The position numbers were made by a program, and so were the translations under genes. A stretch of 64,000 bases of DNA. Source: Streptomyces sp. NBC_01283. GTDB lineage: Bacteria; Actinomycetota; Actinomycetes; Streptomycetales; Streptomycetaceae. Every line of letters begins with the position of its first letter. Positions within the stretch are counted from its first letter, which is position 1. Below, piece after piece: positions 1 through 64,000 of the stretch. Below the pieces are notes generated by a model. That model saw only the letters and a program-made list of their open reading frames with translations, did not search any database and was not told where the DNA came from. The DNA is taken from contig NZ_CP108430.1 in the NCBI RefSeq assembly GCF_041435335.1, forward strand, positions 4,495,501 to 4,559,500. Reading direction: 5' to 3'.

Positions 1-193
1 GCTTCGGACAGCGAGGGCCGCACTCGTACACCTCGATGGACAAGTCGTGTGCATCGAGGTGCCCTTCGGCGCGACCGGCGGATCGGGCCCCCTTCCCAAG
101 GGTCTCGCCGCACCAGCAGCACTGCCAGCCGCTGTACTGCCGGGCGTTGAGTTCCCTTGCGGGCGGCGGTTTGGGTCGCCAGGCCTCATTCAT
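1..193 (-). CDS. Small Cys-rich protein, C-terminus cut by window edge
   Basis: This frame opens with ATG at 193 and runs off the left edge, so only the first 64 residues are visible. They contain a QCCWCGE cluster (Cys 25, 26 and 28) and a later CGPRC (Cys 58 and 62), a spacing that suggests a structural zinc site. The ATG overlaps the TGA of the upstream gene by four bases (ATGA), so the two are probably translated as a coupled pair. I do not recognise a named family. Such tiny Cys-rich proteins are common next to small GntR regulators in Streptomyces accessory DNA. The zinc role is inferred. Confidence 0.6.
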   Translation of the reverse strand, partial: MNEAWRPKPPPARELNARQYSGWQCCWCGETLGKGARSAGRAEGHLDAHDLSIEVYECGPRCPK

Positions 194-408
194 GGCTGGT
201 CGGCGTACGGGACCAGGCCGTACATCTCGCGGCAGGGGCCGCAGGCGAACTGCACGCCCCCCGGCCCGGAGCCCTGTTCCTGCACGTTGATGACGCGGGT
301 GTCGGCGCTATAGCCGAGGTGCCAAGCGCAGTAGCCGTAGCTGACCGGCGCCATCGTGGCTCTGTTGGGGCTGTCCGGGGCGTTCTGATCCTGCGTACGC
401 TCGTTCAC
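190..408 (-). CDS. 72-aa hypothetical protein with CxxH/CxxC motifs
   Basis: Starts with GTG at 408, preceded by GGAG five bases upstream; an ATG a little further upstream hits a stop at once, which supports the GTG. The protein has Cys27-x2-His30 and Cys56-x2-Cys59 (CAWH and CGPC), a plausible zinc-knuckle pair. No signal peptide or membrane segment is visible. It is upstream of, and coupled by ATGA to, the next Cys-rich gene, and divergent from the GntR gene at 563. Function unknown; it could be a small DNA- or protein-binding accessory factor of an integrated element. Confidence 0.6.
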   Translation of the reverse strand: MNERTQDQNAPDSPNRATMAPVSYGYCAWHLGYSADTRVINVQEQGSGPGGVQFACGPCREMYGLVPYADQP

Positions 409-501
409 GTCGACTCCATCCAGTCGTCCACGCCCCTGGGTCGTTCGCGCGACCGCAGGGGTGCTGTTCGTTCACGCAGCGTAGTACTAGCTAGCTAGGG
501 T

Positions 502-555
502 AGCTAGGCAAGACAGGCAATCTCGTCTCGCCGATCAGGCTTGTACTGCCTAGCT
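502..555. promoter_or_regulatory. Inverted repeats upstream of the GntR gene
   Basis: AGCTAGGCA at 502-510 is matched by its reverse complement TGCCTAGCT at 547-555, just before the GntR start. The DNA to the left (486-500) is also rich in CTAG steps. The site lies between the divergent Cys-rich pair and the GntR gene, so it could be the operator for both. Binding is inferred from position and symmetry only. Confidence 0.35.
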
Positions 556-562
556 TCGGATC

Positions 563-799
563 ATGGATTGGAAGCCGGACATCCCGCGTTGGAAGCAGGT
601 GTACGCGCTCTTTGAGCAGCGGATCGCTGACGGGGAGTACCCGCCGGGGAGTCAGCTGCCGGGCGTACTCGCGATCCAGGATGAGTTCGGCATCGCGCAG
701 ATGACGGCCCGGCGCGTCCTCACGGAGCTCCGAGCCTCGGGGTTGGCGCAGATGCAGCCAGGCATCGGGACGTTTGTCACCGAGTTGCCCAAGCCATAG
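563..799 (+). CDS. GntR-type DNA-binding protein (wHTH only)
   Basis: A 78-residue protein that is almost only a GntR winged helix-turn-helix: the IADGEYPPGSQLPG segment (about residues 21-34), then a recognition helix around MTARRVLTELRASG, and a wing ending in GIGTFV. Full GntR regulators carry an effector-binding domain after this; here it is absent. Short GntR proteins of this kind often control transfer or maintenance genes of Streptomyces integrative elements and plasmids, but no transfer gene or integrase is in view. It probably acts as a dimeric repressor of itself and the divergent pair. Confidence 0.8.
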   Translation: MDWKPDIPRWKQVYALFEQRIADGEYPPGSQLPGVLAIQDEFGIAQMTARRVLTELRASGLAQMQPGIGTFVTELPKP

Positions 800-854
800 C
801 GACGGTCAAAACCTGAGATCGATCTCGTGGTGGTGCTTCACCTTGACCTAAAAA

Positions 855-870
855 TCGAACATACGATCTA
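855..870. promoter_or_regulatory. LexA-box-like palindrome
   Basis: TCGAAC-ATAC-GATCTA matches the actinobacterial SOS box TCGAAC-N4-GTTCGA at 10 of 12 defined positions. It lies 8 bases before the ATG at 879, in a short AT-richer stretch that could hold the promoter (TACGAT at 862-867). The second gene of this pair encodes a LexA-type DNA-binding domain, so self-recognition is possible. This is inference. Confidence 0.35.
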
Positions 871-878
871 GTGAATCC

Positions 879-1082
879 ATGAACCCCTCGATTCCCGAAG
901 ATCTAGTACGCGTGCAACGGGAGTGGAGCGCGACCTACGAGCAGCTCGCCCAGCGTCCGGGCCGCACTGCACTGCGCCGCCGATTGCTAACGCTCTCCAC
1001 GGCTCTGGCGCGGCACCCGCTGAGTCCCGCCGGGCGGGCCGCGCTACGGCAGCGTGCCCGCTCGGACGGCGCCGGACAGTGA
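879..1082 (+). CDS. 67-aa hypothetical protein
   Basis: Arg- and Ala-rich, predicted mostly helical, with no Cys, signal peptide or membrane segment. It starts at ATG 879 in an AT-rich promoter-like stretch and its TGA overlaps the GTG of the LexA-domain gene by four bases (GTGA), so the two are probably coupled. No family recognised. The last third repeats short basic helices (RAALRQRARS), which would suit a partner-binding or nucleic-acid-binding role, but nothing specific can be assigned. Confidence 0.55.
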   Translation: MNPSIPEDLVRVQREWSATYEQLAQRPGRTALRRRLLTLSTALARHPLSPAGRAALRQRARSDGAGQ

Positions 1083-1285
1083 GTCTCACGGAGCGCCAGG
1101 AGCAGATCCTTCGCTGCATCAGGGAGGCTATAGCCGAGACGGGGGAGTGCCCCACCCTCGAAGAGATCGGGACCAAGGTAGGGCTCACGAGCAAGTCAGC
1201 CGTGCACTACCAGCTGAAGCGCCTCGAAGCGTGCGGGCTCATCGCTCGCGCTGGCCAGGGCGCCCGGATATACCGACTCGCCTAA
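1079..1285 (+). CDS. LexA DNA-binding-domain-only protein
   Basis: Read from GTG 1079 this is a 68-residue protein that matches the N-terminal winged helix of LexA from end to end: LTERQEQILRCI at the start, then CPTLEEIGTKVGLTSKSAV as helix 2 and the recognition helix, and a wing near GLIARAGQ. The Ser-Lys peptidase domain that lets LexA cleave itself is entirely missing. It would therefore bind DNA without responding to RecA in the usual way. It is coupled by GTGA to the preceding gene. A larger upstream reading of the same frame is possible but overlaps that gene. Confidence 0.75.
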   Translation: MSLTERQEQILRCIREAIAETGECPTLEEIGTKVGLTSKSAVHYQLKRLEACGLIARAGQGARIYRLA

Positions 1286-1504
1286 GTCCCGACTCCGTGA
1301 GCGTCGCCCGCCCGATAGGCGCCCCCTTCCTGCTCGTCTCCCACAAGGGCAGACGCACAAGCGGAGCGGCTCAGCCACCTGTTCGTGATCCTTGCATGTC
1401 AACGGGTGAACTAGCACGGCTAATTCCGGTTAAGGGCTCCTCAAAGGGAGGAGAGTGGGGGTGGGATCCCTCCGGGTTCTGGTGCTCCCTTGGAAGGTGT
1501 CCCA

Positions 1505-1693
1505 ATGAACGCGTCGTCGCCTGAACAGGCTGCGGTGATCGTGGAGATCGTGGACGCGGTCCGTGAGGTGAGCTACTGGCGAGCTGGCGTCTTGATGGAG
1601 CTATTCGTGCGCGATGCAGATCTGGCCGGTCTGATCGCTCTACGCACTTCCCTCGCCGAGGAGGCCGCAGCGGTCGGCTGGCCGTCGAAATAG
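1505..1693 (+). CDS. 62-aa hypothetical protein
   Basis: ATG at 1505 is preceded by GGAAGG with a 7-base spacer, which decides the start over an in-frame TTG at 1490. The protein is acidic and helical (AVIVEIVDAVREVSYWRAG, then LIALRTSLAEEAAA) without signal or membrane segments. It closes the accessory patch. Family unknown; its size and composition resemble small orphan proteins of integrated elements. Confidence 0.5.
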   Translation: MNASSPEQAAVIVEIVDAVREVSYWRAGVLMELFVRDADLAGLIALRTSLAEEAAAVGWPSK

Positions 1694-2448
1694 GAACTCC
1701 CGCTCGCCACTGTCTCTCACCTTCGCCAGGGGACCCACAACCCTTGGCCAGGTGCTAGGTGAGGTGGCTGGCGGCGAGTGCGGCCACCGCCGCTTGTCGG
1801 CGATCGACGGCGGCCGCAAGGCGCGGAGACATTGTGGCTCCCCCACAGGTGTCCCCGCGCCATTTCGTCCTCCCCCGTTGGAGCGAGCGGGAGTCGCCCC
1901 AAAGGTGGCGGGGAGGACGGGATGCCGGGGCCCCTGTATCCGCTGCAGGATCCGAGGGCTCCGGCCATCTTCGGCCGTCCTGTCCTGTGAGCGGCCCGGG
2001 GTCTGGGAGCCGAGAAGCACAGTGACCATGCGAGGTGTCGGCACGGGCACCAGCCTTTGCTTCACACGGTATCCAGCCCAAGCGCACGTACCCACAGTGC
2101 GCACCCTCGGACCGGAGCATTTCCAGCGCACCGGCTCACGCCCAGGCGCATGAAACAGCGCCACTCACCAGGCCACGTCTCAGCAGCCACAGGAGCAAGA
2201 TCTAGGGACGGGCTCTGGGGTCGTGCGGCTCGTAAGACTGCTCTTTCGGTGCCTTCCTCTCCGCCCTGGTGAGCATGCGCGTGCAGGGCCCGAGCCGGGC
2301 CGTCTCCGGGCCGTCCAACAAGGATCGGCAACGACCAACGACGATCAACAACGACGCCCCCGCCGCAGGTCAGGAGCCACTCCCCGGGCATCACTTCAGG
2401 CCCCAAAGCCCGTACGTGAGTTGAGGAACTCCAGAGGTTCGGCGCAGG
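1694..2448. other. 750-base stretch without a convincing gene
   Basis: Open frames exist on both strands, but none has a ribosome binding site, a recognisable domain or consistent third-position G/C use. The right-hand end (about 2320-2360) carries AACGAC-type short repeats and should contain the promoter of the aminotransferase gene. It may be the scar where the accessory patch joined the core genome. I see no tRNA fragment or attachment repeat. Confidence 0.4.
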
Positions 2449-3657
2449 ATGGCGGCCATGACCTCCACATCCGGGAGCGGGCGCCCGCTGCTCAACCGCC
2501 GCCTCGCCGAGTTCGGTACGACGATTTTCGCCGAGATGTCCGCGCTGGCCGTGAAAACGGGTGCCATCAACCTCGGGCAGGGCTTTCCCGACACGGACGG
2601 CCCCGAGGAGATCCGCGAGGCCGCGGTCCGCGCCCTGCGTGACGGGCGCGGCAACCAGTACCCGCCGGGCCCCGGCATCCCGGAGCTCCGCACCGCGATC
2701 GCCGCGCACCAGCAGCACCGGTACGGACTCGCGTACGACCCCGACCGCGAGGTCCTGGTCACGGCGGGTGCCACCGAGGCCATCGCCGCGTCCCTGCTGG
2801 CCCTGGTCGAGCCCGGCGACGAGGTCATCGCCCTGGAGCCGTACTACGACTCGTACGCGGCGTCGATCGCCCTCGCCGGGGGCAAGCGGGTCCCCGTGAC
2901 GCTGCGCCCCGACGCGGCCGAGGGGCGCTTCCGCCTCGATCTGGACGAGCTGCGCGACGCCATCACGCCCCACACCCGGCTGCTGCTCCTGAACACCCCG
3001 CACAACCCGACGGGCACGGTCCTGACCCGCGCGGAGCTCACCGAGATCGCGAGGCTCGCGGTCGAGCGGGACCTGCTCGTCGTCACGGACGAGGTGTACG
3101 AGCACCTGGTCTTCGACGACGGCGAGGGCACGGCGCACATCCCGCTCGCCTCCTTCCCCGGCATGCGCGAGCGCACGGTGACGATCGGCTCCGCGGGCAA
3201 GACGTTCTCGTTCACCGGCTGGAAGGTCGGCTGGATCACGTCCTCGCCGGAGCTCGTGACGGCGGTCCGCTCGGCGAAGCAGTTCCTCACCTACGTGTCG
3301 TCGGGCCCGTTCCAGTACGCGATCGCGGAGGCCCTCGCCCTGCCCGACGCGTACTTCACGTCGTTCGCCGAGGGCATGCGCGCCAAGCGGGACCTCCTGA
3401 GCGAGGGCCTGACGGCCGCGGGCTTCGACGTCTACCGCCCGGCGGGCACGTACTTCGTCACCACCGACATCCGGCCCCTGGGCGAGTCGGACGGCTTCGC
3501 CTTCTGCCGGGCCCTGCCCGAGCGCATCGGCGTCGTCGCCATCCCGAACGCGGTCTTCTACGACCACCGGGAGGCCGGGGCGCCGTTCGTGCGCTTCGCG
3601 TTCTGCAAGAAGGACGAGGTCCTGGCCGACGCTGTCTCGCGGCTCAAGTCGCTGTAG
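2449..3657 (+). CDS. PLP-dependent class I/II aminotransferase
   Basis: A 402-residue fold-type I aminotransferase. NTPHNPTG (182-189) is the substrate/cofactor loop, DEVYE (214-218) holds the Asp that pairs with the pyridoxal ring nitrogen, and SAGKTFSFTGWKVGW places the Schiff-base lysine at K251. The pattern NLGQGFPDTDGP near the N-terminus resembles the kynurenine/glutamine or methionine aminotransferase branch and actinobacterial DapC-like proteins, so the amino donor is not fixed by sequence. ATG 2449 and ATG 2458 are both possible starts. It is monocistronic and ends at a strong hairpin shared with the convergent YbjN gene. Confidence 0.9.
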   Translation: MAAMTSTSGSGRPLLNRRLAEFGTTIFAEMSALAVKTGAINLGQGFPDTDGPEEIREAAVRALRDGRGNQYPPGPGIPELRTAIAAHQQHRYGLAYDPDREVLVTAGATEAIAASLLALVEPGDEVIALEPYYDSYAASIALAGGKRVPVTLRPDAAEGRFRLDLDELRDAITPHTRLLLLNTPHNPTGTVLTRAELTEIARLAVERDLLVVTDEVYEHLVFDDGEGTAHIPLASFPGMRERTVTIGSAGKTFSFTGWKVGWITSSPELVTAVRSAKQFLTYVSSGPFQYAIAEALALPDAYFTSFAEGMRAKRDLLSEGLTAAGFDVYRPAGTYFVTTDIRPLGESDGFAFCRALPERIGVVAIPNAVFYDHREAGAPFVRFAFCKKDEVLADAVSRLKSL

Positions 3658-3672
3658 CCCCGGACACCACGA

Positions 3673-3716
3673 GAGCCCGGCCGGGGTGCCCAGTGGTGGG
3701 CGCCCCGGCCGGGCTC
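3673..3716. terminator. Bidirectional hairpin terminator
   Basis: A 20-base stem (GAGCCCGGCCGGGGTGCCCA against its near-perfect complement, one G-T pair) with a 4-base loop lies between the convergent aminotransferase and YbjN-like genes. Confidence 0.8.
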
Positions 3717-3733
3717 GGTGACGCTGTGGAGAC

Positions 3734-4273
3734 CTAGGCCTCGTCGTCGGGCTTCTCTTCACCCTCGGTGCCGTCGACCTCGGCCTCCAGGCCGAGCTGC
3801 TCGACCAGCCACTTGTCGAACTCGATGGCGGCCCGCACCCAGCTGACCGTCGACGACACGAAGTGCTCGAGCGCGACGCCCGTGCCGATCAGCATCTGCG
3901 CCTCGCCGATGAGGCGGACGGTGCCGTCGTCGTGCGTGTGCGTGTAGACCTTCGGCCACAGGGTGCGGCGGTTCCAGTCGTCGATCGCCTCAAGGATCTG
4001 GGGCTTCTCTTCGATGCCGTGCGCGCGGTCGTAGAACGTCCGCACCGAGAAGACCTGCTGGTCGTCCTCGCCACGGAACATGAAGTACGTGCGGAACTCC
4101 TCCCACGGCGCCGCGAGGTCTCCCTCTTCGTCGACGACGTGCTTGAGCTCCATCTGGTCCAGGAGCTGCTTGACCAGGTCCTGGTCGGGGACAACGGGGC
4201 CCGCCGGTCCATCGCCCTGCTGCGGTTCGGGCTGTCCCCCGAAATTCGGAATCGAGGACGGGTCGATGCTCAC
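3734..4273 (-). CDS. YbjN domain protein
   Basis: Start GTG at 4273, with AAGGGA eight bases upstream; the longer frame beyond it has no support. The 179-residue protein has a Pro/Gly-rich N-terminal tail (about 1-30), then a YbjN / type III secretion chaperone-like alpha-beta domain (about 35-150: TYFMFRGEDDQQVFSVRTF and LIGEAQMLIGTGVALEHF), and an acidic C-terminal tail. Proteins of this fold are chaperone-like and have no known enzymatic role. It lies directly downstream of clpB on the same strand, separated by a hairpin, and a link to proteostasis is possible but unproven. Confidence 0.8.
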   Translation of the reverse strand: MSIDPSSIPNFGGQPEPQQGDGPAGPVVPDQDLVKQLLDQMELKHVVDEEGDLAAPWEEFRTYFMFRGEDDQQVFSVRTFYDRAHGIEEKPQILEAIDDWNRRTLWPKVYTHTHDDGTVRLIGEAQMLIGTGVALEHFVSSTVSWVRAAIEFDKWLVEQLGLEAEVDGTEGEEKPDDEA

Positions 4274-4311
4274 GTGCTTAGTCCCTTCGTACGGATTCCG
4301 CCATCCTGCCC

Positions 4312-4348
4312 CATGTCGGGCGGGGGCCCGCAACCCCCGCCCCCGATG
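4312..4348 (-). terminator. Hairpin after clpB
   Basis: An inner 9-bp stem (GGGCGGGGG with CCCCCGCCC) extended by an interrupted outer stem lies 9 bases past the clpB stop and just upstream of the YbjN start. It may attenuate rather than fully stop transcription. Confidence 0.5.
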
Positions 4349-4356
4349 TGACCGGG

Positions 4357-6954
<2,598 letters not shown>

Positions 6955-7058
6955 GTGCGTCGTCTCCTCCTTGCGTCCTTGCGGTGCGTACGGCGTTCGC
7001 GTACGGGTGCGTGCGTTCTCCCTGGCGGGTTCCGCGACCTCACCTGACTTAAACAGCG

Positions 7059-7086
7059 TACATAAAGTTGAGTCTATTCCACTCAA
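7059..7086 (-). promoter_or_regulatory. Putative clpB promoter
   Basis: On the minus strand TTGAGT (7086-7081) and TATGTA (7064-7059) are separated by 16 bases. The -35 box is formed by the right arm of the HAIR repeat, so HspR binding would exclude RNA polymerase. Confidence 0.5.
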
Positions 7087-7087
7087 G
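7067..7087. promoter_or_regulatory. HAIR operator (HspR site) of clpB
   Basis: GTTGAGT-N7-ACTCAAG differs from the HAIR consensus CTTGAGT-N7-ACTCAAG at one position. It lies between clpB and the divergent PNPOx-fold gene, 38 bases from that gene's start, so both could be affected. Confidence 0.85.
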
Positions 7088-7111
7088 GGAAGGTGATGGC
7101 CGGAGAACGGC

Positions 7112-7117
7112 TAGGTT
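7112..7117 (+). promoter_or_regulatory. -10 box placed for a leaderless transcript
   Basis: TAGGTT lies 7 bases before the ATG at 7125, and no ribosome binding site is visible there. This is the TANNNT spacing seen for leaderless actinobacterial mRNAs. Confidence 0.4.
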
Positions 7118-7124
7118 CCCTCGC

Positions 7125-7553
7125 ATGGCCATGGACCCTCACCACCCGACCCCGGCGTATCTCAGCTTCTGGCGTGAACGGCATCTGTGCACGCTGACGA
7201 CCCCGCGACCCGACGGCACCCCGCACGTGGTTCCCGTAGGTGTCACCTACGACCCGGAGACGGGTGTGGCCCGCGTCCTCGCAAACAAGTCGAGCGCGAA
7301 GGTCGCCCACGTGCTCGCGGCGACGGACGGGGAGGGTCCCGGGGCGCGGGTGGCGGTCTGCCAGGTCGAGGGGCGGCGCTGGGCGACGCTGGAGGGGCAC
7401 GCGCGCATCCGTACGGAGGAGGCCGGGATCGCGGTGGCGATGCGGCGCTACGAGGAGCGGTACGGGAGGGTGCCGAGGCCGAATCCGGACCGCGTGCTGA
7501 TCGAGATCACGCTGACGCGGGCGATGGGCACGAAGTCCTTGCTGGAGGCATAG
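7125..7553 (+). CDS. PNPOx-fold flavin/F420-type protein
   Basis: A 142-residue single-domain protein of the pyridoxamine-5'-phosphate oxidase-like split barrel (FRERHLCTLTT-like start, then DGTPHVVPVGV, ANKSSAKVAHV and GRRWATLEGHARI). The family binds FMN or F420 at a dimer interface and includes many actinobacterial F420-dependent reductases. The sequence alone does not fix the cofactor. The start is ATG 7125 or ATG 7131; the first sits 7 bases after TAGGTT, which suggests a leaderless message. It is divergent from clpB across the HAIR site and ends at a strong hairpin. Confidence 0.8.
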   Translation: MAMDPHHPTPAYLSFWRERHLCTLTTPRPDGTPHVVPVGVTYDPETGVARVLANKSSAKVAHVLAATDGEGPGARVAVCQVEGRRWATLEGHARIRTEEAGIAVAMRRYEERYGRVPRPNPDRVLIEITLTRAMGTKSLLEA

Positions 7554-7596
7554 CCTCCGGGCCCGCAGCGCCAGCCTTCCCCCCTCGCACACACCA

Positions 7597-7636
7597 CAGC
7601 GGCGCCACCGTGTTCAGGTCCACGGTGGCGCCGCTG
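7597..7636. terminator. Bidirectional hairpin terminator
   Basis: A perfect 16-bp stem (CAGCGGCGCCACCGTG and its complement) with an 8-base loop separates the PNPOx-fold gene from the convergent Rieske-like gene. Confidence 0.8.
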
Positions 7637-7679
7637 CTGGGGGAAGCACCTGCGCGATGTACAACGACGGGGGATCGCG

Positions 7680-8057
7680 TCAGGCGCTGCGGGGGGTGGC
7701 TGTAATGGTTCTTGTAGTGGTGGAACTCTGCTGGTCCTGCCGCTCGCGGCCGACGCCGGGCTGCCCCGGCTCACCGACCAGCTGGTGGTCACGCCGGTCG
7801 AGATTGACGAAGACCATCCCGTACCGAATGGCACACCGCACGGGCTGTGGGGCGCCCCGCGGCTTGCGGAGGCACCGGTAGGCCCGGATCTCCTCCTCGT
7901 CGTCACGGGTGACGACCACCGGCTCCCCGAGGAGCGTGACCATCAGCGAGTCGCCGGCGTGGGGTATCGCGGTGGCGAGATCGATGAAGTGCCAGCCGGA
8001 ACGGTAGGCGGTGGCCATTTCTCGGCGGAAGGTGCGGTCGTCGGGCGGGGTGCTCAT
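7680..8057 (-). CDS. Rieske-like protein lacking cluster ligands
   Basis: Starts at ATG 8057, overlapping the TGA of the peptide gene as ATGA, so the two are coupled; 125 residues. Residues about 20-50 (YRSGWHFIDLATAIPHAGD, then LLGEPVVVTRD) follow the N-terminus of ring-hydroxylating oxygenase alpha subunits, and MVFVNLD matches the strand after the Rieske domain. Between them the normal C-x-H...C-x2-H ligands are gone: the first site reads CLRKPRGA instead of CRHRGA and the second Cys-His pair is missing. It therefore should not bind a 2Fe-2S centre. It might be a scaffold or peptide-binding remnant. The C-terminal 35 residues look unstructured. Confidence 0.65.
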   Translation of the reverse strand: MSTPPDDRTFRREMATAYRSGWHFIDLATAIPHAGDSLMVTLLGEPVVVTRDDEEEIRAYRCLRKPRGAPQPVRCAIRYGMVFVNLDRRDHQLVGEPGQPGVGRERQDQQSSTTTRTITATPRSA

Positions 8058-8248
8058 GCGTCGCCCCCTGCCGGCGCCACGCCCCACACGAGATCTCCGG
8101 GCAAGGCCGAAACGGAAGGAGCCTTCGCGGGCTTGGCCCCCCAGACAAGATCACACGTACTCACCGTGCCCAGGGCAAGCCCTGCGGAGAAGGTGGTGAC
8201 AAGCACCGAGCGAAGCATGCGCTTAAACATGGTCGGCTTCGTCCTCAC
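8054..8248 (-). CDS. Secreted peptide with two DLVWG motifs
   Basis: From GTG 8248 (GAGGA nine bases upstream) the product is 64 residues; ATG 8230, also with a GAGGA upstream, would give 58. A basic start (RTKPTMFKRMLRS) and a hydrophobic run (VLVTTFSAGLALGTVST) form a signal peptide or leader. The mature part is short and repeats the motif DLVWG-x-x-PA twice (residues 33-37 and 52-56), with one Cys just before the first copy. It is coupled by ATGA to the Rieske-like gene and divergent from two LuxR regulators. It could be a signalling peptide or a modified-peptide precursor. No known family recognised. Confidence 0.6.
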   Translation of the reverse strand: MRTKPTMFKRMLRSVLVTTFSAGLALGTVSTCDLVWGAKPAKAPSVSALPGDLVWGVAPAGGDA

Positions 8249-8313
8249 TTGGTAGGTTCCTCTCCCCCGGCTCAACAAGACGATGTCTCAATTCAGCACG
8301 TCAAAGCCACAGG

Positions 8314-9345
8314 GTGGATGCATCATGTTCCTGCACGTTCAGGACCCTGGGGGGTGGAGATTTGCTTACAACAGGCGCAATACCGACACATCCTCACCCC
8401 TCAACCCCACTTTGTGTCGAGGGATCAGAGTTGTACGCCACTGCTCTGCGTACAGGACGCCTGACGCGGGCCGAGGCCGAGAAGGTTCCCTGCCTAGTGG
8501 AATCCGGGCTCATGCACCCGGACCCCGACGACGCCGACTGGCTGCGTCCCGTGCCGCCGTCCGCCGCGCTCGCCCAGCGGCTGCACCCCATCGAGCGCGA
8601 GATACAGGAACGCCGAAGGATCGCCGTTGAACTAACCGATGTCTTCGAGCCATTCATGGCGATCACCTCACAGATGGAACCCACCACTCAGGGGTTCACC
8701 GTTCTGGAGGGAGACGCCCGGATCGGCGCAGTCATCGAACGGGCCACGGCGGAGTGCCGTTCCGAGATCCTCACGATCCAGCCCGGCGGCGGACGCAGCG
8801 AGAACGTGCTCAACCTGGCGATGAAACGCGGGCAGACCGTCATCGACCGGGGCATCACCATGCGCACCCTCTACCAGCACACCGTCAGGCACAGTCAGGG
8901 AACGTTGGCCTACGCGGCACGGATGGCCCAGGGGAACGTCGCCGTACGGACCCTGGAGGAGCTGGTCGACCGACTGATGATCTTCGATCGCACGGTCGCC
9001 CTGATTCCCGCGCACACCCGGCAGGACGCGGCTCTGGAGCTTCGTCACCCTGGCCTGATCGAGTACCTGGCCAAGGTCTTCGAGCAACTCTGGAGCCGGG
9101 CGACCCCCCTGGTCGACGACGTGCCGTACGCCCCACCCACCAACGGCATCACCGGCGTACAGCGCACGATCGCCAGAATGCTCATCGAGGGCCACGTCGA
9201 CGAGGCAATCGCCCGCAGGCTCGGCATGAACGTCCGCACCTGCCGCGCCCACATCGCTAAGATCGCCGCCGCCCTGGGCAGCGGGAGCCGAGCTCAACTC
9301 GGCTATCTGATCGCCCAGTCCGGAATCCTCGACAAGGATCACTGA
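8314..9345 (+). CDS. LuxR-type regulator with PLD/TrmB-like sensor region
   Basis: Up to 343 residues. The C-terminal 65 residues (NGITGVQRTIARMLIEGHVDEAIARRLGMNV, split here only for description as the scaffold and recognition helices) form a LuxR HTH. The central part (TIQPGGG, then MRTLYQHTVRHS and FDRTVALIP) matches the phospholipase-D/TrmB-like ligand domain found in a group of Streptomyces LuxR proteins. No receiver domain or ATPase is present. The start is uncertain: GTG 8314 gives the full frame, but TTG 8431 has a better site (GAGGGA, 6 bases). Probably the regulator of the divergent peptide/Rieske-like pair. Confidence 0.75.
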   Translation: MDASCSCTFRTLGGGDLLTTGAIPTHPHPSTPLCVEGSELYATALRTGRLTRAEAEKVPCLVESGLMHPDPDDADWLRPVPPSAALAQRLHPIEREIQERRRIAVELTDVFEPFMAITSQMEPTTQGFTVLEGDARIGAVIERATAECRSEILTIQPGGGRSENVLNLAMKRGQTVIDRGITMRTLYQHTVRHSQGTLAYAARMAQGNVAVRTLEELVDRLMIFDRTVALIPAHTRQDAALELRHPGLIEYLAKVFEQLWSRATPLVDDVPYAPPTNGITGVQRTIARMLIEGHVDEAIARRLGMNVRTCRAHIAKIAAALGSGSRAQLGYLIAQSGILDKDH

Positions 9346-9368
9346 ACTCGGCGATGGAATGAGTCGAC

Positions 9369-10106
9369 GTGACGACAGAACCCCGTGCCCACGAGGCCGA
9401 TGAAGCCGCCACCACCACGGAGCTGAGGGGAATCGCCCGCATCAACGAAGCCGTCGGCCGGGCCGAGGCGGCGGCCTCGCAGGAAGTGCTCACCATCCAG
9501 CCCGGCGGATCCCGCCCTCCCGACATCCTGGAAGCCGCCCTTCCGCGCGAGCAGGCGCTGCTCACCCGTGGCTGCCGGATGCGGACGCTCTACCAGCACA
9601 CGACGCGTCACTCGCTGCCTGCTCTGGCCCACTTCGAACAGCTCGACGGGGATGTCGAGGTGCGCACCCTCGACGAGGTCACCGAGCGGCTCTTCGTCTT
9701 CGACCGCAAGGTCGCCTTCATCCCCGCGAGCGAGGACCGCAGCCGCGCCCTCGAACTGCGCCACCCCGCCGTGGTCGGCTACCTCGCCACCACCTTCGAC
9801 CGGCTGTGGCGCCTTGCCACCCCCATGTGGCCCCAGTCGGCGCCCCAGCCTGCGGAGAACGGCATCACCACCCGCCAACGCGCCATCGCCGCTTTCCTCA
9901 CCGAGGGGCTGACCGATTCCGAGATCTCCGCGCGTCTGGGCATGAATGTCCGCACCGCACGCGTCCACATAGCCAAACTCGCCGCCATCCTCGGCAGCGA
10001 AAGCCGGGCCCAACTCGGCTATCTCATAGGCCGGTCAGGAATTCTCGACACGGAAGAGACGGAAGAGACGGGGGAGACCGGGGATACGGGGGACGCGGAG
10101 GGCTGA
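9369..10106 (+). CDS. Second LuxR-type regulator, paralogue of the first
   Basis: GTG start at 9369, 23 bases after the preceding stop, so probably co-transcribed. The 245 residues align with the central and C-terminal parts of the preceding regulator (TIQPGGSRPPDILEAA, MRTLYQHTTRHS, FDRKVAFIPAS, NGITTRQRAI, LGMNVRTARVHIAKLA, SRAQLGYLIGRSGILD) but lack its N-terminal 100 residues. After the HTH a tail of Glu/Thr/Gly repeats (TEETEETGETGDTGD) is added. The pair most likely arose by tandem duplication and may form heterodimers or have split functions. Confidence 0.75.
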   Translation: MTTEPRAHEADEAATTTELRGIARINEAVGRAEAAASQEVLTIQPGGSRPPDILEAALPREQALLTRGCRMRTLYQHTTRHSLPALAHFEQLDGDVEVRTLDEVTERLFVFDRKVAFIPASEDRSRALELRHPAVVGYLATTFDRLWRLATPMWPQSAPQPAENGITTRQRAIAAFLTEGLTDSEISARLGMNVRTARVHIAKLAAILGSESRAQLGYLIGRSGILDTEETEETGETGDTGDAEG

Positions 10107-10118
10107 ACCTGCCGCAGG

Positions 10119-10628
10119 TCAGTCGTTCAGGTCCGTCCAGGTGCGCAGCAGGGCCTCGCGGTCCGATGTCTTCGGGGTGCCGCCCTCGTGGCGTCTGCCC
10201 CATTCCGCCATCGCCGCCAGCGTCGTCAGCAGCGTGCCCGCGCCCTGCGTGAGGCGGGACAGGAGGGCGCGGGAGAGCTCGTACTCCGTCTGCGAGTAGC
10301 CCGTGGCCGCCGCCGTGTACACCGTCAGGTCCGTGTCGCCCTCGGCGCCCGAGACCCGCAGCGTCATCGTGGGCGCCTCGTCGCCGCCGCCGAGGCCCAC
10401 CGTCAGCGCCAGGTCCACCAGCACGCCCACGTTGCGCTTCAGGGACTTCACGGGGGCGTCCTCGACCGAAAGGGCGTGGACGTCCTCCCAGGGCCACAGA
10501 CCCGCCTGCTTGTCCCCCAGGGCCACCACTCCCTCCGGAGTGAGCCGCGCCCCCGCCGCGAGGCCCGACGGCTTCGCGCCCACGTACACATCGCCCTCGG
10601 CGATCCAGAAAAGTCCCACCATGGTCAT
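10119..10628 (-). CDS. Conserved hypothetical protein downstream of hspR
   Basis: The start is taken as ATG 10628 (MTMVGLFWIAEGDVYVGAKP), giving 169 residues; ATG 10622 is an alternative. The first half is beta-rich and resembles a PH-like or SseB-like sheet (GVVALGDKQAGLWPWEDVHAL), the second is helical with an alanine-rich stretch. No signal peptide or membrane helix. It follows hspR on the same strand but is cut off from the chaperone operon by a strong terminator. No function assigned. Confidence 0.6.
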   Translation of the reverse strand: MTMVGLFWIAEGDVYVGAKPSGLAAGARLTPEGVVALGDKQAGLWPWEDVHALSVEDAPVKSLKRNVGVLVDLALTVGLGGGDEAPTMTLRVSGAEGDTDLTVYTAAATGYSQTEYELSRALLSRLTQGAGTLLTTLAAMAEWGRRHEGGTPKTSDREALLRTWTDLND

Positions 10629-10693
10629 GGCGAGCCCCCCACTTCCCCAGCATGAAACAAGCAAAGAATCTTCAGGTCGTCACCGCCAACGCA

Positions 10694-10731
10694 CGTCGGG
10701 GCCGGGAGGTTCCCACCTCCCGGCCCCGACG
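10694..10731 (-). terminator. Terminator of the dnaK operon
   Basis: A perfect 16-bp stem (CGTCGGGGCCGGGAGG and its complement) with a 6-base loop lies 22 bases past the hspR stop. Confidence 0.85.
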
Positions 10732-10752
10732 GCGCGCACGGCGCACGAAAAA

Positions 10753-11217
10753 TTACTGCTCCGACGTCCTCTTAGGACGCCACACCACCAAGGCGCTCGC
10801 CTGCTGCACGTCCTGGTACGGGACCAGGTCGCGGCGGTACGACGCGTGGACCGCGGCCTCGCGCTGCTGCATCGCGGCGGCCGCGCCCTCCACGGCGCTG
10901 GACAGCTCGACCACCCTCGCCTGCAGCGCGGCGACCTGGTTCTCCAGCTCGATGATGCGCTTGATGCCGGCGAGGTTGATGCCCTCCTCCTGCGACAACT
11001 GCTGGACGGTGCGCAGCAGTTCGATGTCGCGGGCGGAATAGCGCCGGCCACGGCCCGCCGTGCGGTCCGGGGAGACCAGACCGAGGCGGTCGTACTGGCG
11101 CAGGGTCTGCGGATGGAGTCCGCTGAGCTGGGCGGCCACGGAGATGACGTAGACCGGCGTCTCGTCAGTCAGTTGGTACGCCCGCCCAAAATTGGACTGT
11201 CGACGACGGCCGTCCAT
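10753..11217 (-). CDS. hspR: Heat-shock repressor HspR
   Basis: A 154-residue MerR-family protein: the helix-turn-helix with its wing covers about residues 22-90 (VYVISVAAQLSGLHPQTLRQ, then DRLGLVSPDRTAGRGRRYS), followed by a dimerising coiled coil. HspR binds HAIR repeats with DnaK as co-repressor and releases them when DnaK is titrated by unfolded protein. Being the last gene of the dnaK operon closes the feedback loop. It begins one base after the dnaJ stop. Expected targets in this window are the HAIR sites at 7067 and 15083. Confidence 0.97.
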   Translation of the reverse strand: MDGRRRQSNFGRAYQLTDETPVYVISVAAQLSGLHPQTLRQYDRLGLVSPDRTAGRGRRYSARDIELLRTVQQLSQEEGINLAGIKRIIELENQVAALQARVVELSSAVEGAAAAMQQREAAVHASYRRDLVPYQDVQQASALVVWRPKRTSEQ

Positions 11218-11218
11218 C

Positions 11219-12427
11219 TCATGCTCCCTTCGCGGCCTGGAACAGTTCTGCCCGCGGATCGTCGTCCGCAGTCGCCTCGCGGTAGCTCTCCAGAGCTTCC
11301 TTCGCCTGGTCGCTCAACGACGTCGGTACGGATACCTCCACCGTCACGAGCAGGTCGCCCCGTGAACCGTCCTTGCGGACCGCGCCCTTGCCCCGCGCCC
11401 GCATCGTACGGCCGTTGGGCGTGCCCGGCGGCAGTTTCAGCGTGACGGGAGGGCCGCCCAGCGTGGGGACCTTGACCTCGCCGCCCAGTGCCGCCTCGGC
11501 GAACGTCACCGGTACCGTCACCGTCAGGTTGTCGCCCTTGCGGCCGAAGACCGGGTGGGTGTCGACGTGCACGACCACGTACAGGTCGCCTGCCGGACCG
11601 CCCCGTTCACCGGGGCCGCCCTTGCCTCGCAGGCGGATGCGCTGGCCGTCCGACACCCCCGCGGGGATGCGGACCTGCATCGTGCGCGACGACTTCGCCC
11701 GGCCCGAGCCCTTGCAGACCTCGCAGGGGTCCTGGGCGATGAGCCCACGCCCCTTGCAGTCCACGCAGGGATCCGTGAGGGAGAAACCGCCGCCGCCTCC
11801 CCGCGTGACCTGGCCCGTGCCGACGCAGGTCGGGCACACGCGCGGTGTGCCGTTCTTGTCGCCGGTGCCGGAACAGGCCTTGCAGGGAGCCTGGGAGGAC
11901 ATCCGGAGCGGGACCGTGGCCCCGTCCACCGCCTCCGTGAAGCTCAGCGTGACCTCGGACTCGATGTCCTGGCCCCGCCGGGGCTGCGTACGCGTGCCCG
12001 CGCCGCCCGCGCCCGTGCCGCCTCGGTTGAACAGGCCCCCGAAGACGTCACCCAGACCGCCCCCGAAGCCGCCGCCCGCGCCGCCCGCTCCACCGCCGCC
12101 CGGGGCGCCGCCTCCGAAGAGGTCGCCCAGGTCGAAGTTGAACGAGCCGCCGCCGCCCGCGCCTCCGGGACCGGCCCTGAAGCCGCCGTTGCCGAAGAGA
12201 GCACGCGCTTCGTCGTACTCCTTGCGCTTCTTGGGGTCCCCGAGGACGTCGTTCGCCTCCGAGATCTCCTTGAAGCGCTCTTCCGCTTTCGCGTTGCCCT
12301 TGTTGGCGTCCGGGTGGTTCTCGCGTGCGAGTTTCCGGTACGCCTTCTTGATCTCGGCTTCGGTGGCGTCCTTGGGGACGCCGAGGACCTTGTAGTAGTC
12401 CTTCTCGATGAAGTCCTTGGTGCTCAT
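11219..12427 (-). CDS. dnaJ: Co-chaperone DnaJ
   Basis: A 402-residue type I J-protein. The J domain carries HPD at 38-40, which stimulates DnaK ATPase. A long Gly-rich linker with GGLF/GDLF motifs spans about 80-145. The zinc domain has all four CxxCxGxG repeats (182-189, 198-205, 221-228, 235-242), followed by the two beta-barrel substrate domains. This copy is the operon-linked DnaJ; Streptomyces usually has another elsewhere. The gap to grpE is 41 bases. Confidence 0.97.
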   Translation of the reverse strand: MSTKDFIEKDYYKVLGVPKDATEAEIKKAYRKLARENHPDANKGNAKAEERFKEISEANDVLGDPKKRKEYDEARALFGNGGFRAGPGGAGGGGSFNFDLGDLFGGGAPGGGGAGGAGGGFGGGLGDVFGGLFNRGGTGAGGAGTRTQPRRGQDIESEVTLSFTEAVDGATVPLRMSSQAPCKACSGTGDKNGTPRVCPTCVGTGQVTRGGGGGFSLTDPCVDCKGRGLIAQDPCEVCKGSGRAKSSRTMQVRIPAGVSDGQRIRLRGKGGPGERGGPAGDLYVVVHVDTHPVFGRKGDNLTVTVPVTFAEAALGGEVKVPTLGGPPVTLKLPPGTPNGRTMRARGKGAVRKDGSRGDLLVTVEVSVPTSLSDQAKEALESYREATADDDPRAELFQAAKGA

Positions 12428-12468
12428 CCCCGACGTCCCTCCTCTCGCTTCACAACAGCTCCGTCATG

Positions 12469-15103
<2,635 letters not shown>

Positions 15104-15120
15104 GATGCATGAGCGCTTCA

Positions 15121-15155
15121 CTTGAGTCAACAGAGCTGAGTCTGGGGCACTCAAC
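15121..15155. promoter_or_regulatory. Second HAIR-like cluster of dnaK
   Basis: A lone CTTGAGT half-site (15121-15127), then GCTGAGT-N7-ACTCAAC (15135-15155), which matches 11 of 14 consensus arm positions. Spacing between the half-sites is 14 bases, so two HspR dimers could sit side by side. A TTGACT -35 candidate overlaps the first half-site. Confidence 0.6.
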
Positions 15156-15336
15156 TCTTATCCCGGCCTTACGCGCAACCTGGCCTTCGGGGGCGCTGAC
15201 ACGGCAAGGGTTGCCTGAGCGACGCAGATCACCGCCTCGCTGGCTACAGTGCGGCTGAGTAAGTGGGTAGTCTCAGACGGACTGCATAAGTTACCGCTTA
15301 GTAATAGTTCGCCTCGCAGGCCCGAGGAGCCCCCAA

Positions 15337-17604
15337 ATGCAACTCGCCGCGATCATCGTGTCGCTGGTCCTAATCGCGGTCGGCGTAGCGCTGTTCGGCC
15401 GTGCCATCGTGCAGATCTACCGGTTCGTACGGCTCGGACAGCCCGTACCCGCAGGTCTCAGGACCGACAACCCCTGGCAGCGCGCCCTCACCGTGGTCAA
15501 GGAATTCCTCGGCCATACGCGGATGAACAAGTGGGGCATCGTCGGCTTCGCGCACTGGTTCGTGGCGGTGGGCTTCTTCTCGCTGCTGCTGACGATCGTG
15601 AACGCTATCGGCCAGCTCTTCCAGGCCGACTGGATGCTCCCGATCATCGGCGAGTGGGCGCCGTACAACATGTTCGTCGAGTTCATCGGCACGATGACGG
15701 TCCTCGGCATTCTCACGCTGATCGTCATCCGGCAGCTGAACCGCCCCGACAAGCCGGGACGCAAATCCCGCTTCGCGGGCTCCAAGACCGGCCAGGCGTA
15801 CTTCGTCGAGACCGTCATCCTCATCGTCGGCGTCTGCATCTTCACGCTGCACGCCCTTGAGGGTGCCCAGCACCACGTGGACGGCTACGAGGCCTCGTTC
15901 TTCATCTCGTACCCGTTCGTCTCCTGGTTCGAGGGGATGGACGTCTCCACCCTGCAGAACCTCACGTACTTCTTCGCCGGGCTGAAGATCGCCACCTCGT
16001 TCATCTGGATGATCGTGGTCGCCCTGAACACCAACATGGGTGTCGCCTGGCACCGCTTCCTCGCCTTCCCGAACATCTTCTTCAAGCGCGAGGCGAACGG
16101 CGCGGTGGCGCTCGGCGAGCTCCAGCCGATGACGTCCGGCGGCAAGCCGATCGACTGGGAGGACCCGGGCGAGGACGACGTCTTCGGCGTCAGCCAGGTA
16201 GAGCAGTTCTCCTGGAAGGGCCTCCTCGACTTCAGTACGTGCACCGAGTGCGGCCGCTGCCAGTCGCAGTGCCCCGCCTGGAACACCGGCAAGCCGCTCT
16301 CCCCGAAGCTCCTGATCATGTCGCTGCGCGACCACGCGCACGCCAAGGCCCCGTACCTGCTCGCCGGTGGCGGCAAGGACATGGAGGGCAACGAGAAGGC
16401 GACCGAGGAGCAGCTCAAGGACGTTCCCGCCGCCGCGATCGCCGAGGCCGAGCGCCCCCTCATCGGCACCGCCGAGGAGAACGGCGTCATCGACCCGGAT
16501 GTCCTGTGGTCCTGCACCAGCTGCGGCGCCTGCGTCGAGCAGTGCCCGGTGGACATCGAGCACATCGACCACATCGTCGACATGCGCCGCTACCAGGTGA
16601 TGATCGAGAGCGCGTTCCCGTCCGAGGCGGGCACGATGCTCAAGAACCTGGAGAAGAAGGGCAACCCCTGGGGTCTCGCCAAGAAGCAGCGTCTTGAGTG
16701 GCTCAAGGAGCTCGACTTCGAGGTCCCGGTCGTCGGCAAGGACATCGAGGACCTCACCGAGGTCGAGTACCTCTACTGGGTCGGCTGCGCGGGCTCCCTG
16801 GAGGACCGCGCCAAGAAGACCACCAAGGCCTTCGCGGAGCTCCTCAACATGGCGGGCGTCAAGTTCGCGATCATGGGCGGCGACGAGAAGTGCACCGGTG
16901 ACTCCGCCCGCCGCCTGGGCAACGAGCCGCTGTTCCAGCAGCTCGGCCAGGAGAACGTGGCGATGCTGAACATGGCGTTCGGCGAGGACGACGAGGACGA
17001 GTCGACCAAGAAGCCGAAGACCGCGAAGAAGATCGTCGCGACCTGCCCGCACTGCCTCAACACGCTCGGCAACGAGTACCCGCAGCTCGGCGGTGACTAC
17101 GAGGTCATCCACCACACGCAGCTGCTCCAGCACCTCATCGACGAGGGCAAGCTCATCCCGGTGACGCCCGTCGAGGGCCTCATCACCTACCACGACCCGT
17201 GCTACCTGGGCCGGCACAACAAGATCTACACGCCGCCGCGCGAGATCATGTCCGCCGTCCCGGGCCTGCGCCAGCAGGAGATGCACCGCCACAAGGAGCG
17301 CGGCTTCTGCTGCGGCGCCGGTGGCGCGCGGATGTGGATGGAGGAGCGGATCGGCAAGCGCATCAACACGGAGCGGGTCGACGAGGCACTCAGCCTCAAC
17401 CCCGACATCGTGTCGACGGCCTGCCCGTTCTGCCTGGTGATGCTCACCGACTCCGTCAACGGCAAGAAGAACGACGGCAAGGCCCAGGAGTCCCTCCAGG
17501 TCGTGGACGTCGCGCAGTTGCTGCTCGACTCCGTGAAGACCCCGGTGGACCCCGCCGGTGAGTCCGAGACCGCGGACGAGCCGGAGCCCGAGCCGGTGAA
17601 GTAA
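15337..17604 (+). CDS. Membrane-bound Fe-S reductase (HdrD/GlpC-like)
   Basis: A 755-residue fusion. Residues 1-230 hold several membrane helices of the NarI/cytochrome-b type (LAAIIVSLVLIAVGVALFG at the N-terminus). Two 4Fe-4S motifs follow: C302-x2-C-x2-C-x3-C and C393-x2-C-x2-C-x3-C (CTECGRCQSQCP, CTSCGACVEQCP). The C-terminal half contains the paired CCG domains of heterodisulfide-reductase-type proteins (CPHCLN near 570, FCCGAGGARMW near 658, CPFC at 696). The architecture matches mycobacterial Rv0338c, an Fe-S reductase of unknown substrate. GAGGAG lies seven bases before ATG. It is divergent from dnaK and ends at a hairpin. Confidence 0.88.
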   Translation: MQLAAIIVSLVLIAVGVALFGRAIVQIYRFVRLGQPVPAGLRTDNPWQRALTVVKEFLGHTRMNKWGIVGFAHWFVAVGFFSLLLTIVNAIGQLFQADWMLPIIGEWAPYNMFVEFIGTMTVLGILTLIVIRQLNRPDKPGRKSRFAGSKTGQAYFVETVILIVGVCIFTLHALEGAQHHVDGYEASFFISYPFVSWFEGMDVSTLQNLTYFFAGLKIATSFIWMIVVALNTNMGVAWHRFLAFPNIFFKREANGAVALGELQPMTSGGKPIDWEDPGEDDVFGVSQVEQFSWKGLLDFSTCTECGRCQSQCPAWNTGKPLSPKLLIMSLRDHAHAKAPYLLAGGGKDMEGNEKATEEQLKDVPAAAIAEAERPLIGTAEENGVIDPDVLWSCTSCGACVEQCPVDIEHIDHIVDMRRYQVMIESAFPSEAGTMLKNLEKKGNPWGLAKKQRLEWLKELDFEVPVVGKDIEDLTEVEYLYWVGCAGSLEDRAKKTTKAFAELLNMAGVKFAIMGGDEKCTGDSARRLGNEPLFQQLGQENVAMLNMAFGEDDEDESTKKPKTAKKIVATCPHCLNTLGNEYPQLGGDYEVIHHTQLLQHLIDEGKLIPVTPVEGLITYHDPCYLGRHNKIYTPPREIMSAVPGLRQQEMHRHKERGFCCGAGGARMWMEERIGKRINTERVDEALSLNPDIVSTACPFCLVMLTDSVNGKKNDGKAQESLQVVDVAQLLLDSVKTPVDPAGESETADEPEPEPVK

Positions 17605-17617
17605 GCACGGCCACGCG

Positions 17618-17667
17618 GCAACGAGGCCGGTTCCGCCCCTGGGGGCGGGGCCGGCCTCTCGCGTTGT
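17618..17667 (+). terminator. Terminator of the Fe-S reductase gene
   Basis: CAACG and GAGGCCGG...CCGGCCTC arms form a long hairpin with two mismatched (G-T type) positions, 14 bases past the stop, followed by GTTGTTGT. Confidence 0.75.
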
Positions 17668-17761
17668 TGTGATGCAAACGGCACCCCGCCGTCCTTATGG
17701 CGTGAGCATGAGGGGAGCATCATGTGCTGGTTGTTGTCGGTTGGGGCGGTCGGGGTGGGTG

Positions 17762-19153
17762 ATGGGCATGCGGAGTGCCGGGATACATGGCGTCGGACGC
17801 GGTGGTGTCAGACGCGGTGGCCTCGTGGGTACGGCCGCCGTCGTGAGCTGCGCGCTGCTGCTCGCCGGGTGCGGCGGGAGCGATGACGGCACGGGCAAGA
17901 GCGATGCCCGGCACGACCCCGTCAGCATGGCCGGCAAGGGCGCGGCCCAGCTGCCCGTCCCCCGCGGCAAGGGCAGCAAGGTCGAGGACGACTTCAACGG
18001 TGACGGCGCCCCCGACCTCGTACTCGACGACCTGGTGCACAGCGGGCACGGCGACGACGCGGGCATCGGCGTCGTCTACGGCTCGGAGAAGGGACTGCGG
18101 CCCGGGGCACGGCAGTTGCTGAGCGCGCGGGCCAACGGGGCCCGTACCAAAGGGGAGTTGCCCGCGGCCTTCGAGTCGGAGGCCTCCTGCGACCTCGACG
18201 AGGACGGCTTCACCGATCTGCTGGTCTCCACCGACCCGCCGTACGACGGCATCGGCCGGCCGCCCGTGCCACTGCAGATCCTCTTCGGTTCGCCGAAGGG
18301 CCTCACCGGCAAGGCCGTGAAGGTGCAGGTGCCCGCGAAGTCCCGCTTCGGCAACGACTGGTCCGACCAGCCGGTGTGCGGGGACTTCGACGGGGACGGC
18401 GCAACCGACCTCGTCCTGCACGCGAGCGGCGCCCGCCTCACCTACCTGCGCGGCCCGTTCAAGCGGACAGGCGCCCCGCGCGCGGCGGGCAAGCCGCTGA
18501 CCGCGCCGGGCAACGACCTCGTCACCGGCAGGGCCACGGACGTCGACCGCGACGGCTACGACGACCTCCTCGTCCGCAAGGCCGCGAACGCGTCCGGCGC
18601 CGCCACCAGCGCCCTCGTCCTGGGCGGCCCGAAGGGCCCCGCCGAGACCGGCGTGCTCTTCCCGGCCGGCACGGAGATCGCGTTCGGCCGCTTCGGCAAG
18701 GGAAAGGCGACGGACGCGGCCGTCGCGGGCCCGAAGGGCGTCGCCCTGCGCTACGACGTGCCCGGCACCGCACGCGCCGCCATGGAGTCCAAGAACGTCG
18801 CCGTGGACACGGGTGACCTCGACGGCGACGGCCTGAGCGAGCTGATCCTGAGCGGCGGGAGCAGCGGGGACGGCGGCGGCACCGGCGAGGTGCGGGTCTT
18901 CCGGGGACGCGCGGAGGCGCTCGACAGCAACGCCTCCGCGCTCGTGGTCCCCTCGGCCAAGGGCACCACGCAGGTCCTCGCCATCGCGGACTTCGACGGG
19001 GACAAGCGGGCCGATCTGGTCCTGCGCACGTACCGGGGAGACGGCGAGGACACCATCGGGATCTACCCGGGGGTGAAGACCGACCTCGTCGCGCGCAAGC
19101 CGCAACTGGCCTTCTCCAGCGCCGAGTTCGTGGCCCTTGGGGACGGCGCCTGA
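17762..19153 (+). CDS. FG-GAP/VCBS repeat lipoprotein
   Basis: Read from ATG 17762 (463 residues; GTG 17759 and ATG 17768 are neighbours). An arginine-bearing signal peptide ends in the lipobox LLAGC, so the mature protein is lipid-anchored outside the membrane. The rest is built from about seven repeats with the calcium-loop motif DxDxDGxxDL (for example DFNGDGAPDLVL, DLDEDGFTDLLV, DFDGDGATDLVL, DVDRDGYDDLLV, DLDGDGLSELIL, DFDGDKRADLVL, plus one degenerate). Seven repeats fit an integrin-alpha-like beta-propeller. First gene of a five-gene FG-GAP array and the only lipoprotein in it. No catalytic motif seen. Confidence 0.85.
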   Translation: MGMRSAGIHGVGRGGVRRGGLVGTAAVVSCALLLAGCGGSDDGTGKSDARHDPVSMAGKGAAQLPVPRGKGSKVEDDFNGDGAPDLVLDDLVHSGHGDDAGIGVVYGSEKGLRPGARQLLSARANGARTKGELPAAFESEASCDLDEDGFTDLLVSTDPPYDGIGRPPVPLQILFGSPKGLTGKAVKVQVPAKSRFGNDWSDQPVCGDFDGDGATDLVLHASGARLTYLRGPFKRTGAPRAAGKPLTAPGNDLVTGRATDVDRDGYDDLLVRKAANASGAATSALVLGGPKGPAETGVLFPAGTEIAFGRFGKGKATDAAVAGPKGVALRYDVPGTARAAMESKNVAVDTGDLDGDGLSELILSGGSSGDGGGTGEVRVFRGRAEALDSNASALVVPSAKGTTQVLAIADFDGDKRADLVLRTYRGDGEDTIGIYPGVKTDLVARKPQLAFSSAEFVALGDGA

Positions 19154-19261
19154 GAACCCTTCGTTCACCCTGCGGCCACCCTCACGCCCTCGTCGCACAA
19201 CCATTCGTACGCCTCACCTGTCACACCTCCGGAAGCCTTCCCCCACTCCCGGGAGTCCCAC

Positions 19262-20635
19262 GTGCGCCTACGAAACCTTGCCATCGCCGCGAGCGTCGCC
19301 GCCCTCGCCGGGGCGGGCCTGACGCTGCCCCTCGCGGGCACCGCGAGCGCCGCGTCGACGCTCAAGGACGACTACAACGGCGACGGCTACCGCGACCTGG
19401 CGGTGGGCACGCCCCGGTCCAACTCCGTGACCGTGACGTTCGGTTCGGCGTCCGGGGTCTCCGGGGGCCGTTCCGTCACCGTCACGCAGAACACGGCCGG
19501 GGTGCCCGGAGTCACCGAGGCCGAGGACGAGTTCGGCGAGAACGTCAGCAGCGGTGACACCGACGGGGACGGCTACGCCGACCTGATCATCGGAGCCCCC
19601 GGCGAGCAGGTCACGGGCAAGCCCTCCGGGTCCGTCACCGTCATCAAGGGCGGCAAGAACGCCTTCACGAGCGGCGGCCACGTCCTGAACGCCCCCGATG
19701 ACACCGCGGGCCGCTACGGCGAGGCCACCGCGTGGACCGACCTCGACGGCGACGGCTCGCCCCAGCTCGCCGTGATCAGCGGCGACAACTGGTGGTACTA
19801 CTCCGGTGCCGAGGGCCACGCGTACGGCCTGGAGGTCGACTTCATCCCCGAGGGCGCCCACCTCGACGGCATGGTCGCGGGCAACTTCAAGTACAAGGAC
19901 GGCGTCGGCTTCGTCCTGTACGGCGAGCGCGCGGACGGCGGCGCCTGGACCGCGCACATGTACGGCGGATCCGGCGACTACGGCTACCAGGCCGAGGTCC
20001 TCGGTGAGGGCGCCGACCCGACGGTCACGCGCGACGCGGCCACCGCCGGTGACGTCAACGGCGACGGCTACGACGACCTGGTCACCGGCAACTCCCGGGA
20101 CGGCAAGGGCGGTTCGGTCACCGTGCGGTTCGGCGGCGACCGGAAGTTCGGCGCTCCGGTGACGTACGACCAGGCGAGCGCGGGCATCCCCGGTGCCGAC
20201 GAGGCGGACGACGGCTTCGGCGCGTCCGTGGCCGTGGGTGACGTCACCGGCGACGGTCTCGCCGACCTCGCGGTGGGCGCGCCCGGCGAGGAGGTCGGCA
20301 CGGTGGACGGCTCCGGCAGCGTGACCCTCCTGAAGTCCACCGCGGGCACGTTCACCTCGGGCAAGGCCTGGCACCAGGAGACCGCGGGCGTGCCCGGTGT
20401 CTCCGAGGCGGGCGACAGCTTCGGCGCGTCCGTACGCCTCAAGGACATCAACAGGAACGGCAGGGCGGACCTGGCCACCGGCGCGGTCGGCGAGGACATC
20501 GGCTCGACGGTGGACGTCGGCGCCGTGTGGGTCCTGCGCGGCACGTCGACGGGCCTGACGTCCTCGTACGCGGCGTCCTTCAACGGCTCGGACTTCGGAC
20601 TCGGCGCGGCGAGCTTCGGCACGACGCTGCGCTGA
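19262..20635 (+). CDS. Secreted FG-GAP repeat protein 2
   Basis: GTG 19262 has GGAG six bases upstream. The signal peptide ends near TASAAS (about 32). Six clear calcium-binding FG-GAP loops (DYNGDGYRDL, DTDGDGYADL, DLDGDGSPQL, DVNGDGYDDL, DVTGDGLADL, DINRNGRADL) plus a degenerate seventh predict a seven-bladed propeller of about 425 residues. Between loops the phrase TAGVPG-x-x-EA-x-D-x-FG recurs, as in integrin alpha blades. There is no lipobox and no C-terminal anchor, so it is probably released. Ligand unknown. Confidence 0.87.
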   Translation: MRLRNLAIAASVAALAGAGLTLPLAGTASAASTLKDDYNGDGYRDLAVGTPRSNSVTVTFGSASGVSGGRSVTVTQNTAGVPGVTEAEDEFGENVSSGDTDGDGYADLIIGAPGEQVTGKPSGSVTVIKGGKNAFTSGGHVLNAPDDTAGRYGEATAWTDLDGDGSPQLAVISGDNWWYYSGAEGHAYGLEVDFIPEGAHLDGMVAGNFKYKDGVGFVLYGERADGGAWTAHMYGGSGDYGYQAEVLGEGADPTVTRDAATAGDVNGDGYDDLVTGNSRDGKGGSVTVRFGGDRKFGAPVTYDQASAGIPGADEADDGFGASVAVGDVTGDGLADLAVGAPGEEVGTVDGSGSVTLLKSTAGTFTSGKAWHQETAGVPGVSEAGDSFGASVRLKDINRNGRADLATGAVGEDIGSTVDVGAVWVLRGTSTGLTSSYAASFNGSDFGLGAASFGTTLR

Positions 20636-20690
20636 GCGCCTTTGCCTTACATCACCCCCCACACCTCATGAGTGAGTTGGAGATACCCCA

Positions 20691-22172
20691 GTGGCATCAA
20701 TGCCTCAGCACACCCAGAAACTCGCGCGGAACAAGGCCCTCGCGGCGACCGCGCTCTGCGCCGCGACCGTGCTCGGTGTCGCGGGCCTGACCGCGGGCGG
20801 CGCGTCCGCCGCCGACCGTGGTGTCGAGCCCGCCAACCCGACGGCCGACTACAACAACGACGGTTACGCGGACCTCGCGGTCGGCGTGCCCGGCGCGACG
20901 GTCGACGGCAAGGCCAAGGCCGGTTACGTGAACGTCGTCTGGGGCGGCAAGTCGGGCCTCGGCAAGCACGGCTCGACCACGGTCAGCCAGTCCACGGCGG
21001 GCGTGCCCGGCACCGCGGAGGCGGGCGACGGGTTCGGCACGGCCGTCGACTCGAACGACATGAACGGCGACGGTTACAGCGACCTGATCGTCGGCGCGCC
21101 CGACGAGGACACCGACGCGGGCCTGTCCGCCGGTACCGTCGCTGTCGTGTGGGGCGCGGCGAACGGCTTCAAGGGCGGCTTCACCGCGGCCAACGGGCAG
21201 GTCAGTGACGGCAGTTACGGTGCGGTGCTCGCGAGCGGCGACTTCGACCGGGACGGCGACGAGGACATCGCCCTCAACTCCCACTTCGACGAGACCAGCT
21301 CGATCGTGATGCGGCCGGGCCCCTTCACCGCGGGTTCTCCCTCGGACGTGTCCCGGGTCGAGGGCTGGCACTTCGCGGGGCCCCGCACCATGGTCGCCGG
21401 TGACTTCGACGGCGACGGCAAGGACGACCTCGCGTTCAGTTACGCCGGTATGGAGGTCAGCGGTACGGCGGTGATGAGCCGTGAGGCGGGGAGCGGCGAG
21501 TGGAAGACGACGTGGTCCACGGGCGACAGCACCGACAGCGCGCTCGCCGCCGGTGACTTCGACGGCGACAACACGACGGACCTGGCGATCGGCAACGTCC
21601 GGCCCAACCCCGAGTCGGAGACCACGTACTGCGAGGAGCGTCTCGGCGGGGCCATCGCGACGGTCTACGGCAAGAAGGGCACCACACTCGGCGGCCCGTC
21701 CTCGTGCACGACGCAGAGCGGTCCGCAGGTCGGCGGGGACCCGGAGGCCGAGGACAACTTCGGGGCGCGGCTCGCGTCCCTCGACTCCGACCAGGACGGG
21801 CGCGAGGAGCTGATCGCGGGCTCCGACACGGAGGCGGTCGGGACCGCCAAGAACGCGGGCTCGTACTGGTTCCTCACCTCGACCGGTGCGGGGACGACTC
21901 TCGCGGGGCCGGCCTTCAGCCAGAACACCGCGGGTGTGGCGGGCACGGCGGAGGCGGGCGACCGCCTCGGCGCGGCGGTCACCGCCGGTGACTACAACGG
22001 CGACGGCCTCCCCGACTTCGCCGTGGGCGCGCCCGGCGAGGACGCGAAGTCGGGCGGCGTCTGGTACGCCGCGACCCCCACGGACGGGCCTAGCCCGGCG
22101 GTGACGTCGGTGACGCCGGGGAAGCTGGGGCTGGCCGGGGCCAGCGGGTACGGGGCGGTGCTCAGCCGCTAG
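20691..22172 (+). CDS. Secreted FG-GAP repeat protein 3
   Basis: GTG 20691 follows GGAG by eight bases, 55 bases after the preceding stop. The 493-residue product has a signal peptide ending near GGASAAD (about 43) and seven loops (DYNNDGYADL, DMNGDGYSDL, DFDRDGDEDI, DFDGDGKDDL, DFDGDNTTDL, DSDQDGREEL, DYNGDGLPDF). Two cysteines (in TTYCEERLGG and SSCTTQSG) could form a disulfide, unlike in protein 2. Probably co-transcribed with its upstream neighbour. Function unknown, presumably binding an extracellular partner. Confidence 0.87.
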   Translation: MASMPQHTQKLARNKALAATALCAATVLGVAGLTAGGASAADRGVEPANPTADYNNDGYADLAVGVPGATVDGKAKAGYVNVVWGGKSGLGKHGSTTVSQSTAGVPGTAEAGDGFGTAVDSNDMNGDGYSDLIVGAPDEDTDAGLSAGTVAVVWGAANGFKGGFTAANGQVSDGSYGAVLASGDFDRDGDEDIALNSHFDETSSIVMRPGPFTAGSPSDVSRVEGWHFAGPRTMVAGDFDGDGKDDLAFSYAGMEVSGTAVMSREAGSGEWKTTWSTGDSTDSALAAGDFDGDNTTDLAIGNVRPNPESETTYCEERLGGAIATVYGKKGTTLGGPSSCTTQSGPQVGGDPEAEDNFGARLASLDSDQDGREELIAGSDTEAVGTAKNAGSYWFLTSTGAGTTLAGPAFSQNTAGVAGTAEAGDRLGAAVTAGDYNGDGLPDFAVGAPGEDAKSGGVWYAATPTDGPSPAVTSVTPGKLGLAGASGYGAVLSR

Positions 22173-22216
22173 CCGCCGGGTGCTGGCCGCTGGGCTGGAC
22201 GTACCGCACCGGCCGC

Positions 22217-22433
22217 CGTGTGTCCGCGGGCCCGCCGTGGCCGGGCGCGCAGTTCCCCGCGCCCCTTAAGCCGCCATGCGCCCGCGGGCCCATCGTGGCC
22301 GGTCGCCCAGTTCCTCGCGGGACGCCTCACCGCGGGCGCTTGGTGACGGCGGCCCCGCGGGCGCAACAGGCCGTCGTGCGCCCGCGGGCCCGTCGTCGCT
22401 GGGCGCGCAGTTCCTCGCGCCCCTTCGGGGCGC
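22217..22433. repeat. Three degenerate copies of an intergenic repeat
   Basis: The 463-base gap 22173-22635 holds no gene but three copies (about 22217-22267, 22273-22322, 22371-22433) of a GC-rich unit: CGCGGGCCC, then 12-16 bases on GCGCAGTTCC, then CGCGCCCCTT. The third copy is followed by CGGGGCGC, which pairs with the preceding GCGCCCC to form a hairpin. A further copy lies at 31271. The unit resembles repeats common between Streptomyces genes. Copy B is the most diverged. Confidence 0.7.
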
Positions 22434-22635
22434 TGCCCCTGGACGGAAACCCGACCGAACCTCCGTAAGACGGCCAACTCCCCTCTCCCATACAACCCTT
22501 GCCCCGCGCCGCGAGTCTCCCGTTCGCCAACAAGGTGTGATGTCCGGGCCAAAACCCGGTGAACGCGCCCCACCGGCACCCCATCGACTGCGGATGTCCG
22601 CCAGGCATCCCCGCATGCAGCAGGAGACCGACGGA

Positions 22636-24120
22636 ATGCCCAAGCACAAGCGCACTTCCCCGCTCGCCCGATCCAGACGCGGCCGCCTCGCGGCGGCAAC
22701 GGCCACCGCCGCCGCGCTGACGGGCGGACTCCTCACTCTCACGGCCACCACGGCGACCGCCGCGCCCGCCGCGGCCACCCAGCCGGACGACGCCGACTTC
22801 AACGGCGACGGCGTGGCCGACCTCGCCACCAGCGCCCCGCACGCCAACGTCGGCGGCAAGGACAAGGCGGGCCAGGTCGTCGTCACGTACGGCGGTGCCG
22901 AGCAGCGCCACGTCACCTACAGCCAGAACAGCGCGGGCGTGCCCGGCTCCGCCGAGACGCGTGACTACTTCGGCGGCGACACCGCGTACGGCGACTTCGA
23001 CGGCGACGGCTACGACGACCTCGCCGTCGGCGCCCCCGGCGAGGACGTCGGCAGCGACACCGACGGCGGCACCGTCCAGGTCCTGTGGGGCTCCCCCGGC
23101 GGCCTGTCCGGCGGCTCCACGATCAAGGACCCGCGCCCCACCAAGCACGACAACTTCGGCGGCCCGATCCAGGCGGGTGACTTCGACGGCGACGGCAAGG
23201 ACGACCTCGCCGTCGGCGCCGCGTCGGGCGCCGCCACCATCGACGTCCTCGACGGCGGGATCTCCCGCTCCGGCGCCACCGGCGGCCGCTACACGGTCCT
23301 GCCTCCCATCCACAGCGGCGAAGGCGCGGGCCCCTTCAACCTGCACTCCGGGGACGTCAACGGCGACGGCAAGGACGACCTGATCGTCAACGGCTACTCC
23401 ACCGGCGACGACTACAACGCCAACCTCTGGCTGCCCGGCAGCGCGAACGGCGTCACCACGAGCGGCGTCCAGCGGCTGCCCGCCGGCATCATCACCGACG
23501 TCGGCGACACGGACAGCGACGGCTACGGCGACGTCATCATCGGCCTGGACTGGGACGAGGGCATCGACGGCGCCAACAAGGGCGGCACGGTGTACGTCGT
23601 GAAGGGCAACGCGAACGGCCCGTACGGCGACAGCCAGGCCTTCACCCAGGACACTGCGGGCATCCCCGGCGGCAGCGAGAAGGGCGACTTCTTCGGCTCC
23701 GAACTCGACCTCGGGGACATCAACGGCGACGGCCACCTCGACCTGGTCGCCAGCTCCCCCGGCGAGGACCTGAACGGCGTCACCGACGCGGGTTCCCTCA
23801 CCGTCATCTACGGCGCGGCGGACGGCTCGGGCCTCTCCACGGCAGGGGCGGCCCTCTACAGCCAGGACACCCCCGGTGTCCCCAACGCCAACGAGAAGAG
23901 CGACTTCTTCGGGTCCGACGTCCACGTCGACGACCTGAACGCCGACGGCCGGGGCGATGTCGCCGTCGGGGCGATGGGCGAGAACGGCCTGAACGGCGCG
24001 GTGTACATCCTGGACGCCCTGCCCGACGGCTCCCTCGCGGGCACGTCCGGCGTCTACACGTCCACGGTCGGCATCTCGTCCTCGGGCACCCCCCGCCTCG
24101 GCGTCGGCTTCGCGGACTAA
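22636..24120 (+). CDS. Secreted FG-GAP repeat protein 4
   Basis: ATG 22636 is chosen because GGAG lies nine bases before it and the signal peptide begins there; the longer open frame reads through intergenic repeats. 494 residues: an RSRRGRLAAA n-region that could suit Tat or Sec export, cleavage near TATAAPAA, then seven loops (DFNGDGVADL, DFDGDGYDDL, DFDGDGKDDL, DVNGDGKDDL, DTDSDGYGDV, DINGDGHLDL, DLNADGRGDV). It lies after a long repeat-filled gap, so probably has its own promoter. Ends at a strong hairpin. Confidence 0.87.
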   Translation: MPKHKRTSPLARSRRGRLAAATATAAALTGGLLTLTATTATAAPAAATQPDDADFNGDGVADLATSAPHANVGGKDKAGQVVVTYGGAEQRHVTYSQNSAGVPGSAETRDYFGGDTAYGDFDGDGYDDLAVGAPGEDVGSDTDGGTVQVLWGSPGGLSGGSTIKDPRPTKHDNFGGPIQAGDFDGDGKDDLAVGAASGAATIDVLDGGISRSGATGGRYTVLPPIHSGEGAGPFNLHSGDVNGDGKDDLIVNGYSTGDDYNANLWLPGSANGVTTSGVQRLPAGIITDVGDTDSDGYGDVIIGLDWDEGIDGANKGGTVYVVKGNANGPYGDSQAFTQDTAGIPGGSEKGDFFGSELDLGDINGDGHLDLVASSPGEDLNGVTDAGSLTVIYGAADGSGLSTAGAALYSQDTPGVPNANEKSDFFGSDVHVDDLNADGRGDVAVGAMGENGLNGAVYILDALPDGSLAGTSGVYTSTVGISSSGTPRLGVGFAD

Positions 24121-24147
24121 CCCCGCAGCCCCCCCTCTCTCTCCACT

Positions 24148-24181
24148 GCCGGGCCCGCACCTCCTCCGATGCGGGCCCGGC
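24148..24181 (+). terminator. Hairpin terminator
   Basis: A perfect 12-bp stem (GCCGGGCCCGCA and its complement) with a 10-base loop lies 27 bases past the stop of FG-GAP protein 4. Confidence 0.8.
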
Positions 24182-24210
24182 CTCTAGACCATCGACAAGT
24201 TGGAGTCCCC

Positions 24211-25683
24211 GTGACCCTGCGCCCACGCACCATCGCCCTGGCCGCCGCCACCGCCCTCGCCGCCACCGGTCTTGTCCTCCCTCTCGCGGGGGCCGCCGGT
24301 GCCGCGCCCGGGGCCGCCGATGCTCCGCTCGTCAGTGACTTCAACGGGGACGGTTACGACGACCTCTTCGTCGGTGTGCCCAGTGGCAGTGTCGGGGGTG
24401 AGGCCAAGGCGGGGTACGTGAGTGTCGTGTTCGGGGGGAAGTACGGGCCGGGGCCGCACGATGTGCGGCGGATCACCCAGGCCACCGTCGAGGTGCCCGG
24501 CACGCCCGAGGCCGGGGACCGGTTCGGAGGGTCCGTCGTCGCCGCGCACGTCGACGGCGACCAGTACGCCGACCTCGTCATCGGCGCTCCCGGCGAGGAC
24601 ATCGACGCCAAGACCGACGCCGGTTCCGTCACCGTCCTCTACGGGACAGGGGACGGCTTCGCCCTGGCCAACACCGCCGCCAGGGGCGCCGCGTCGAACG
24701 ACGCGTACGGCAACGCCCTCGTCGCCGCCGACTTCACCGGCGACACGGACGTCGACCTCGCGATCGGCGGCAAGGACAAGGTCGTCGCGAACTTCAACCC
24801 GTTCGCCGCCGACACCCAGCCCCTCATGGCCGACCGCATGGGCGGGCGCGCCCCCGTCATGGCCACCGGCGACTTCGACACCGACGGGCTGCCCGACCTC
24901 GCCCTCGGCTACTACACGCAGAACCAGCCCTACACCCAGTCCCACCTCCGCCTCTACGGCTGGAACAAGGACGAGGGCTCCATGGCCAACTTCTGGAACA
25001 ACTCCAACGGCGCCGCGAACGCCCTGGCCGGCGGCGACTTCGACGGCGACGGCTACGACGACCTCGCCCTCGGCAACTGCCGCGAGATCGCCGACGAGAA
25101 CATCACCGACCCGTGCGGTCCGGAGCAGCTCGCCAAGGGCGGCGCCGTCCACATCCGCTTCGGCGGCCCGAACGGCAGCTTCGGCTGGGAGCAGCAGACG
25201 TTCAACCAGGACACCCCGGGCATGCCCGGCGTCGCCGAGACCGGTGACGGCTTCGGCGACGCGCTCTCCGTGGCGGACATCGACGCCGACGGCCACGACG
25301 ACCTGATCGCGGGCGCCCCCGGCGAGGCCATCGGCAGCGCGGCGAAGGCGGGCAGCGTCACCGTCCTGAAGGGCGGCGAGATGGGCCTGCTCGACCCGGC
25401 GGGCGCGGCGAACCCGGGCACGGCCGCCTACCAGCAGAACTCCCCAGACATCCTGGGCGTCGCCCAGGCGGGCGACCTCTTCGGGGCGGCACTCGCCTTC
25501 GGTGACCACAACGGCGACGGCGTACCGGACCTGTCCGTCGCGGCGCCCGGCGAGAACTCCGCAGCGGGCGGCGTCTGGGACCTGCCGGGCGCGAAGGCAG
25601 GCGGCTCGGTCGTCACCCCGAACTCCCTTGGCCTGCCCGCCTCTTTGAACCCGCTGGCCTACGGATCGGTGCTCGGGAAGTAA
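24211..25683 (+). CDS. Secreted FG-GAP repeat protein 5
   Basis: GTG 24211 has TTGGAG five bases upstream. The signal peptide (RTIALAAATALAATGLVLP) is cleaved near AGAAPGAA. Seven loops follow (DFNGDGYDDL, HVDGDQYADL, DFTGDTDVDL, DFDTDGLPDL, DFDGDGYDDL, DIDADGHDDL, DHNGDGVPDL), with one Cys pair in the fifth blade (GNCREIADENITDPCG). 490 residues. Last of the array. As with the others, there is no enzyme motif, so an adhesive or ligand-binding role outside the cell is inferred from the fold. Confidence 0.87.
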   Translation: MTLRPRTIALAAATALAATGLVLPLAGAAGAAPGAADAPLVSDFNGDGYDDLFVGVPSGSVGGEAKAGYVSVVFGGKYGPGPHDVRRITQATVEVPGTPEAGDRFGGSVVAAHVDGDQYADLVIGAPGEDIDAKTDAGSVTVLYGTGDGFALANTAARGAASNDAYGNALVAADFTGDTDVDLAIGGKDKVVANFNPFAADTQPLMADRMGGRAPVMATGDFDTDGLPDLALGYYTQNQPYTQSHLRLYGWNKDEGSMANFWNNSNGAANALAGGDFDGDGYDDLALGNCREIADENITDPCGPEQLAKGGAVHIRFGGPNGSFGWEQQTFNQDTPGMPGVAETGDGFGDALSVADIDADGHDDLIAGAPGEAIGSAAKAGSVTVLKGGEMGLLDPAGAANPGTAAYQQNSPDILGVAQAGDLFGAALAFGDHNGDGVPDLSVAAPGENSAAGGVWDLPGAKAGGSVVTPNSLGLPASLNPLAYGSVLGK

Positions 25684-25829
25684 CCGGTCCCCGGCGGCAC
25701 CCGGACCGTGGGAGGACCCTGGGGAAAACCCCTCAGGGTCCCCCTAAGGGTTGTCACAGGTCAGCGGCAAAGCCGCTCTCCTCCACAGGACGGACGACCC
25801 GGGCCCTCCAGACCAGGTACGTTCGATTC

Positions 25830-26807
25830 GTGGCTGGATTCAGGATCGGACGCGGCCGGGACAACCGCACCCCGCAAGCGCGACCCCAACAACGACCGCG
25901 GCAGGAGCCGTACGGGCAGCAGGCCCCCCAGGGCCAGCAGCCTCCGTACGGCTCCCCTCAGCCGCCCCCGCAGCAGTACGGCAGGCAGCAGCCGCCGTAC
26001 GGCCAGGGCCAGAGAGGCCAGGGCCAGGGCGGATACGGCGGGCAGCAGTGGCCGCAGCCGGGCGGCAACCACGGCAACCACGGCGAGCCGGAGTACTTCG
26101 GCGGGCCGGGAGGCCAGGGGCACGGCGGCCAGGGCGGACAAGGCGGACAGGGCTTCGATCCGTACGCCGCCAACAACCCGGGTCACACCCAGGCCTTCTC
26201 CGTGGGCGAGGACCCGTACAACCAGGGCGACACCTACCGCGCGGGCCAGGCCCCCGCCCCGGTGGGCCCGCGCCTGCACTGGAAGGACCTGCTGCGCGGC
26301 ATCGTGCTGCGCCCGGGCCCGACCTTCCTCCAGATGCGGGACTACGCGATGTGGGCCCCGGCCCTCATCGTGACGTTCCTCTACGGCCTGCTCGCCATCT
26401 TCGGCTTCGACGGCGCCCGCGAGGACGCCATCAGCGCCACGCTCTCCACGGCCGTGCCGTACGTCCTCACCACGGGCGTCGCGATCACGATCAGTGCGTT
26501 CATCCTGGGCGTGGTCACGCACACCCTCGCCCGCCAGCTCGGCGGCGACGGTGCCTGGCAGCCGACGGTCGGCCTCTCCATGCTGATCATGTCCATCACG
26601 GACGCGCCCCGCGTGATCGTCGCGATGTTCCTCGGCGGCGGCCAGTCCTTCGTCCAGCTGCTCGGCTGGCTGACCTGGATCGCGGCGGGCGCGCTGCTCA
26701 CGGCCATGGTGAGCAAGTCGCACGACCTGCCGTGGCCGAAGGCGCTCGGCGCGTCGGCGATCCAGCTGCTCGCGCTGCTGTCGATCATCAAGCTCGGCAC
26801 GTTCTAA
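25830..26807 (+). CDS. Yip1-family membrane protein with Gln/Gly-rich head
   Basis: 325 residues (GTG start). Residues 1-140 are a cytosolic-looking Gln/Pro/Gly-rich tail (QQPPYGQ and GGQGGQG runs). From about 150 a Yip1 domain follows with five membrane helices (ALIVTFLYGLLAIFGF, VLTTGVAITISAFILGVVT, LSMLIMSITDAPRVIVAMF, LLGWLTWIAAGALLTAMV, IQLLALLSIIKLGTF). Bacterial Yip1 proteins have no settled role. The long head might bind partners at the membrane. Ends at a perfect 18-bp hairpin shared with the convergent phosphoribosyltransferase. Confidence 0.82.
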   Translation: MAGFRIGRGRDNRTPQARPQQRPRQEPYGQQAPQGQQPPYGSPQPPPQQYGRQQPPYGQGQRGQGQGGYGGQQWPQPGGNHGNHGEPEYFGGPGGQGHGGQGGQGGQGFDPYAANNPGHTQAFSVGEDPYNQGDTYRAGQAPAPVGPRLHWKDLLRGIVLRPGPTFLQMRDYAMWAPALIVTFLYGLLAIFGFDGAREDAISATLSTAVPYVLTTGVAITISAFILGVVTHTLARQLGGDGAWQPTVGLSMLIMSITDAPRVIVAMFLGGGQSFVQLLGWLTWIAAGALLTAMVSKSHDLPWPKALGASAIQLLALLSIIKLGTF

Positions 26808-26840
26808 CCCCGCGGACAGAGCAGACAGAACAGACAGAAC

Positions 26841-26880
26841 AGGACGGCCCCCGGCGGATCACTCCGCCGGGGGCCGTCCT
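26841..26880. terminator. Bidirectional hairpin terminator
   Basis: A perfect 18-bp stem (AGGACGGCCCCCGGCGGA and its complement) around the loop TCAC lies between two convergent genes. Confidence 0.88.
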
Positions 26881-26894
26881 CGTCCGTCCGGGTC

Positions 26895-27392
26895 TCAGGC
26901 GTCGAGAACCTGCCCGGCACGCTTCACGACGGGAGCCTCGACACTCCACGGGAAGTTGATCCAGTCGTCGGTGCGCTTCCAGACGTACTCGCACTTCACG
27001 AGCGACTGCGACTTCTCGTAGATGACGGCGGACCGCACCTCGGCCACGTGGTCGAGGCAGAAGTCGTGCACGAGCTTCAGCGTCTTCCCGGTGTCGGCGA
27101 CATCATCGGCGATGAGCACCTTCTTGTCGGTGAAGTCGATGGCGTTCGGCACGGGCGCCAGCATGACGGGCATTTCCAGGGTCGTCCCGACGCCCGTGTA
27201 GAACTCCACGTTGACCAGGTGGATGTTCTTGCAGTCGAGCGCGTACGCGAGGCCACCCGCGACGAAGACGCCACCGCGCGCGATCGAAAGCACCACGTCG
27301 GGCTGGTAGCCGTCATCGGCGATGGTCTGCGCGAGCTCGCGCACGGCGCCGCCGAACTTCTCGTACGTAAGGTTCTCGCGCACGTCACTCAT
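26895..27392 (-). CDS. Phosphoribosyltransferase
   Basis: 165 residues from ATG 27392. The PRPP-binding motif VLIADDVADTGKT is at 92-104, and the early SIARGG loop is the pyrophosphate site. The layout resembles xanthine/hypoxanthine-type and other type I phosphoribosyltransferases; the hood region is short and does not define the base. It begins eight bases after the dcd stop and is surely co-transcribed with it, which suggests nucleobase salvage. The ribosome binding site is weak, as expected for a coupled downstream gene. Confidence 0.88.
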   Translation of the reverse strand: MSDVRENLTYEKFGGAVRELAQTIADDGYQPDVVLSIARGGVFVAGGLAYALDCKNIHLVNVEFYTGVGTTLEMPVMLAPVPNAIDFTDKKVLIADDVADTGKTLKLVHDFCLDHVAEVRSAVIYEKSQSLVKCEYVWKRTDDWINFPWSVEAPVVKRAGQVLDA

Positions 27393-27400
27393 GCTGGATG

Positions 27401-27976
27401 TCACACCTGTGTCCGATGGAAATTGAGGAAGGAACGGGAGGCGGTGGGTCCGCGCTGGCCCTGGTAACGCGACCCGTACCGCTCCGACCCGTAGGGCTCC
27501 TCGGCGGGCGAGGTCAGCCGGAACAGGCAGAGCTGCCCGATCTTCATGCCCGGCCAGAGCTTGATCGGCAGCGTCGCGAGGTTGGAGAGCTCCAGGGTCA
27601 CGTGCCCGGAGAAGCCGGGGTCGATGAACCCGGCCGTGGAATGTGTCACAAGCCCGAGGCGCCCCAGGCTGGACTTGCCCTCCAGCCTGCTCGCGAGGTC
27701 GTCGGGCAGGCTGATGACCTCGTACGTCGAGGCCAGCACGAACTCGCCGGGGTGCAGGATGAACGGCTCGTCGCCCTCGGGCTCGACGAGCCGCGTGAGG
27801 TCGGCCTGCTCGACGGAGGGGTCGATGTGGGGGTAGCGGTGGTTCTCGAACACCCGGAAGTAGCGGTCGAGCCGCACGTCGATGCTTGAGGGCTGCACCA
27901 TGGATTCGTCGTACGGATCGATCCGTACTCGTCCGGTGTCGATCTCGGCCCGGATGTCCTTGTCTGAGAGAAGCAC
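27401..27976 (-). CDS. dcd: dCTP deaminase
   Basis: 191 residues from GTG 27976, the usual length for actinobacterial Dcd; it deaminates dCTP to dUTP for dTMP synthesis. The trimer-forming jelly roll is complete: [13 protein letters not shown] at the N-terminus, the active-site stretch [19 protein letters not shown], and [13 protein letters not shown]. The mycobacterial homologue also hydrolyses dUTP, so a bifunctional deaminase-diphosphatase is possible here. First gene of an operon with the phosphoribosyltransferase. Confidence 0.95.
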
Positions 27977-28091
27977 GCACCGAGGATACGCAGAGCGCGC
28001 GGGCCCGCCCCAATCGGACGGCCCCGCGCGCTGTCGTTCTCTGCGTCCGGTGCCTGCCTGCGCCTGCCTGGGCCTGCCTGGGCCTCTGCCG

Positions 28092-28250
28092 CTACCGCTT
28101 CTGCGACGCGACCGGCACGGCATGCCGCAACCGGGCACATCGTGGACAGCGGATCAGCCGGCCGGGTCCGAGCCGGTCGGCCTTCTGCATCGGGAACGAA
28201 GCAGTGCTGAACACGTGCCCTTCGGCACATCGGACGACGGTGTGCTCCAT
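28092..28250 (-). CDS. 52-aa zinc-ribbon-like protein
   Basis: ATG 28250 has GAGG five bases upstream (GAGGACTTG-ATG), which picks it out of a longer frame. The product carries [12 protein letters not shown] and, 25 residues later, [13 protein letters not shown], so one Cys-x3-His and one Cys-x2-Cys could bind zinc. Similar tiny proteins occur widely in Streptomyces. It lies upstream of dcd on the same strand, 115 bases away, and divergent from tRNA-Gly. Role unknown. Confidence 0.6.
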
Positions 28251-28522
28251 CAAGTCCTCGAGTCCCTTCCCCAAAGCCGTAGTTGAGCTCGCAGCGTCCC
28301 GCACTCTGCTCGTACGCGAGCTGACGACGAAAGGCCACATTACGGGACGAATGGGGCGCCCCTCCAGGCGGCACTCCGGTCCCTCACCGTACGCCCCAAC
28401 TCCCGCGTCCCGCAGCGCCATCCATGCCCCGGACAGCACGCAGGCCCCACGGCAAAAGCGCCCGGGGCCTGGGATGAGGTAGAGTGTGCGACGTTACGAC
28501 ACCGCCACAGACGGTGTCTTTC

Positions 28523-28596
28523 GCGGGTGTAGTTTAGTGGTAGAACATCAGCTTCCCAAGCTGAGAGTGCGAGTTCGATTCTCGTCACCCGCTCCA
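28523..28596 (+). tRNA. tRNA-Gly (anticodon CCC)
   Basis: The acceptor stem GCGGGTG (28523-28529) pairs with CACCCGC (28586-28592). The anticodon loop is TTCCCAA between TCAGC and GCTGA, giving CCC, which reads GGG. The T arm GAGTTCGATTC is normal. The discriminator base is T, as expected for glycine, and CCA is encoded at 28594-28596. A strong rho-independent terminator follows at once, so no integrated element is attached on the 3' side. Confidence 0.95.
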
Positions 28597-28602
28597 CAGT
28601 TG

Positions 28603-28631
28603 AGACCCAGGTCGGCGACCTGGGTCTTTTT
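28603..28631 (+). terminator. Rho-independent terminator of tRNA-Gly
   Basis: AGACCCAGGTC and its exact complement form an 11-bp stem followed by TTTTT, one of few T-tailed terminators in the window. Confidence 0.92.
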
Positions 28632-28651
28632 GTTTCCCCTTGCTTCCCCGT

Positions 28652-29125
28652 TCAGCCGAACTGGCCCGGCTGGTAGTCACCCGCCGGCTGCTGGACGATG
28701 ACGTTCACCCGGTTGTACGTGTTGATCAAGGCGATGAGCGACACCAGGGCGGCGAGCTGGTCCTCGTCGTAGTGCTTGGCGGCGTCCGCCCAGGCCTCGT
28801 CCGTGACACCGCCCGCCGCGTCGGCGACGCGCGTCCCCTGCTCCGTGAGCTCAAGGGCGGCGCGCTCCGCGTCCGTGAAGACCTTGGCCTCGCGCCAGGC
28901 GGCGACGAGGTTGAGGCGCGTCGACGTCTCGCCCGCGTGCGTGGCGTCCTTCGTGTGCATGTCGGTGCAGAACCCGCAGCCGTTGATCTGGCTGGCGCGG
29001 ATCTTCACCAGTTCCTGTGTCGCGGCGGGCAGGGTCGAGTCCGTCACGACCTTGGACGCCGAGTTGATGTGCTTCAGGACCTTGCCCGCGAGCGAGCTGC
29101 CGAAGAGGTTCAGACGAGCTTCCAT
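28652..29125 (-). CDS. AhpD-like carboxymuconolactone decarboxylase-fold protein
   Basis: 157 residues from ATG 29125. The AhpD core motif is present: C50-G-F-C53 followed by H57 (GCGFCTDMH). In AhpD-type alkylhydroperoxidases the two Cys and the His carry out peroxide reduction. The rest is an all-helical bundle (TQELVKIRASQING, then LVAAWREAKVFTDAERAAL). It is probably a cytosolic peroxidase-like oligomer. No neighbour suggests a substrate; a different CMD-family reaction cannot be excluded. Confidence 0.88.
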   Translation of the reverse strand: MEARLNLFGSSLAGKVLKHINSASKVVTDSTLPAATQELVKIRASQINGCGFCTDMHTKDATHAGETSTRLNLVAAWREAKVFTDAERAALELTEQGTRVADAAGGVTDEAWADAAKHYDEDQLAALVSLIALINTYNRVNVIVQQPAGDYQPGQFG

Positions 29126-29261
29126 GGTGATCTCCTATGCCGCTGCCGATGCTTCCATTCCTCTGACGGATGCGCTCGGCAAGATGTGACAGAGCAGGCG
29201 TCCCACAGTGCGCGCGTTACAGTCGGAGATTCCTTGAGTTCAACTGAATGGGGGGTCTCTC

Positions 29262-29627
29262 ATGGCACTTTTCGGAAACGCTCACACGATCGATCCGATG
29301 ACCGCGCAGCAGGACTACGCGCGTCTGCTGGGCCACGGTGAGCAGGTGCAGGCCGCGTTCCTGCTGATCCGCGACACCATGCTCTTCACCGATCGTCGCC
29401 TCGTCCTCGTCGACAAGCAGGGGATAACCGGCAAGAAGGTCGAGTACCACTCGGTCCCCTACCGCAGCATCACGCACTTCGCGGTCGAGACCGCCGGGCA
29501 CTTCGACCTCGACGCCGAGCTCAAGATCTGGATCTCCGGGACCCCCGAGCCGATCCAGAAGACGTTCACGAAGGGCGTCGACATCTACGAGGTCCAGGCG
29601 ATCCTCACGCAGTACGTGGCCCGCTGA
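29262..29627 (+). CDS. Bacterial PH-domain protein
   Basis: 121 residues from ATG 29262. It is a single bacterial pleckstrin-homology-like domain (bPH family): EQVQAAFLLIRDTMLFTDRRL forms the first strands, KVEYHSVPYRSITHF and LDAELKIWISG the later ones, with a C-terminal helix (VYEVQAILTQYV-like). Members usually form ring-shaped oligomers of unknown role. Monocistronic, ending at a 12-bp hairpin. Confidence 0.85.
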   Translation: MALFGNAHTIDPMTAQQDYARLLGHGEQVQAAFLLIRDTMLFTDRRLVLVDKQGITGKKVEYHSVPYRSITHFAVETAGHFDLDAELKIWISGTPEPIQKTFTKGVDIYEVQAILTQYVAR

Positions 29628-29641
29628 CGCACCTCGGGCCG

Positions 29642-29679
29642 GTTCGCCCTACGGGCCTGTAGTGGTTCGTAGGGCGAAC
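29642..29679. terminator. Bidirectional hairpin terminator
   Basis: A 12-bp stem (GTTCGCCCTACG and its complement) with a 14-base loop lies between convergent genes. Confidence 0.7.
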
Positions 29680-29710
29680 GCCGATCGTGGATCCCGCCGT
29701 GCACCGGGCC

Positions 29711-30094
29711 TCAGGCCGTGGGCACGCGGTCCAGGAAGCCGTGCACGGACCGGATCCGGCCGTCGTCGGCGAGCGTGATGACGTCGAAGCCCGCGACGGG
29801 GGCCGAGCCGTCCGCGACCGACACCAGTTCCCAGCCGAAGCGCGCGACGTGGTGGTGGCCGTCGACCGCCCCGAGCTGCCGGAACTCGAAGCCGGGGAAC
29901 TGCTCGTGGGCTCCCGCGATCACGGCGGCGAGGGCTTCGTGCCCGGTGACGTCGGCCAGCGGGTCGGTGTAGCCGCCGTCCTCGCTCCAGCAGGCGGCCA
30001 CGGCCTTGGCCAGGTCCTCGGCGCCCTCGGCGTTCCACGCCTCGAAGTAGCGGGCGACGGCGGTCTCGTACGCGGTGGTGGCGTGTGCGGTCAT
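29711..30094 (-). CDS. SnoaL-like / NTF2-fold protein
   Basis: 127 residues from ATG 30094, chosen because AGGAGG lies eight bases upstream. The sequence has the cone-shaped NTF2 fold of SnoaL-like proteins: a helical head (YETAVARYFEAWNA), the GYTDPLADVTGHEAL turn and later beta strands (RFGWELVSVADGSAP, GFDVITLADDGRI, GFLDRVP end). The family ranges from polyketide cyclases to limonene hydrolases and ketosteroid isomerases; the catalytic residues here do not fix one. No polyketide genes are nearby. Confidence 0.82.
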   Translation of the reverse strand: MTAHATTAYETAVARYFEAWNAEGAEDLAKAVAACWSEDGGYTDPLADVTGHEALAAVIAGAHEQFPGFEFRQLGAVDGHHHVARFGWELVSVADGSAPVAGFDVITLADDGRIRSVHGFLDRVPTA

Positions 30095-30294
30095 GGCGGG
30101 TGCCTCCTGCGGCTGGTCATCCGGGCTGTTCTTTCCGATGACCTGAGCTTGCCGCGCGGTCCGCGAGGGGTCGATTACGTCCGGGGTAATGCGAGGCCTG
30201 AAGCGGGCCAAAAGCGCCACCCGCTCTCTTCTCACACGACGGTGACTGTGCTTGCCTAAGGGGCTATTTCGGTCGCCTGAACGGGAGTTGGCGT

Positions 30295-31245
30295 ATGCGC
30301 AAGCCGTGGATCGGTGGGGTGCTGGCCGCTGTGCTGCTCCTCGGGGCGTGCGGTGACCCCGGCTCCGGAGGGGCGTCGGACGAGGTCCCGGAGACCCCCG
30401 CCGCCGCACGGACCTCCGACGCCGCGCGGGACGAGCCGCCCGCCGGGCCCGCCGACCCCTCGCCCTCCTCGACCACCCGCCGCCGCGCCGCGGAGAAGCC
30501 ACGGCCCGCGAACGCCCCGAAGGTCCTCTACCTCGGCGATTCCCTCGCCATGGAGAACCAGACGGTCCTCGGCGACCACCTCCGCGACGGTCTCGGCGCC
30601 CGCTACCGCAGCGCGCCCTACTCCGGCACCACCCTCTGCGACTACCTCGAAGGCACCGGCAAGGACTCCCTCGTCCCCGACAAGGACAAGGCCGCCACGC
30701 TGGTCCGCGAGCAGCGGCCCGACTACGTGGTCCTCCAGTTCTGGGGCAACGCGTGGGGCTATACGCCCTGCATGGACGGCATCACGTACGACAAGGCACG
30801 CCAGAAGTACTTCGACCGGTACGCCGCCGACGCGAAGGAACTCGCCTCGCAGATCCGCGGCGCCGGGTCCGGGGCGGGCCGGCCGCGGATCGTCTGGGTC
30901 CTCCAGGGCCCCGACCCGATCACGCCCGACCGCGTCCGGCGCGTCAACGGAATCTACGCGGCGCAGGCGCGGGCCTCCGGCGGGGTCATCGCCGACGCGG
31001 GCCGCGCGGTCGCTCCGGCGGCGGATCGGTACACGTGGGTGGAGAAGCTGCCGTGCACGTCGTACGAGCGGTCGCACCCGGCCTACTGCACCGGGGCTGG
31101 CCGCGCGGCCTTGCACCGGGGGGATGACTACCTGCACTTCTGTCTCGCCCCGACCACGGCCAAGTCCCGGCCCTGCCCTGCGCGTTCGCCCGGCATCCGC
31201 CGGATGGCCGCGGAGATCACTCGGGCCGTGGCCTCGGCGGGGTGA
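30295..31245 (+). CDS. GDSL/SGNH-type lipoprotein hydrolase
   Basis: 316 residues from ATG 30295 with GGGAG before it. The lipobox LLGAC (Cys19) marks a lipoprotein. A Pro/Ser/Ala linker (20-75) leads to an SGNH domain: YLGDSLA puts the nucleophile Ser at 83, QFWGNAW near 150 holds the block-III-like Asn, and DYLHFC near the end is the Asp-x2-His pair. A C-terminal cysteine-rich part probably has disulfides. The domain resembles extracellular acyltransferase or esterase partners; the substrate is unknown. Confidence 0.82.
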   Translation: MRKPWIGGVLAAVLLLGACGDPGSGGASDEVPETPAAARTSDAARDEPPAGPADPSPSSTTRRRAAEKPRPANAPKVLYLGDSLAMENQTVLGDHLRDGLGARYRSAPYSGTTLCDYLEGTGKDSLVPDKDKAATLVREQRPDYVVLQFWGNAWGYTPCMDGITYDKARQKYFDRYAADAKELASQIRGAGSGAGRPRIVWVLQGPDPITPDRVRRVNGIYAAQARASGGVIADAGRAVAPAADRYTWVEKLPCTSYERSHPAYCTGAGRAALHRGDDYLHFCLAPTTAKSRPCPARSPGIRRMAAEITRAVASAG

Positions 31246-31270
31246 GGCTGGCGTCGCCGTCTCGCCGCCT

Positions 31271-31330
31271 CGCCGCTGCGGGTGCGTCGTGGCTTGTCGC
31301 GCAGTTCCCCGCGCCCCTGCGGGGCGCTTA
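31271..31330. repeat. Fourth copy of the intergenic repeat
   Basis: GTCGCGCAGTTCCCCGCGCC is followed by CCTGCGGGGCGC, so the last part forms a hairpin. It fills the gap between the GDSL gene and the convergent DUF397 gene and abuts the latter's stop. It may act as the terminator for both. Confidence 0.75.
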
Positions 31331-31756
31331 CCTCAGCGTGCCGTTTGCCGCTGCCGCTACGAAGGTGGCGAAGGCTCGGGGGGTGGTGGTGAAGGCGGGG
31401 CCTTCGGGGTCCTTGCTGTCGCGGACGGCGATGGTTTCGTTGCACTGGGCTTGGGCGAGTTCAATGCAGTCGCCGCCACCGCTGCCGCTGTACGTCGACT
31501 TGAGCCACGTGGCGCCATCGAGGGGAGCGCATTCGATGCAGTCGCCTCCGGTGCCGCCGCTGTAGCCCGACTTACGCCATGCCGTGCCGTTGAGCGGGGC
31601 GCATTCGATGCATTCGCCGCCGGTGTCGCTGCTGTATGTCGACTTACGCCACGCTGTGCCGTTGAGGGGGGCGCATTCGATGCAGTCGCCGCCGGTGTCC
31701 GAGCTGTAGGACGACTTACGCCACTGCGCGCCCGTCAGCTGCTGGTTGGTCCCCAT
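31328..31756 (-). CDS. DUF397 protein with four tandem N-terminal modules
   Basis: 142 residues from ATG 31756, with GAGGAG five bases upstream. A normal DUF397 protein is about 60-70 residues. Here its first half (W-x-KS-x-YS...GG-x-CIE) is repeated four times with an exact 24-residue period (Trp at 12, 36, 60, 84), and only the last copy continues into the usual second half (TIAVRDSKDPEGPAF...). Each of the first three modules has two or so Cys in CIECAPL. DUF397 proteins commonly sit beside Scr1-type XRE regulators, as here; the frames overlap by 41 bases. The pair may act in development or like an antitoxin-type module. Confidence 0.88.
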   Translation of the reverse strand: MGTNQQLTGAQWRKSSYSSDTGGDCIECAPLNGTAWRKSTYSSDTGGECIECAPLNGTAWRKSGYSGGTGGDCIECAPLDGATWLKSTYSGSGGGDCIELAQAQCNETIAVRDSKDPEGPAFTTTPRAFATFVAAAANGTLR

Positions 31757-32567
31757 AGCGCTCCTCCATTACACGGGCGATCAGCGCCGCCGAGGCTTCT
31801 ACGGAGAGCGCGGCGGCTCGCAAATGATCGTAACGGAGTGAACCCTCCCTGAGGGCTTGCGGGTTGGCGGTCATGTGCCCCTGGACGAAGTCCTCGGTGT
31901 AGACAAGATCCGGGTCGTCTTTGAAGCGCAGGAGGGTGAATGTGCCGGACAGCCCGGCATGCGCGCCGACCGCGAACGGCAGGACTTGCACCCTCACCCA
32001 ATCTCGACGTCTGTGCAGGTCCGATAGGTGGGCCAGTTGATTGCGCATGACCTCTCGGCCACCGATCTCCTGGTGCAGCACCGCCTCGCTGAGCACCACC
32101 CACATCAGCGGCGGACTCTCCCGCTCCAGGATGCGCTGCCGCTCCATTCGGGCGGCTGTCCGAGCGTCGAGGTGGTCGTCGGTCCTGACGCCGAGTACGG
32201 CACGCGCGTAGGACTCGGTCTGCAGAAGTCCGTACACCAACTGGCACTGATACGTGGAGATGTAAGTAGCCCGAGCCTCCAGCTCCGCATACGCCTGAAA
32301 CCACGTAGGCAACTGGCTCCGCAGCACCAGCCCCACCAACCGCGAAAACACCCCGTCAGTCCCGAGCGCCGCATCCACCCGCTCGGAGAAATCCCTCGTC
32401 GGTACCTTCTTCGCCGTCTCGATCTGGCCGATCAGTGACGCCGTACAGAAGATGCAGCTCCCCAACTGGCCCTGTTTGAGGCCCGCGACCTCTCTGAGGC
32501 GGCGCAGTTCCGAGCCGTAGTAGTCCAGCGGGGACGCGCTGGGGTCCAGGTCGCGGATGTTGACCAT
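31716..32567 (-). CDS. Scr1/WhiJ-like XRE regulator (HTH + DUF5753)
   Basis: 283 residues from ATG 32567. An XRE helix-turn-helix (ELRRLREVAGLKQGQLGSCI, ending near LIGQIETAKKVPT, about 18-55) is followed by the DUF5753 domain (TWFQAYAELEARATYISTYQ through YTEDFVQGHMTANP). Such proteins form large Streptomyces families related to WhiJ, with DUF397 or BldB-like partners next door. Here the DUF397 gene follows with a 41-base overlap. HTH spacing is slightly unusual in that Cys residues (SCIFC) replace typical residues of the recognition helix. Confidence 0.9.
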   Translation of the reverse strand: MVNIRDLDPSASPLDYYGSELRRLREVAGLKQGQLGSCIFCTASLIGQIETAKKVPTRDFSERVDAALGTDGVFSRLVGLVLRSQLPTWFQAYAELEARATYISTYQCQLVYGLLQTESYARAVLGVRTDDHLDARTAARMERQRILERESPPLMWVVLSEAVLHQEIGGREVMRNQLAHLSDLHRRRDWVRVQVLPFAVGAHAGLSGTFTLLRFKDDPDLVYTEDFVQGHMTANPQALREGSLRYDHLRAAALSVEASAALIARVMEERYGDQPAADGRAVA

Positions 32568-32657
32568 GCGTGGGCCACCCCCATAACCGGCGCCGTGTGA
32601 CGCTCAGTTCATCTGGTAGCCCAGCGTAACCAGTCAACTCCACGCCGGAGGCGTGAA

Positions 32658-32939
32658 TCATGAAACCGGCGGGTCCTCTGACGTGCCGGTCTCGCCGTCC
32701 GTACGCGGACGTCGGCCGCGGAGGCGTTCCAGGGCGGCGGCGCCGAGGAGGACGAGGCCGACGGCCACGATCTTGCTCCCCTGGTAGCCGGCCACCGGGT
32801 CGTCCGCGGAGGCGGTGCCGAGGAAGGCCCACAGCGTCCAGGCGATCCCGGTGAGGATGATGAGGATGGCCCCGACGGGGCCGACGCCCCACCACCACGG
32901 CGCCTGAGGGTGCTCGTCGGACTGGTCGTTCTTCGTCAC
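32658..32939 (-). CDS. Small two-helix membrane protein
   Basis: 93 residues from GTG 32939 (GGAGA four bases upstream). Two membrane helices are seen (GAILIILTGIAWTLWAFLG and KIVAVGLVLLGAAALERL) with a short loop between; both ends are charged and probably cytosolic. No family recognised. It lies 41 bases downstream of the repeat lipoprotein gene on the same strand and may be co-transcribed with it. Confidence 0.65.
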   Translation of the reverse strand: MTKNDQSDEHPQAPWWWGVGPVGAILIILTGIAWTLWAFLGTASADDPVAGYQGSKIVAVGLVLLGAAALERLRGRRPRTDGETGTSEDPPVS

Positions 32940-32980
32940 GGACTCTCCAAGGTTCGAACCGTGTTCCCTGGGTCCCGCGC

Positions 32981-33568
32981 TTACTGGTGCTTGGCCGGCG
33001 GGCAGGTGCCGGTGTCCTCGCCGATGCTGTTGATCTCGGCGTTGGAGCGCGGGTCACCGGCGTAGTTGATCTGGTCGGTGCAGCTGACGCCGGGCTTGTG
33101 GGGGGTGCCCGTGGGCTTGGTGGCCTTCTGCGGCTTGGGGCAGGTGCCGGTGTCCACGCCGATGGAGTTGATCTCGGCGTTGGAGCGCGGGTCGCCCGCG
33201 TAGTTGATCTGGTCGGTGCAGCTCGCACCGGACTGGGTGGGGGTGCCCGAGGGCTTGTTGCCCTTCTCCGGCGTCGGGCAGGTGCCGGTGTCCGCACCGA
33301 TGGAGTTGATCTCGGCGTTGGAGCGCGGGTCACCCGCGTAGTTGATCTGGTCCGTGCAGCTCTTGCCGGACTTGTTGGGCGTGCTCGTCGACTTGCCGTC
33401 GGCGGAGTTCCCGGCGGACTTGGTCGCGGAGCTGGAGGCGGAGCTGGAGGCGGAGGACGACGAGGTGTCGTTGCCGCTGCCCTGGCAGGCGGTGAGCCCG
33501 AACGCGGCGACGGTGATCACCATGGCGGCGGCGGCCTTGCGGGCGTTGCGGAGGGTGGTGTGCGTCAT
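32981..33568 (-). CDS. Lipoprotein with three tandem 46-residue repeats
   Basis: 195 residues from ATG 33568. The lipobox LTAC puts the lipidated Cys at 28. A Ser-rich linker (33-65) leads to three copies of a 28-residue cassette starting CTDQINYAGDPRSNAEINSI and ending DTGTCP, at residues 71, 117 and 163, joined by Pro/Lys/Thr linkers to give a 46-residue period. The cassettes are identical but for one residue. Each has two Cys 26 residues apart, which suggests one disulfide per unit. A surface-exposed binding protein is inferred; family unknown. Confidence 0.85.
   Translation of the reverse strand: MTHTTLRNARKAAAAMVITVAAFGLTACQGSGNDTSSSSASSSASSSATKSAGNSADGKSTSTPNKSGKSCTDQINYAGDPRSNAEINSIGADTGTCPTPEKGNKPSGTPTQSGASCTDQINYAGDPRSNAEINSIGVDTGTCPKPQKATKPTGTPHKPGVSCTDQINYAGDPRSNAEINSIGEDTGTCPPAKHQ
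32996..33358 (-). repeat. 138-bp tandem repeat inside the lipoprotein gene
   Basis: Three units encode the CTDQINYAGDPRSN cassette. The cassette parts are nearly identical also at DNA level, while the linkers differ. Confidence 0.85.
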
Positions 33569-33792
33569 TGTTCTTCCCGTTCTTTCCGGTCGTTCGGGCT
33601 GGTGAGAACAAGACTGTCCGCTGCTGCTGTTGATCTGGCGCTGTCTGACTAACGCCCCGCTAACGTCCGATCCGATGGCGGAATCGTGCGGCGCCGGAGG
33701 CCCCGAAGGGACCCGTTCGGCCCAAGCCCGGTCGCGTGCCCCGTAGGGCTGTCACACGCTGTGAACTCCTGACCGGCTAAGAAAGGGAGCCC

Positions 33793-34341
33793 ATGAGCAG
33801 CGGAGCGAGCAACCCGCGGGGCGAGAGCCCCTGGGCGTCGGGCGGCACGGTGTTCGCGGGTGTCCTGATGCTGGTCAGCGGCATCCTGGGCATCCTCGAA
33901 GGCATCGCGGGCATCGCCAAGGACGACGTCTACGCACGCATCGGCGACTACGTCTACAAGTTCAACCTCACCACGTGGGGCTGGATCCACCTGATCCTCG
34001 GCATCCTGGTCGCGATCGCCGGTTACGGCATCCTCAAGGGCGCGACCTGGGCCAAGGCGTGCGGTGTCGCGCTCGCCTCGCTCTCCGTGATCCTGCACTT
34101 CATGTGGCTGCCGTATCAGCCGATCTGGGCGCTGATCGCGATCGCGATCGGCATCTTCGTCATCTGGGCGCTGTGCACGGACCACTCGGACCGTGACGAC
34201 CGCCGCGGCGGTCCGGGCGCACCGGGCGGCTGGGAGCCCCGGCGCACCACCTCCGGCCCCGGCCCGTTCGCCGAGGGCTCCGCGGGCGCCGACCCCGGTC
34301 CGCCCGGAGACGCGGGCCGTACGCCGCCTCCCACCGTCTGA
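33793..34341 (+). CDS. DUF7144-like four-helix membrane protein
   Basis: 182 residues from ATG 33793 with GGGAG four bases ahead. Four membrane helices (TVFAGVLMLVSGILGILEG, WGWIHLILGILVAIAGYGI, ACGVALASLSVILHFMWLPY, IWALIAIAIGIFVIWALC) form the characteristic actinobacterial unit, followed by a Pro/Gly-rich cytosolic tail of about 50 residues. Function unknown. It is 34 bases upstream of a ClC-like gene, so the two may share a transcript. Confidence 0.8.
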   Translation: MSSGASNPRGESPWASGGTVFAGVLMLVSGILGILEGIAGIAKDDVYARIGDYVYKFNLTTWGWIHLILGILVAIAGYGILKGATWAKACGVALASLSVILHFMWLPYQPIWALIAIAIGIFVIWALCTDHSDRDDRRGGPGAPGGWEPRRTTSGPGPFAEGSAGADPGPPGDAGRTPPPTV

Positions 34342-34375
34342 CCGAGCGAGAGGCGGGGGCTGCCCCGGAGGGTCC

Positions 34376-35668
34376 ATGACCGAGACATCCACGCCGGACC
34401 GCAGCCCCTCGCTCTGGACGCCGCAGGCCCGCGCCCTGCTCCCGCTCGTGCTGCCCGCCCTGCTCGTCGGCGTCGGGTCCAGCCTGGCCCTGCTGCTGCT
34501 CAGCTTCGTCGCCGAGCGGCTGCAGGATCTGCTGTGGGACGCGCTGCCGGACGCGGTCGGTGTCTCCGGCACGTCGGCGGGGTGGATCATCGGCGTGCTC
34601 ACCGTGGCGGGGCTCGTCGTCGGGCTGATCGTGTGGAAGGTCCCGGGGCACGCCGGGCCCGACCCCGCGACGCTGGGCCTCGTCGACCCGCCGCTGCCGG
34701 TCCGGGTGCTCCCCGGCATCGCGCTCGCCGTCGTCGTGGGCCTGGCGGGCGGTGTCAGCCTGGGCCCGGAGAATCCGATCACGGCGATCAACATCGCCCT
34801 CGCCTACGCACTCGGCGTACAGGTCATGCCCCGTACTCCCGCCGCCGACTGGGTCGCGCTCGCGGCGGCGGGGACCATCGGCGCGCTCTTCGGTACGCCG
34901 GTCGCGGCGGCGCTCATCCTCTCCGAGACCGTCACCGCCCCCGGCCCCGACCCGCGCCCGCTGTGGGACCGCCTCTTCGCACCGCTGGTCGCGGCGGGCG
35001 CGGGGGCGCTGACCACGGTGCTCATCGCGCACCCGACGTTCCAGATCGACATCCCGGCGTACTCGGGGCCGCACTGGGGCGACATCCTCTCCGCGATGGT
35101 CATCAGCACGGGGGCGGCGGCCGTAGGGCTGTGCGCGGTGTACGCCTTCCCCCACCTCCACCGCGCCTTCCGCCAACTCGGGCATCCCGTGCTGATGCTG
35201 ACGGTGGGCGGTCTCGTGCTCGGCGCCCTGGGCGCGCTCGGCGGCCATCTCACGCTCTTCAAGGGCCTGGAGGAGATGAAGGAGCTGACGGCGGAGGCCG
35301 CCGACCACGACGCGGGCAACCTGCTGCTGCTCGCCCTGGTCAAGATCCTCGCGCTCTGCGTGGCCGCCACCTGCGGGTTCCGTGGTGGACGGATCTTCCC
35401 GGCGGTCTTCGTGGGCGTGGCGCTCGGCATGTTCGCGCACGCCCTCGTCGACGGGGTGCCGCCCGCTCTGGCGATCACCTGCGCCATCCTCGGCGTGCTG
35501 CTCGCCACGACGCGGCAGGGCTGGCTGAGCCTGTTCACGGCGGCGGTCGTGGTGATGGACCTCTCCGTGCTGCCCATCCTGTGCGTCGCGGCGCTGCCCG
35601 CCTGGCTGTTGGTGACGGGGCGCCCGGAGATGCTGATCGAGGAGGGCCGTTCGAAGACGGCGGGTTAG
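34376..35668 (+). CDS. ClC-family ion channel/transporter (YfeO-like)
   Basis: 430 residues from ATG 34376 (GGAGG just upstream). Ten or more membrane helices in ClC order. The first selectivity loop reads SLGPENP where classic ClC proteins have GREGP, and ATCGFRGGRIFPAVFVGVAL matches the later GGIFAPxL loop. These changes are typical of the YfeO-like branch, whose ion is not established. The gating glutamate position appears as the E of PENP. Its 3' end overlaps the convergent MarC gene by four bases. Confidence 0.82.
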   Translation: MTETSTPDRSPSLWTPQARALLPLVLPALLVGVGSSLALLLLSFVAERLQDLLWDALPDAVGVSGTSAGWIIGVLTVAGLVVGLIVWKVPGHAGPDPATLGLVDPPLPVRVLPGIALAVVVGLAGGVSLGPENPITAINIALAYALGVQVMPRTPAADWVALAAAGTIGALFGTPVAAALILSETVTAPGPDPRPLWDRLFAPLVAAGAGALTTVLIAHPTFQIDIPAYSGPHWGDILSAMVISTGAAAVGLCAVYAFPHLHRAFRQLGHPVLMLTVGGLVLGALGALGGHLTLFKGLEEMKELTAEAADHDAGNLLLLALVKILALCVAATCGFRGGRIFPAVFVGVALGMFAHALVDGVPPALAITCAILGVLLATTRQGWLSLFTAAVVVMDLSVLPILCVAALPAWLLVTGRPEMLIEEGRSKTAG

Positions 35669-36294
35669 TGGCGGTCCAGGCCCGGGACGCCGAGCGAGGC
35701 GAGCCCGTCCAGGACCAGGTCCACGCCGACCGCCGCGAGGAGCAGGCCGAGCAGCCGGCCGAAGAGCTCGATCGTGGCGTGGTGGGTGCCCCGCAGGACG
35801 CGCGCGAGCAGCACCACGCAGACCAGGTCCAGGGCGACCACGGCGACGTACGCGCCGACGACCGTGGAACGCCACGACCAGGTGTCGCGGGCCGCCGCCT
35901 CGATCAGCACGGCGGTCATGGCGAGCGGACTCACGATGTACGGCATGAGCAGTTCGCGTACGCCGCTGACGAGGTCGGGGGCGTCCTGGTTCGCCCCGTC
36001 CGAGCCGAGGTGGACGCCGAGGACGAGGCCGACGGCGTAGATGAAGAAGATGACGCCGCCCGCGAGTTGGAGCGCTGGTGTGGAGATGTGGAAGAGCTCC
36101 AGGAGCCAGGGCGCGGTGAAGCCCGCGATCAGGCCCACCACGACGGCGGCACCGGACGAGACGAGCGCGATCATCCGCAGCTCGCGGACCGGATGGTTCT
36201 GCGCGAGGCCGCCGAAGGCGAGCAGCACCTTGGGCGGCCCGACGACGGAGAAGAAGGTGATGAATGCGGCGGAGTAGGTCAGGGCAGCGGTCAC
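35665..36294 (-). CDS. MarC-family membrane protein
   Basis: GTG 36294 is preferred: GGGAAG lies nine bases before it but abuts the ATG at 36303. 209 residues with six membrane helices (YSAAFITFFSVVGPPKVLLAF at the start, then ALQLAGGVIFFIYAVGLVLG and later pairs), as usual for MarC/UPF0056 proteins, whose transport role is still unclear. Its stop overlaps the ClC-like stop by four bases. Confidence 0.85.
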   Translation of the reverse strand: MTAALTYSAAFITFFSVVGPPKVLLAFGGLAQNHPVRELRMIALVSSGAAVVVGLIAGFTAPWLLELFHISTPALQLAGGVIFFIYAVGLVLGVHLGSDGANQDAPDLVSGVRELLMPYIVSPLAMTAVLIEAAARDTWSWRSTVVGAYVAVVALDLVCVVLLARVLRGTHHATIELFGRLLGLLLAAVGVDLVLDGLASLGVPGLDRH

Positions 36295-36331
36295 GCACGG
36301 CATCTTCCCGCGCGGGGGCCGCGCGTGAGCG

Positions 36332-37243
36332 TCAGAACCGCGCCGGTCCTCCGTTTGCCGCGACGGAGTCACGCACCGCGCGGACGAACGCGTCGAGGCG
36401 CGGGGTGCCCTCGGCGGCGGTGCGCCAGATGAGGGCGACGTCGGCCGACGGGACGTCGTCCAGCGGGACGAAGACGATGTCCGGGCGGGCGTAGTACTTC
36501 TCCACGGACGCGACGACCGGCGACACCCCCTGCCCCATGGCGACCAGCGTCATCAGCTCCTGGAACCCGGCGACGGACTGACCGCGGCGGATCGGCAGGC
36601 CGCTGGGGGTGCGGGGCGGGTGGTGGAAGTCCCACCAGTAGCCGGGAGCGCCGTTGACGACACCGAAGAAGGTCTCGCCCGCGCACTCTTCGAGGGACAC
36701 GCTGTCGCGCCCGGCGAAGCGGTGGCCGAGCGGCACGGCGAGCATGCGGGATTCGTTGATGACGACCGGCCCGACCGTGAGGTCCGGCTCCTCGACGGGG
36801 AGGCAGGTGAACAGCGCGTCGGCGTCACCGCCGCGGAGCGCGCCGAGCGGGTCGCCGTACTGGGTCTCGCGCATCCGGACGTCGCAGCCCGGGCAGCGCT
36901 CGCGGAACGTCCGGAGGATCGCGGAGGTCAGCGAGCCCGCGCCCGACCCCAGGAAGGCGACGGTCAGTTCGCCCTCGACGCCGCGTGCCACGTCCTTGGC
37001 ACGGGCGACGGCGGCCTCCATGCGTACGTGCAGAGGCGCCAGGTCGTCGTACAACTGCCGCCCCAGCGGGGACATCTCCACCTTGCGGCTGGTGCGCTCG
37101 AAGAGCGGGGCGCCGATCTTGCGCTCCAGCTTCTTCACGGTCTGGCTGACGCGGGCCTGGGAGAGGAGGAGGCGTTCGGCGGTGCGGCCGAAGTGGAGCT
37201 CTTCGGCGAGCGTGAGGAAGGTTTCGAGTTCTTGGCGTTCCAT
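36332..37243 (-). CDS. LysR-family regulator
   Basis: 303 residues from ATG 37243. N-terminal winged HTH (LETFLTLAEELHFGRTAERL, SQARVSQTVKKLE) and a periplasmic-binding-like effector domain (from about 95, LTVAFLGSGAGSLTSAIL). It is divergent from the SGNH hydrolase gene across a 184-base intergenic region, the usual arrangement for a LysR controlling its neighbour. The MarC gene lies downstream on the same strand. The effector is not predictable. Confidence 0.9.
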   Translation of the reverse strand: MERQELETFLTLAEELHFGRTAERLLLSQARVSQTVKKLERKIGAPLFERTSRKVEMSPLGRQLYDDLAPLHVRMEAAVARAKDVARGVEGELTVAFLGSGAGSLTSAILRTFRERCPGCDVRMRETQYGDPLGALRGGDADALFTCLPVEEPDLTVGPVVINESRMLAVPLGHRFAGRDSVSLEECAGETFFGVVNGAPGYWWDFHHPPRTPSGLPIRRGQSVAGFQELMTLVAMGQGVSPVVASVEKYYARPDIVFVPLDDVPSADVALIWRTAAEGTPRLDAFVRAVRDSVAANGGPARF

Positions 37244-37427
37244 TGCTGTTCCCCGCCCCGTCCGTAGGTCCTTCTCTGCCCTTTACGGCTCTGACCTGCA
37301 TCGATAAGCCTGAGCGTGGTAATCGTTTCACGGATCGCCGTTGATCGGGGGTGGGCGGAGGCGGATCTTGGAGGAGTCCGGTCACCGGATGCCTCCTTCC
37401 ACTCCTTTCAACTCCCCGGAGATTCCC

Positions 37428-38714
37428 ATGCGTTCGCGTACTCGTACGTCCGCCGCCGTCGCCGCCACCGCCGCGCTCGCCCTGACGGCCGGTCTCGGCC
37501 TCGCCGTCACGGGGGCCCACGCCTCGGGCTCGAAGCCGTCGGGCCCCGCCTGGACCGCCGCCTGGGCCGCGTCGCCGCAGCGTGCCAGCACGGGCTTCAA
37601 GGCCAACTGGTCGGAGGACGGCTTCTCCGGCCACACCCTGCGCCAGGTCGTCCGCGTCACCGAGGGCGGTGACAGAGCCCGTATCCGGCTCTCCAACGCG
37701 TACGGCACGTCGCCGCTGCACATCGCGGGGGCGACCATCGCCCGCACGAAGCAAGGGGCGGCGGTCGAGGAGGGCTCGGTGCGGCGCCTCACGTTCGAGG
37801 GGAGGCGGTCGGTGGAGATCCCGGCACACGGCCAACTCTCCAGTGACGAGGCGGGCTTGAGGCTGAAGCCCTTCGAGTCGGTCACGGTGACCCTGCACCT
37901 CGCGCGGACCACGGGTCCCGCCACGTTCCACGCGCAGTCGTTCGCGACGAGTTACCGGGCGGACGGGGATCATGTGGGGGACGCGGGTGCGGGGGCGTTC
38001 GACGAGTCGACGGAGTCCTGGTACTTCCTGTCGGGTGTGGACGTGAGGGGCGCACGCGACCGTGACCGTGCACATGCCCGTGACGGCATCGTCCTGTTCG
38101 GCGACTCCATCACCGACGGCTTCGCCTCCTCCACGGACCTCAACCGCCGCTGGTCCGACGCGCTCGCCGAGCGGCTCGCCAAGGCGGGGACGCCCCGGCC
38201 GGTCCTGAACGCCGGTATCGGCGGCAACCTCGTCCTCAACGACTCGGCCTGGTACGGGGAGAGGGGTACCGCCCGCTTCGGGCGGGACGCGCTCGACCTG
38301 CCCGGGGTGGGGACGGTGGTCGTCCTCGAAGGCCTGAACGACATCGGCTTCAGCGAGAGCGATACGCCCACGTACAAGCCCGCGCCGAAGGTGAGCGCGG
38401 CCGAACTCATCGCGGGGCACCGGAAGCTGATCCGGGCCGGGCACGCGAAGGGGGTCAAGGTGGTGGGGGCGACCTTGCTGCCGCTGGGGGGTTCGGATCA
38501 CTACGGGGAGCGGGCGGCGAAGGTGAGCGACGAGTTCAATGAGTGGGTGCGTAACTCCGGGGAGTACGACGGGTACGTGGACTTCGACCGGGCGCTTGCG
38601 GATCCGGCGGACGGGGAGCGGATCGCCCCTGAGTTCGACAGCGGGGATCACCTGCATCCGAATGATGCGGGGTATCGGGCGATGGCCCGAGCGGTAGATC
38701 TGGAAGCGCTGTAA
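37428..38714 (+). CDS. Secreted SGNH/GDSL esterase
   Basis: 428 residues from ATG 37428 (GGAG seven bases upstream). Signal peptide ends near GAHASG (about 35). The first half (40-210) is a beta-sandwich-like domain found in this family (FSGHTLRQVVRVTEGG and ATIARTKQG). The SGNH core starts at GDSITDGF with the nucleophile Ser227; LEGLNDIGF holds the Asn, and DHLHPNDAGY (Asp407, His410) completes the triad. The type matches extracellular lysophospholipase-L1/rhamnogalacturonan-acetylesterase-like enzymes. Divergent from a LysR gene. Confidence 0.9.
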   Translation: MRSRTRTSAAVAATAALALTAGLGLAVTGAHASGSKPSGPAWTAAWAASPQRASTGFKANWSEDGFSGHTLRQVVRVTEGGDRARIRLSNAYGTSPLHIAGATIARTKQGAAVEEGSVRRLTFEGRRSVEIPAHGQLSSDEAGLRLKPFESVTVTLHLARTTGPATFHAQSFATSYRADGDHVGDAGAGAFDESTESWYFLSGVDVRGARDRDRAHARDGIVLFGDSITDGFASSTDLNRRWSDALAERLAKAGTPRPVLNAGIGGNLVLNDSAWYGERGTARFGRDALDLPGVGTVVVLEGLNDIGFSESDTPTYKPAPKVSAAELIAGHRKLIRAGHAKGVKVVGATLLPLGGSDHYGERAAKVSDEFNEWVRNSGEYDGYVDFDRALADPADGERIAPEFDSGDHLHPNDAGYRAMARAVDLEAL

Positions 38715-38734
38715 TCACCGGCTTCGCCCAGTTC

Positions 38735-38784
38735 GGCCTCAAACGCTGGCCAGGCCAGATATAGCCTGGCCGGCGTTTGAGGCC
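38735..38784. terminator. Long hairpin from a Streptomyces-type repeat
   Basis: A 21-bp stem (GGCCTCAAACGCTGGCCAGGC with its complement, one G-T pair) and an 8-base loop, followed by ATCTTTT. The GGCGTTTGAGG core recurs at many Streptomyces gene ends. It separates convergent genes. Confidence 0.85.
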
Positions 38785-38794
38785 ATCTTTTCGG

Positions 38795-38845
38795 GGGTCC
38801 AGGGGGCGGAGCCCCATGGTTTCGGGAAGGGGTGGGATTGGGGAA
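38795..38845. repeat. GGGGTCC...GGAGCCCC repeat element
   Basis: GGGGGTCCAGGGGGCGGAGC followed by CCC and then a G-rich tract (GGGAAGGGGTGGG). It forms a second small hairpin directly after the terminator. Same kind as the GGGGTC-x-GGGGCxxAGCCCC elements common in Streptomyces intergenic DNA. Confidence 0.6.
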
Positions 38846-38869
38846 AGCCCCGCAGGGAACGCCCGAACC

Positions 38870-40837
38870 TCACACCCGCGGCGGCGACGCGATCGCCCTC
38901 GCCGCCGCCACCTCCTGGCGAAGCGGCTCCAGGACACTCTCCTGGGCGCCCATGAAGGAAGCAGAGACCTCCTCCAGGGTCTCCGAGTCCCGCAGACCCT
39001 GCGCCAACTCCCGCAACTGCCGGGCGACCTCCCCCACCTCAGTGAGGCTCGGCTCCCCCGCCCCATGCCGAATCCGCACCCGCGCGGCGGTCGTCGCGTC
39101 CACGATCCGTTCGACCGCGATCACCAGCGGCCACCACGCCGCCGCCCGCGCCCCCATCGGAGGCGGTTCCGTCAGGGCGCGCTGGAACTCGGTGCGGATG
39201 ACGGACAGGTCCCGGTACAGGCCGCGCCGCATCCGCGCCCGCGCGGCCACGTCCACCGCCGTGCCGAACGCGCTCTCGACGTACGACGCCGTATCGGCCA
39301 CCGCGTCGGCAAGGCTGTCGCCGATCCGGGTGTGCCAGCTCTCCGGCCACAGCAGGTAACCCGCCACCAGGGAGATGCCGCAGCCGATCAGGCTGTCCAC
39401 CAGGCGGGGCACGACGAGACCGAAGCCCTGGTGGTTCAGGACGTCCGACAGGAGCAGGATGACCGGGGTGATCGCGGCGGTCTGGTAGCCGTAACCCCGC
39501 GTCGTGAACACCGGGATCAGCGCCGCGAGGACCAGCATCACCGGCACGTCCCACCAGCCCCGCGGCACCTCGGCGAGGACGGCGGCGGCGACCACGAGCC
39601 CGGCCGCCGTGCCGATCGCCCGCAGCACCGCCCGCGAGAAGACCGAGCCGAAGTCCGGCTTGAGGACGAACGTGACGGTGAGCGCCACCCAGTACGAGCG
39701 GGGCACGTCGATCAGGGACACCAGCGACTGCGCGATGCCGATGCAGAGCGCGAGACGCAGGCCGTAGCGCCAGGACGCGCTCGACAGGACGACGTTGCGG
39801 GCGGCTCTGCGGGCCCGCACGCGCAGGGCGGCGGGGCGGCCGAGGCGGTCGTCGACGTGCACGACGCCGTGCGGGTCGGGGTCGTTGAGGAGTTCGGCCA
39901 CGTGCCGCAGGGCGTGGTCGACGGCGTCGGCGGAGGGTTCGACGGGCTCGGGGAGCACCGGTTCGGGGACCCGGGCGGCTCCGGGGGACGCCACCTCGTC
40001 CGCGAGGCGCCGCACCTCGGCGGGGAACTCCGGCGGCATCGGAACCCCGCACTGGTGGGCGGCCGGCGCGGCCTCGATGACGGGCGTGATCGCGTTCAAC
40101 TGGGCGATCAGGCGCACCAGATCGGGGTTGCGGCCGTGCGCGCGGGTGCGCCGGGCGAGGACGAGGTCGTACGACTGGTTCAGGGAGGCGGTGACGGCGG
40201 TGCGGGCCTCGTCGTACCGCTCGGTGCCCGCCGCTTCGAGGAGCGCGGCCACGCTGCGGTAGGTCGCCGCGACGGCGGCCCGCTCCGGGATGCCGGACCG
40301 CAGCGGCCAGGCGAGCAGGGCGAGGAGGAGGACGAGCAGGCCGCCGCTCGTCATCAGGGCCGGGGCCAGCCACCATTCCCCCGGCATCGGAAGCCCCGCG
40401 CCCACCACGGAGTTGAGGAGGAGCAGCAGCCCTGACACGGATGCCACCGCGCCGATCGTGGACATCATCCCGGAGACGAGCGCGACCAGGGTCACCACGC
40501 CGACCGCGACCCAGCCGTGGCCGAAGACGAGCGAGCCGATGGTGACGCCGATCGCGCCGAACAGCTGCGGCACGGCGATGTTGAAGATCCGCATGCGGTA
40601 CGCGTCGGCGGTGTCGCCGATGACTCCGGACAGGGCGCCCATGGAGGCGAGCGCCCCGTACGCGGGCTGCCCTGCCGCGAGGCCGATGAGGAGGGGCAGC
40701 GCCATGGCGACGGCCGCGCGCGCCACCGCGGCCCACGGGACCGGCGCCGTCTGCGGTTTGAGCGTCCTGACCAGCCAGGGGGGTGGGGCGAGGGCGCTCA
40801 GAGGGCCCGGTGGTGCGGGTGACTCACGGCGGGGCAT
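38870..40837 (-). CDS. FUSC-family membrane transporter
   Basis: 655 residues from ATG 40837 (GATAAT lies 6 bases before it with no clear ribosome site, so the message may be leaderless). Two similar six-helix bundles (about 35-180 and 360-510) flank a soluble helical region and a C-terminal soluble domain, the FUSC/YccS-AaeB pattern. Family members export aromatic acids or similar compounds. Motifs include YGALASMGALSGV and PRSYWVALTVTFVLKPDFGS. First in a possible minus-strand group with the EEP gene, 51 bases away. Confidence 0.88.
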   Translation of the reverse strand: MPRRESPAPPGPLSALAPPPWLVRTLKPQTAPVPWAAVARAAVAMALPLLIGLAAGQPAYGALASMGALSGVIGDTADAYRMRIFNIAVPQLFGAIGVTIGSLVFGHGWVAVGVVTLVALVSGMMSTIGAVASVSGLLLLLNSVVGAGLPMPGEWWLAPALMTSGGLLVLLLALLAWPLRSGIPERAAVAATYRSVAALLEAAGTERYDEARTAVTASLNQSYDLVLARRTRAHGRNPDLVRLIAQLNAITPVIEAAPAAHQCGVPMPPEFPAEVRRLADEVASPGAARVPEPVLPEPVEPSADAVDHALRHVAELLNDPDPHGVVHVDDRLGRPAALRVRARRAARNVVLSSASWRYGLRLALCIGIAQSLVSLIDVPRSYWVALTVTFVLKPDFGSVFSRAVLRAIGTAAGLVVAAAVLAEVPRGWWDVPVMLVLAALIPVFTTRGYGYQTAAITPVILLLSDVLNHQGFGLVVPRLVDSLIGCGISLVAGYLLWPESWHTRIGDSLADAVADTASYVESAFGTAVDVAARARMRRGLYRDLSVIRTEFQRALTEPPPMGARAAAWWPLVIAVERIVDATTAARVRIRHGAGEPSLTEVGEVARQLRELAQGLRDSETLEEVSASFMGAQESVLEPLRQEVAAARAIASPPRV

Positions 40838-40888
40838 GCGGCCATTATCGCTGCCGCTGTTGCCGCGCTGCCCGGCCTGACCTGCGTT

Positions 40889-41929
40889 TTACCGGTCCGT
40901 TCCGTGCAGCGTCACGTCCACCACCAGGGCCCGGTGGTCCGTGTGGCCGATCTCCAGGAAGCGGGCGTCACGGGCCGAGAAGTCCGGGGTGAGCAGAACG
41001 TGGTCGATCTGGGTGCCCAGCGGTGACATCAGGTCGGCGGGCCAGCTCGGGGTGCGGGCGGAACCCGCGAGGCTGGCGGCGTCGCGTACCCCGCCGGTGT
41101 CCAGGATGTCGCGGAAGGCCGCGTGGTCCTGGGTGGCGTTGAAGTCGCCCGCGATGATGGTGGACCGGTTCGCTCGCTTGCCCTCGGCGGCGTAGTCGCG
41201 GATCCCGGCGAGTTCGGTGCGCCAGGTGGAGAGCTGCCTGGGCAGCGGCGGCATGGGGTGGGCGAGCTGGACGCGGACCTGGTGGCCGTTCTTCAGCTCG
41301 GCGACGGCGCCGGGCATGCCAAGGGTGCCCGCGAGGCCGCTCGCCTTCTTCAGGGGCAGCTTGCTGACGATCACCGAGCCTTCGGCGCCGCCGGCCTCGC
41401 TCGCGGTGCGGTAGGGGTAGTCGGAGCGGGGCAGTTCGTCGCGCAGGGTGTCCGAGCAGCTGTAGTCGCACTCCGGGACGAAGAGGAGGTCGGGTTTCTC
41501 CTTGCGGACCGCCTTGAGCAGCCCCTGGGTGGCCTGGCCGAACTCCACGTTGGACGCCATGACGCGGATCTCGGCGACGGCGTGCCCCTCAGGGTCGTCG
41601 GTCTTGCCGTACGGCTCCATGAACCAGGCGACGCCGCCGAGTACGACGACTCCCCAGACGAGGCCGACGCGCCAGCGGGCGAGCGCGGCGAGCAGCAGCC
41701 CGGCGACCGCAGGGACGATGAGCCAGGGCAGGAACGCGAGGATCTGCGGTACGGGCGTGACGCCGTCGGAGTCGGCGGTCCGGAAGCCGATGACGGTGCT
41801 GACACCGGCCAGGAGGAGAGCCGCGAGCCAGGCGGAGAAGCGGTGCACCGGCCGCCGCTTCGCCCGCGGCTCGTGCCGCTCCTCGTGGGGAGCCGTCCTG
41901 GCTGCCGTTGCGCTGTCTGCGCTGTCCAA
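40889..41929 (-). CDS. EEP-family phosphodiesterase with membrane anchor
   Basis: 346 residues from TTG 41929 (GGAGAGG six bases before). Three membrane helices in the first 110 residues (FSAWLAALLLAGVSTVIG, ILAFLPWLIVPAVAGLLLAA, GLVWGVVVLGGVAWF) are followed by an endonuclease/exonuclease/phosphatase domain: MASNVEFGQ (metal Asn), FVPECDYSC (metal Glu), GDFNAT (catalytic Asp/Asn) and GHTDHRALVVDV at the end. The catalytic domain is therefore outside or at the membrane. The substrate may be a nucleic acid, phospholipid or sugar phosphate. Confidence 0.87.
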   Translation of the reverse strand: MDSADSATAARTAPHEERHEPRAKRRPVHRFSAWLAALLLAGVSTVIGFRTADSDGVTPVPQILAFLPWLIVPAVAGLLLAALARWRVGLVWGVVVLGGVAWFMEPYGKTDDPEGHAVAEIRVMASNVEFGQATQGLLKAVRKEKPDLLFVPECDYSCSDTLRDELPRSDYPYRTASEAGGAEGSVIVSKLPLKKASGLAGTLGMPGAVAELKNGHQVRVQLAHPMPPLPRQLSTWRTELAGIRDYAAEGKRANRSTIIAGDFNATQDHAAFRDILDTGGVRDAASLAGSARTPSWPADLMSPLGTQIDHVLLTPDFSARDARFLEIGHTDHRALVVDVTLHGTDR

Positions 41930-41977
41930 GGCCGGCCTCTCCGTCTGATCCGTCTGGGGTGCTGCGCGAATCTTCCC

Positions 41978-42826
41978 CTAGAGACGGCGGGAGGTACGGG
42001 AGGGTTGCATTCGCCGGAGCAGCCATGCGGCGAGCGCCGCCGCCAGGCCCACCCCGAGGATCACCCAGCCGGCCACGCTCAGCGAGGACGTCAACGCGTC
42101 GTAGACCGCTTCCGCCGCCGGGCGGGAGACGTCCTTCGGCAGGTCGTCCAGGGTCAGACCCCGGCCCACCATGACGGCGAGGGCGAGGGCTGCTCCCGCG
42201 AGGGCCGCGCCGAGGGCCGTGCGGATGATCGCGCGGCGGCGGTGCACCGCCAGGAAGATGCCGGCCACGGCGAGCAGTACCGCGGCGAGGGGGAGCCAGA
42301 GGCCCGCCACCTGGAGCATGTGGAATCCCTTCCCGAAGGGCCCGAGGTCCGACGACTCCATGAGCGTCACCTCGGTGTGGGTGACGGGGATGCGGTCCGC
42401 GAACGGCACGCCGTCCGCGTCCAGTTGGCGCTCGACCTGCTCGGTGATCGGCGCGAGGTCGATGGTGACGGCGCCGCCGTCGGCCTGGTCGGTGAGGGCG
42501 TCCTGCACCGCGGCGTGCGCCTCGCGGTTGGCCGCCTTCCAGGCCGCCTCGAACGCCGGGGTCCCGGTGAAGGACCGCACCGCGTCCCGTACGAACGACT
42601 CGACGGTGTCCTGGAGCGGCCCCGCGTCGATCGCCTTCGCCACCCCGTCCGTGACCGCGTCCGCCACCGCGTCCCGCACATCGGGGTCGGAGGCCAGCGG
42701 CGCCATCGTGGCGACGTACCGGTCGGCGTCCTCGATCTCGTACTTCGCCCAGGTCGAGAGCGCGCCGAGCGGCACGAGGAGGACGGCGAGCACGAGGAGG
42801 ACGGCGGACAGCGAACGTCTGAGCAC
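41978..42826 (-). CDS. Actinobacterial integral membrane protein
   Basis: 282 residues from GTG 42826. An N-terminal helix (SLSAVLLVLAVLLVPLGAL), a soluble extracytoplasmic part of about 130 residues (repeat-like DAVADAVTDGVAKAID), then three or four helices (LWLPLAAVLLAVAGIFLAV, LGAALAGAALALAVMVG, AGWVILGVGLAAALAAWLL). This arrangement is common in unassigned Streptomyces envelope proteins. 48 bases upstream of the EEP gene, probably the same operon. Confidence 0.78.
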   Translation of the reverse strand: MLRRSLSAVLLVLAVLLVPLGALSTWAKYEIEDADRYVATMAPLASDPDVRDAVADAVTDGVAKAIDAGPLQDTVESFVRDAVRSFTGTPAFEAAWKAANREAHAAVQDALTDQADGGAVTIDLAPITEQVERQLDADGVPFADRIPVTHTEVTLMESSDLGPFGKGFHMLQVAGLWLPLAAVLLAVAGIFLAVHRRRAIIRTALGAALAGAALALAVMVGRGLTLDDLPKDVSRPAAEAVYDALTSSLSVAGWVILGVGLAAALAAWLLRRMQPSRTSRRL

Positions 42827-43006
42827 GTCCCCCAGCAGAAGTCCCGATCACGCGGGGCGCGACCGGGACGAGTGCATACGGGGGCAAGAACTCCCACCTG
42901 TGAACTCACTCGTCCGGTGGAGCCCTAGCCCGAACGGGTGTTTGCTGGAGGGGGGAGAAAAGGGGTGGAGGGATCCGGGGGAACAGGGGGAACGAGGAGG
43001 TCGATC

Positions 43007-43444
43007 ATGCGGACCACTCCGGCCCTGAGGCGCACTCCGGCCGCCCTGGGAACTCTCGTCACCGCGCTCCTGACCGCGGGCGCGCTGTCCTTCGGGGGCG
43101 CGTCACCGGCCGTCGCCGCGGCACCCACGCACGACCACCATGTGGTCTGGGGGACGATCGTCGCCCCCGTCGACCTGAAGATCCGGGACGCGCCGTCCAC
43201 CAGCGCCTCGATCGTCGCGAAGCTCCCGGCGGAGAGCCAGGACCGCGTCGAGTGCGTCACGCAGGGGTCCAGCGTCTGGGGCGACACGTCCTGGTACTGG
43301 CTCGGCGGGGTGCAGGGCTGGGCCAGCGCCGCGTACGTGGACACCGGCGGGCAGCATGTGCCCAGCTGCGCCACCGCGGACCCGTGCCAGCAGTACAAGC
43401 CGTGCTGGGACTCGTGCCAGGGCGGCTACAACCGCTACCACTGA
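43007..43444 (+). CDS. Secreted bacterial SH3-domain protein
   Basis: 145 residues from ATG 43007 (GAGGAGG six bases upstream). Signal peptide to about ASPAVAAAP (40). One SH3b domain follows (DLKIRDAPSTSASIVAKLPA through WYWLGGVQGWASAAYVD). The C-terminal 25 residues contain several Cys (PSCATADPCQ, KPCWDSCQGG), which suggests a disulfide-bonded knot. SH3b domains often bind peptidoglycan. Confidence 0.82.
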   Translation: MRTTPALRRTPAALGTLVTALLTAGALSFGGASPAVAAAPTHDHHVVWGTIVAPVDLKIRDAPSTSASIVAKLPAESQDRVECVTQGSSVWGDTSWYWLGGVQGWASAAYVDTGGQHVPSCATADPCQQYKPCWDSCQGGYNRYH

Positions 43445-43516
43445 AGCCGCCGAGTTGCCGGGCGGCGCGGGCGGGTGTGCCCTGGATGGGGGGCGACCGT
43501 GTCTGGAGGACCCGTC

Positions 43517-43909
43517 ATGGCTCACGTGGCATCCACTTCGACATCACCCCGCGTGCTCGGCGGCTCCGCCGCCACCAGGGCGGCGACGGCCACCGTGCTC
43601 CTCGGCCTCGTCTACGGCATCTGGGCGGCGGGCATCGCACGCGACGCGGGGCCCATCACCACCGGCAACGTCCTGCTCGGCGTCGTGGCCGGAGTCGTCG
43701 TCGCGGCGGTCTTCATGGGGCTGCGCACGATCGCGCCCCGGCTGCCGCGCGAGCTGCGCGCGGCGGCCTGGGCGGCCTTCGCCGGAATCGCGTTCGGCTA
43801 TCTCTACAGCCTGACCGACGCGACGGTCCTGCGGTCCGTGATCATGTCGCTCGCGGTGGCGGGCGGCGTGTTCGCGATGACGTTCTACCGCTACTACACG
43901 AGCGAGTGA
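43517..43909 (+). CDS. Four-helix membrane protein
   Basis: 130 residues from ATG 43517 (GGAGG six bases upstream). Helices: TATVLLGLVYGIWAAGIA, NVLLGVVAGVVVAAVFMGL, AAWAAFAGIAFGYLYSL and SVIMSLAVAGGVFAMTFY. A conserved small actinobacterial membrane protein without assigned role. 72 bases after the SH3 gene, ending at a strong hairpin. Confidence 0.75.
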   Translation: MAHVASTSTSPRVLGGSAATRAATATVLLGLVYGIWAAGIARDAGPITTGNVLLGVVAGVVVAAVFMGLRTIAPRLPRELRAAAWAAFAGIAFGYLYSLTDATVLRSVIMSLAVAGGVFAMTFYRYYTSE

Positions 43910-43943
43910 CGGACGCCGGGACCGGCACCGGGACCGGCGGCAG

Positions 43944-43984
43944 CACTGTGCCCATCAGCGTCGAGCGCGCTGATGGGCACAGTG
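43944..43984. terminator. Bidirectional hairpin terminator
   Basis: A perfect 17-bp stem (CACTGTGCCCATCAGCG and its complement) with a 7-base loop between convergent genes. Confidence 0.85.
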
Positions 43985-43998
43985 GGTGAAGCGGCAGG

Positions 43999-44664
43999 TC
44001 AGCCGACCTTCTCCATTCTGTCCAGCTTGTCCAGCGCCTTCGCCAGACCGTTGGCCCAGAGCTGGTCCACCTGGGACCGCTCATTGGCGTCCGGCTGCGA
44101 GTTGGTGCACGAGGTGCCCGGTCCGCCACCGGACATCAGCTCGCTGCACGGGCCTTCGTAGTGGTCCGGAAGGCCGAGGACGTGGCCCGTCTCGTGCGCG
44201 GTCACACGGGTCGAGTCGTACTCCTGGTTCTGCGCGTAGTCCAGGAAGATGTACCCGCTGCCGTGGCCGTCCGTGCTCGCGTACGAGCCACGCGGGTCAT
44301 TGCCCTCGCGGTACTCGAAGTTCGCGCCGCTGCTTCCCGCCTGGAGCTTCACGTTGGAGACCGCGCTGTTCCAGATGGACGTGCTGCTGGCTATCTGCTG
44401 CGCGAAGGTGGGGGCACCGGAGGCGTCGTACACCACCGTGACCTGCTTCGTGCCGGGGTTGGCCGCGCGCTTCTCGGCGACCGACTTCAGGACGGCGTCG
44501 AAGAAGGCCTTGTTGGCCTTGGCTTCCTCGCCGGAGCCCGCGTAGTTGGCGTACGCGGAGACGGACGACGGCGCGGTGGGGGTCGCGGCCGTCGCTGATG
44601 TCGTGCCGATACCTGCGGCAGCGAGGCCGATGACGGCCGCGACAGAGAGGTAACGCTTGTTCAT
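43999..44664 (-). CDS. snpA: Snapalysin (M7 metalloprotease)
   Basis: 221 residues from ATG 44664. Signal and pro-segment cover about 1-85. The catalytic zinc motif [13 protein letters not shown] gives His157, Glu158, His161 and, as third ligand, Asp167, the M7 signature. One disulfide is likely (Cys173-Cys186). Snapalysins are small secreted milk-protein-clotting proteases. The gene is divergent from a LysR regulator, the known arrangement in Streptomyces, where the regulator activates the protease. Confidence 0.93.
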
Positions 44665-44756
44665 GTGGGGGGCTCCCTACTCGTTCGGTGAAAGGTGAAC
44701 GGTTCGGTAGGGGGAGTCTCAGGGAACCGGGGCTTCCGCGGATGATGGCAAGTGGT

Positions 44757-44773
44757 GATAGTGCCGGGCTATC
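44757..44773. promoter_or_regulatory. LysR-type operator (GATAG-N7-CTATC)
   Basis: A perfect inverted repeat in the T-N11-A form lies between the snapalysin gene and its divergent regulator. It is 93 bases upstream of the protease ATG. Confidence 0.75.
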
Positions 44774-44883
44774 GCCCGCCCTTGGCCAACCTTCGGGCGG
44801 GCTCCGGGTGTGCCCAACTCAGGTGGTTCACGTGGGGTTTGTGAGTCTGGTGCACCGACGCCCACCGCTCTACGCTCACAGCC

Positions 44884-45822
44884 ATGGAGCTCGAGGTGAG
44901 GCACCTCCGCGCGCTGTGCGCCATCGCCGACACCGGCAGCCTGCACAAGGCGGCGCGCCAACTCGGCATGAGCCAGCCGTCGTTGACGACCCAGCTGCGC
45001 CGCATCGAGCTGGAGATCGGGGGCCAGCTCTTCGCCCGCGGACGCACCGGCTGCCGTCCGACCCCGCTCGGGCGCCTCGTCCTCAGCCGTGCCCGCCCCC
45101 TGGTCAGCGAGATGCGCTCGCTGGTCAACGAGACCAAGGCCGCCGCCGCCCGCGCCTCCGAGGGCCCGCAGCTGCGCATCGGCTCCACGGCGAGCTGCGC
45201 CATACCGGGCTGGCTGCGCCGGCTGCGGCTGCGCCTGCCCACCACCGAGACGTCGCTCCAGATGGACGTCTCCGCGAACGCGCTGCTCCGCATGGTCGCG
45301 GGCGGGCAGCTCGACGTGGCCTTCGTGCACGAGGTGGAGGGGAGTCCGCTGCGCATGCCGGAGCGGCTGCGGCGGCGCGTGCTGGTCGAGCGGGAGCCGC
45401 AGTTCGTCTTCCTGCCCGCCGACCACCCGGCGGCGGGCAAGGCCGTCGTGCACCTCACCGATCTCGCCGATGACCGGTGGATGGTGGACCCTACGGTGGA
45501 CGGCGAGTGGGACGGGCTGCTCCGGGTGCTGCGCGAGGCCGGGCTCAACCCCCGTGTCCTGCACGGCGATTACCTCACCGCGTCCTCCCTCGTGGCCACC
45601 GGCGAGGTCGTCACGGTCTGCCAGCCGACCTCGCACGCGAGACCCAACATGACGGTCCGGCCACTGCACGGCGACCCGCTCGGCGTACGCCTCGTTGTGG
45701 CGGCCCGTACGGAGGGGGAGCTCGACGCGGTGTACGGGGACCTCGAAGCCTCGTACTGGGAGGCGGCACGCCAGGCGCCCGCTTACGGGGAGTGGCTCGC
45801 GGGGCGGGCGGAGGCGGCATGA
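44884..45822 (+). CDS. snpR: LysR-type activator of snapalysin
   Basis: 312 residues from ATG 44884. The HTH is VRHLRALCAIADTGSLHKAA with SQPSLTTQLRRIE; the effector domain (about 92-300) has GSTASCAIPGWLRRLRLRL at its start. Position opposite a snapalysin gene and the operator between them make it the protease activator known as SnpR/MprR. It is one of two LysR genes in the window, and not close to the other in sequence. Confidence 0.88.
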   Translation: MELEVRHLRALCAIADTGSLHKAARQLGMSQPSLTTQLRRIELEIGGQLFARGRTGCRPTPLGRLVLSRARPLVSEMRSLVNETKAAAARASEGPQLRIGSTASCAIPGWLRRLRLRLPTTETSLQMDVSANALLRMVAGGQLDVAFVHEVEGSPLRMPERLRRRVLVEREPQFVFLPADHPAAGKAVVHLTDLADDRWMVDPTVDGEWDGLLRVLREAGLNPRVLHGDYLTASSLVATGEVVTVCQPTSHARPNMTVRPLHGDPLGVRLVVAARTEGELDAVYGDLEASYWEAARQAPAYGEWLAGRAEAA

Positions 45823-46029
45823 CGTAGGTCCCGAACAACCGATGACCTTCGACCTGACCACCTCTGACCTGCACTTTTACCCGCTTTACGGTTCCGCGCC
45901 ACCGCATGCGGCCGGTTGTTACGTTCCCTACGGATGACGCACACACAGCGCCCGTAGCTTCATGTCTGTCGCCGCCACAAAGAGGCATAAAGACGGACAG
46001 TTCGACCGACCAGTCATAAGGGATCCGCT

Positions 46030-47058
46030 ATGCGTGCCACCCGCCGTACCTTCCGCACCGCCGCCATCGCCACCGGGGCGATCGCCGCTCTCGCCGTCCC
46101 GACGACGGCGGCCTTCGCCGCCGACGCCCCGTCGAACCCGCAGGGTCAGGTCGCCGCGGGTGACCGGCCCGGCGCCTCGGACCAGGACGGGAACGGCCAG
46201 GATCAGACGGACCAGGACCACACCGACAAGGACCAGACGGACAACGGCCAGAAGGACAAGGACCAGGCCGACAAGGACCAGACGGACCAGGACAAGACCG
46301 ATCAGGACAAGTCCAAGGACCCGGAGACGCCGAAGCCCGGCAGCTGGGAGTCCAAGGGCACCACGGACCTCGGCAAGGGCTGGTCCGCCAAGGTCGACGT
46401 GAACGCGTCCGCCCGCAGCGCCAAGGCCGCCGTCACCCTCAACGGCAAGGCCAAGGGCTCCCTGGAGGCGTACATCAACCCGAAGACCACCAAGATCGAC
46501 GGGAACACCTTCAAGCTCTCGGCGGACGGCACCATCACCCGCACCGGCGCCAAGCCGGTCCCGCCGAAGCCGCAGCCCAAGCCGAAGCCGGACCACAAGC
46601 GCCACCTGGTCCACCAGTACACGAACCTCGGCGGCACCGGCTTCGACGCGAAGGTCTACAAGACCAAGGCCGGCTACGAGGCCGACATGATCGCCAAGTC
46701 CACCGACACCGGCAAGAAGGTCGTCTGGGACACGATCAAGCAGTCCGGCCACAAGCCCGCGTACGGGCAGCACAACGGCGCGCACTTCGTGCTCAACCCG
46801 GACGGCACCATGAAGGGCTGGACCGAGGGCAAGACCCACGGCAACGGCAACACCGGTCACGGCCAGAAGCCGCAGGTCCAGGTCCAGCCGAAGAACGGCG
46901 CCTCCCACGTCGTCCCGAAGGGCGGCGTCAAGGCCGGGGCCGACGGCATGTCCCCGGCAGGCGACAGCGCCCCCCTGATGGCGGCGGGCGGCGGCATGGC
47001 GGCACTCGGTGCGGCGGGCCTCGGCTTCGCGCTGTACCGCCGCAAGCAGAACAACTGA
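46030..47058 (+). CDS. Charged-repeat surface protein with C-terminal membrane anchor
   Basis: 342 residues from ATG 46030. Signal peptide ends near AAFAADAP (about 31). Residues 45-100 are a low-complexity Asp/Lys/Gln/Thr tract with the recurring triplets DKDQTD and DQDK. A globular region (105-250) and a flexible His/Lys-rich part follow. At the C-terminus a membrane helix (PLMAAGGGMAALGAAGLGF) is followed by the basic tail YRRKQNN. That is the layout of a sortase substrate, but no LPxTG or LAxTG precedes the helix. A wall-spanning anchored protein is inferred. Confidence 0.78.
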   Translation: MRATRRTFRTAAIATGAIAALAVPTTAAFAADAPSNPQGQVAAGDRPGASDQDGNGQDQTDQDHTDKDQTDNGQKDKDQADKDQTDQDKTDQDKSKDPETPKPGSWESKGTTDLGKGWSAKVDVNASARSAKAAVTLNGKAKGSLEAYINPKTTKIDGNTFKLSADGTITRTGAKPVPPKPQPKPKPDHKRHLVHQYTNLGGTGFDAKVYKTKAGYEADMIAKSTDTGKKVVWDTIKQSGHKPAYGQHNGAHFVLNPDGTMKGWTEGKTHGNGNTGHGQKPQVQVQPKNGASHVVPKGGVKAGADGMSPAGDSAPLMAAGGGMAALGAAGLGFALYRRKQNN

Positions 47059-47083
47059 CGTCGCGGCAGCGGCGGTACGACGA

Positions 47084-47114
47084 TGGGGCACCCCCTGGGA
47101 GAGGGGGTGCCCCA
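47084..47114. terminator. Bidirectional hairpin terminator
   Basis: A perfect 13-bp stem (TGGGGCACCCCCT and its complement) with a 5-base loop. Confidence 0.8.
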
Positions 47115-47143
47115 AGACGCGTACGTGGTCGTGCTCGGCCTGC

Positions 47144-49252
47144 TCAGACGCCGATGTCGCAGCCGTCCTTGCGCCACACGGAGACGACCGACGGCCGGAC
47201 GATCTTACCGGCGCCGTCGGGCCACGCGCTCGCGGGCTTCTCGACGGACGCGCCGTCGACCTCGCCCGGGTGCTGCACCGAGACGAGCACGCGACGGTCC
47301 TGGACCAGCGGGCCACAGGTCTCCGCGCCCGTCGGCATGGTCAGGAACTGCTTGAGCTCACCGCGCCGGTCACCCTTGGTCGCGACGCCGAACAGGCCGT
47401 CGTGCGAGCCGAGTTGGTTGCCGTCCGTCGAGATCCACAGGTTGCCGTGCGGGTCGAAGGCGACGTTGTCCGGGCAGGAGATCGGGCTGACCTTGTCCTT
47501 CGGGAAGCCCGCGAAGTACGTGGCCGGGTCCTCCGGGTCACCCGCGACCAGGAAGAGCGACCAGGCGAAGGTCGTCGACTCCGGGCGGTTGCGGCGCTCG
47601 GTGAGCTCCAGGATCTGCCCGTGCTTGTTGAGGTTGCGCGGGTTGGCCTCGTCGGCCGGGGCCTTGCCCGCCTTGCCGCGGTCGGAGTTGTTCGTGAGCG
47701 CGACGTACACCTTGCCGGTGTGCGGCGACGGCTCGATGTCCTCGGGGCGGTCCATCTTGGTGGCGCCGACCTTGTCACCGGCCTGGCGCGTGAAGACGTA
47801 CACCTCTTCGGCGGTCATGCCCTCGACGTGCGAGACGGCGTGGCCCTTGGGGCCCGCGGTGGCGAGCGGGATCCAGACGCCGCTGCCGTCGAACTCGCCG
47901 TCGGCGGGCAGCTTGCCGGTGCCGTCGATGTCACCGGCGGGGGAGTCGCCGGTCAGCTTGGCTACGTACAGCGTGCCCTCGTCGAGGAGCGTGAGGTTGT
48001 GCGCGTGCGCGGCACGGGACGAGCCCTTGGCGACGTGCTTGCTGCTGACGAACTTGTAGAAGTAGTCGAACTTCTCGTCATCGCCCATGTAGACCACCGG
48101 GCGGCCGTCGTGCGTCAGGCGCGGCTGCGCGGCCTCGTGCTTGAAGCGGCCGAGCGCGGTGCGCTTGCGCGGGGTCGAGTCGGGGTCGTACGGGTCGAGT
48201 TCGACGACCCAGCCGAAGCGGTTGGCCTCGTTGGGCTCCTTGGCGAGGTCGAAGCGGTCGTCGAACCGCTCCCACTTGCGCTCGGACGCGGCGCCGATGA
48301 CGCCGTAGCGCTTGAGGCGCGCGGCGGCGGTGGGGTCGGTGACCTTCTCGGCGTTGGCGAAGTACTGGTTGAAGTTCTCCTCGCCGTGCAGGGTCGTGCC
48401 CCACGGGGTGGTGCCGCCCGAGCAGTTGTTCAGGGTGCCGAGGACGGTGGTGCCGCGCGGGTCGGCCTTCGTCCGGACGAACGCGCTGCCCGCGGCGGGG
48501 CCGCTGAGCCGGAACTCGCTGGTGGCGGTGAGACGGCGGTTGAGCTGGTGGCGCGTGACGGCGGCCAGCTTCCCGCTCCTGCGCTCCTCCTCGACGACCA
48601 CGACGGAGAGGCCGTGGGCGGCCCAGGCGATCTCGACCTGCTCGCGGGTGGGGTTGGCGGCGTCATACCCCTTGAACATCAGAATCTCGTCGGTGTACTC
48701 GTGATTGGCCACGAGGACCTGACGCCCGCGCTCGCGGTGCAGCGGCAGGAGGCTCAGGAAGTCGTTGTTGTAGCCGAACTGTCCGGCCTGCGCCTTCGCG
48801 GTCTGCTTGTCCGCGTCGAAGGCGGGGGCACCGCGGAGGATGGGCTCGCCCCAGCGGATGACGACGTTCTGGGCGTAGCCGTCCGGGATCGTCACGGAGT
48901 CGGCGGTGTTGGGCGCTACGGGCGTGAAGCGAAGGCCGCGCGCTCCCTTTTTGCTCTTGTTGCTCTTGTCGCTCGTCGGCGCCGCCGGTTTCCCGGCCGC
49001 GGCGGCGGCCTCGGGGGCGGCGGGGCCCGCGAGTACGGCGCCGCCCGCGGCGGTCGCCACGGTCACGACGGCGGCGGCGCGCATCATGGAGCGGCGGCTG
49101 AGCGCGCCGGCTATGACGTCACCGACGTACTCGTTGTCGCTGGTGTTGGGCACCTCGTGGAAGCAGGCATCACCACACCGGAACCGGCAGGTCATGGCGG
49201 AACGGCCGCCGCTCCCCTGGTGCGAGGTGATGATCGGCAGCAGCTTGGGCAC
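47144..49252 (-). CDS. PhoX-like Tat-exported phosphatase
   Basis: 702 residues from GTG 49252 (GGAGG four bases upstream). A Tat signal with SRRSMMRAA begins at 52, after an unusually long n-region of 50 residues containing three Cys (CRFRCGDAC). The mature part is a PhoX/DUF839 propeller: APNTADSVTIPDGYAQNVVI, GYNNDFLSLLP, NNCSGGTTPWGTTLHGEENF, and later PDNVAFDPHGNLWISTDG. PhoX phosphatases use iron and calcium and are often phosphate-regulated. No PHO box was identified upstream. Confidence 0.92.
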   Translation of the reverse strand: MPKLLPIITSHQGSGGRSAMTCRFRCGDACFHEVPNTSDNEYVGDVIAGALSRRSMMRAAAVVTVATAAGGAVLAGPAAPEAAAAAGKPAAPTSDKSNKSKKGARGLRFTPVAPNTADSVTIPDGYAQNVVIRWGEPILRGAPAFDADKQTAKAQAGQFGYNNDFLSLLPLHRERGRQVLVANHEYTDEILMFKGYDAANPTREQVEIAWAAHGLSVVVVEEERRSGKLAAVTRHQLNRRLTATSEFRLSGPAAGSAFVRTKADPRGTTVLGTLNNCSGGTTPWGTTLHGEENFNQYFANAEKVTDPTAAARLKRYGVIGAASERKWERFDDRFDLAKEPNEANRFGWVVELDPYDPDSTPRKRTALGRFKHEAAQPRLTHDGRPVVYMGDDEKFDYFYKFVSSKHVAKGSSRAAHAHNLTLLDEGTLYVAKLTGDSPAGDIDGTGKLPADGEFDGSGVWIPLATAGPKGHAVSHVEGMTAEEVYVFTRQAGDKVGATKMDRPEDIEPSPHTGKVYVALTNNSDRGKAGKAPADEANPRNLNKHGQILELTERRNRPESTTFAWSLFLVAGDPEDPATYFAGFPKDKVSPISCPDNVAFDPHGNLWISTDGNQLGSHDGLFGVATKGDRRGELKQFLTMPTGAETCGPLVQDRRVLVSVQHPGEVDGASVEKPASAWPDGAGKIVRPSVVSVWRKDGCDIGV

Positions 49253-49498
49253 GTTTCCTCCGCTGGGTGGGCATGGCTTGATTCCGCCGTGACGCTAGGC
49301 GCGGAGGTCGGCAGGGCGACGGCCTGAGGGTGAACGGGAGGTGAATCGCGGGCGCACAGAGGGCAGTTGAGGTGCGTGTGCTCGGTGAGGGTGACGCTTG
49401 GGCGACCCTCACCAAGATCGCCTGTCGCGGCGGCTAACCTTACGTGTCCGCCCTGGCCAGGGGTTATCGGGAATCAACTCACGCGAAGGGGTGCACCC

Positions 49499-51004
49499 AT
49501 GGGCATTCTGAGTGTCCTGCGGAACGCGTTCGGACGGTCGTCACGCAAGGGGGATCAGGCTCCGGAGCCCGGGGCGAGCCTCCCGGAAGCTTCGGAGAGC
49601 CGGGAGACCCCGGGGGCCGGGGAGGCTTCGCTGACCGCGGAGACCTCTGAGGCTGCGGGGGCTGCGGAGGCCTCTGAGGCGGCCACCTCTTCCTCTGCCG
49701 CTTCCGCCACCTCTGCGACCGTTCCGGCGCCCTCGTCCGAGCGGGTGCCTCCGGCTGACGAGCCGAAGGCGACGGTTCCCGGACCGTCGTCCGAGCCTTC
49801 GCCTTCGGCGGTGGACGATCTCGTCGCGGCGGCGTTCGACCGCGACCGCGTGACGGTGCCGGCACCTTCGCCGGAGCCGACGCCTGAGCCTCAGCCTTCG
49901 AAGGCTGAGGCTGCCCCCGAGGTCGAGGCGGAGGCCCCCGAGGCCCCCGAGGCGGTGGAGCCGGAGGCCCCCGAGGCCGTGGAGCCGGAGGTCGAGGCCG
50001 TCGCCCCGGAGCCCGAGGCGGCGGAGGCCCCCGAGGCCGTGGAGCCGGAGGTCGAGGCCGTCGCCCCGGAGCCCGAGGCGGCGGAGGCCCCCGAGACCGT
50101 GGAACCGGAGGTCGAGGCCGTCGCCCCGGAGCCCGAGGCGGAGCCCACGGCGGTTGTCGCGGACGCCGCTGACCCGGAACCGTCAGTTGTGCCCACCCGT
50201 CCCGCCCAGCGGGACGAATGCCCACAACAAGCGACCCCCACTGCCGCCGAGGCCGAGCCAGTGGACGAGCCCGCCGCCGCTGCGGCGGACGCCCCCGTGG
50301 CGGAGGAGGCGCCGGTCGCCCCCGCCACCCCCGCGAAGCCCGCTCTCAGTGCTGCGAAGTTGAAGAATCGGGCCCCTGGGCTCGTCAGTGCGTACAAGGC
50401 CGCCGGGCAGGCCCTGCAGAAGCGGGAGCTCACCGGGGTGCGCGCCCCCGTCTACCTCGTACTGGACCGCTCCGGGTCCATGCGCTCGTACTACAAGGAC
50501 GGCTCCGCCCAGAGCCTGGGCGAGCAGGTGCTGGCCCTGGCCGCGCACACCGCCCCCGACCCCGAGGCCCCCACCGTCCACGTCGTCCTCTTCTCCACCG
50601 AGATCGACGGCACCGGCACCCTCACGCTCCCCGAGCACGAGGGCCGCGTCGACGAGCTGCACGCGGCGGCGGGCCGCATGGGCCGCACCAGCTACCACGC
50701 CGCGATCGAAGAGGTCGTGGCCCACTACGAGAAGTCGGAGCACAAGGGCGAGCCCGCCCTCGTCGTCTTCCAGACGGACGGCCCCCCGGACGCGAAGGGC
50801 CCCGCCAACCAGGCTCTCGCGGACGCGGCCAAGCACCCCCTCTTCTTCCAGTTCGTCGCGTTCGGCGAGCACGAGGCGAAGGGCTTCGACTACCTCCGCA
50901 AGCTGAAGGCGGAGAACGCCGCCTTCTTCCACGCGGGCCCCACCCCCCGCGAGCTCACGGACGCGGAGCTGTACGAGGGCCTGCTGGCGGCCTGGCGCCC
51001 GTAG
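49499..51004 (+). CDS. VWA-domain protein with acidic repeat region
   Basis: 501 residues from ATG 49499 (AAGGGG nine bases upstream). Residues 1-280 are Glu/Pro/Ala-rich, and about 161-214 repeat the 20-residue unit [21 protein letters not shown] von Willebrand factor A domain occupies the C-terminal half; its metal site is DRSGSM with Asp323, Ser325 and Ser327. The closest relatives are TerF/TerY-like VWA proteins of the tellurite/stress group, which are cytosolic. No signal peptide is seen. Ends at a perfect hairpin before metG. Confidence 0.87.
49981..50140 (+). repeat. 60-bp in-frame tandem repeat in the VWA gene
   Basis: Units at 49981-50040, 50041-50100 and 50101-50140 (partial) differ at only a few bases, for example GGCCGT against GACCGT at the end of the unit. 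They encode 20-residue acidic repeats. Confidence 0.92.
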
Positions 51005-51014
51005 TCAGGAGTGA

Positions 51015-51044
51015 CAGGGGGTGGACCGCCGGGTCCACCCCCTG
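51015..51044 (+). terminator. Hairpin terminator
   Basis: A perfect 12-bp stem (CAGGGGGTGGAC and its complement) with a 6-base loop, 11 bases past the VWA stop. Confidence 0.8.
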
Positions 51045-51076
51045 GAATCGAGGTGAATCGCCCGCTCCATGGCCGT

Positions 51077-51082
51077 TAGGAT
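51077..51082 (+). promoter_or_regulatory. -10 box for leaderless metG
   Basis: TAGGAT lies 7 bases before the metG ATG at 51090; no ribosome binding site lies between. Confidence 0.5.
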
Positions 51083-51089
51083 TTCGACC

Positions 51090-52721
51090 ATGGCGGCCAC
51101 TGGATCCGAGAAGCAGGGAGCGGGCGAGAACGCGAAGGCGTTCTACGTCTCGACCCCTATCTACTACGTAAACGACGCTCCTCACCTGGGCCACGCCTAC
51201 ACGACCGTTGCAGGGGACGTGCTCACGCGCTGGCACCGTCAGCGCGGCGAGAAGGTGTGGTACCTCACCGGCACGGACGAGCACGGTCAGAAGATCATGC
51301 GCACTGCCGAGGCGAACGACGTCACGCCCCAGGAGTGGTGCGACAAGCTCGTGGACGAGGCCTGGCGGCCTCTCTGGGAGCACCTGAACATCGCGAACGA
51401 CGACTTCATCCGCACGACGGAGAAGCGTCACACGGACCGCGTGCAGGAGTTCGTCCAGGATCTCTTCGACAAGGGCGAGATCTACAAGGGCGGCTACGAA
51501 GGCCCGTACTGCGTGGGCTGTGAGGAGTACAAGCTCCCCGGCGACCTGATCGACGGCGAGGCCGGGAGCGAGTTCGAGGGGCAGAAGCTCTGCCCCATCC
51601 ACAAGAAGCCGGTGGAGCTCCTCAAGGAGGAGAACTACTTCTTCAAGCTCAGCGAGTACGGCCCCAAGCTCCTCGCCCACTACGAGGCGAACCCCGACTT
51701 CATCCAGCCGGAGTCGGCGCGCAACGAGGTCGTGAACTTCGTCAAGCAGGGCCTGCAGGACCTGTCGATCTCGCGCTCGACGTTCGACTGGGGCGTCAAG
51801 GTCCCGTGGGACGACAAGCACGTCATCTACGTCTGGATCGACGCTCTCCTCAACTACGCCACGGCCGTCGGCTACGGCGCGGACGAGGAAAAGTTCAAGT
51901 CAACGTTCCCCGCCGACGTCCACCTCGTCGGCAAGGACATCCTCCGCTTCCACGCGGTGATCTGGCCCGCGATGCTGATGGCGCAGGGTCTGCCGCTGCC
52001 GGGCCGCGTCGCGGCCAACGGCTGGCTGATGGTCGGCGGCGAGAAGATGTCGAAGTCGAACCTGACGGGCATCAAGCCGCAGGACCTCACCTCGCACTTC
52101 GGCGTCGACGCGTACCGCTGGTACTTCCTGCGTGCCATCGCGTTCGGACAGGACGGCTCGTTCTCGTGGGAGGACTTCACCGCCCGCTACACGAGCGAGC
52201 TCGCGAACGACTACGGAAACCTCGCCTCGCGCGTGGCGGCCATGGTCGGCAAGTACTTCGGCGGCGCGCTTCCCGAGGCGACGGCGGTCGGTGCCGCGGA
52301 GCAGGCGGTCCAGGAAGGCCTGGCCAAGGCGGTCGCGACGGCCGACCTGAAGATCGGCGAGGAGCTGGACTTCCAGGGCGGCATCCTGGCGGTCTTCGCC
52401 TTCGTCAAGCAGGTCAACGGCTACATCACGGAGCAGGAGCCGTGGAAGGTGGCCAAGGACGAGTCGCCGGAGGGCCAGGCCCGCCTGGCGACGATCCTCT
52501 ACACGGCCGCGGAGTCGCTGCGCGCCGTGGCCGTCCTGCTCAACTCGATCATGCCGGAGACCTCGCAGAAGCTGTGGGACTCGCTCGGCGCCGAGGCCTC
52601 GCTGGGCGCCCTCGCCGACCAGCAGGTCCAGTCCGCGGGCACGTGGGGCCAGCTCCCGGTGGGCGCGACGGTGACGAAGGGCGCGGTGCTGTTCCCGCGC
52701 CTGGAGGAGCCGAAGGCCTGA
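51090..52721 (+). CDS. metG: Methionyl-tRNA synthetase
   Basis: 543 residues from ATG 51090; a start 21 bases further upstream has less support. HIGH motif as HLGH (32-35) and KMSKS at 319-323. One zinc-type finger (CVGCEEYK, later CPIH; Cys141, Cys144, Cys168, His171) is in the connective domain. The length and lack of a C-terminal tRNA-binding fusion match the shorter MetG type. Charges tRNA-Met. Likely a leaderless message. Confidence 0.97.
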   Translation: MAATGSEKQGAGENAKAFYVSTPIYYVNDAPHLGHAYTTVAGDVLTRWHRQRGEKVWYLTGTDEHGQKIMRTAEANDVTPQEWCDKLVDEAWRPLWEHLNIANDDFIRTTEKRHTDRVQEFVQDLFDKGEIYKGGYEGPYCVGCEEYKLPGDLIDGEAGSEFEGQKLCPIHKKPVELLKEENYFFKLSEYGPKLLAHYEANPDFIQPESARNEVVNFVKQGLQDLSISRSTFDWGVKVPWDDKHVIYVWIDALLNYATAVGYGADEEKFKSTFPADVHLVGKDILRFHAVIWPAMLMAQGLPLPGRVAANGWLMVGGEKMSKSNLTGIKPQDLTSHFGVDAYRWYFLRAIAFGQDGSFSWEDFTARYTSELANDYGNLASRVAAMVGKYFGGALPEATAVGAAEQAVQEGLAKAVATADLKIGEELDFQGGILAVFAFVKQVNGYITEQEPWKVAKDESPEGQARLATILYTAAESLRAVAVLLNSIMPETSQKLWDSLGAEASLGALADQQVQSAGTWGQLPVGATVTKGAVLFPRLEEPKA

Positions 52722-52731
52722 GCGCATGCAG

Positions 52732-52779
52732 GAAAGTCCCGGTGCCCACCCGTGATTACGGGTGGGCACCGGGACTTTC
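52732..52779 (+). terminator. metG terminator
   Basis: A perfect 22-bp stem beginning GAAAGTCCCGGTGCCCACCC with loop GATT lies 11 bases past the stop. Confidence 0.9.
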
Positions 52780-52910
52780 TCGCATCTCGGGCCACCGGAT
52801 GCGCGCCGCCGGACCTCTGCTTCTTGCCCAACTTGGCTGATTCATGCGGGTCAAATAGCGATACCGATCACATTCGACCAGAACTCACGTCGTCTTCACA
52901 TCTTCATACG

Positions 52911-52916
52911 TACGCT
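52911..52916 (+). promoter_or_regulatory. -10 box for a leaderless transcript
   Basis: TACGCT lies 7 bases before the ATG at 52924. Confidence 0.4.
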
Positions 52917-52923
52917 TCACTGT

Positions 52924-53109
52924 ATGACCACGACTCCCGGCACCCCCGACCGGCCGCGCCCCGCGGCCGAGGTGAACGAGGAGATACGTGCGCTCTGGCT
53001 GCGCACCGGCGGATATCTTCGCCCCGAGCAACACCTTGAGTACGAAAAGCTGGTGGCGGAGTGGGCCGAGGCGACCGCCGATGCGGCGTCGCACTCACCG
53101 GCCGTGTGA
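52924..53109 (+). CDS. 61-aa conserved hypothetical protein
   Basis: ATG 52924 lies 7 bases after TACGCT, which suggests a leaderless message. The product (AEVNEEIRALWLRTGGYL, then PEQHLEYEKLVAEWAEAT) is a small helical protein of a type found widely in Streptomyces, without signal peptide. It lies alone between metG and a convergent TetR gene. Role unknown. Confidence 0.65.
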   Translation: MTTTPGTPDRPRPAAEVNEEIRALWLRTGGYLRPEQHLEYEKLVAEWAEATADAASHSPAV

Positions 53110-53277
53110 GCGAACGGCGTGAGCCGGACGCGACGGGATTCAACAACCGAGCGGCTCGCATGAGCCACCCGCGACGCGATGCGACAACGGCGGCACAGCG
53201 GCACCTTTCGCCCTCCACGTGAACCGCCGCCCCGCGGGCCGGATCGCGCCTTGCGCCGACTGGTTCGGTCAGCAGCC

Positions 53278-53886
53278 TCAGCCGCCCGCTTCGACCTCGT
53301 ACGACCCCACGAGCCGCGCCAACTGACGCCCCACGGCCCGTAGTGGCTCCTCGCTGCGGTTGACCTGGGCCGTGACCTCGGCTCCCTCGATGGCGCTGAT
53401 CACGGTGGTCGCCAGCTCCCGCGCGTCCCGCGCGGCGAAGCCCGCGCCGAGCAGCTTCTCCTCGACCAGCCGCTCCCAGCTCGCCAGCGCCGCCGCGCAC
53501 ACCCGCTGGATCTCCGAGTCCGTGCCCAGCGTCTCCAGGGCCGCGGCGGTGACGGGGCAGCCGTCGACCCAGCCCGACTCCCGCAGCCCCACGGCGAGTT
53601 CCGCCACGCAGGCCTCGATCGCGGCGCCGGGGGCGTCGACCGTGGTCAGCGCGTCGCGCAGCAGCACGGCGAACTCCTCGCCGCTGTGCGTGATCGCGGC
53701 CACCGCGACGGCCTCCTTCCCGCCGGGGAAGAAGTGGTAGACGGAGCCGAGCGTGGCCTCCGCGTCCTTCGCGATCTGCTTGATGCCGGTGCCGACATAG
53801 CCCTGACGCTGCAGCAGCCGTGCGGCGGCGATGACGATGCGGTCGCGGGTGCCGGTCGTTGCGGCTGCGCTGCTGGTCCGAGACAT
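53278..53886 (-). CDS. TetR-family repressor (LmrA/YxaF type)
   Basis: 202 residues from ATG 53886. The HTH covers about 14-60 (RDRIVIAAARLLQRQGYVGT, then LGSVYHFFPGGKEAVAV). The C-terminal all-helical domain matches the LmrA/YxaF-like group (GCPVTAAALET). It is divergent from the imine-reductase-like gene, with two direct copies of the operator-like TAGAGCG-Y-TCGTTC between them, so it most likely represses itself and that gene. Confidence 0.92.
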   Translation of the reverse strand: MSRTSSAAATTGTRDRIVIAAARLLQRQGYVGTGIKQIAKDAEATLGSVYHFFPGGKEAVAVAAITHSGEEFAVLLRDALTTVDAPGAAIEACVAELAVGLRESGWVDGCPVTAAALETLGTDSEIQRVCAAALASWERLVEEKLLGAGFAARDARELATTVISAIEGAEVTAQVNRSEEPLRAVGRQLARLVGSYEVEAGG

Positions 53887-53911
53887 GCGGCCACCTTACC
53901 TCCCATCTAAT

Positions 53912-53972
53912 TAGAGCGTTCGTTCCAGAGGCGTGCTACGTTTCCCGCATGCTCTAGATAGAGCGCTCGTTC
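53912..53972. promoter_or_regulatory. Two TetR operator-like sites
   Basis: TAGAGCGTTCGTTC (53912-53925) and TAGAGCGCTCGTTC (53959-53972) are direct repeats 47 bases apart. The second extends to the near-palindrome TAGAGCGCTCGTTCTA. One lies next to each divergent gene. Confidence 0.75.
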
Positions 53973-53990
53973 TAATCGTGGAGGTAAGAC

Positions 53991-54869
53991 GTGAACGCCA
54001 CTCCCGTCACTTTGATCGGACTCGGTCCCATGGGCCACGCGATGGCCACCGCCCTGCTCGACAAGGGCCATCAGGTCACCCTCTGGAACCGCACGGCGTC
54101 CCGCGCCGACGATCTGGTCGAGCGCGGCGCGACGCTCGCCGCGAGCCCCGAGGAGGCCGTCGCCGCCAACGAGTTGGTGATCCTCAGCCTCACGGACTAC
54201 GACGCGATGTACTCCGTACTGGGGCCGGCGGCAGCCGCCCTCTCCGGCCGGGTGATCGTCAACCTCAGCTCGGACACCCCGAAGAAGGCCCGCGAGGCGG
54301 CGGAATGGGCAGCCGGGCACGGTGCCGCCCACCTCACGGGAGGCGTGCTCGTGCCGCCCTCCGGCATCGGAAAGCCCGGGTCGTCGACGTTCTACAGCGG
54401 GCCGCGCGAGGCGTACGCGAAGCACCGCGCGACCCTTGAGGTGCTGACGGGCGAGACGGACTACCGGGGCGAGGACCCGGGCCTCGCGGCGCTGATGTAC
54501 CAGCTCAACATGGTCATCTTCTGGACCAGCGTCTCCAGCTACTGGTACGCGGTCGCGCTCGCCAAGGCCAACGGCCTGTCGGCCACGGACATCCTCCCGT
54601 ACGCCTCGCTGAACATGACCGGGATGCCGGAGTTCCTGTCCTTCTACTCGTCCCGCATCGACGCGGGCAACCACGAGGGCGACGTGGACCGTCTGGCGAT
54701 GGGCCTGGCCAGCATGCGGCACGTCGTGGACACCCACACCGACTCGGGGGTGGACGCCGCGCTGCCGACGGCGGTGGCGGACCTGTTCCGCCGCGGCATG
54801 GCCGCTGGCCACGCGGCGGACAGCTTCTCAAGCATCGTGGAACTGCTGGGGCAGGAGCAGCTTTCCTAG
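53991..54869 (+). CDS. Imine-reductase-like NAD(P)-dependent oxidoreductase
   Basis: 292 residues from GTG 53991 (GGAGG six bases upstream). Rossmann domain with LIGLGPMGHAMATALLDKG (GLGPMG at 10-15) and the phosphate-side LWNRTASRADDL, which favours NADPH. The C-terminal helical dimer domain (MYQLNMVIFWTSVSSYWYAV and later) resembles imine reductases/reductive aminases of the beta-hydroxyacid dehydrogenase superfamily rather than 3-hydroxyisobutyrate dehydrogenase, because the latter's catalytic Lys region is replaced. Substrate unknown. Controlled by the divergent TetR. Confidence 0.85.
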   Translation: MNATPVTLIGLGPMGHAMATALLDKGHQVTLWNRTASRADDLVERGATLAASPEEAVAANELVILSLTDYDAMYSVLGPAAAALSGRVIVNLSSDTPKKAREAAEWAAGHGAAHLTGGVLVPPSGIGKPGSSTFYSGPREAYAKHRATLEVLTGETDYRGEDPGLAALMYQLNMVIFWTSVSSYWYAVALAKANGLSATDILPYASLNMTGMPEFLSFYSSRIDAGNHEGDVDRLAMGLASMRHVVDTHTDSGVDAALPTAVADLFRRGMAAGHAADSFSSIVELLGQEQLS

Positions 54870-54922
54870 GCTTTCCCAGGGGCCGCCGCTACGTCCCGTC
54901 GTGCGTCACGTCCCCACAGGAA

Positions 54923-54952
54923 AGGGCCCGGAACCGAACGGTTCCGGGCCCT
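54923..54952. terminator. Bidirectional hairpin terminator
   Basis: A perfect 13-bp stem (AGGGCCCGGAACC and its complement) with loop GAAC lies between the convergent oxidoreductase and aspS genes. Confidence 0.85.
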
Positions 54953-54972
54953 CGACTGGTCAGCTGCCAGGG

Positions 54973-56757
54973 TTACTTGTCCGCGTCGCCCTTGCCGGAG
55001 GCCACCGGCTTGCGCAGCTGGATGTTCAGCTCGCGCAGACGGGACTCCTCCAGCTCGGAGGGGGCGCCCATCATCAGGTCCTGCGCGTTGCCGTTCAGCG
55101 GGAACGCGATCGTCTCGCGGATGTTCGGCTCGTCCGCGAGGAGCATGACGATGCGGTCGACGCCGGGGGCGATGCCGCCGTGCGGCGGGGCGCCGAGGCG
55201 GAAGGCGCGGAGCATGCCCGCGAACTCCTGCTCGACGGTCTCGCGCGCGTAGCCCGCGATCTCGAAGGCCTTGAGCATGACCTCGGGCTCGTGGTTACGG
55301 ATGGCGCCGGAGGAGAGCTCGATGCCGTTGCAGACGATGTCGTACTGCCAGGCGAGGATGTCGAGGGGGTCCTTCTCCTCCAGGTCCTTCATGCCGCCCT
55401 GGGGCATCGAGAAGGGGTTGTGGGAGAAGTCGATCTTGCCGGTGTCCTCGTCCTTCTCGTACATCGGGAAGTCGACGATCCAGCAGAAGCGGAAGACGCC
55501 CTCTTCGAAGTGGCCCGCGCGCTTGGCGGCCTCGACGCGGACGGCCGACATGATCTTCGAGACCTCCTCGAACTCGCCCGCGCCGAAGAAGACCGCGTGG
55601 CCCGCTTCGAGGCCGAGGCGCTTCGTGAGCTCCTCTACGTTCGCCTCCGTCAGGAACTTCGCGATCGGGCCCGTCAGCGAACCGTCCTCGGCGACGCGCA
55701 CCCAGGCCAGGCCCTTCGCGCCCTGCTCGACCGCGTAGTCACCGAGGCCGTCGAAGAACTTGCGGGACTGCGAGGCCGTGTCCGGGACCGGGAGGGCGCG
55801 GACGTGCTTGCCGGCGAACGCCTTGAACTCGGAGTCGGCGAAGATGTCCGTGATGTCGGTCAGTTCGAGCTTCGCGCGCAGGTCGGGCTTGTCGTTGCCG
55901 TACTTCAGCATCGACTCGCGGAACGGGATGCGCGGGAAGGGCGAGGTGACCTCGCGGCCGTTCCCGAACTCCGTGAAGATCTCCGTCATGAGCTTCTCGA
56001 TGGGCTGGAAGACGTCTTCCTGCTCCACGAAGCTCATCTCGACGTCGAGCTGGTAGAACTCGCCCGGCGAGCGGTCGGCGCGCGCGTCCTCGTCGCGGAA
56101 GCACGGCGCGATCTGGAAGTAGCGGTCGAAGCCCGAGATCATGAGCAGCTGCTTGAACTGCTGCGGGGCCTGGGGCAGGGCGTAGAACTTGCCCGGGTTC
56201 AGGCGGGACGGGACGACGAAGTCGCGGGCGCCCTCGGGGGACGTCGCGGCGAGGATCGGCGTCGCCATCTCGTTGAAGCCGAGGGCGACCATCTTCGAGC
56301 GGATCGAGGCGATGACCGAGGACCGCAGCATGATGTTGCGGTGCATGCGCTCGCGGCGCAGGTCCAGGAAGCGGTACTCCAGGCGTCGCTCTTCGTTCAC
56401 GCCGTCGTCCGCGTTGACCGTGAAGGGCAGCGGGGCGGCGGTGCCGAGCACCTCGACCTCGGCGGCCTCCATCTCGACCTCACCGGTGGGCAGCTCGGGG
56501 TTCACGTTCTCCGCGCCGCGCGAGACGACCTTGCCGTCGACCCGGACGACCGTCTCCTTGGAGAGCTTGTCCAGGACCTCGGCGGCCTTGGTGCCGGGGC
56601 GGGCCACCAGCTGCGTGATGCCGTAGTGGTCGCGCAGATCGATGAAGAGGATGCCACCCAGGTCTCGGCGATTGTGCAGCCAGCCGCTCAGCCGGACGTC
56701 GGAGCCGACGTCAGAGGCGCGGAGCTCGCCGCAGGTGTGGGACCTGTACCGATGCAT
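54973..56757 (-). CDS. aspS: Aspartyl-tRNA synthetase
   Basis: 594 residues from ATG 56757, the length of bacterial AspRS. N-terminal OB anticodon-binding domain ([20 protein letters not shown]), then class II motif 1, motif 2 ([19 protein letters not shown]), the bacterial GAD insertion (about 300-420), and motif 3 ([13 protein letters not shown]). Whether it is discriminating or also charges tRNA-Asn cannot be told without analysis of the binding residues. No T-box or attenuator was seen in the leader. Confidence 0.97.
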
Positions 56758-56909
56758 CTTCGTTCATCCAGTCTTCGCGAATAGGGGAGAGAGCAGACAG
56801 TCCCCAAGGCTACCGTCCGGGCGGAGATCGCTTTCCGTATTACTTCGCGGATCACTCCCGGAGCGCTCCTCACCGCCCCCGGCGGTGGCGGTGTGTCCGC
56901 GGATCTTCC

Positions 56910-56915
56910 TAAAGT
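56910..56915 (+). promoter_or_regulatory. -10 box for a leaderless transcript
   Basis: TAAAGT lies 6 bases before the ATG at 56922 and no ribosome site is present. Confidence 0.45.
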
Positions 56916-56921
56916 GGGTCA

Positions 56922-59129
56922 ATGCGCACCGACGATCCCTTGCAGCAGGCGGGGGACGAACCCCTGCCTCCCGTACGGGACGTCCTCGCCGCCATCGCCA
57001 CCGGCCTGTGGCGCTGGAACAACGCGGCCGGCACCGTCACGCTCGACGCCGAGGCGGCCCGGCTCCTCGGGCTTCCCCCGCACGCCCAGGTCCTGACCGA
57101 GGCGGGCGTGCGCTCCCGCTTCCACCCCGTCGACTGGAACGAGATCGACGGCATCGTCCAGCTCGCCGTCGCCGAGGGCACCCTCGCCGAGGCCCGCCTG
57201 CGGATCATGGACGACCAGGGGCGGGTCCTGCGCATCGTGCGCAGCCGCTCCAAGCCGATCGTCGACGAGGCCAGGCAGTCGTACGAGCTCATCGGCACCC
57301 TCCAGGAGGTCAGCGAGCCCCCGCCGGGCGCCGCGGCCCGCACCCCGGTCACCGGTGACTGGCGGCGCTCCCGCGAGGCGTTCCTGCTGGACGCGGGGCG
57401 CGCGCTCGCCGAGGCACGGTCGACCGCGGAGGTGCTGCGGGTCGCCAGCGGGCTCTCCATGCCGGGGTTCTCGCCGGACGGGCTCGGGGTCTTCGGGGTC
57501 GAGGGCGACCGGCTGAAGATCATCGGGCATTACGGCCACCAGCCCGGCGACGACCTGCCCTTCTCGGCGATGCCGCTGGACACGGACTACCCGGCCGCTG
57601 AGGTGGTCCGCACGGGCCGCGCGGTCTATCTCTCGTCGCCGGAGGAGTATCACCGCCGCTACCCCGCCACATGGCCGCTGGCCAGGCCCTTCGACCGGCA
57701 GTCGTGGGCGTTCCTGCCGCTGACGGTCGCGGGCCGCACGATGGGCGCCTGGCTGGCCGCCTTCGCCTACCCCGTCTCGTTCACGCCGGACGAGCGCTCC
57801 GTCCTGACGACGGTGGCCCGGATGCTGGCCCAGGCCCTGTCGCGGGCCGGGGTCGCCGAGTCGGAACGGGAGCTCACGGAAGGGCTGCAGCGCTCGATGC
57901 TGCCGCTGCTCGGGCCGCGCATCCCGGGGATGACCGTGGCCGCGCGGTATGTGCCCACCGGCGGCGGGCTCCAGGTGGGCGGCGACTGGTACGACATGAT
58001 TCCGCTGCCCAACGGCCGCATCGCCTTCGTCATCGGTGACGTCCAGGGCCACGATGTGCGGGCCGCGGGCCTGATGGGGCAGCTGCGGATCGCCCTGCGC
58101 GCGTACGCGTCCGAGGGGCACCGCCCGGACGCCGTGCTCTCCCGGGCGACGCGCTTCCTGTCAGGGATCACGGACGGCATCGCGATCGGCTCGGACGGCG
58201 ACGCGGGGGGCGACCCCGCCGACCCGCGCTTCGCGACCTGCCTCTACGTGGAGGCCGACCCGGCCACCGGCGTCCTGGAGATCGCCCGCGCGGGCCATCC
58301 GGAGCCGGCGATACGGATGAGTGACGGAACGGTCCTGCTGCGCCCCACGGCGGGCGGCCTGCCGCTCGGCATCGACCCGGACGCGGACTACCCCACGACG
58401 CGCCTCGTCCTGGAGGCCGGCGAGACGATGCTGGTCTGCACCGACGGCCTCATCGAGACCGGCGGCCACGACCTGGACAGCGGCTGGAAGCGGATCCGCA
58501 AGATTCTTGAGGAGGACGGGGGTGATGGCGACGACGGCCTCGAAGAACTCGCCGACACCCTCGTACAGGCCGTGCACGGGCCCTCCTCGCACCAGAACAC
58601 CGGGCCCCTGGTGGACCGCCGCGAGGACGACATCGCGGTCCTGCTGCTCCGCAGGGCTGGCCACCCCGCGCATCGCACCCCCGCCCGCCGCACCGTCCTG
58701 ACGGTCGCGCAGGCCGAGCCCGAGCGCATCGCGGGGGCGCGGCGCCATGTGCGGGAGCTGCTGCACGACTGGGCGGTGGAGGACCAGGTCGACTCGGCGG
58801 TCCTGATGGTCTCCGAGATGATCACGAACGTACTGGTACACACGGACGGCGACGCGCTGCTTGTCGCCGAGGTCATCGGGGAGCCGGGATCGCGGCGGCT
58901 GCGGGCCGAGGTCTCGGACGGCAGCGACGACCTGCCGCACAAGCGCCACCCCGGTGAACTGGCCTCGTCCGGGCGGGGGTTGGTCCTGATGGAGCTGCTC
59001 GCCGACGAGTGGGGCGTGGACCCCAGGGGCGAGGGCAAGAGCATCTGGTTCGAGCTCTACGAGGGTGCCGTGGAGCCCTCCGACGGGCCCGCCGAGGCAT
59101 CGGACCCGGCTGAGGACCCTGCCGGGTAG
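56922..59129 (+). CDS. PAS-GAF-PP2C phosphatase with HATPase (RsbU/RsbW-like)
   Basis: 735 residues from ATG 56922. Domains in order: PAS-like (about 20-125), GAF-like (155-305), SpoIIE/PP2C phosphatase (325-550; metal motifs GGDWYDMIPL, GDVQGHD, CTDGLIE and DDIAVLLL), and a C-terminal HATPase of the RsbW anti-sigma kinase type (590-710; MVSEMITNVLVHT and SGRGLVLMELLADEWG). One chain therefore holds both the phosphatase and the kinase of a partner-switching circuit. Signals are presumably read by PAS and GAF. No sigma factor or antagonist gene is next to it. Its 3' end overlaps the convergent AI-2E gene by 73 bases. Confidence 0.9.
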   Translation: MRTDDPLQQAGDEPLPPVRDVLAAIATGLWRWNNAAGTVTLDAEAARLLGLPPHAQVLTEAGVRSRFHPVDWNEIDGIVQLAVAEGTLAEARLRIMDDQGRVLRIVRSRSKPIVDEARQSYELIGTLQEVSEPPPGAAARTPVTGDWRRSREAFLLDAGRALAEARSTAEVLRVASGLSMPGFSPDGLGVFGVEGDRLKIIGHYGHQPGDDLPFSAMPLDTDYPAAEVVRTGRAVYLSSPEEYHRRYPATWPLARPFDRQSWAFLPLTVAGRTMGAWLAAFAYPVSFTPDERSVLTTVARMLAQALSRAGVAESERELTEGLQRSMLPLLGPRIPGMTVAARYVPTGGGLQVGGDWYDMIPLPNGRIAFVIGDVQGHDVRAAGLMGQLRIALRAYASEGHRPDAVLSRATRFLSGITDGIAIGSDGDAGGDPADPRFATCLYVEADPATGVLEIARAGHPEPAIRMSDGTVLLRPTAGGLPLGIDPDADYPTTRLVLEAGETMLVCTDGLIETGGHDLDSGWKRIRKILEEDGGDGDDGLEELADTLVQAVHGPSSHQNTGPLVDRREDDIAVLLLRRAGHPAHRTPARRTVLTVAQAEPERIAGARRHVRELLHDWAVEDQVDSAVLMVSEMITNVLVHTDGDALLVAEVIGEPGSRRLRAEVSDGSDDLPHKRHPGELASSGRGLVLMELLADEWGVDPRGEGKSIWFELYEGAVEPSDGPAEASDPAEDPAG

Positions 59130-60148
59130 CGCCCCCGCAGCTCCGAGATCACCCCGAAAGCGGCGGCCGTCACCGGCACCGCGAGCAGCATCCCGAGGAT
59201 CCCGGCCACGGACGCCCCGGCGGTGATCGCCAGCATGACGACCGCCGGGTGCATCTGCACCGTGCGGCTCTGGATCACCGGCTGGAGCACGTGCCCCTCC
59301 AGGACCTGTACGGCCAGCACGACCCCGAGCGCCCACAGCGCGATGACGAAGCCCCGGTCGGCCAGCGCCACGAGCACGGCGACGGCCCCGGAGATGAAGG
59401 CACCCAGATAGGGGATGTAGGCGCCGATGAACACGAGCGCGCCGAGCCCCCACGCCCCCGGCACCCGCAGGATCAGGAGCCCGGCGGTGATGCAGATGGC
59501 GTCGATCAGCGCGATGAACGTGGTCCCGCGCATGAAGCCCTCGACGGCCTCGAAGGCCCGGCGGCCCATCGCCTCGACGGTGTCGGCGGTGCCGCGCGGG
59601 GCGAGCGAGCGCATGGACCCGAGCGCCCGGTCGGAGTCACGCAGGAAGAAGAAGACGAGCAGCAGCGCGAGGACGCCCATGGCGATCATCTCGCCGACGA
59701 CGCTGAGCCCGCTGATCACCCCGGAAGCGGCGGAACCGCCGAACTTGCCCAGCAGGTCCTTGGCGTTGGACGCCATGTCGTCCAGGGAGGTCCCCGCCGC
59801 ACCGAAGTGCTCGGAGAGGTCGGCGGCGGCCTGCTTCAGGGAGGCGACGATCTGGTCGCCGGTGTCGATCAGGGCCTTGACCACGATGTACATGGCGCCG
59901 CCGACGACCGCGACGACGGCCGCGCAGGTGAGCCCGGCCGCCAGCGACCGCTGCACCTTCATCTTGAGGAGCCAGCGGTAGACGGGCCCCAGGAGCGCCG
60001 TGCCGAGGAGGGCGAGCAGCACCGGGGTGACGGCCGTCTTGAAGGTGACGAAGAGCCAGATCGCCACGGCGGCCACGCCGGCGACGAGCAGGAGGAAGAC
60101 GCACCAGGCAGCGGTACGGCGTGCGGGCTCGGGCAGAAGGGTGCTCAC
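59057..60148 (-). CDS. AI-2E-family permease
   Basis: 363 residues from GTG 60148; GGAGG abuts the start codon directly, which is closer than usual. About eight membrane helices (CVFLLLVAGVAAVAIWLFV at the N-terminus to VVMLAITAGASVAGILGML) and the family's soluble segment (80-140). Proteins of this family export small molecules or sodium/protons; quorum-signal transport is not assumed. The Ser/Gly/Ala tail is encoded opposite the SpoIIE-type gene over 73 bases. Confidence 0.88.
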   Translation of the reverse strand: MSTLLPEPARRTAAWCVFLLLVAGVAAVAIWLFVTFKTAVTPVLLALLGTALLGPVYRWLLKMKVQRSLAAGLTCAAVVAVVGGAMYIVVKALIDTGDQIVASLKQAAADLSEHFGAAGTSLDDMASNAKDLLGKFGGSAASGVISGLSVVGEMIAMGVLALLLVFFFLRDSDRALGSMRSLAPRGTADTVEAMGRRAFEAVEGFMRGTTFIALIDAICITAGLLILRVPGAWGLGALVFIGAYIPYLGAFISGAVAVLVALADRGFVIALWALGVVLAVQVLEGHVLQPVIQSRTVQMHPAVVMLAITAGASVAGILGMLLAVPVTAAAFGVISELRGRYPAGSSAGSDASAGPSEGSTAPS

Positions 60149-60200
60149 CCTCCTACCCGAGCACGGGCCGTGCGGCCCCGCACGTCGTGTGCGCCGAACA

Positions 60201-60246
60201 GCCGTGCCTACATTCCGTGCACGGCCGTGCCTACATGCCGTGCACG
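60201..60246. repeat. 23-bp tandem duplication at the pirin stop
   Basis: Units at 60201-60223 and 60224-60246 (GCCGTGCCTACAT-T/G-CCG then TGCACG) differ at one base. The second contains the TAG of the pirin gene. Confidence 0.85.
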
Positions 60247-61187
60247 GCGGGGACCGTGCCGAGCAGGCCCTTCTGGAAGTCCTCGAACGCCTGCTGGAGC
60301 TCGGCCTGACTGTTCATCACGAACGGCCCGTAGTGCGCCATCGGCTCGCGGATCGGCTGCCCGCCGAGCAGCACGACCTCCAGGTCGGGGGTGTGCCCGT
60401 CCTGCTTCTCGTCCGCGCGGACGGTCAGCGAGGAGCCCGCGCCGAAGACCGCCGTCTGGCCCATGTGGACCGGGCGGCGCTCGGCACCGACCGTGCCGCG
60501 CCCGGCGAGGACGTACGCGAGGCCGTTGAAGTCCTCGCGCCAGGGCAGCGTGACCTCGGCGCCGGGGCGCACCGTCGCGTGGATCATCGTGATCGGCGTG
60601 TGCGTGACGCCGGGGCCCTGGTGCCCGTCGAGCTCACCCGCGATGACGCGCAGGAGCGCGCCGCCGTCGGGGGAGGTCAGCAGCTGGACCTGGCCGCCGC
60701 GGATGTCCTGGTAGCGCGGGTCCATCATCTTGTCCCGCGCCGGGAGGTTCACCCAGAGCTGGAGGCCGTGGAAGAGGCCGCCGGACTGGACGAGGGACTC
60801 CGGCGGGGCCTCGATGTGCAGGAGGCCGGACCCGGCGGTCATCCACTGGGTGTCGCCGTTCTGGATGGTGCCGCCGCCCCCGTTCGAGTCCTGGTGCACG
60901 AAGGTGCCGTCGATCAGGTACGTGACCGTCTCGAAGCCGCGGTGCGGGTGCCAGGGCGTGCCCTTGGGCTCCCCGGCGCCGTACTCCACCTCACCCATCT
61001 GGTCCATCATGATGAACGGGTCGAGGTACTTGTAGTTGATCCCCGCGAACGCCCGGCGCACCGGGAAGCCCTCGCCCTCGAAACCGCTGGGCGCGGTTGT
61101 CACGGCGAGCACGGGGCGGGCCACGGCGTCGCCGGACGCGGCCACACGGGGCAGGGTCAGCGGGTTCTCGACGGTCACAGCGGGCAT
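60231..61187 (-). CDS. Pirin-family bicupin protein
   Basis: 318 residues from ATG 61187 (AAGGAGG six bases upstream). N-terminal cupin with the metal-binding HPHRGFETVTYLIDG and SGLLHIE; the second cupin (FNGLAYVLAGRGTV) is less conserved. YKYLDPFIMMDQMG is the pirin signature. Pirins are iron-binding, with quercetinase or regulatory roles in different bacteria. The last codons lie in a 23-bp tandem duplication. Confidence 0.92.
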   Translation of the reverse strand: MPAVTVENPLTLPRVAASGDAVARPVLAVTTAPSGFEGEGFPVRRAFAGINYKYLDPFIMMDQMGEVEYGAGEPKGTPWHPHRGFETVTYLIDGTFVHQDSNGGGGTIQNGDTQWMTAGSGLLHIEAPPESLVQSGGLFHGLQLWVNLPARDKMMDPRYQDIRGGQVQLLTSPDGGALLRVIAGELDGHQGPGVTHTPITMIHATVRPGAEVTLPWREDFNGLAYVLAGRGTVGAERRPVHMGQTAVFGAGSSLTVRADEKQDGHTPDLEVVLLGGQPIREPMAHYGPFVMNSQAELQQAFEDFQKGLLGTVPAVHGM

Positions 61188-61250
61188 GTCGTGCCTCCTT
61201 CTTCGTACGTCCACTTTAGTTGAACGTAGAACTTCTTGCCACCGGGAACG

Positions 61251-61286
61251 CGAGACGCCCGGAGGGAATTCCCTCCGGGCGTCTCG
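61251..61286. terminator. Perfect 36-bp palindrome, likely terminator
   Basis: CGAGACGCCCGGAGGG-AATT-CCCTCCGGGCGTCTCG, with no mismatch. It lies downstream of the SseB-like stop and upstream of the pirin start, both reading leftwards, so it would end the SseB-like transcript. Confidence 0.8.
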
Positions 61287-61332
61287 GTGGCTTGTTCTCG
61301 GCGGCGGCCAGCCGTCTGCGCAGCAATGGCGT

Positions 61333-61821
61333 CTAGCCATACATCCGGCGCATCGCGAAGTCGACCATCTGCTCGACGGCCTTGGCGTCGAAGACCATGC
61401 GGTGCTCACCCTCCATGTCGAGGACGAAGCCGTACCCGGTGGGGAGGAGGTCGATGACCTCGGCGCCCGTGATCACGAAGTACTTGGACTCCTTGCCCGC
61501 GTACCGGCGCAGCTCCTTGAGGGAGGTGAACATCGGGATCACCGGCTGCTGGGTGTTGTGCAGGGCGAGGAAGCCGGGGTTGTCGCCGCGCGGGCAGTAG
61601 ACCTTCGAGGTGGCGAAGACCTGCTGGAAGTCCTCGGCGGACATCGAACCCGTGGTGAAGGCGCGCACCGCGTCCGCGAGGGACGGGGGCGACGGCTCGG
61701 GATAGAGCGGCGGCTGCTGCGCGTACCCGCCCGCGCCGCCGGACATCTGCTGCGGCGGCGGCTGGGCCCCGGGCGGGGCGTACTGCTGCTGGGCGCCTGG
61801 GCTCTGGTCGTAGCCGTACAT
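61333..61821 (-). CDS. SseB-like domain protein
   Basis: 162 residues from ATG 61821. A Gln/Pro/Gly-rich head (1-50: QQQYAPPGAQPPPQQ) is followed by an SseB N-terminal-type domain (FTTGSMSAEDFQQVF, VYCPRGDNPGFLAL, VIPMFTSLKELRRYAGKES, LLPTGYGFVLDME). In Streptomyces such proteins are cytosolic and unassigned. The start lies 7 bases after TACTCT on the minus strand, which suggests a leaderless message. Divergent from the acyl-CoA dehydrogenase. Confidence 0.85.
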   Translation of the reverse strand: MYGYDQSPGAQQQYAPPGAQPPPQQMSGGAGGYAQQPPLYPEPSPPSLADAVRAFTTGSMSAEDFQQVFATSKVYCPRGDNPGFLALHNTQQPVIPMFTSLKELRRYAGKESKYFVITGAEVIDLLPTGYGFVLDMEGEHRMVFDAKAVEQMVDFAMRRMYG

Positions 61822-61828
61822 GCCCGCA

Positions 61829-61834
61829 AGAGTA
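61829..61834 (-). promoter_or_regulatory. -10 box for a leaderless transcript
   Basis: On the minus strand TACTCT lies 7 bases before the ATG at 61821. Confidence 0.4.
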
Positions 61835-61957
61835 CTGAGCCCGCACGAGTAGTGAGTCACAGATGACCTATTAGGGGTTGCTTCTTATTACTGGCGGGTA
61901 GCATCATCGTAGCTACTTGCTGGTACTTACTCCCTTTCTGCTTACGGAGCCGTCGCC

Positions 61958-63784
61958 ATGGGGCACTACAAGTCGAATCTCCGCGACATCGAGTTCAACC
62001 TCTTCGAGGTACTCGGCCGCGACAAGCTGTACGGCACCGGCCCGTTCGCGGAGATGGACGTCGACACCGCCAAGAGCATCCTCGACGAACTGCGCCGCCT
62101 CGCCGAGAACGAGCTGGCCGAGTCCTTCGAGGACGCCGACCGCAACCCGCCGGTCTTCGACCCGGCCACCAACACCGCGCCCGTGCCGGCGTCCTTCAAG
62201 AAGAGCTACCAGGCCTTCATGGACTCCGAGTACTGGCGCCTGGGCCTGCCCGAGGGCATCGGCGGCACCACCGCTCCCCGCTCCCTGATCTGGGGTTACG
62301 CGGAGCTGCTGCTCGGCGCCAACCCGGCCGTGTGGATGTACTCCTCCGGTCCGGCGTTCGCGGGCATCCTGCACGACGAGGGCAACGAGGCGCAGAAGAA
62401 GATCGCCGCGATCGCCGTCGAGAAGCAGTGGGGCTCGACGATGGTCCTGACCGAGCCGGACGCCGGTTCGGACGTCGGCGCGGGCCGCACGAAGGCCATC
62501 AAGCAGGAGGACGGCTCCTGGCACATCGAGGGCGTGAAGCGCTTCATCACGTCCGGTGAGCACGACATGTCGGAGAACATCCTCCACTACGTCCTCGCCC
62601 GCCCCGAGGGCCACGGCCCCGGCACGAAGGGCCTCTCGCTCTTCCTCGTCCCGAAGTACGAGTTCGACTGGGAGACCGGCGAGCTGGGCGAGCGCAACGG
62701 CGTCTACGCCACGAACGTCGAGCACAAGATGGGCCTCAAGGCCTCCAACACGTGCGAGATGACGTTCGGCGACCAGCACCCCGCCAAGGGCTGGCTGATC
62801 GGCGACAAGCACGACGGCATCCGCCAGATGTTCATGATCATCGAGTTCGCCCGCATGATGGTCGGCACGAAGGCCATCGCGACGCTCTCGACGGGCTACC
62901 TGAACGCCCTGGAGTACGCCAAGGAGCGCGTGCAGGGCCCGGACCTGGCCCAGTTCATGGACAAGACGGCCCCCAAGGTCACCATCACGCACCACCCGGA
63001 CGTGCGCCGCTCGCTGATGACGCAGAAGGCGTACGCGGAGGGCATGCGCGCCCTCGTGCTGCACACCGCGGCCGTCCAGGACGACATCCAGATCAAGGAG
63101 GCGGCGGGTGAGGACGCGTCGGCGCTGATCGCGCTCAACGACCTCCTCCTGCCGATCGTCAAGGGCTACGGCTCGGAGAAGTCGTACGAGCAGCTGGCGC
63201 AGTCGCTCCAGACGTTCGGCGGCTCGGGGTACCTCCAGGAGTACCCGATCGAGCAGTACATCCGGGACGCCAAGATCGACACCCTCTACGAGGGCACGAC
63301 GGCCATCCAGGGCCAGGACTACTTCTTCCGGAAGATCGTCCGCAACCAGGGTGCCGCGCTGAACGGCCTCGCCGAGGAGATCAAGAAGTTCCTCGCGGTC
63401 GGCACGGGCGGCGAGGACCTGGCCGGGGCCCGCGAGGAGCTGGCCAAGGCCGCGGTCGACCTGGAGGCCATCGTCGGCGCCATGCTGACGGACCTCGCGG
63501 CCACCGAGCAGGACGTCAAGTCCATCTACAAGGTCGGTCTCAACACGACCCGCCTCCTGATGGTCTCCGGCGACGTCGTCGTCGGTTACCTCCTGCTGCG
63601 GGGCGCGGCCGTCGCCGCCGAGAAGCTGGAGACGGCCTCCGCGAAGGACAAGGCCTTCTACGCGGGCAAGATCGCCGCGGCCAAGTTCTTCGCCGCGAAC
63701 GTCCTGCCGTCCGTCGCCACCGAGCGGAAGCTCGCCGAGGGCGTGGAGCTGGACCTGATGAACCTGGACGAGGCGGCGTTCTAG
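61958..63784 (+). CDS. FadE5-like acyl-CoA dehydrogenase
   Basis: 608 residues from ATG 61958, about 200 longer than short acyl-CoA dehydrogenases. The usual core is present ([17 protein letters not shown] for FAD, and catalytic Glu445 in [14 protein letters not shown]) with an added C-terminal helical domain (about 470-608), as in mycobacterial FadE5 and related broad-chain-length enzymes. It carries out the first step of beta-oxidation, transferring electrons to ETF. The 136-base divergent region with the SseB-like gene holds its promoter (TTGCTT with TAGCAT nearby). Confidence 0.93.
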
Positions 63785-63804
63785 CCTCCACCCGACACTC
63801 CAGG

Positions 63805-63836
63805 GTGGCCCGCTTCCGGTTACGGGGGCGGGCCAC
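63805..63836 (+). terminator. Hairpin terminator
   Basis: A 9-bp stem (GTGGCCCGC and its complement) with a 14-base loop, 20 bases past the acyl-CoA dehydrogenase stop. Confidence 0.65.
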
Positions 63837-63965
63837 GGTCGTTTCCGGGCGGCCGGCGGACGGGGAGATCCTGCACGGAACGGCGCTACAACTGTCCCGG
63901 TTACGGGCACATCCGGTACAGAACCTCCCGGAAAAGGCCCCCCGCACCAGGGGGTGACCGCTAGC

Positions 63966-63971
63966 TAGGCT
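63966..63971 (+). promoter_or_regulatory. -10 box for a leaderless transcript
   Basis: TAGGCT lies 7 bases before the ATG at 63979. Confidence 0.4.
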
Positions 63972-63978
63972 GGAAGCC

Positions 63979-64000
63979 ATGAGCACACCCGCCCTCCCGT
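63979..64000 (+). CDS. Start of a gene cut by the right edge
   Basis: Only the first seven codons (MSTPALP) are visible. The ATG lies 7 bases after TAGGCT, so a leaderless message is possible. Nothing about the product can be said. Confidence 0.45.

Follow-up and report, generated by a model that had tools for sequence, protein, structure and literature searches.

A D-X1-X2-W peptide family and a TrmB-like LuxR protein change together in Streptomyces and likely form a pheromone module

A small gene cassette of Streptomyces sp. NBC_01283 likely encodes a peptide-pheromone module, in which the TrmB-like LuxR protein Lux1 acts as the cytoplasmic receptor and species differ in their pherotypes. 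The D-X1-X2-W motif of the precursor peptide and one segment of Lux1 vary in step between species, so that the two look like a species-specific signal and its receptor. This correlated change lends strong support to the signalling role that an earlier note had proposed from the letters of the window (the whole stretch of DNA analysed, 64,000 nucleotides, whose positions are used throughout).

The precursor gene (8054..8248, minus strand) runs from a GTG at 8246-8248 to a stop at 8054-8056 and encodes 64 aa with a basic N-terminus, a hydrophobic stretch and two D-L-V-W-G units, embedded in the repeats DLVWGAKPA and DLVWGVAPA. The start is supported by relatives that carry ATG at the same codon (GTG at 128 and ATG at 29 of 157 loci), and a Shine-Dalgarno-like sequence is conserved ahead of it. 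The double DLVWG repeat already described in the earlier note was confirmed, and it belongs to a family in which a conserved leader, VRTKPTM..MLRSVL, is followed by species-specific DxxW repeats. Members were found upstream of a Rieske-like gene at 183 of 183 Streptomyces loci (160 distinct). They carry between 1 and 12 copies of the motif, with a near-invariant Asp and an invariant Trp; in one clade, E-P-x-W takes its place.

Within one gene the repeats are alike in 493 of 503 pairs, and between genes the motif agrees in 449 of 8646 pairs (5%; first copies compared). Different codons are used in 328 of the 493 identical within-gene pairs, which indicates that selection acts on the peptide. 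The two copies in the window also differ in their codons, copy 1 at 8138..8152 (minus strand; GAT CTT GTC TGG GGC) and copy 2 at 8081..8095 (minus strand; GAT CTC GTG TGG GGC). By these family statistics, the DLVWG repeat is not a product of chance.

The cassette is flanked by genes read as clpB and hspR-dnaJ-grpE, in line with the heat-shock neighbourhood reported before; gene order was examined in relatives as well and is conserved. Since the earlier note had staked its reading on conservation of peptide and neighbourhood, this was checked directly, and the refuting observation was not made: at all 183 Streptomyces Rieske loci fetched, the peptide gene is accompanied by the Rieske-like gene and a divergent Lux1, seven of these loci (L001-L007) having been found via the peptide itself. 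Loci do not equal genomes in these counts, as some genomes were fetched twice. Conversely, a Lux1 orthologue was absent from 20 of 20 tested genomes (of 39 such) that lack the Rieske-like gene. The recurrent neighbours sought and found were the Rieske remnant, the LuxR genes, a PPOX-like gene, clpB and hspR; neither an importer nor a protease was seen at the locus.

Lux1 (8362..9345, plus strand) combines a TrmB/PLD-like sensor region with a C-terminal LuxR helix-turn-helix (HTH) and would be the receptor. Its 327 aa are counted from TTG 8362, probably the true start because relatives have an ATG nearby. Downstream lies Lux2 (9369..10106, plus strand; 245 aa), a shorter paralogue without the TrmB-like N-terminal part, which is 54% identical to Lux1 across Lux2 residues 17-230. 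Both contain a PLD/TrmB-like region, and the effector region in a profile of Lux1 and its relatives aligned with TrmBL2 over profile positions 41-238 (PDB 5box; E 8.5e-8); the paralogous pair of LuxR proteins claimed earlier was thus borne out. An N-terminal winged HTH of Lux1 is suggested by the helices of the predicted model. For the GerE HTH (Pfam cut-off 23.5), Lux2 scored above the threshold with 24.3 bits and Lux1 just below with 20.1 bits; the profile of Lux1 and its relatives also matches the structures of DevR, NarL and GerE. A Pfam scan of the LuxR proteins returned GerE and DUF7436-like matches and no TPR, and an autoinducer-binding domain was absent among the matches up to E 1.

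To relate motif and receptor, 183 Rieske loci were reduced to 170 with a peptide found by pattern, 163 with a trimmed Lux1 and finally 137 unique pairs. Among the unique pairs, all 77 with Ser at X1 have Met as Lux1 residue 136 and all 34 with Thr have Val there; for Leu, Ile or Val at X1 the residue is Val, Ile or Leu in 26 of 26 and never Met. The 20 loci outside this table (13 without a pattern hit and seven whose Lux1 failed trimming) obey the same rule, two having Ser with Met and 18 having other residues without Met. In phylogenetically independent Ser/Thr contrasts, residue 136 differs as expected in 17 of 17; the runner-up among the Lux1 columns reaches 6. In the genome analysed here, the residue is I136, the second of the segment E-I136-L-T-I-Q-P-G-G-G-R-S (residues 135-146; 8764..8799, plus strand), which comprises a strand (135-140 in the predicted model) and a loop. 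Lux1 tracks X2 only diffusely; His at X2 goes with Asp at residue 143 in 5 of 5 independent pairs. No Lux1 column of their own was found for Leu, Ile or Val at X1, and just one independent pair is available for Asp versus Asn at the first motif position.

Neither Lux2 nor the neighbouring Lux3 tracks the motif, and both were rejected as receptors of this peptide. Lux3 has Val in 86 of 87 rows regardless of X1 (rows including duplicates), and the Lux2 loop in relatives follows no rule linking its residue to X1. Of the two dedicated regulators envisaged before, Lux1 therefore keeps this role, whereas Lux2, which also varies in number among relatives, does not earn it.

The pairing extends to a second actinobacterial genus, where 56 of 57 loci of Lux1 relatives have a DxxW peptide next to the Lux gene; four control windows gave 1, 0, 1 and 3 of 57. 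For this genus, a motif hit whose X1 was P, E, K, D or R was disregarded if there was another one. Ser at X1 goes with Met at 7 of 10 loci as against 1 of 46 otherwise (Fisher 3.9e-6, kinship ignored), the exceptions being DSAW or DSGW with Leu (three loci) and DTSW with Met (one locus). Multi-copy peptides are again homogeneous (7 of 7). Most distant Lux relatives gave no DxxW neighbour: a clear one was present at 11 of 55 loci (eight in the second genus), with three borderline cases (L244, L263 and L270), and at 2 of 20 loci of a further set; seven further loci of Lux relatives in the own genome gave no convincing DxxW neighbour. The SCO2686 type, which falls outside the Lux1 orthologues, pairs DSQW with Leu, against the rule. 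Ligand and receptor specificity residues thus shift together, as is characteristic of pherotypes, with exceptions outside the Lux1 orthologues.

A candidate Lux1 operator was recognized in the divergent promoter. The palindrome TCCTGCACGTTCAGGA (8329..8344, strandless) lies within a strongly conserved intergenic block and is present in 142 of 147 unique intergenic regions and in 148 of 160 distinct loci, missing at 12. The proposed target sequence of Lux1 is TCCTGAAC[AG]TGCAGGA. A regulon search with the extended palindrome in 21 genomes, using a reversed control, yielded exact sites only at this locus (six in total), a single-mismatch site in G012 and nine sites with two mismatches, compared with seven for the control; in five of the 12 Rieske-carrying Streptomyces genomes searched, neither an exact nor a single-mismatch site turned up. 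In these 21 genomes, no regulon was found by this palindrome, which exceeds chance only at this locus.

Based on these observations, we propose the following mechanism. The signal-like N-terminal segment would direct export of the precursor, and cleavage would release short peptides with D-X1-X2-W at their centre (D-L-V-W-G in this genome, in two copies), which would re-enter the cytoplasm, probably by an oligopeptide importer. There, the peptide may bind Lux1 within the TrmB/PLD-like domain, with X1 packing on residue 136 of the strand and X2 on the following QPxxxx loop. Binding would alter the activity of Lux1 at the divergent promoter, the palindrome being the likely operator, and the state of Lux1 could affect antibiotic production, directly or not. 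Pherotypes would result because, within each species, the motif copies would stay uniform and fitted to the Lux1 of that species.

The alternative that survives best, though an unlikely one, is that the precursor is never released and binds Lux1 from the membrane or the cytoplasm as an anti-regulator or co-factor, an intracellular pairing instead of communication. Correlated change proves recognition only, and in some Streptomyces leaders no clean AxA site precedes the motif (judged by eye). However, the peptides read have hydrophobic N-terminal segments (assessed by hydropathy only), and a signal-peptidase-like site, loosely defined, lies 0-2 residues ahead of the motif in 53 of 56 second-genus peptides. 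Release as short peptides also fits the multiple copies, some of which end exactly at the C-terminus (DTSW*), and the diversity between species fits communication.

The pheromone reading leaves the Rieske-like protein (7680..8057, minus strand; 125 aa, conserved tail ATPRSA) to be explained. It matches ring-hydroxylating oxygenase alpha subunits and resembles their Rieske domain in sequence and predicted secondary structure, with a weak Pfam match (E 0.044, under the cut-off). In contrast to these enzymes, it has no catalytic domain and no cluster ligands: the CxH...CxxH pattern is replaced by CLR...CAIR or CAVR, with both His exchanged for Arg, in 25 of 25 aligned proteins (here C62-L-R64 and C75-A-I-R78). 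The loss of the cluster and the ATGA coupling to the peptide gene, both asserted before, were verified; peptide stop and Rieske-like start are spaced by -4 (ATGA) at 68 of 145 unique loci, by +1 at 54 and by +5 at 14. The coupling, the Rieske ancestry and the conservation of Asp and Trp would suit a RiPP, in which the partner aids hydroxylation or cross-linking of the DLVWG Trp and the regulators control the cluster. This reading, which the earlier note had entertained, is very improbable and was rejected. The ligands are missing, and of an oxygenase nothing beyond the Rieske domain is kept; the sole other enzyme of the shared neighbourhood is PPOX-like and absent at some loci, and no RiPP-type modifying enzyme was among the recurrent neighbours sought beside the precursor. 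In the second genus, which retains the peptide family, Rieske matches were weak and confined to long frames (432-729 aa), and the search of other genera revealed no short Rieske-like protein. As no clustered columns follow the motif, the protein was also rejected as a specificity partner; in the Streptomyces version, it may have an accessory role in the cytoplasm. Least credible of all is that slippage or conversion homogenised the repeats at the DNA level, as often happens in tandem repeats, and that Lux1 merely hitch-hiked as an adjacent gene, since this is already contradicted by the differing codons, the independent contrasts and the Lux2, Lux3 and Rieske genes, whose linkage is just as close but which have no such column.

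With less assurance than for the module itself, we lean towards an undescribed actinobacterial peptide language: secreted precursors yielding D-X1-X2-W tetrapeptides (some with one more residue), TrmB-like LuxR readers and a simple code in which Met reads Ser at X1 and Val, Leu or Ile read larger residues. The signals would set pherotypes in Streptomyces and in one or more other genera, and would hold back antibiotic production. Streptomyces are known for small-molecule signals; a peptide pheromone that is diverse and genus-wide, together with its receptor, would mean that these main antibiotic producers also communicate at a further, new level. The residue code lends itself to direct tests with synthetic tetra- and pentapeptides and with one-residue changes in the receptor. 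Gene order and the protein lengths (394 and 327) lead us to infer that Lux1 is the counterpart of S. coelicolor SCO3664. According to a single unbiased screen, SCO3664 and SCO2686 both surfaced as down-modulators of actinorhodin, and SCO3664 insertions raised its production more than 50-fold (PMC6585502). Because disrupting the receptor counterpart has this effect, adding such peptides, or taking them away, could offer an easy way to influence silent antibiotic pathways. The motif type of S. coelicolor M145 would be DTIWS (calculated mass 620.28 Da; 533.25 Da for DTIW), as in the S. coelicolor-type genome G270.

Among known systems, the closest parallel is RRNPP signalling of Firmicutes (Rap-Phr, PlcR-PapR, Rgg-SHP, ComR-ComS, AimR-AimP), whose features as compared here are mostly general background; RRNPP systems and ComR-ComS are the subjects of PMC10075063 and PMC8605241, respectively. 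There, too, a secreted precursor adjoins the gene of a cytoplasmic receptor (here at 183 of 183 Streptomyces Rieske loci and 56 of 57 second-genus loci), the signal is short, and species-specific pairs change together. In contrast, Lux1 is actinobacterial and joins a TrmB/PLD-like sensor without TPR match to a LuxR HTH, and a single precursor can contain as many as a dozen copies of a D-x-x-W core. With LuxR-type quorum regulators, Lux1 shares the GerE-type HTH, whereas no autoinducer-binding domain is among its Pfam matches and the signal would be a peptide. Gamma-butyrolactones are Streptomyces signals and, like the BldK-imported oligopeptide, act extracellularly to steer antibiotic production; to our knowledge, neither comes with such a gene arrangement. 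The BldK-imported signal (PMC11303876) was considered as this peptide, and no evidence of a link emerged. Finally, Lux1 resembles archaeal TrmB and TrmBL2 in its PLD-like effector region and, by its predicted helices, perhaps also N-terminally; it differs from them by an effector domain that tracks a peptide and by the LuxR HTH added at the C-terminus. TrmB proteins are known as sugar sensors; if our reading is correct, the TrmB effector fold can switch from sugars to peptides.

The cassette lies between the clpB gene, which ends at 4357 (minus strand) and forms its left flank, and genes resembling hspR, dnaJ and grpE (10753-13197, minus strand; named from sequence). Its proteins have their nearest named relatives in Streptomyces, the genus of the window. 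A 64-aa peptide is encoded at 8054-8248 on the minus strand with a GTG start at 8246-8248, overlapping the gene of a 125-aa Rieske-like protein (7680-8057, minus strand). The plus strand carries two LuxR genes, Lux1 (8362-9345, 327 aa) and its shorter paralogue Lux2 (9369-10106), between the peptide gene and the hspR side, where a further gene is located at 10119-10664 (minus strand). Between clpB and the cassette stands a PPOX-like gene (flavin/F420 fold; 7126-7553, plus strand), also named from sequence; it is present in most relatives and was not found in some (e.g. loci L389 and L390). At L389:2999-4196, from an S. coelicolor-type genome, a frame resembling a solute-binding lipoprotein is situated between hspR and Lux3, a neighbouring Lux1 paralogue in relatives.

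Searching with the window peptide (DLVWG at residues 33-37 and 52-56) as a single sequence gave matches in just 7 of 61 genomes, including its own. The adjoining Rieske-like gene was matched in 256 of 295 Streptomyces genomes, about 243 when 13 with only weak best matches (E ~1e-17 or higher) are set aside. A motif peptide precedes this gene at 183 fetched Streptomyces loci (160 distinct); 170 were found by pattern, all with [D/N/E]-x-x-W, and 13 by eye. The start codon at the position of the window's GTG is GTG at 128 and ATG at 29 of 157 loci, accompanied by a conserved ribosome-binding-like site.

Most peptides share the leader VRTKPTM..MLRSVL, followed by 1-12 copies of D-X1-X2-W, where X1 and X2 vary (DSTW x10, DVGW x7, DSGWG x7, DLSWS x7, DTSWP x2 or one C-terminal DSKWD). 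Because the fifth residue varies inside one gene, and can be missing in a second actinobacterial genus (copies ending ...NDTSW*), the motif core comprises four residues. Copies within a gene are identical in 493 of 503 pairs (132 unique peptides), with differing codons in 328 of the 493, while first copies of different genes agree in 449 of 8646 pairs. One clade (L005, L053, L061, L063, L075, L077) has another leader and GEPSWG-, GEPTWE- or GEPSWE-type repeats, 12 in L005, with Glu replacing the usual Asp; its Lux1 loop reads EELLTxQPGSGR. Ten close homologues are publicly labelled 'hypothetical protein', not at all, or once '5'-nucleotidase', the name given to the 80-aa precursor P0133, which looks spurious.

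To relate motif and regulator, we aligned the nearest divergent LuxR (Lux1) from 137 unique peptide/Lux1 pairs and stratified by overall Lux1 distance. The best-associated columns fall together in one segment, the strongest being trimmed position 114, residue 136 of the 327-aa protein. This residue is Met in all 77 pairs with X1=Ser, Val in all 34 with Thr, and Val, Ile or Leu in all 26 with Leu, Ile or Val; the 20 loci not among these pairs fit as well, since the 2 with Ser have Met and the other 18 lack it. Larger residues of the proposed ligand go with smaller or branched Lux1 residues, as expected for a pocket. Using a tree built from the Rieske protein together with Lux1, whose trimmed positions 100-142 were left out, phylogenetically independent Ser/Thr pairs showed Met versus Val in 17 of 17 cases (sign test 7.6e-6); the runner-up column scored 6. 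For X2, His goes with Asp at loop residue 143 (trimmed 121) in 5 of 5 independent pairs; the remaining X2 states gave no clean Lux1 column, the signal being scattered over trimmed positions 121-131. A structural model of Lux1 (mean pLDDT 82.6, pTM 0.55) places residue 136 on strand 135-140, ahead of loop 141-146 and a helix, and a profile of Lux1 and relatives matched TrmBL2.

Three neighbouring proteins served as controls. The adjacent paralogue Lux3 carries Val in 86 of 87 rows irrespective of X1, Lux2 follows no residue rule with the motif, and the Rieske-like protein has no cluster of motif-associated columns. Lux3 (EVLTVQPGGIRRE; L038-L077, plus strand) is almost invariant in Streptomyces and absent from the window. 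Should the code apply, its signal would be a constant D-[T/V/I/L]-G-W, but its neighbourhood showed no peptide of that kind.

The intergenic region of peptide and Lux1 contains the palindrome TCCTGN6CAGGA (8329-8344 in the window). Of 147 unique intergenics, 142 have it, 78-82 bases ahead of the peptide start; counted over all 160 distinct loci it is present at 148, and the GEPSW clade accounts for about half of those that lack it. Among 21 genomes searched, the exact extended 19-base form occurred at this locus alone, two-mismatch sites elsewhere hardly exceeded the control (9 vs 7), and 5 of the 12 Rieske-carrying Streptomyces genomes had no close site.

The Rieske-like protein corresponds to the N-terminal Rieske domain of an oxygenase alpha subunit (model pLDDT 68.8), and the cluster ligands are indeed absent, as the earlier note had described. 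It is strongly conserved, independent of pherotype and, among 147 genomes searched across the order, confined to Streptomyces (1 of 5 genera); the second genus gave weak matches in 14 of 59 genomes, all within long frames of 432-729 aa. The module seems to be gained or lost as a unit, because the 20 listed genomes (of 39) lacking the Rieske-like gene had no Lux1 orthologue either (best identity 41%).

A class-wide search with Lux1 had matches in 84 of 197 genomes (E<=1e-8) and led to the second genus, where 57 of 59 genomes hold a Lux relative at E<=1e-60. Here, 56 of 57 loci encode a short D-x-x-W peptide with a hydrophobic leader on the opposite strand, 6-279 bases past the Lux gene. Judged by the same criteria, equally large control windows had far fewer hits among the 57 loci: 1 downstream on the same strand, 0 and 1 on the two strands upstream, and 3 at 600-1140 bases downstream. 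A signal-peptidase-like site precedes the motif by 0-2 residues in 53 of 56 peptides (loose rule), and multi-copy peptides were homogeneous (7/7). Met occurs in 7 of 10 loci with X1=Ser versus 1 of 46 others (Fisher 3.9e-6 with no correction for relatedness). Four loci break the rule: two with DSAW and one with DSGW have Leu, and one with DTSW has Met. In another family of the phylum, a ...YDTGWD peptide is divergent from that family's Lux relative. Clear DxxW or NxxW neighbours were present at 11 of 55 mixed distant Lux loci (8 from the second genus; 3 more borderline), and DxxW at 2 of 20 further ones. A further pherotype family may exist at L277, where a distant Lux relative adjoins a secreted-looking peptide with DPGWQ twice.

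We found no description of the peptide or its pairing with Lux1 in the open-access papers searched; novelty is provisional because preprints and most subscription papers lay outside the search. In published work on S. coelicolor, clpB is SCO3661 and hspR SCO3668 (PMC2631018; clpB also PMC2687793), and a LuxR table contains SCO3665 (327 aa) and SCO3666 (394 aa) (PMC3282765). In G270, one of 3 among 392 genomes with an exact SCO2686 primer match, possible starts of the tandem LuxR genes yield lengths of exactly 327 and 394 aa, and Lux1 follows them; from this and the clpB/hspR numbering we infer that Lux1 corresponds to SCO3664. In G270 the peptide terminates in SDTIWS and Lux1 carries Val, matching the rule's prediction. 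At 36% over 318 aa, SCO2686 is related to Lux1, and its divergent peptide ends DSQWG; with Leu at the tracking residue and X1=Ser, it is an exception to the rule. At a locus of this type (L388:1483-1669 and 1624-2800), a second regulator of the Lux1 kind stands divergent to a secreted-looking peptide that closes with TDDSQWG. The SCO2686 locus was confirmed through 2 of 3 published ArgR boxes (PMC5839063), and these boxes suggest that this branch may be under arginine control. According to PMC6585502, which also lists a complementation plasmid, SCO2686 is a down-modulator of actinorhodin too, and insertions in SCO3664 are listed with those raising actinorhodin more than 50-fold.
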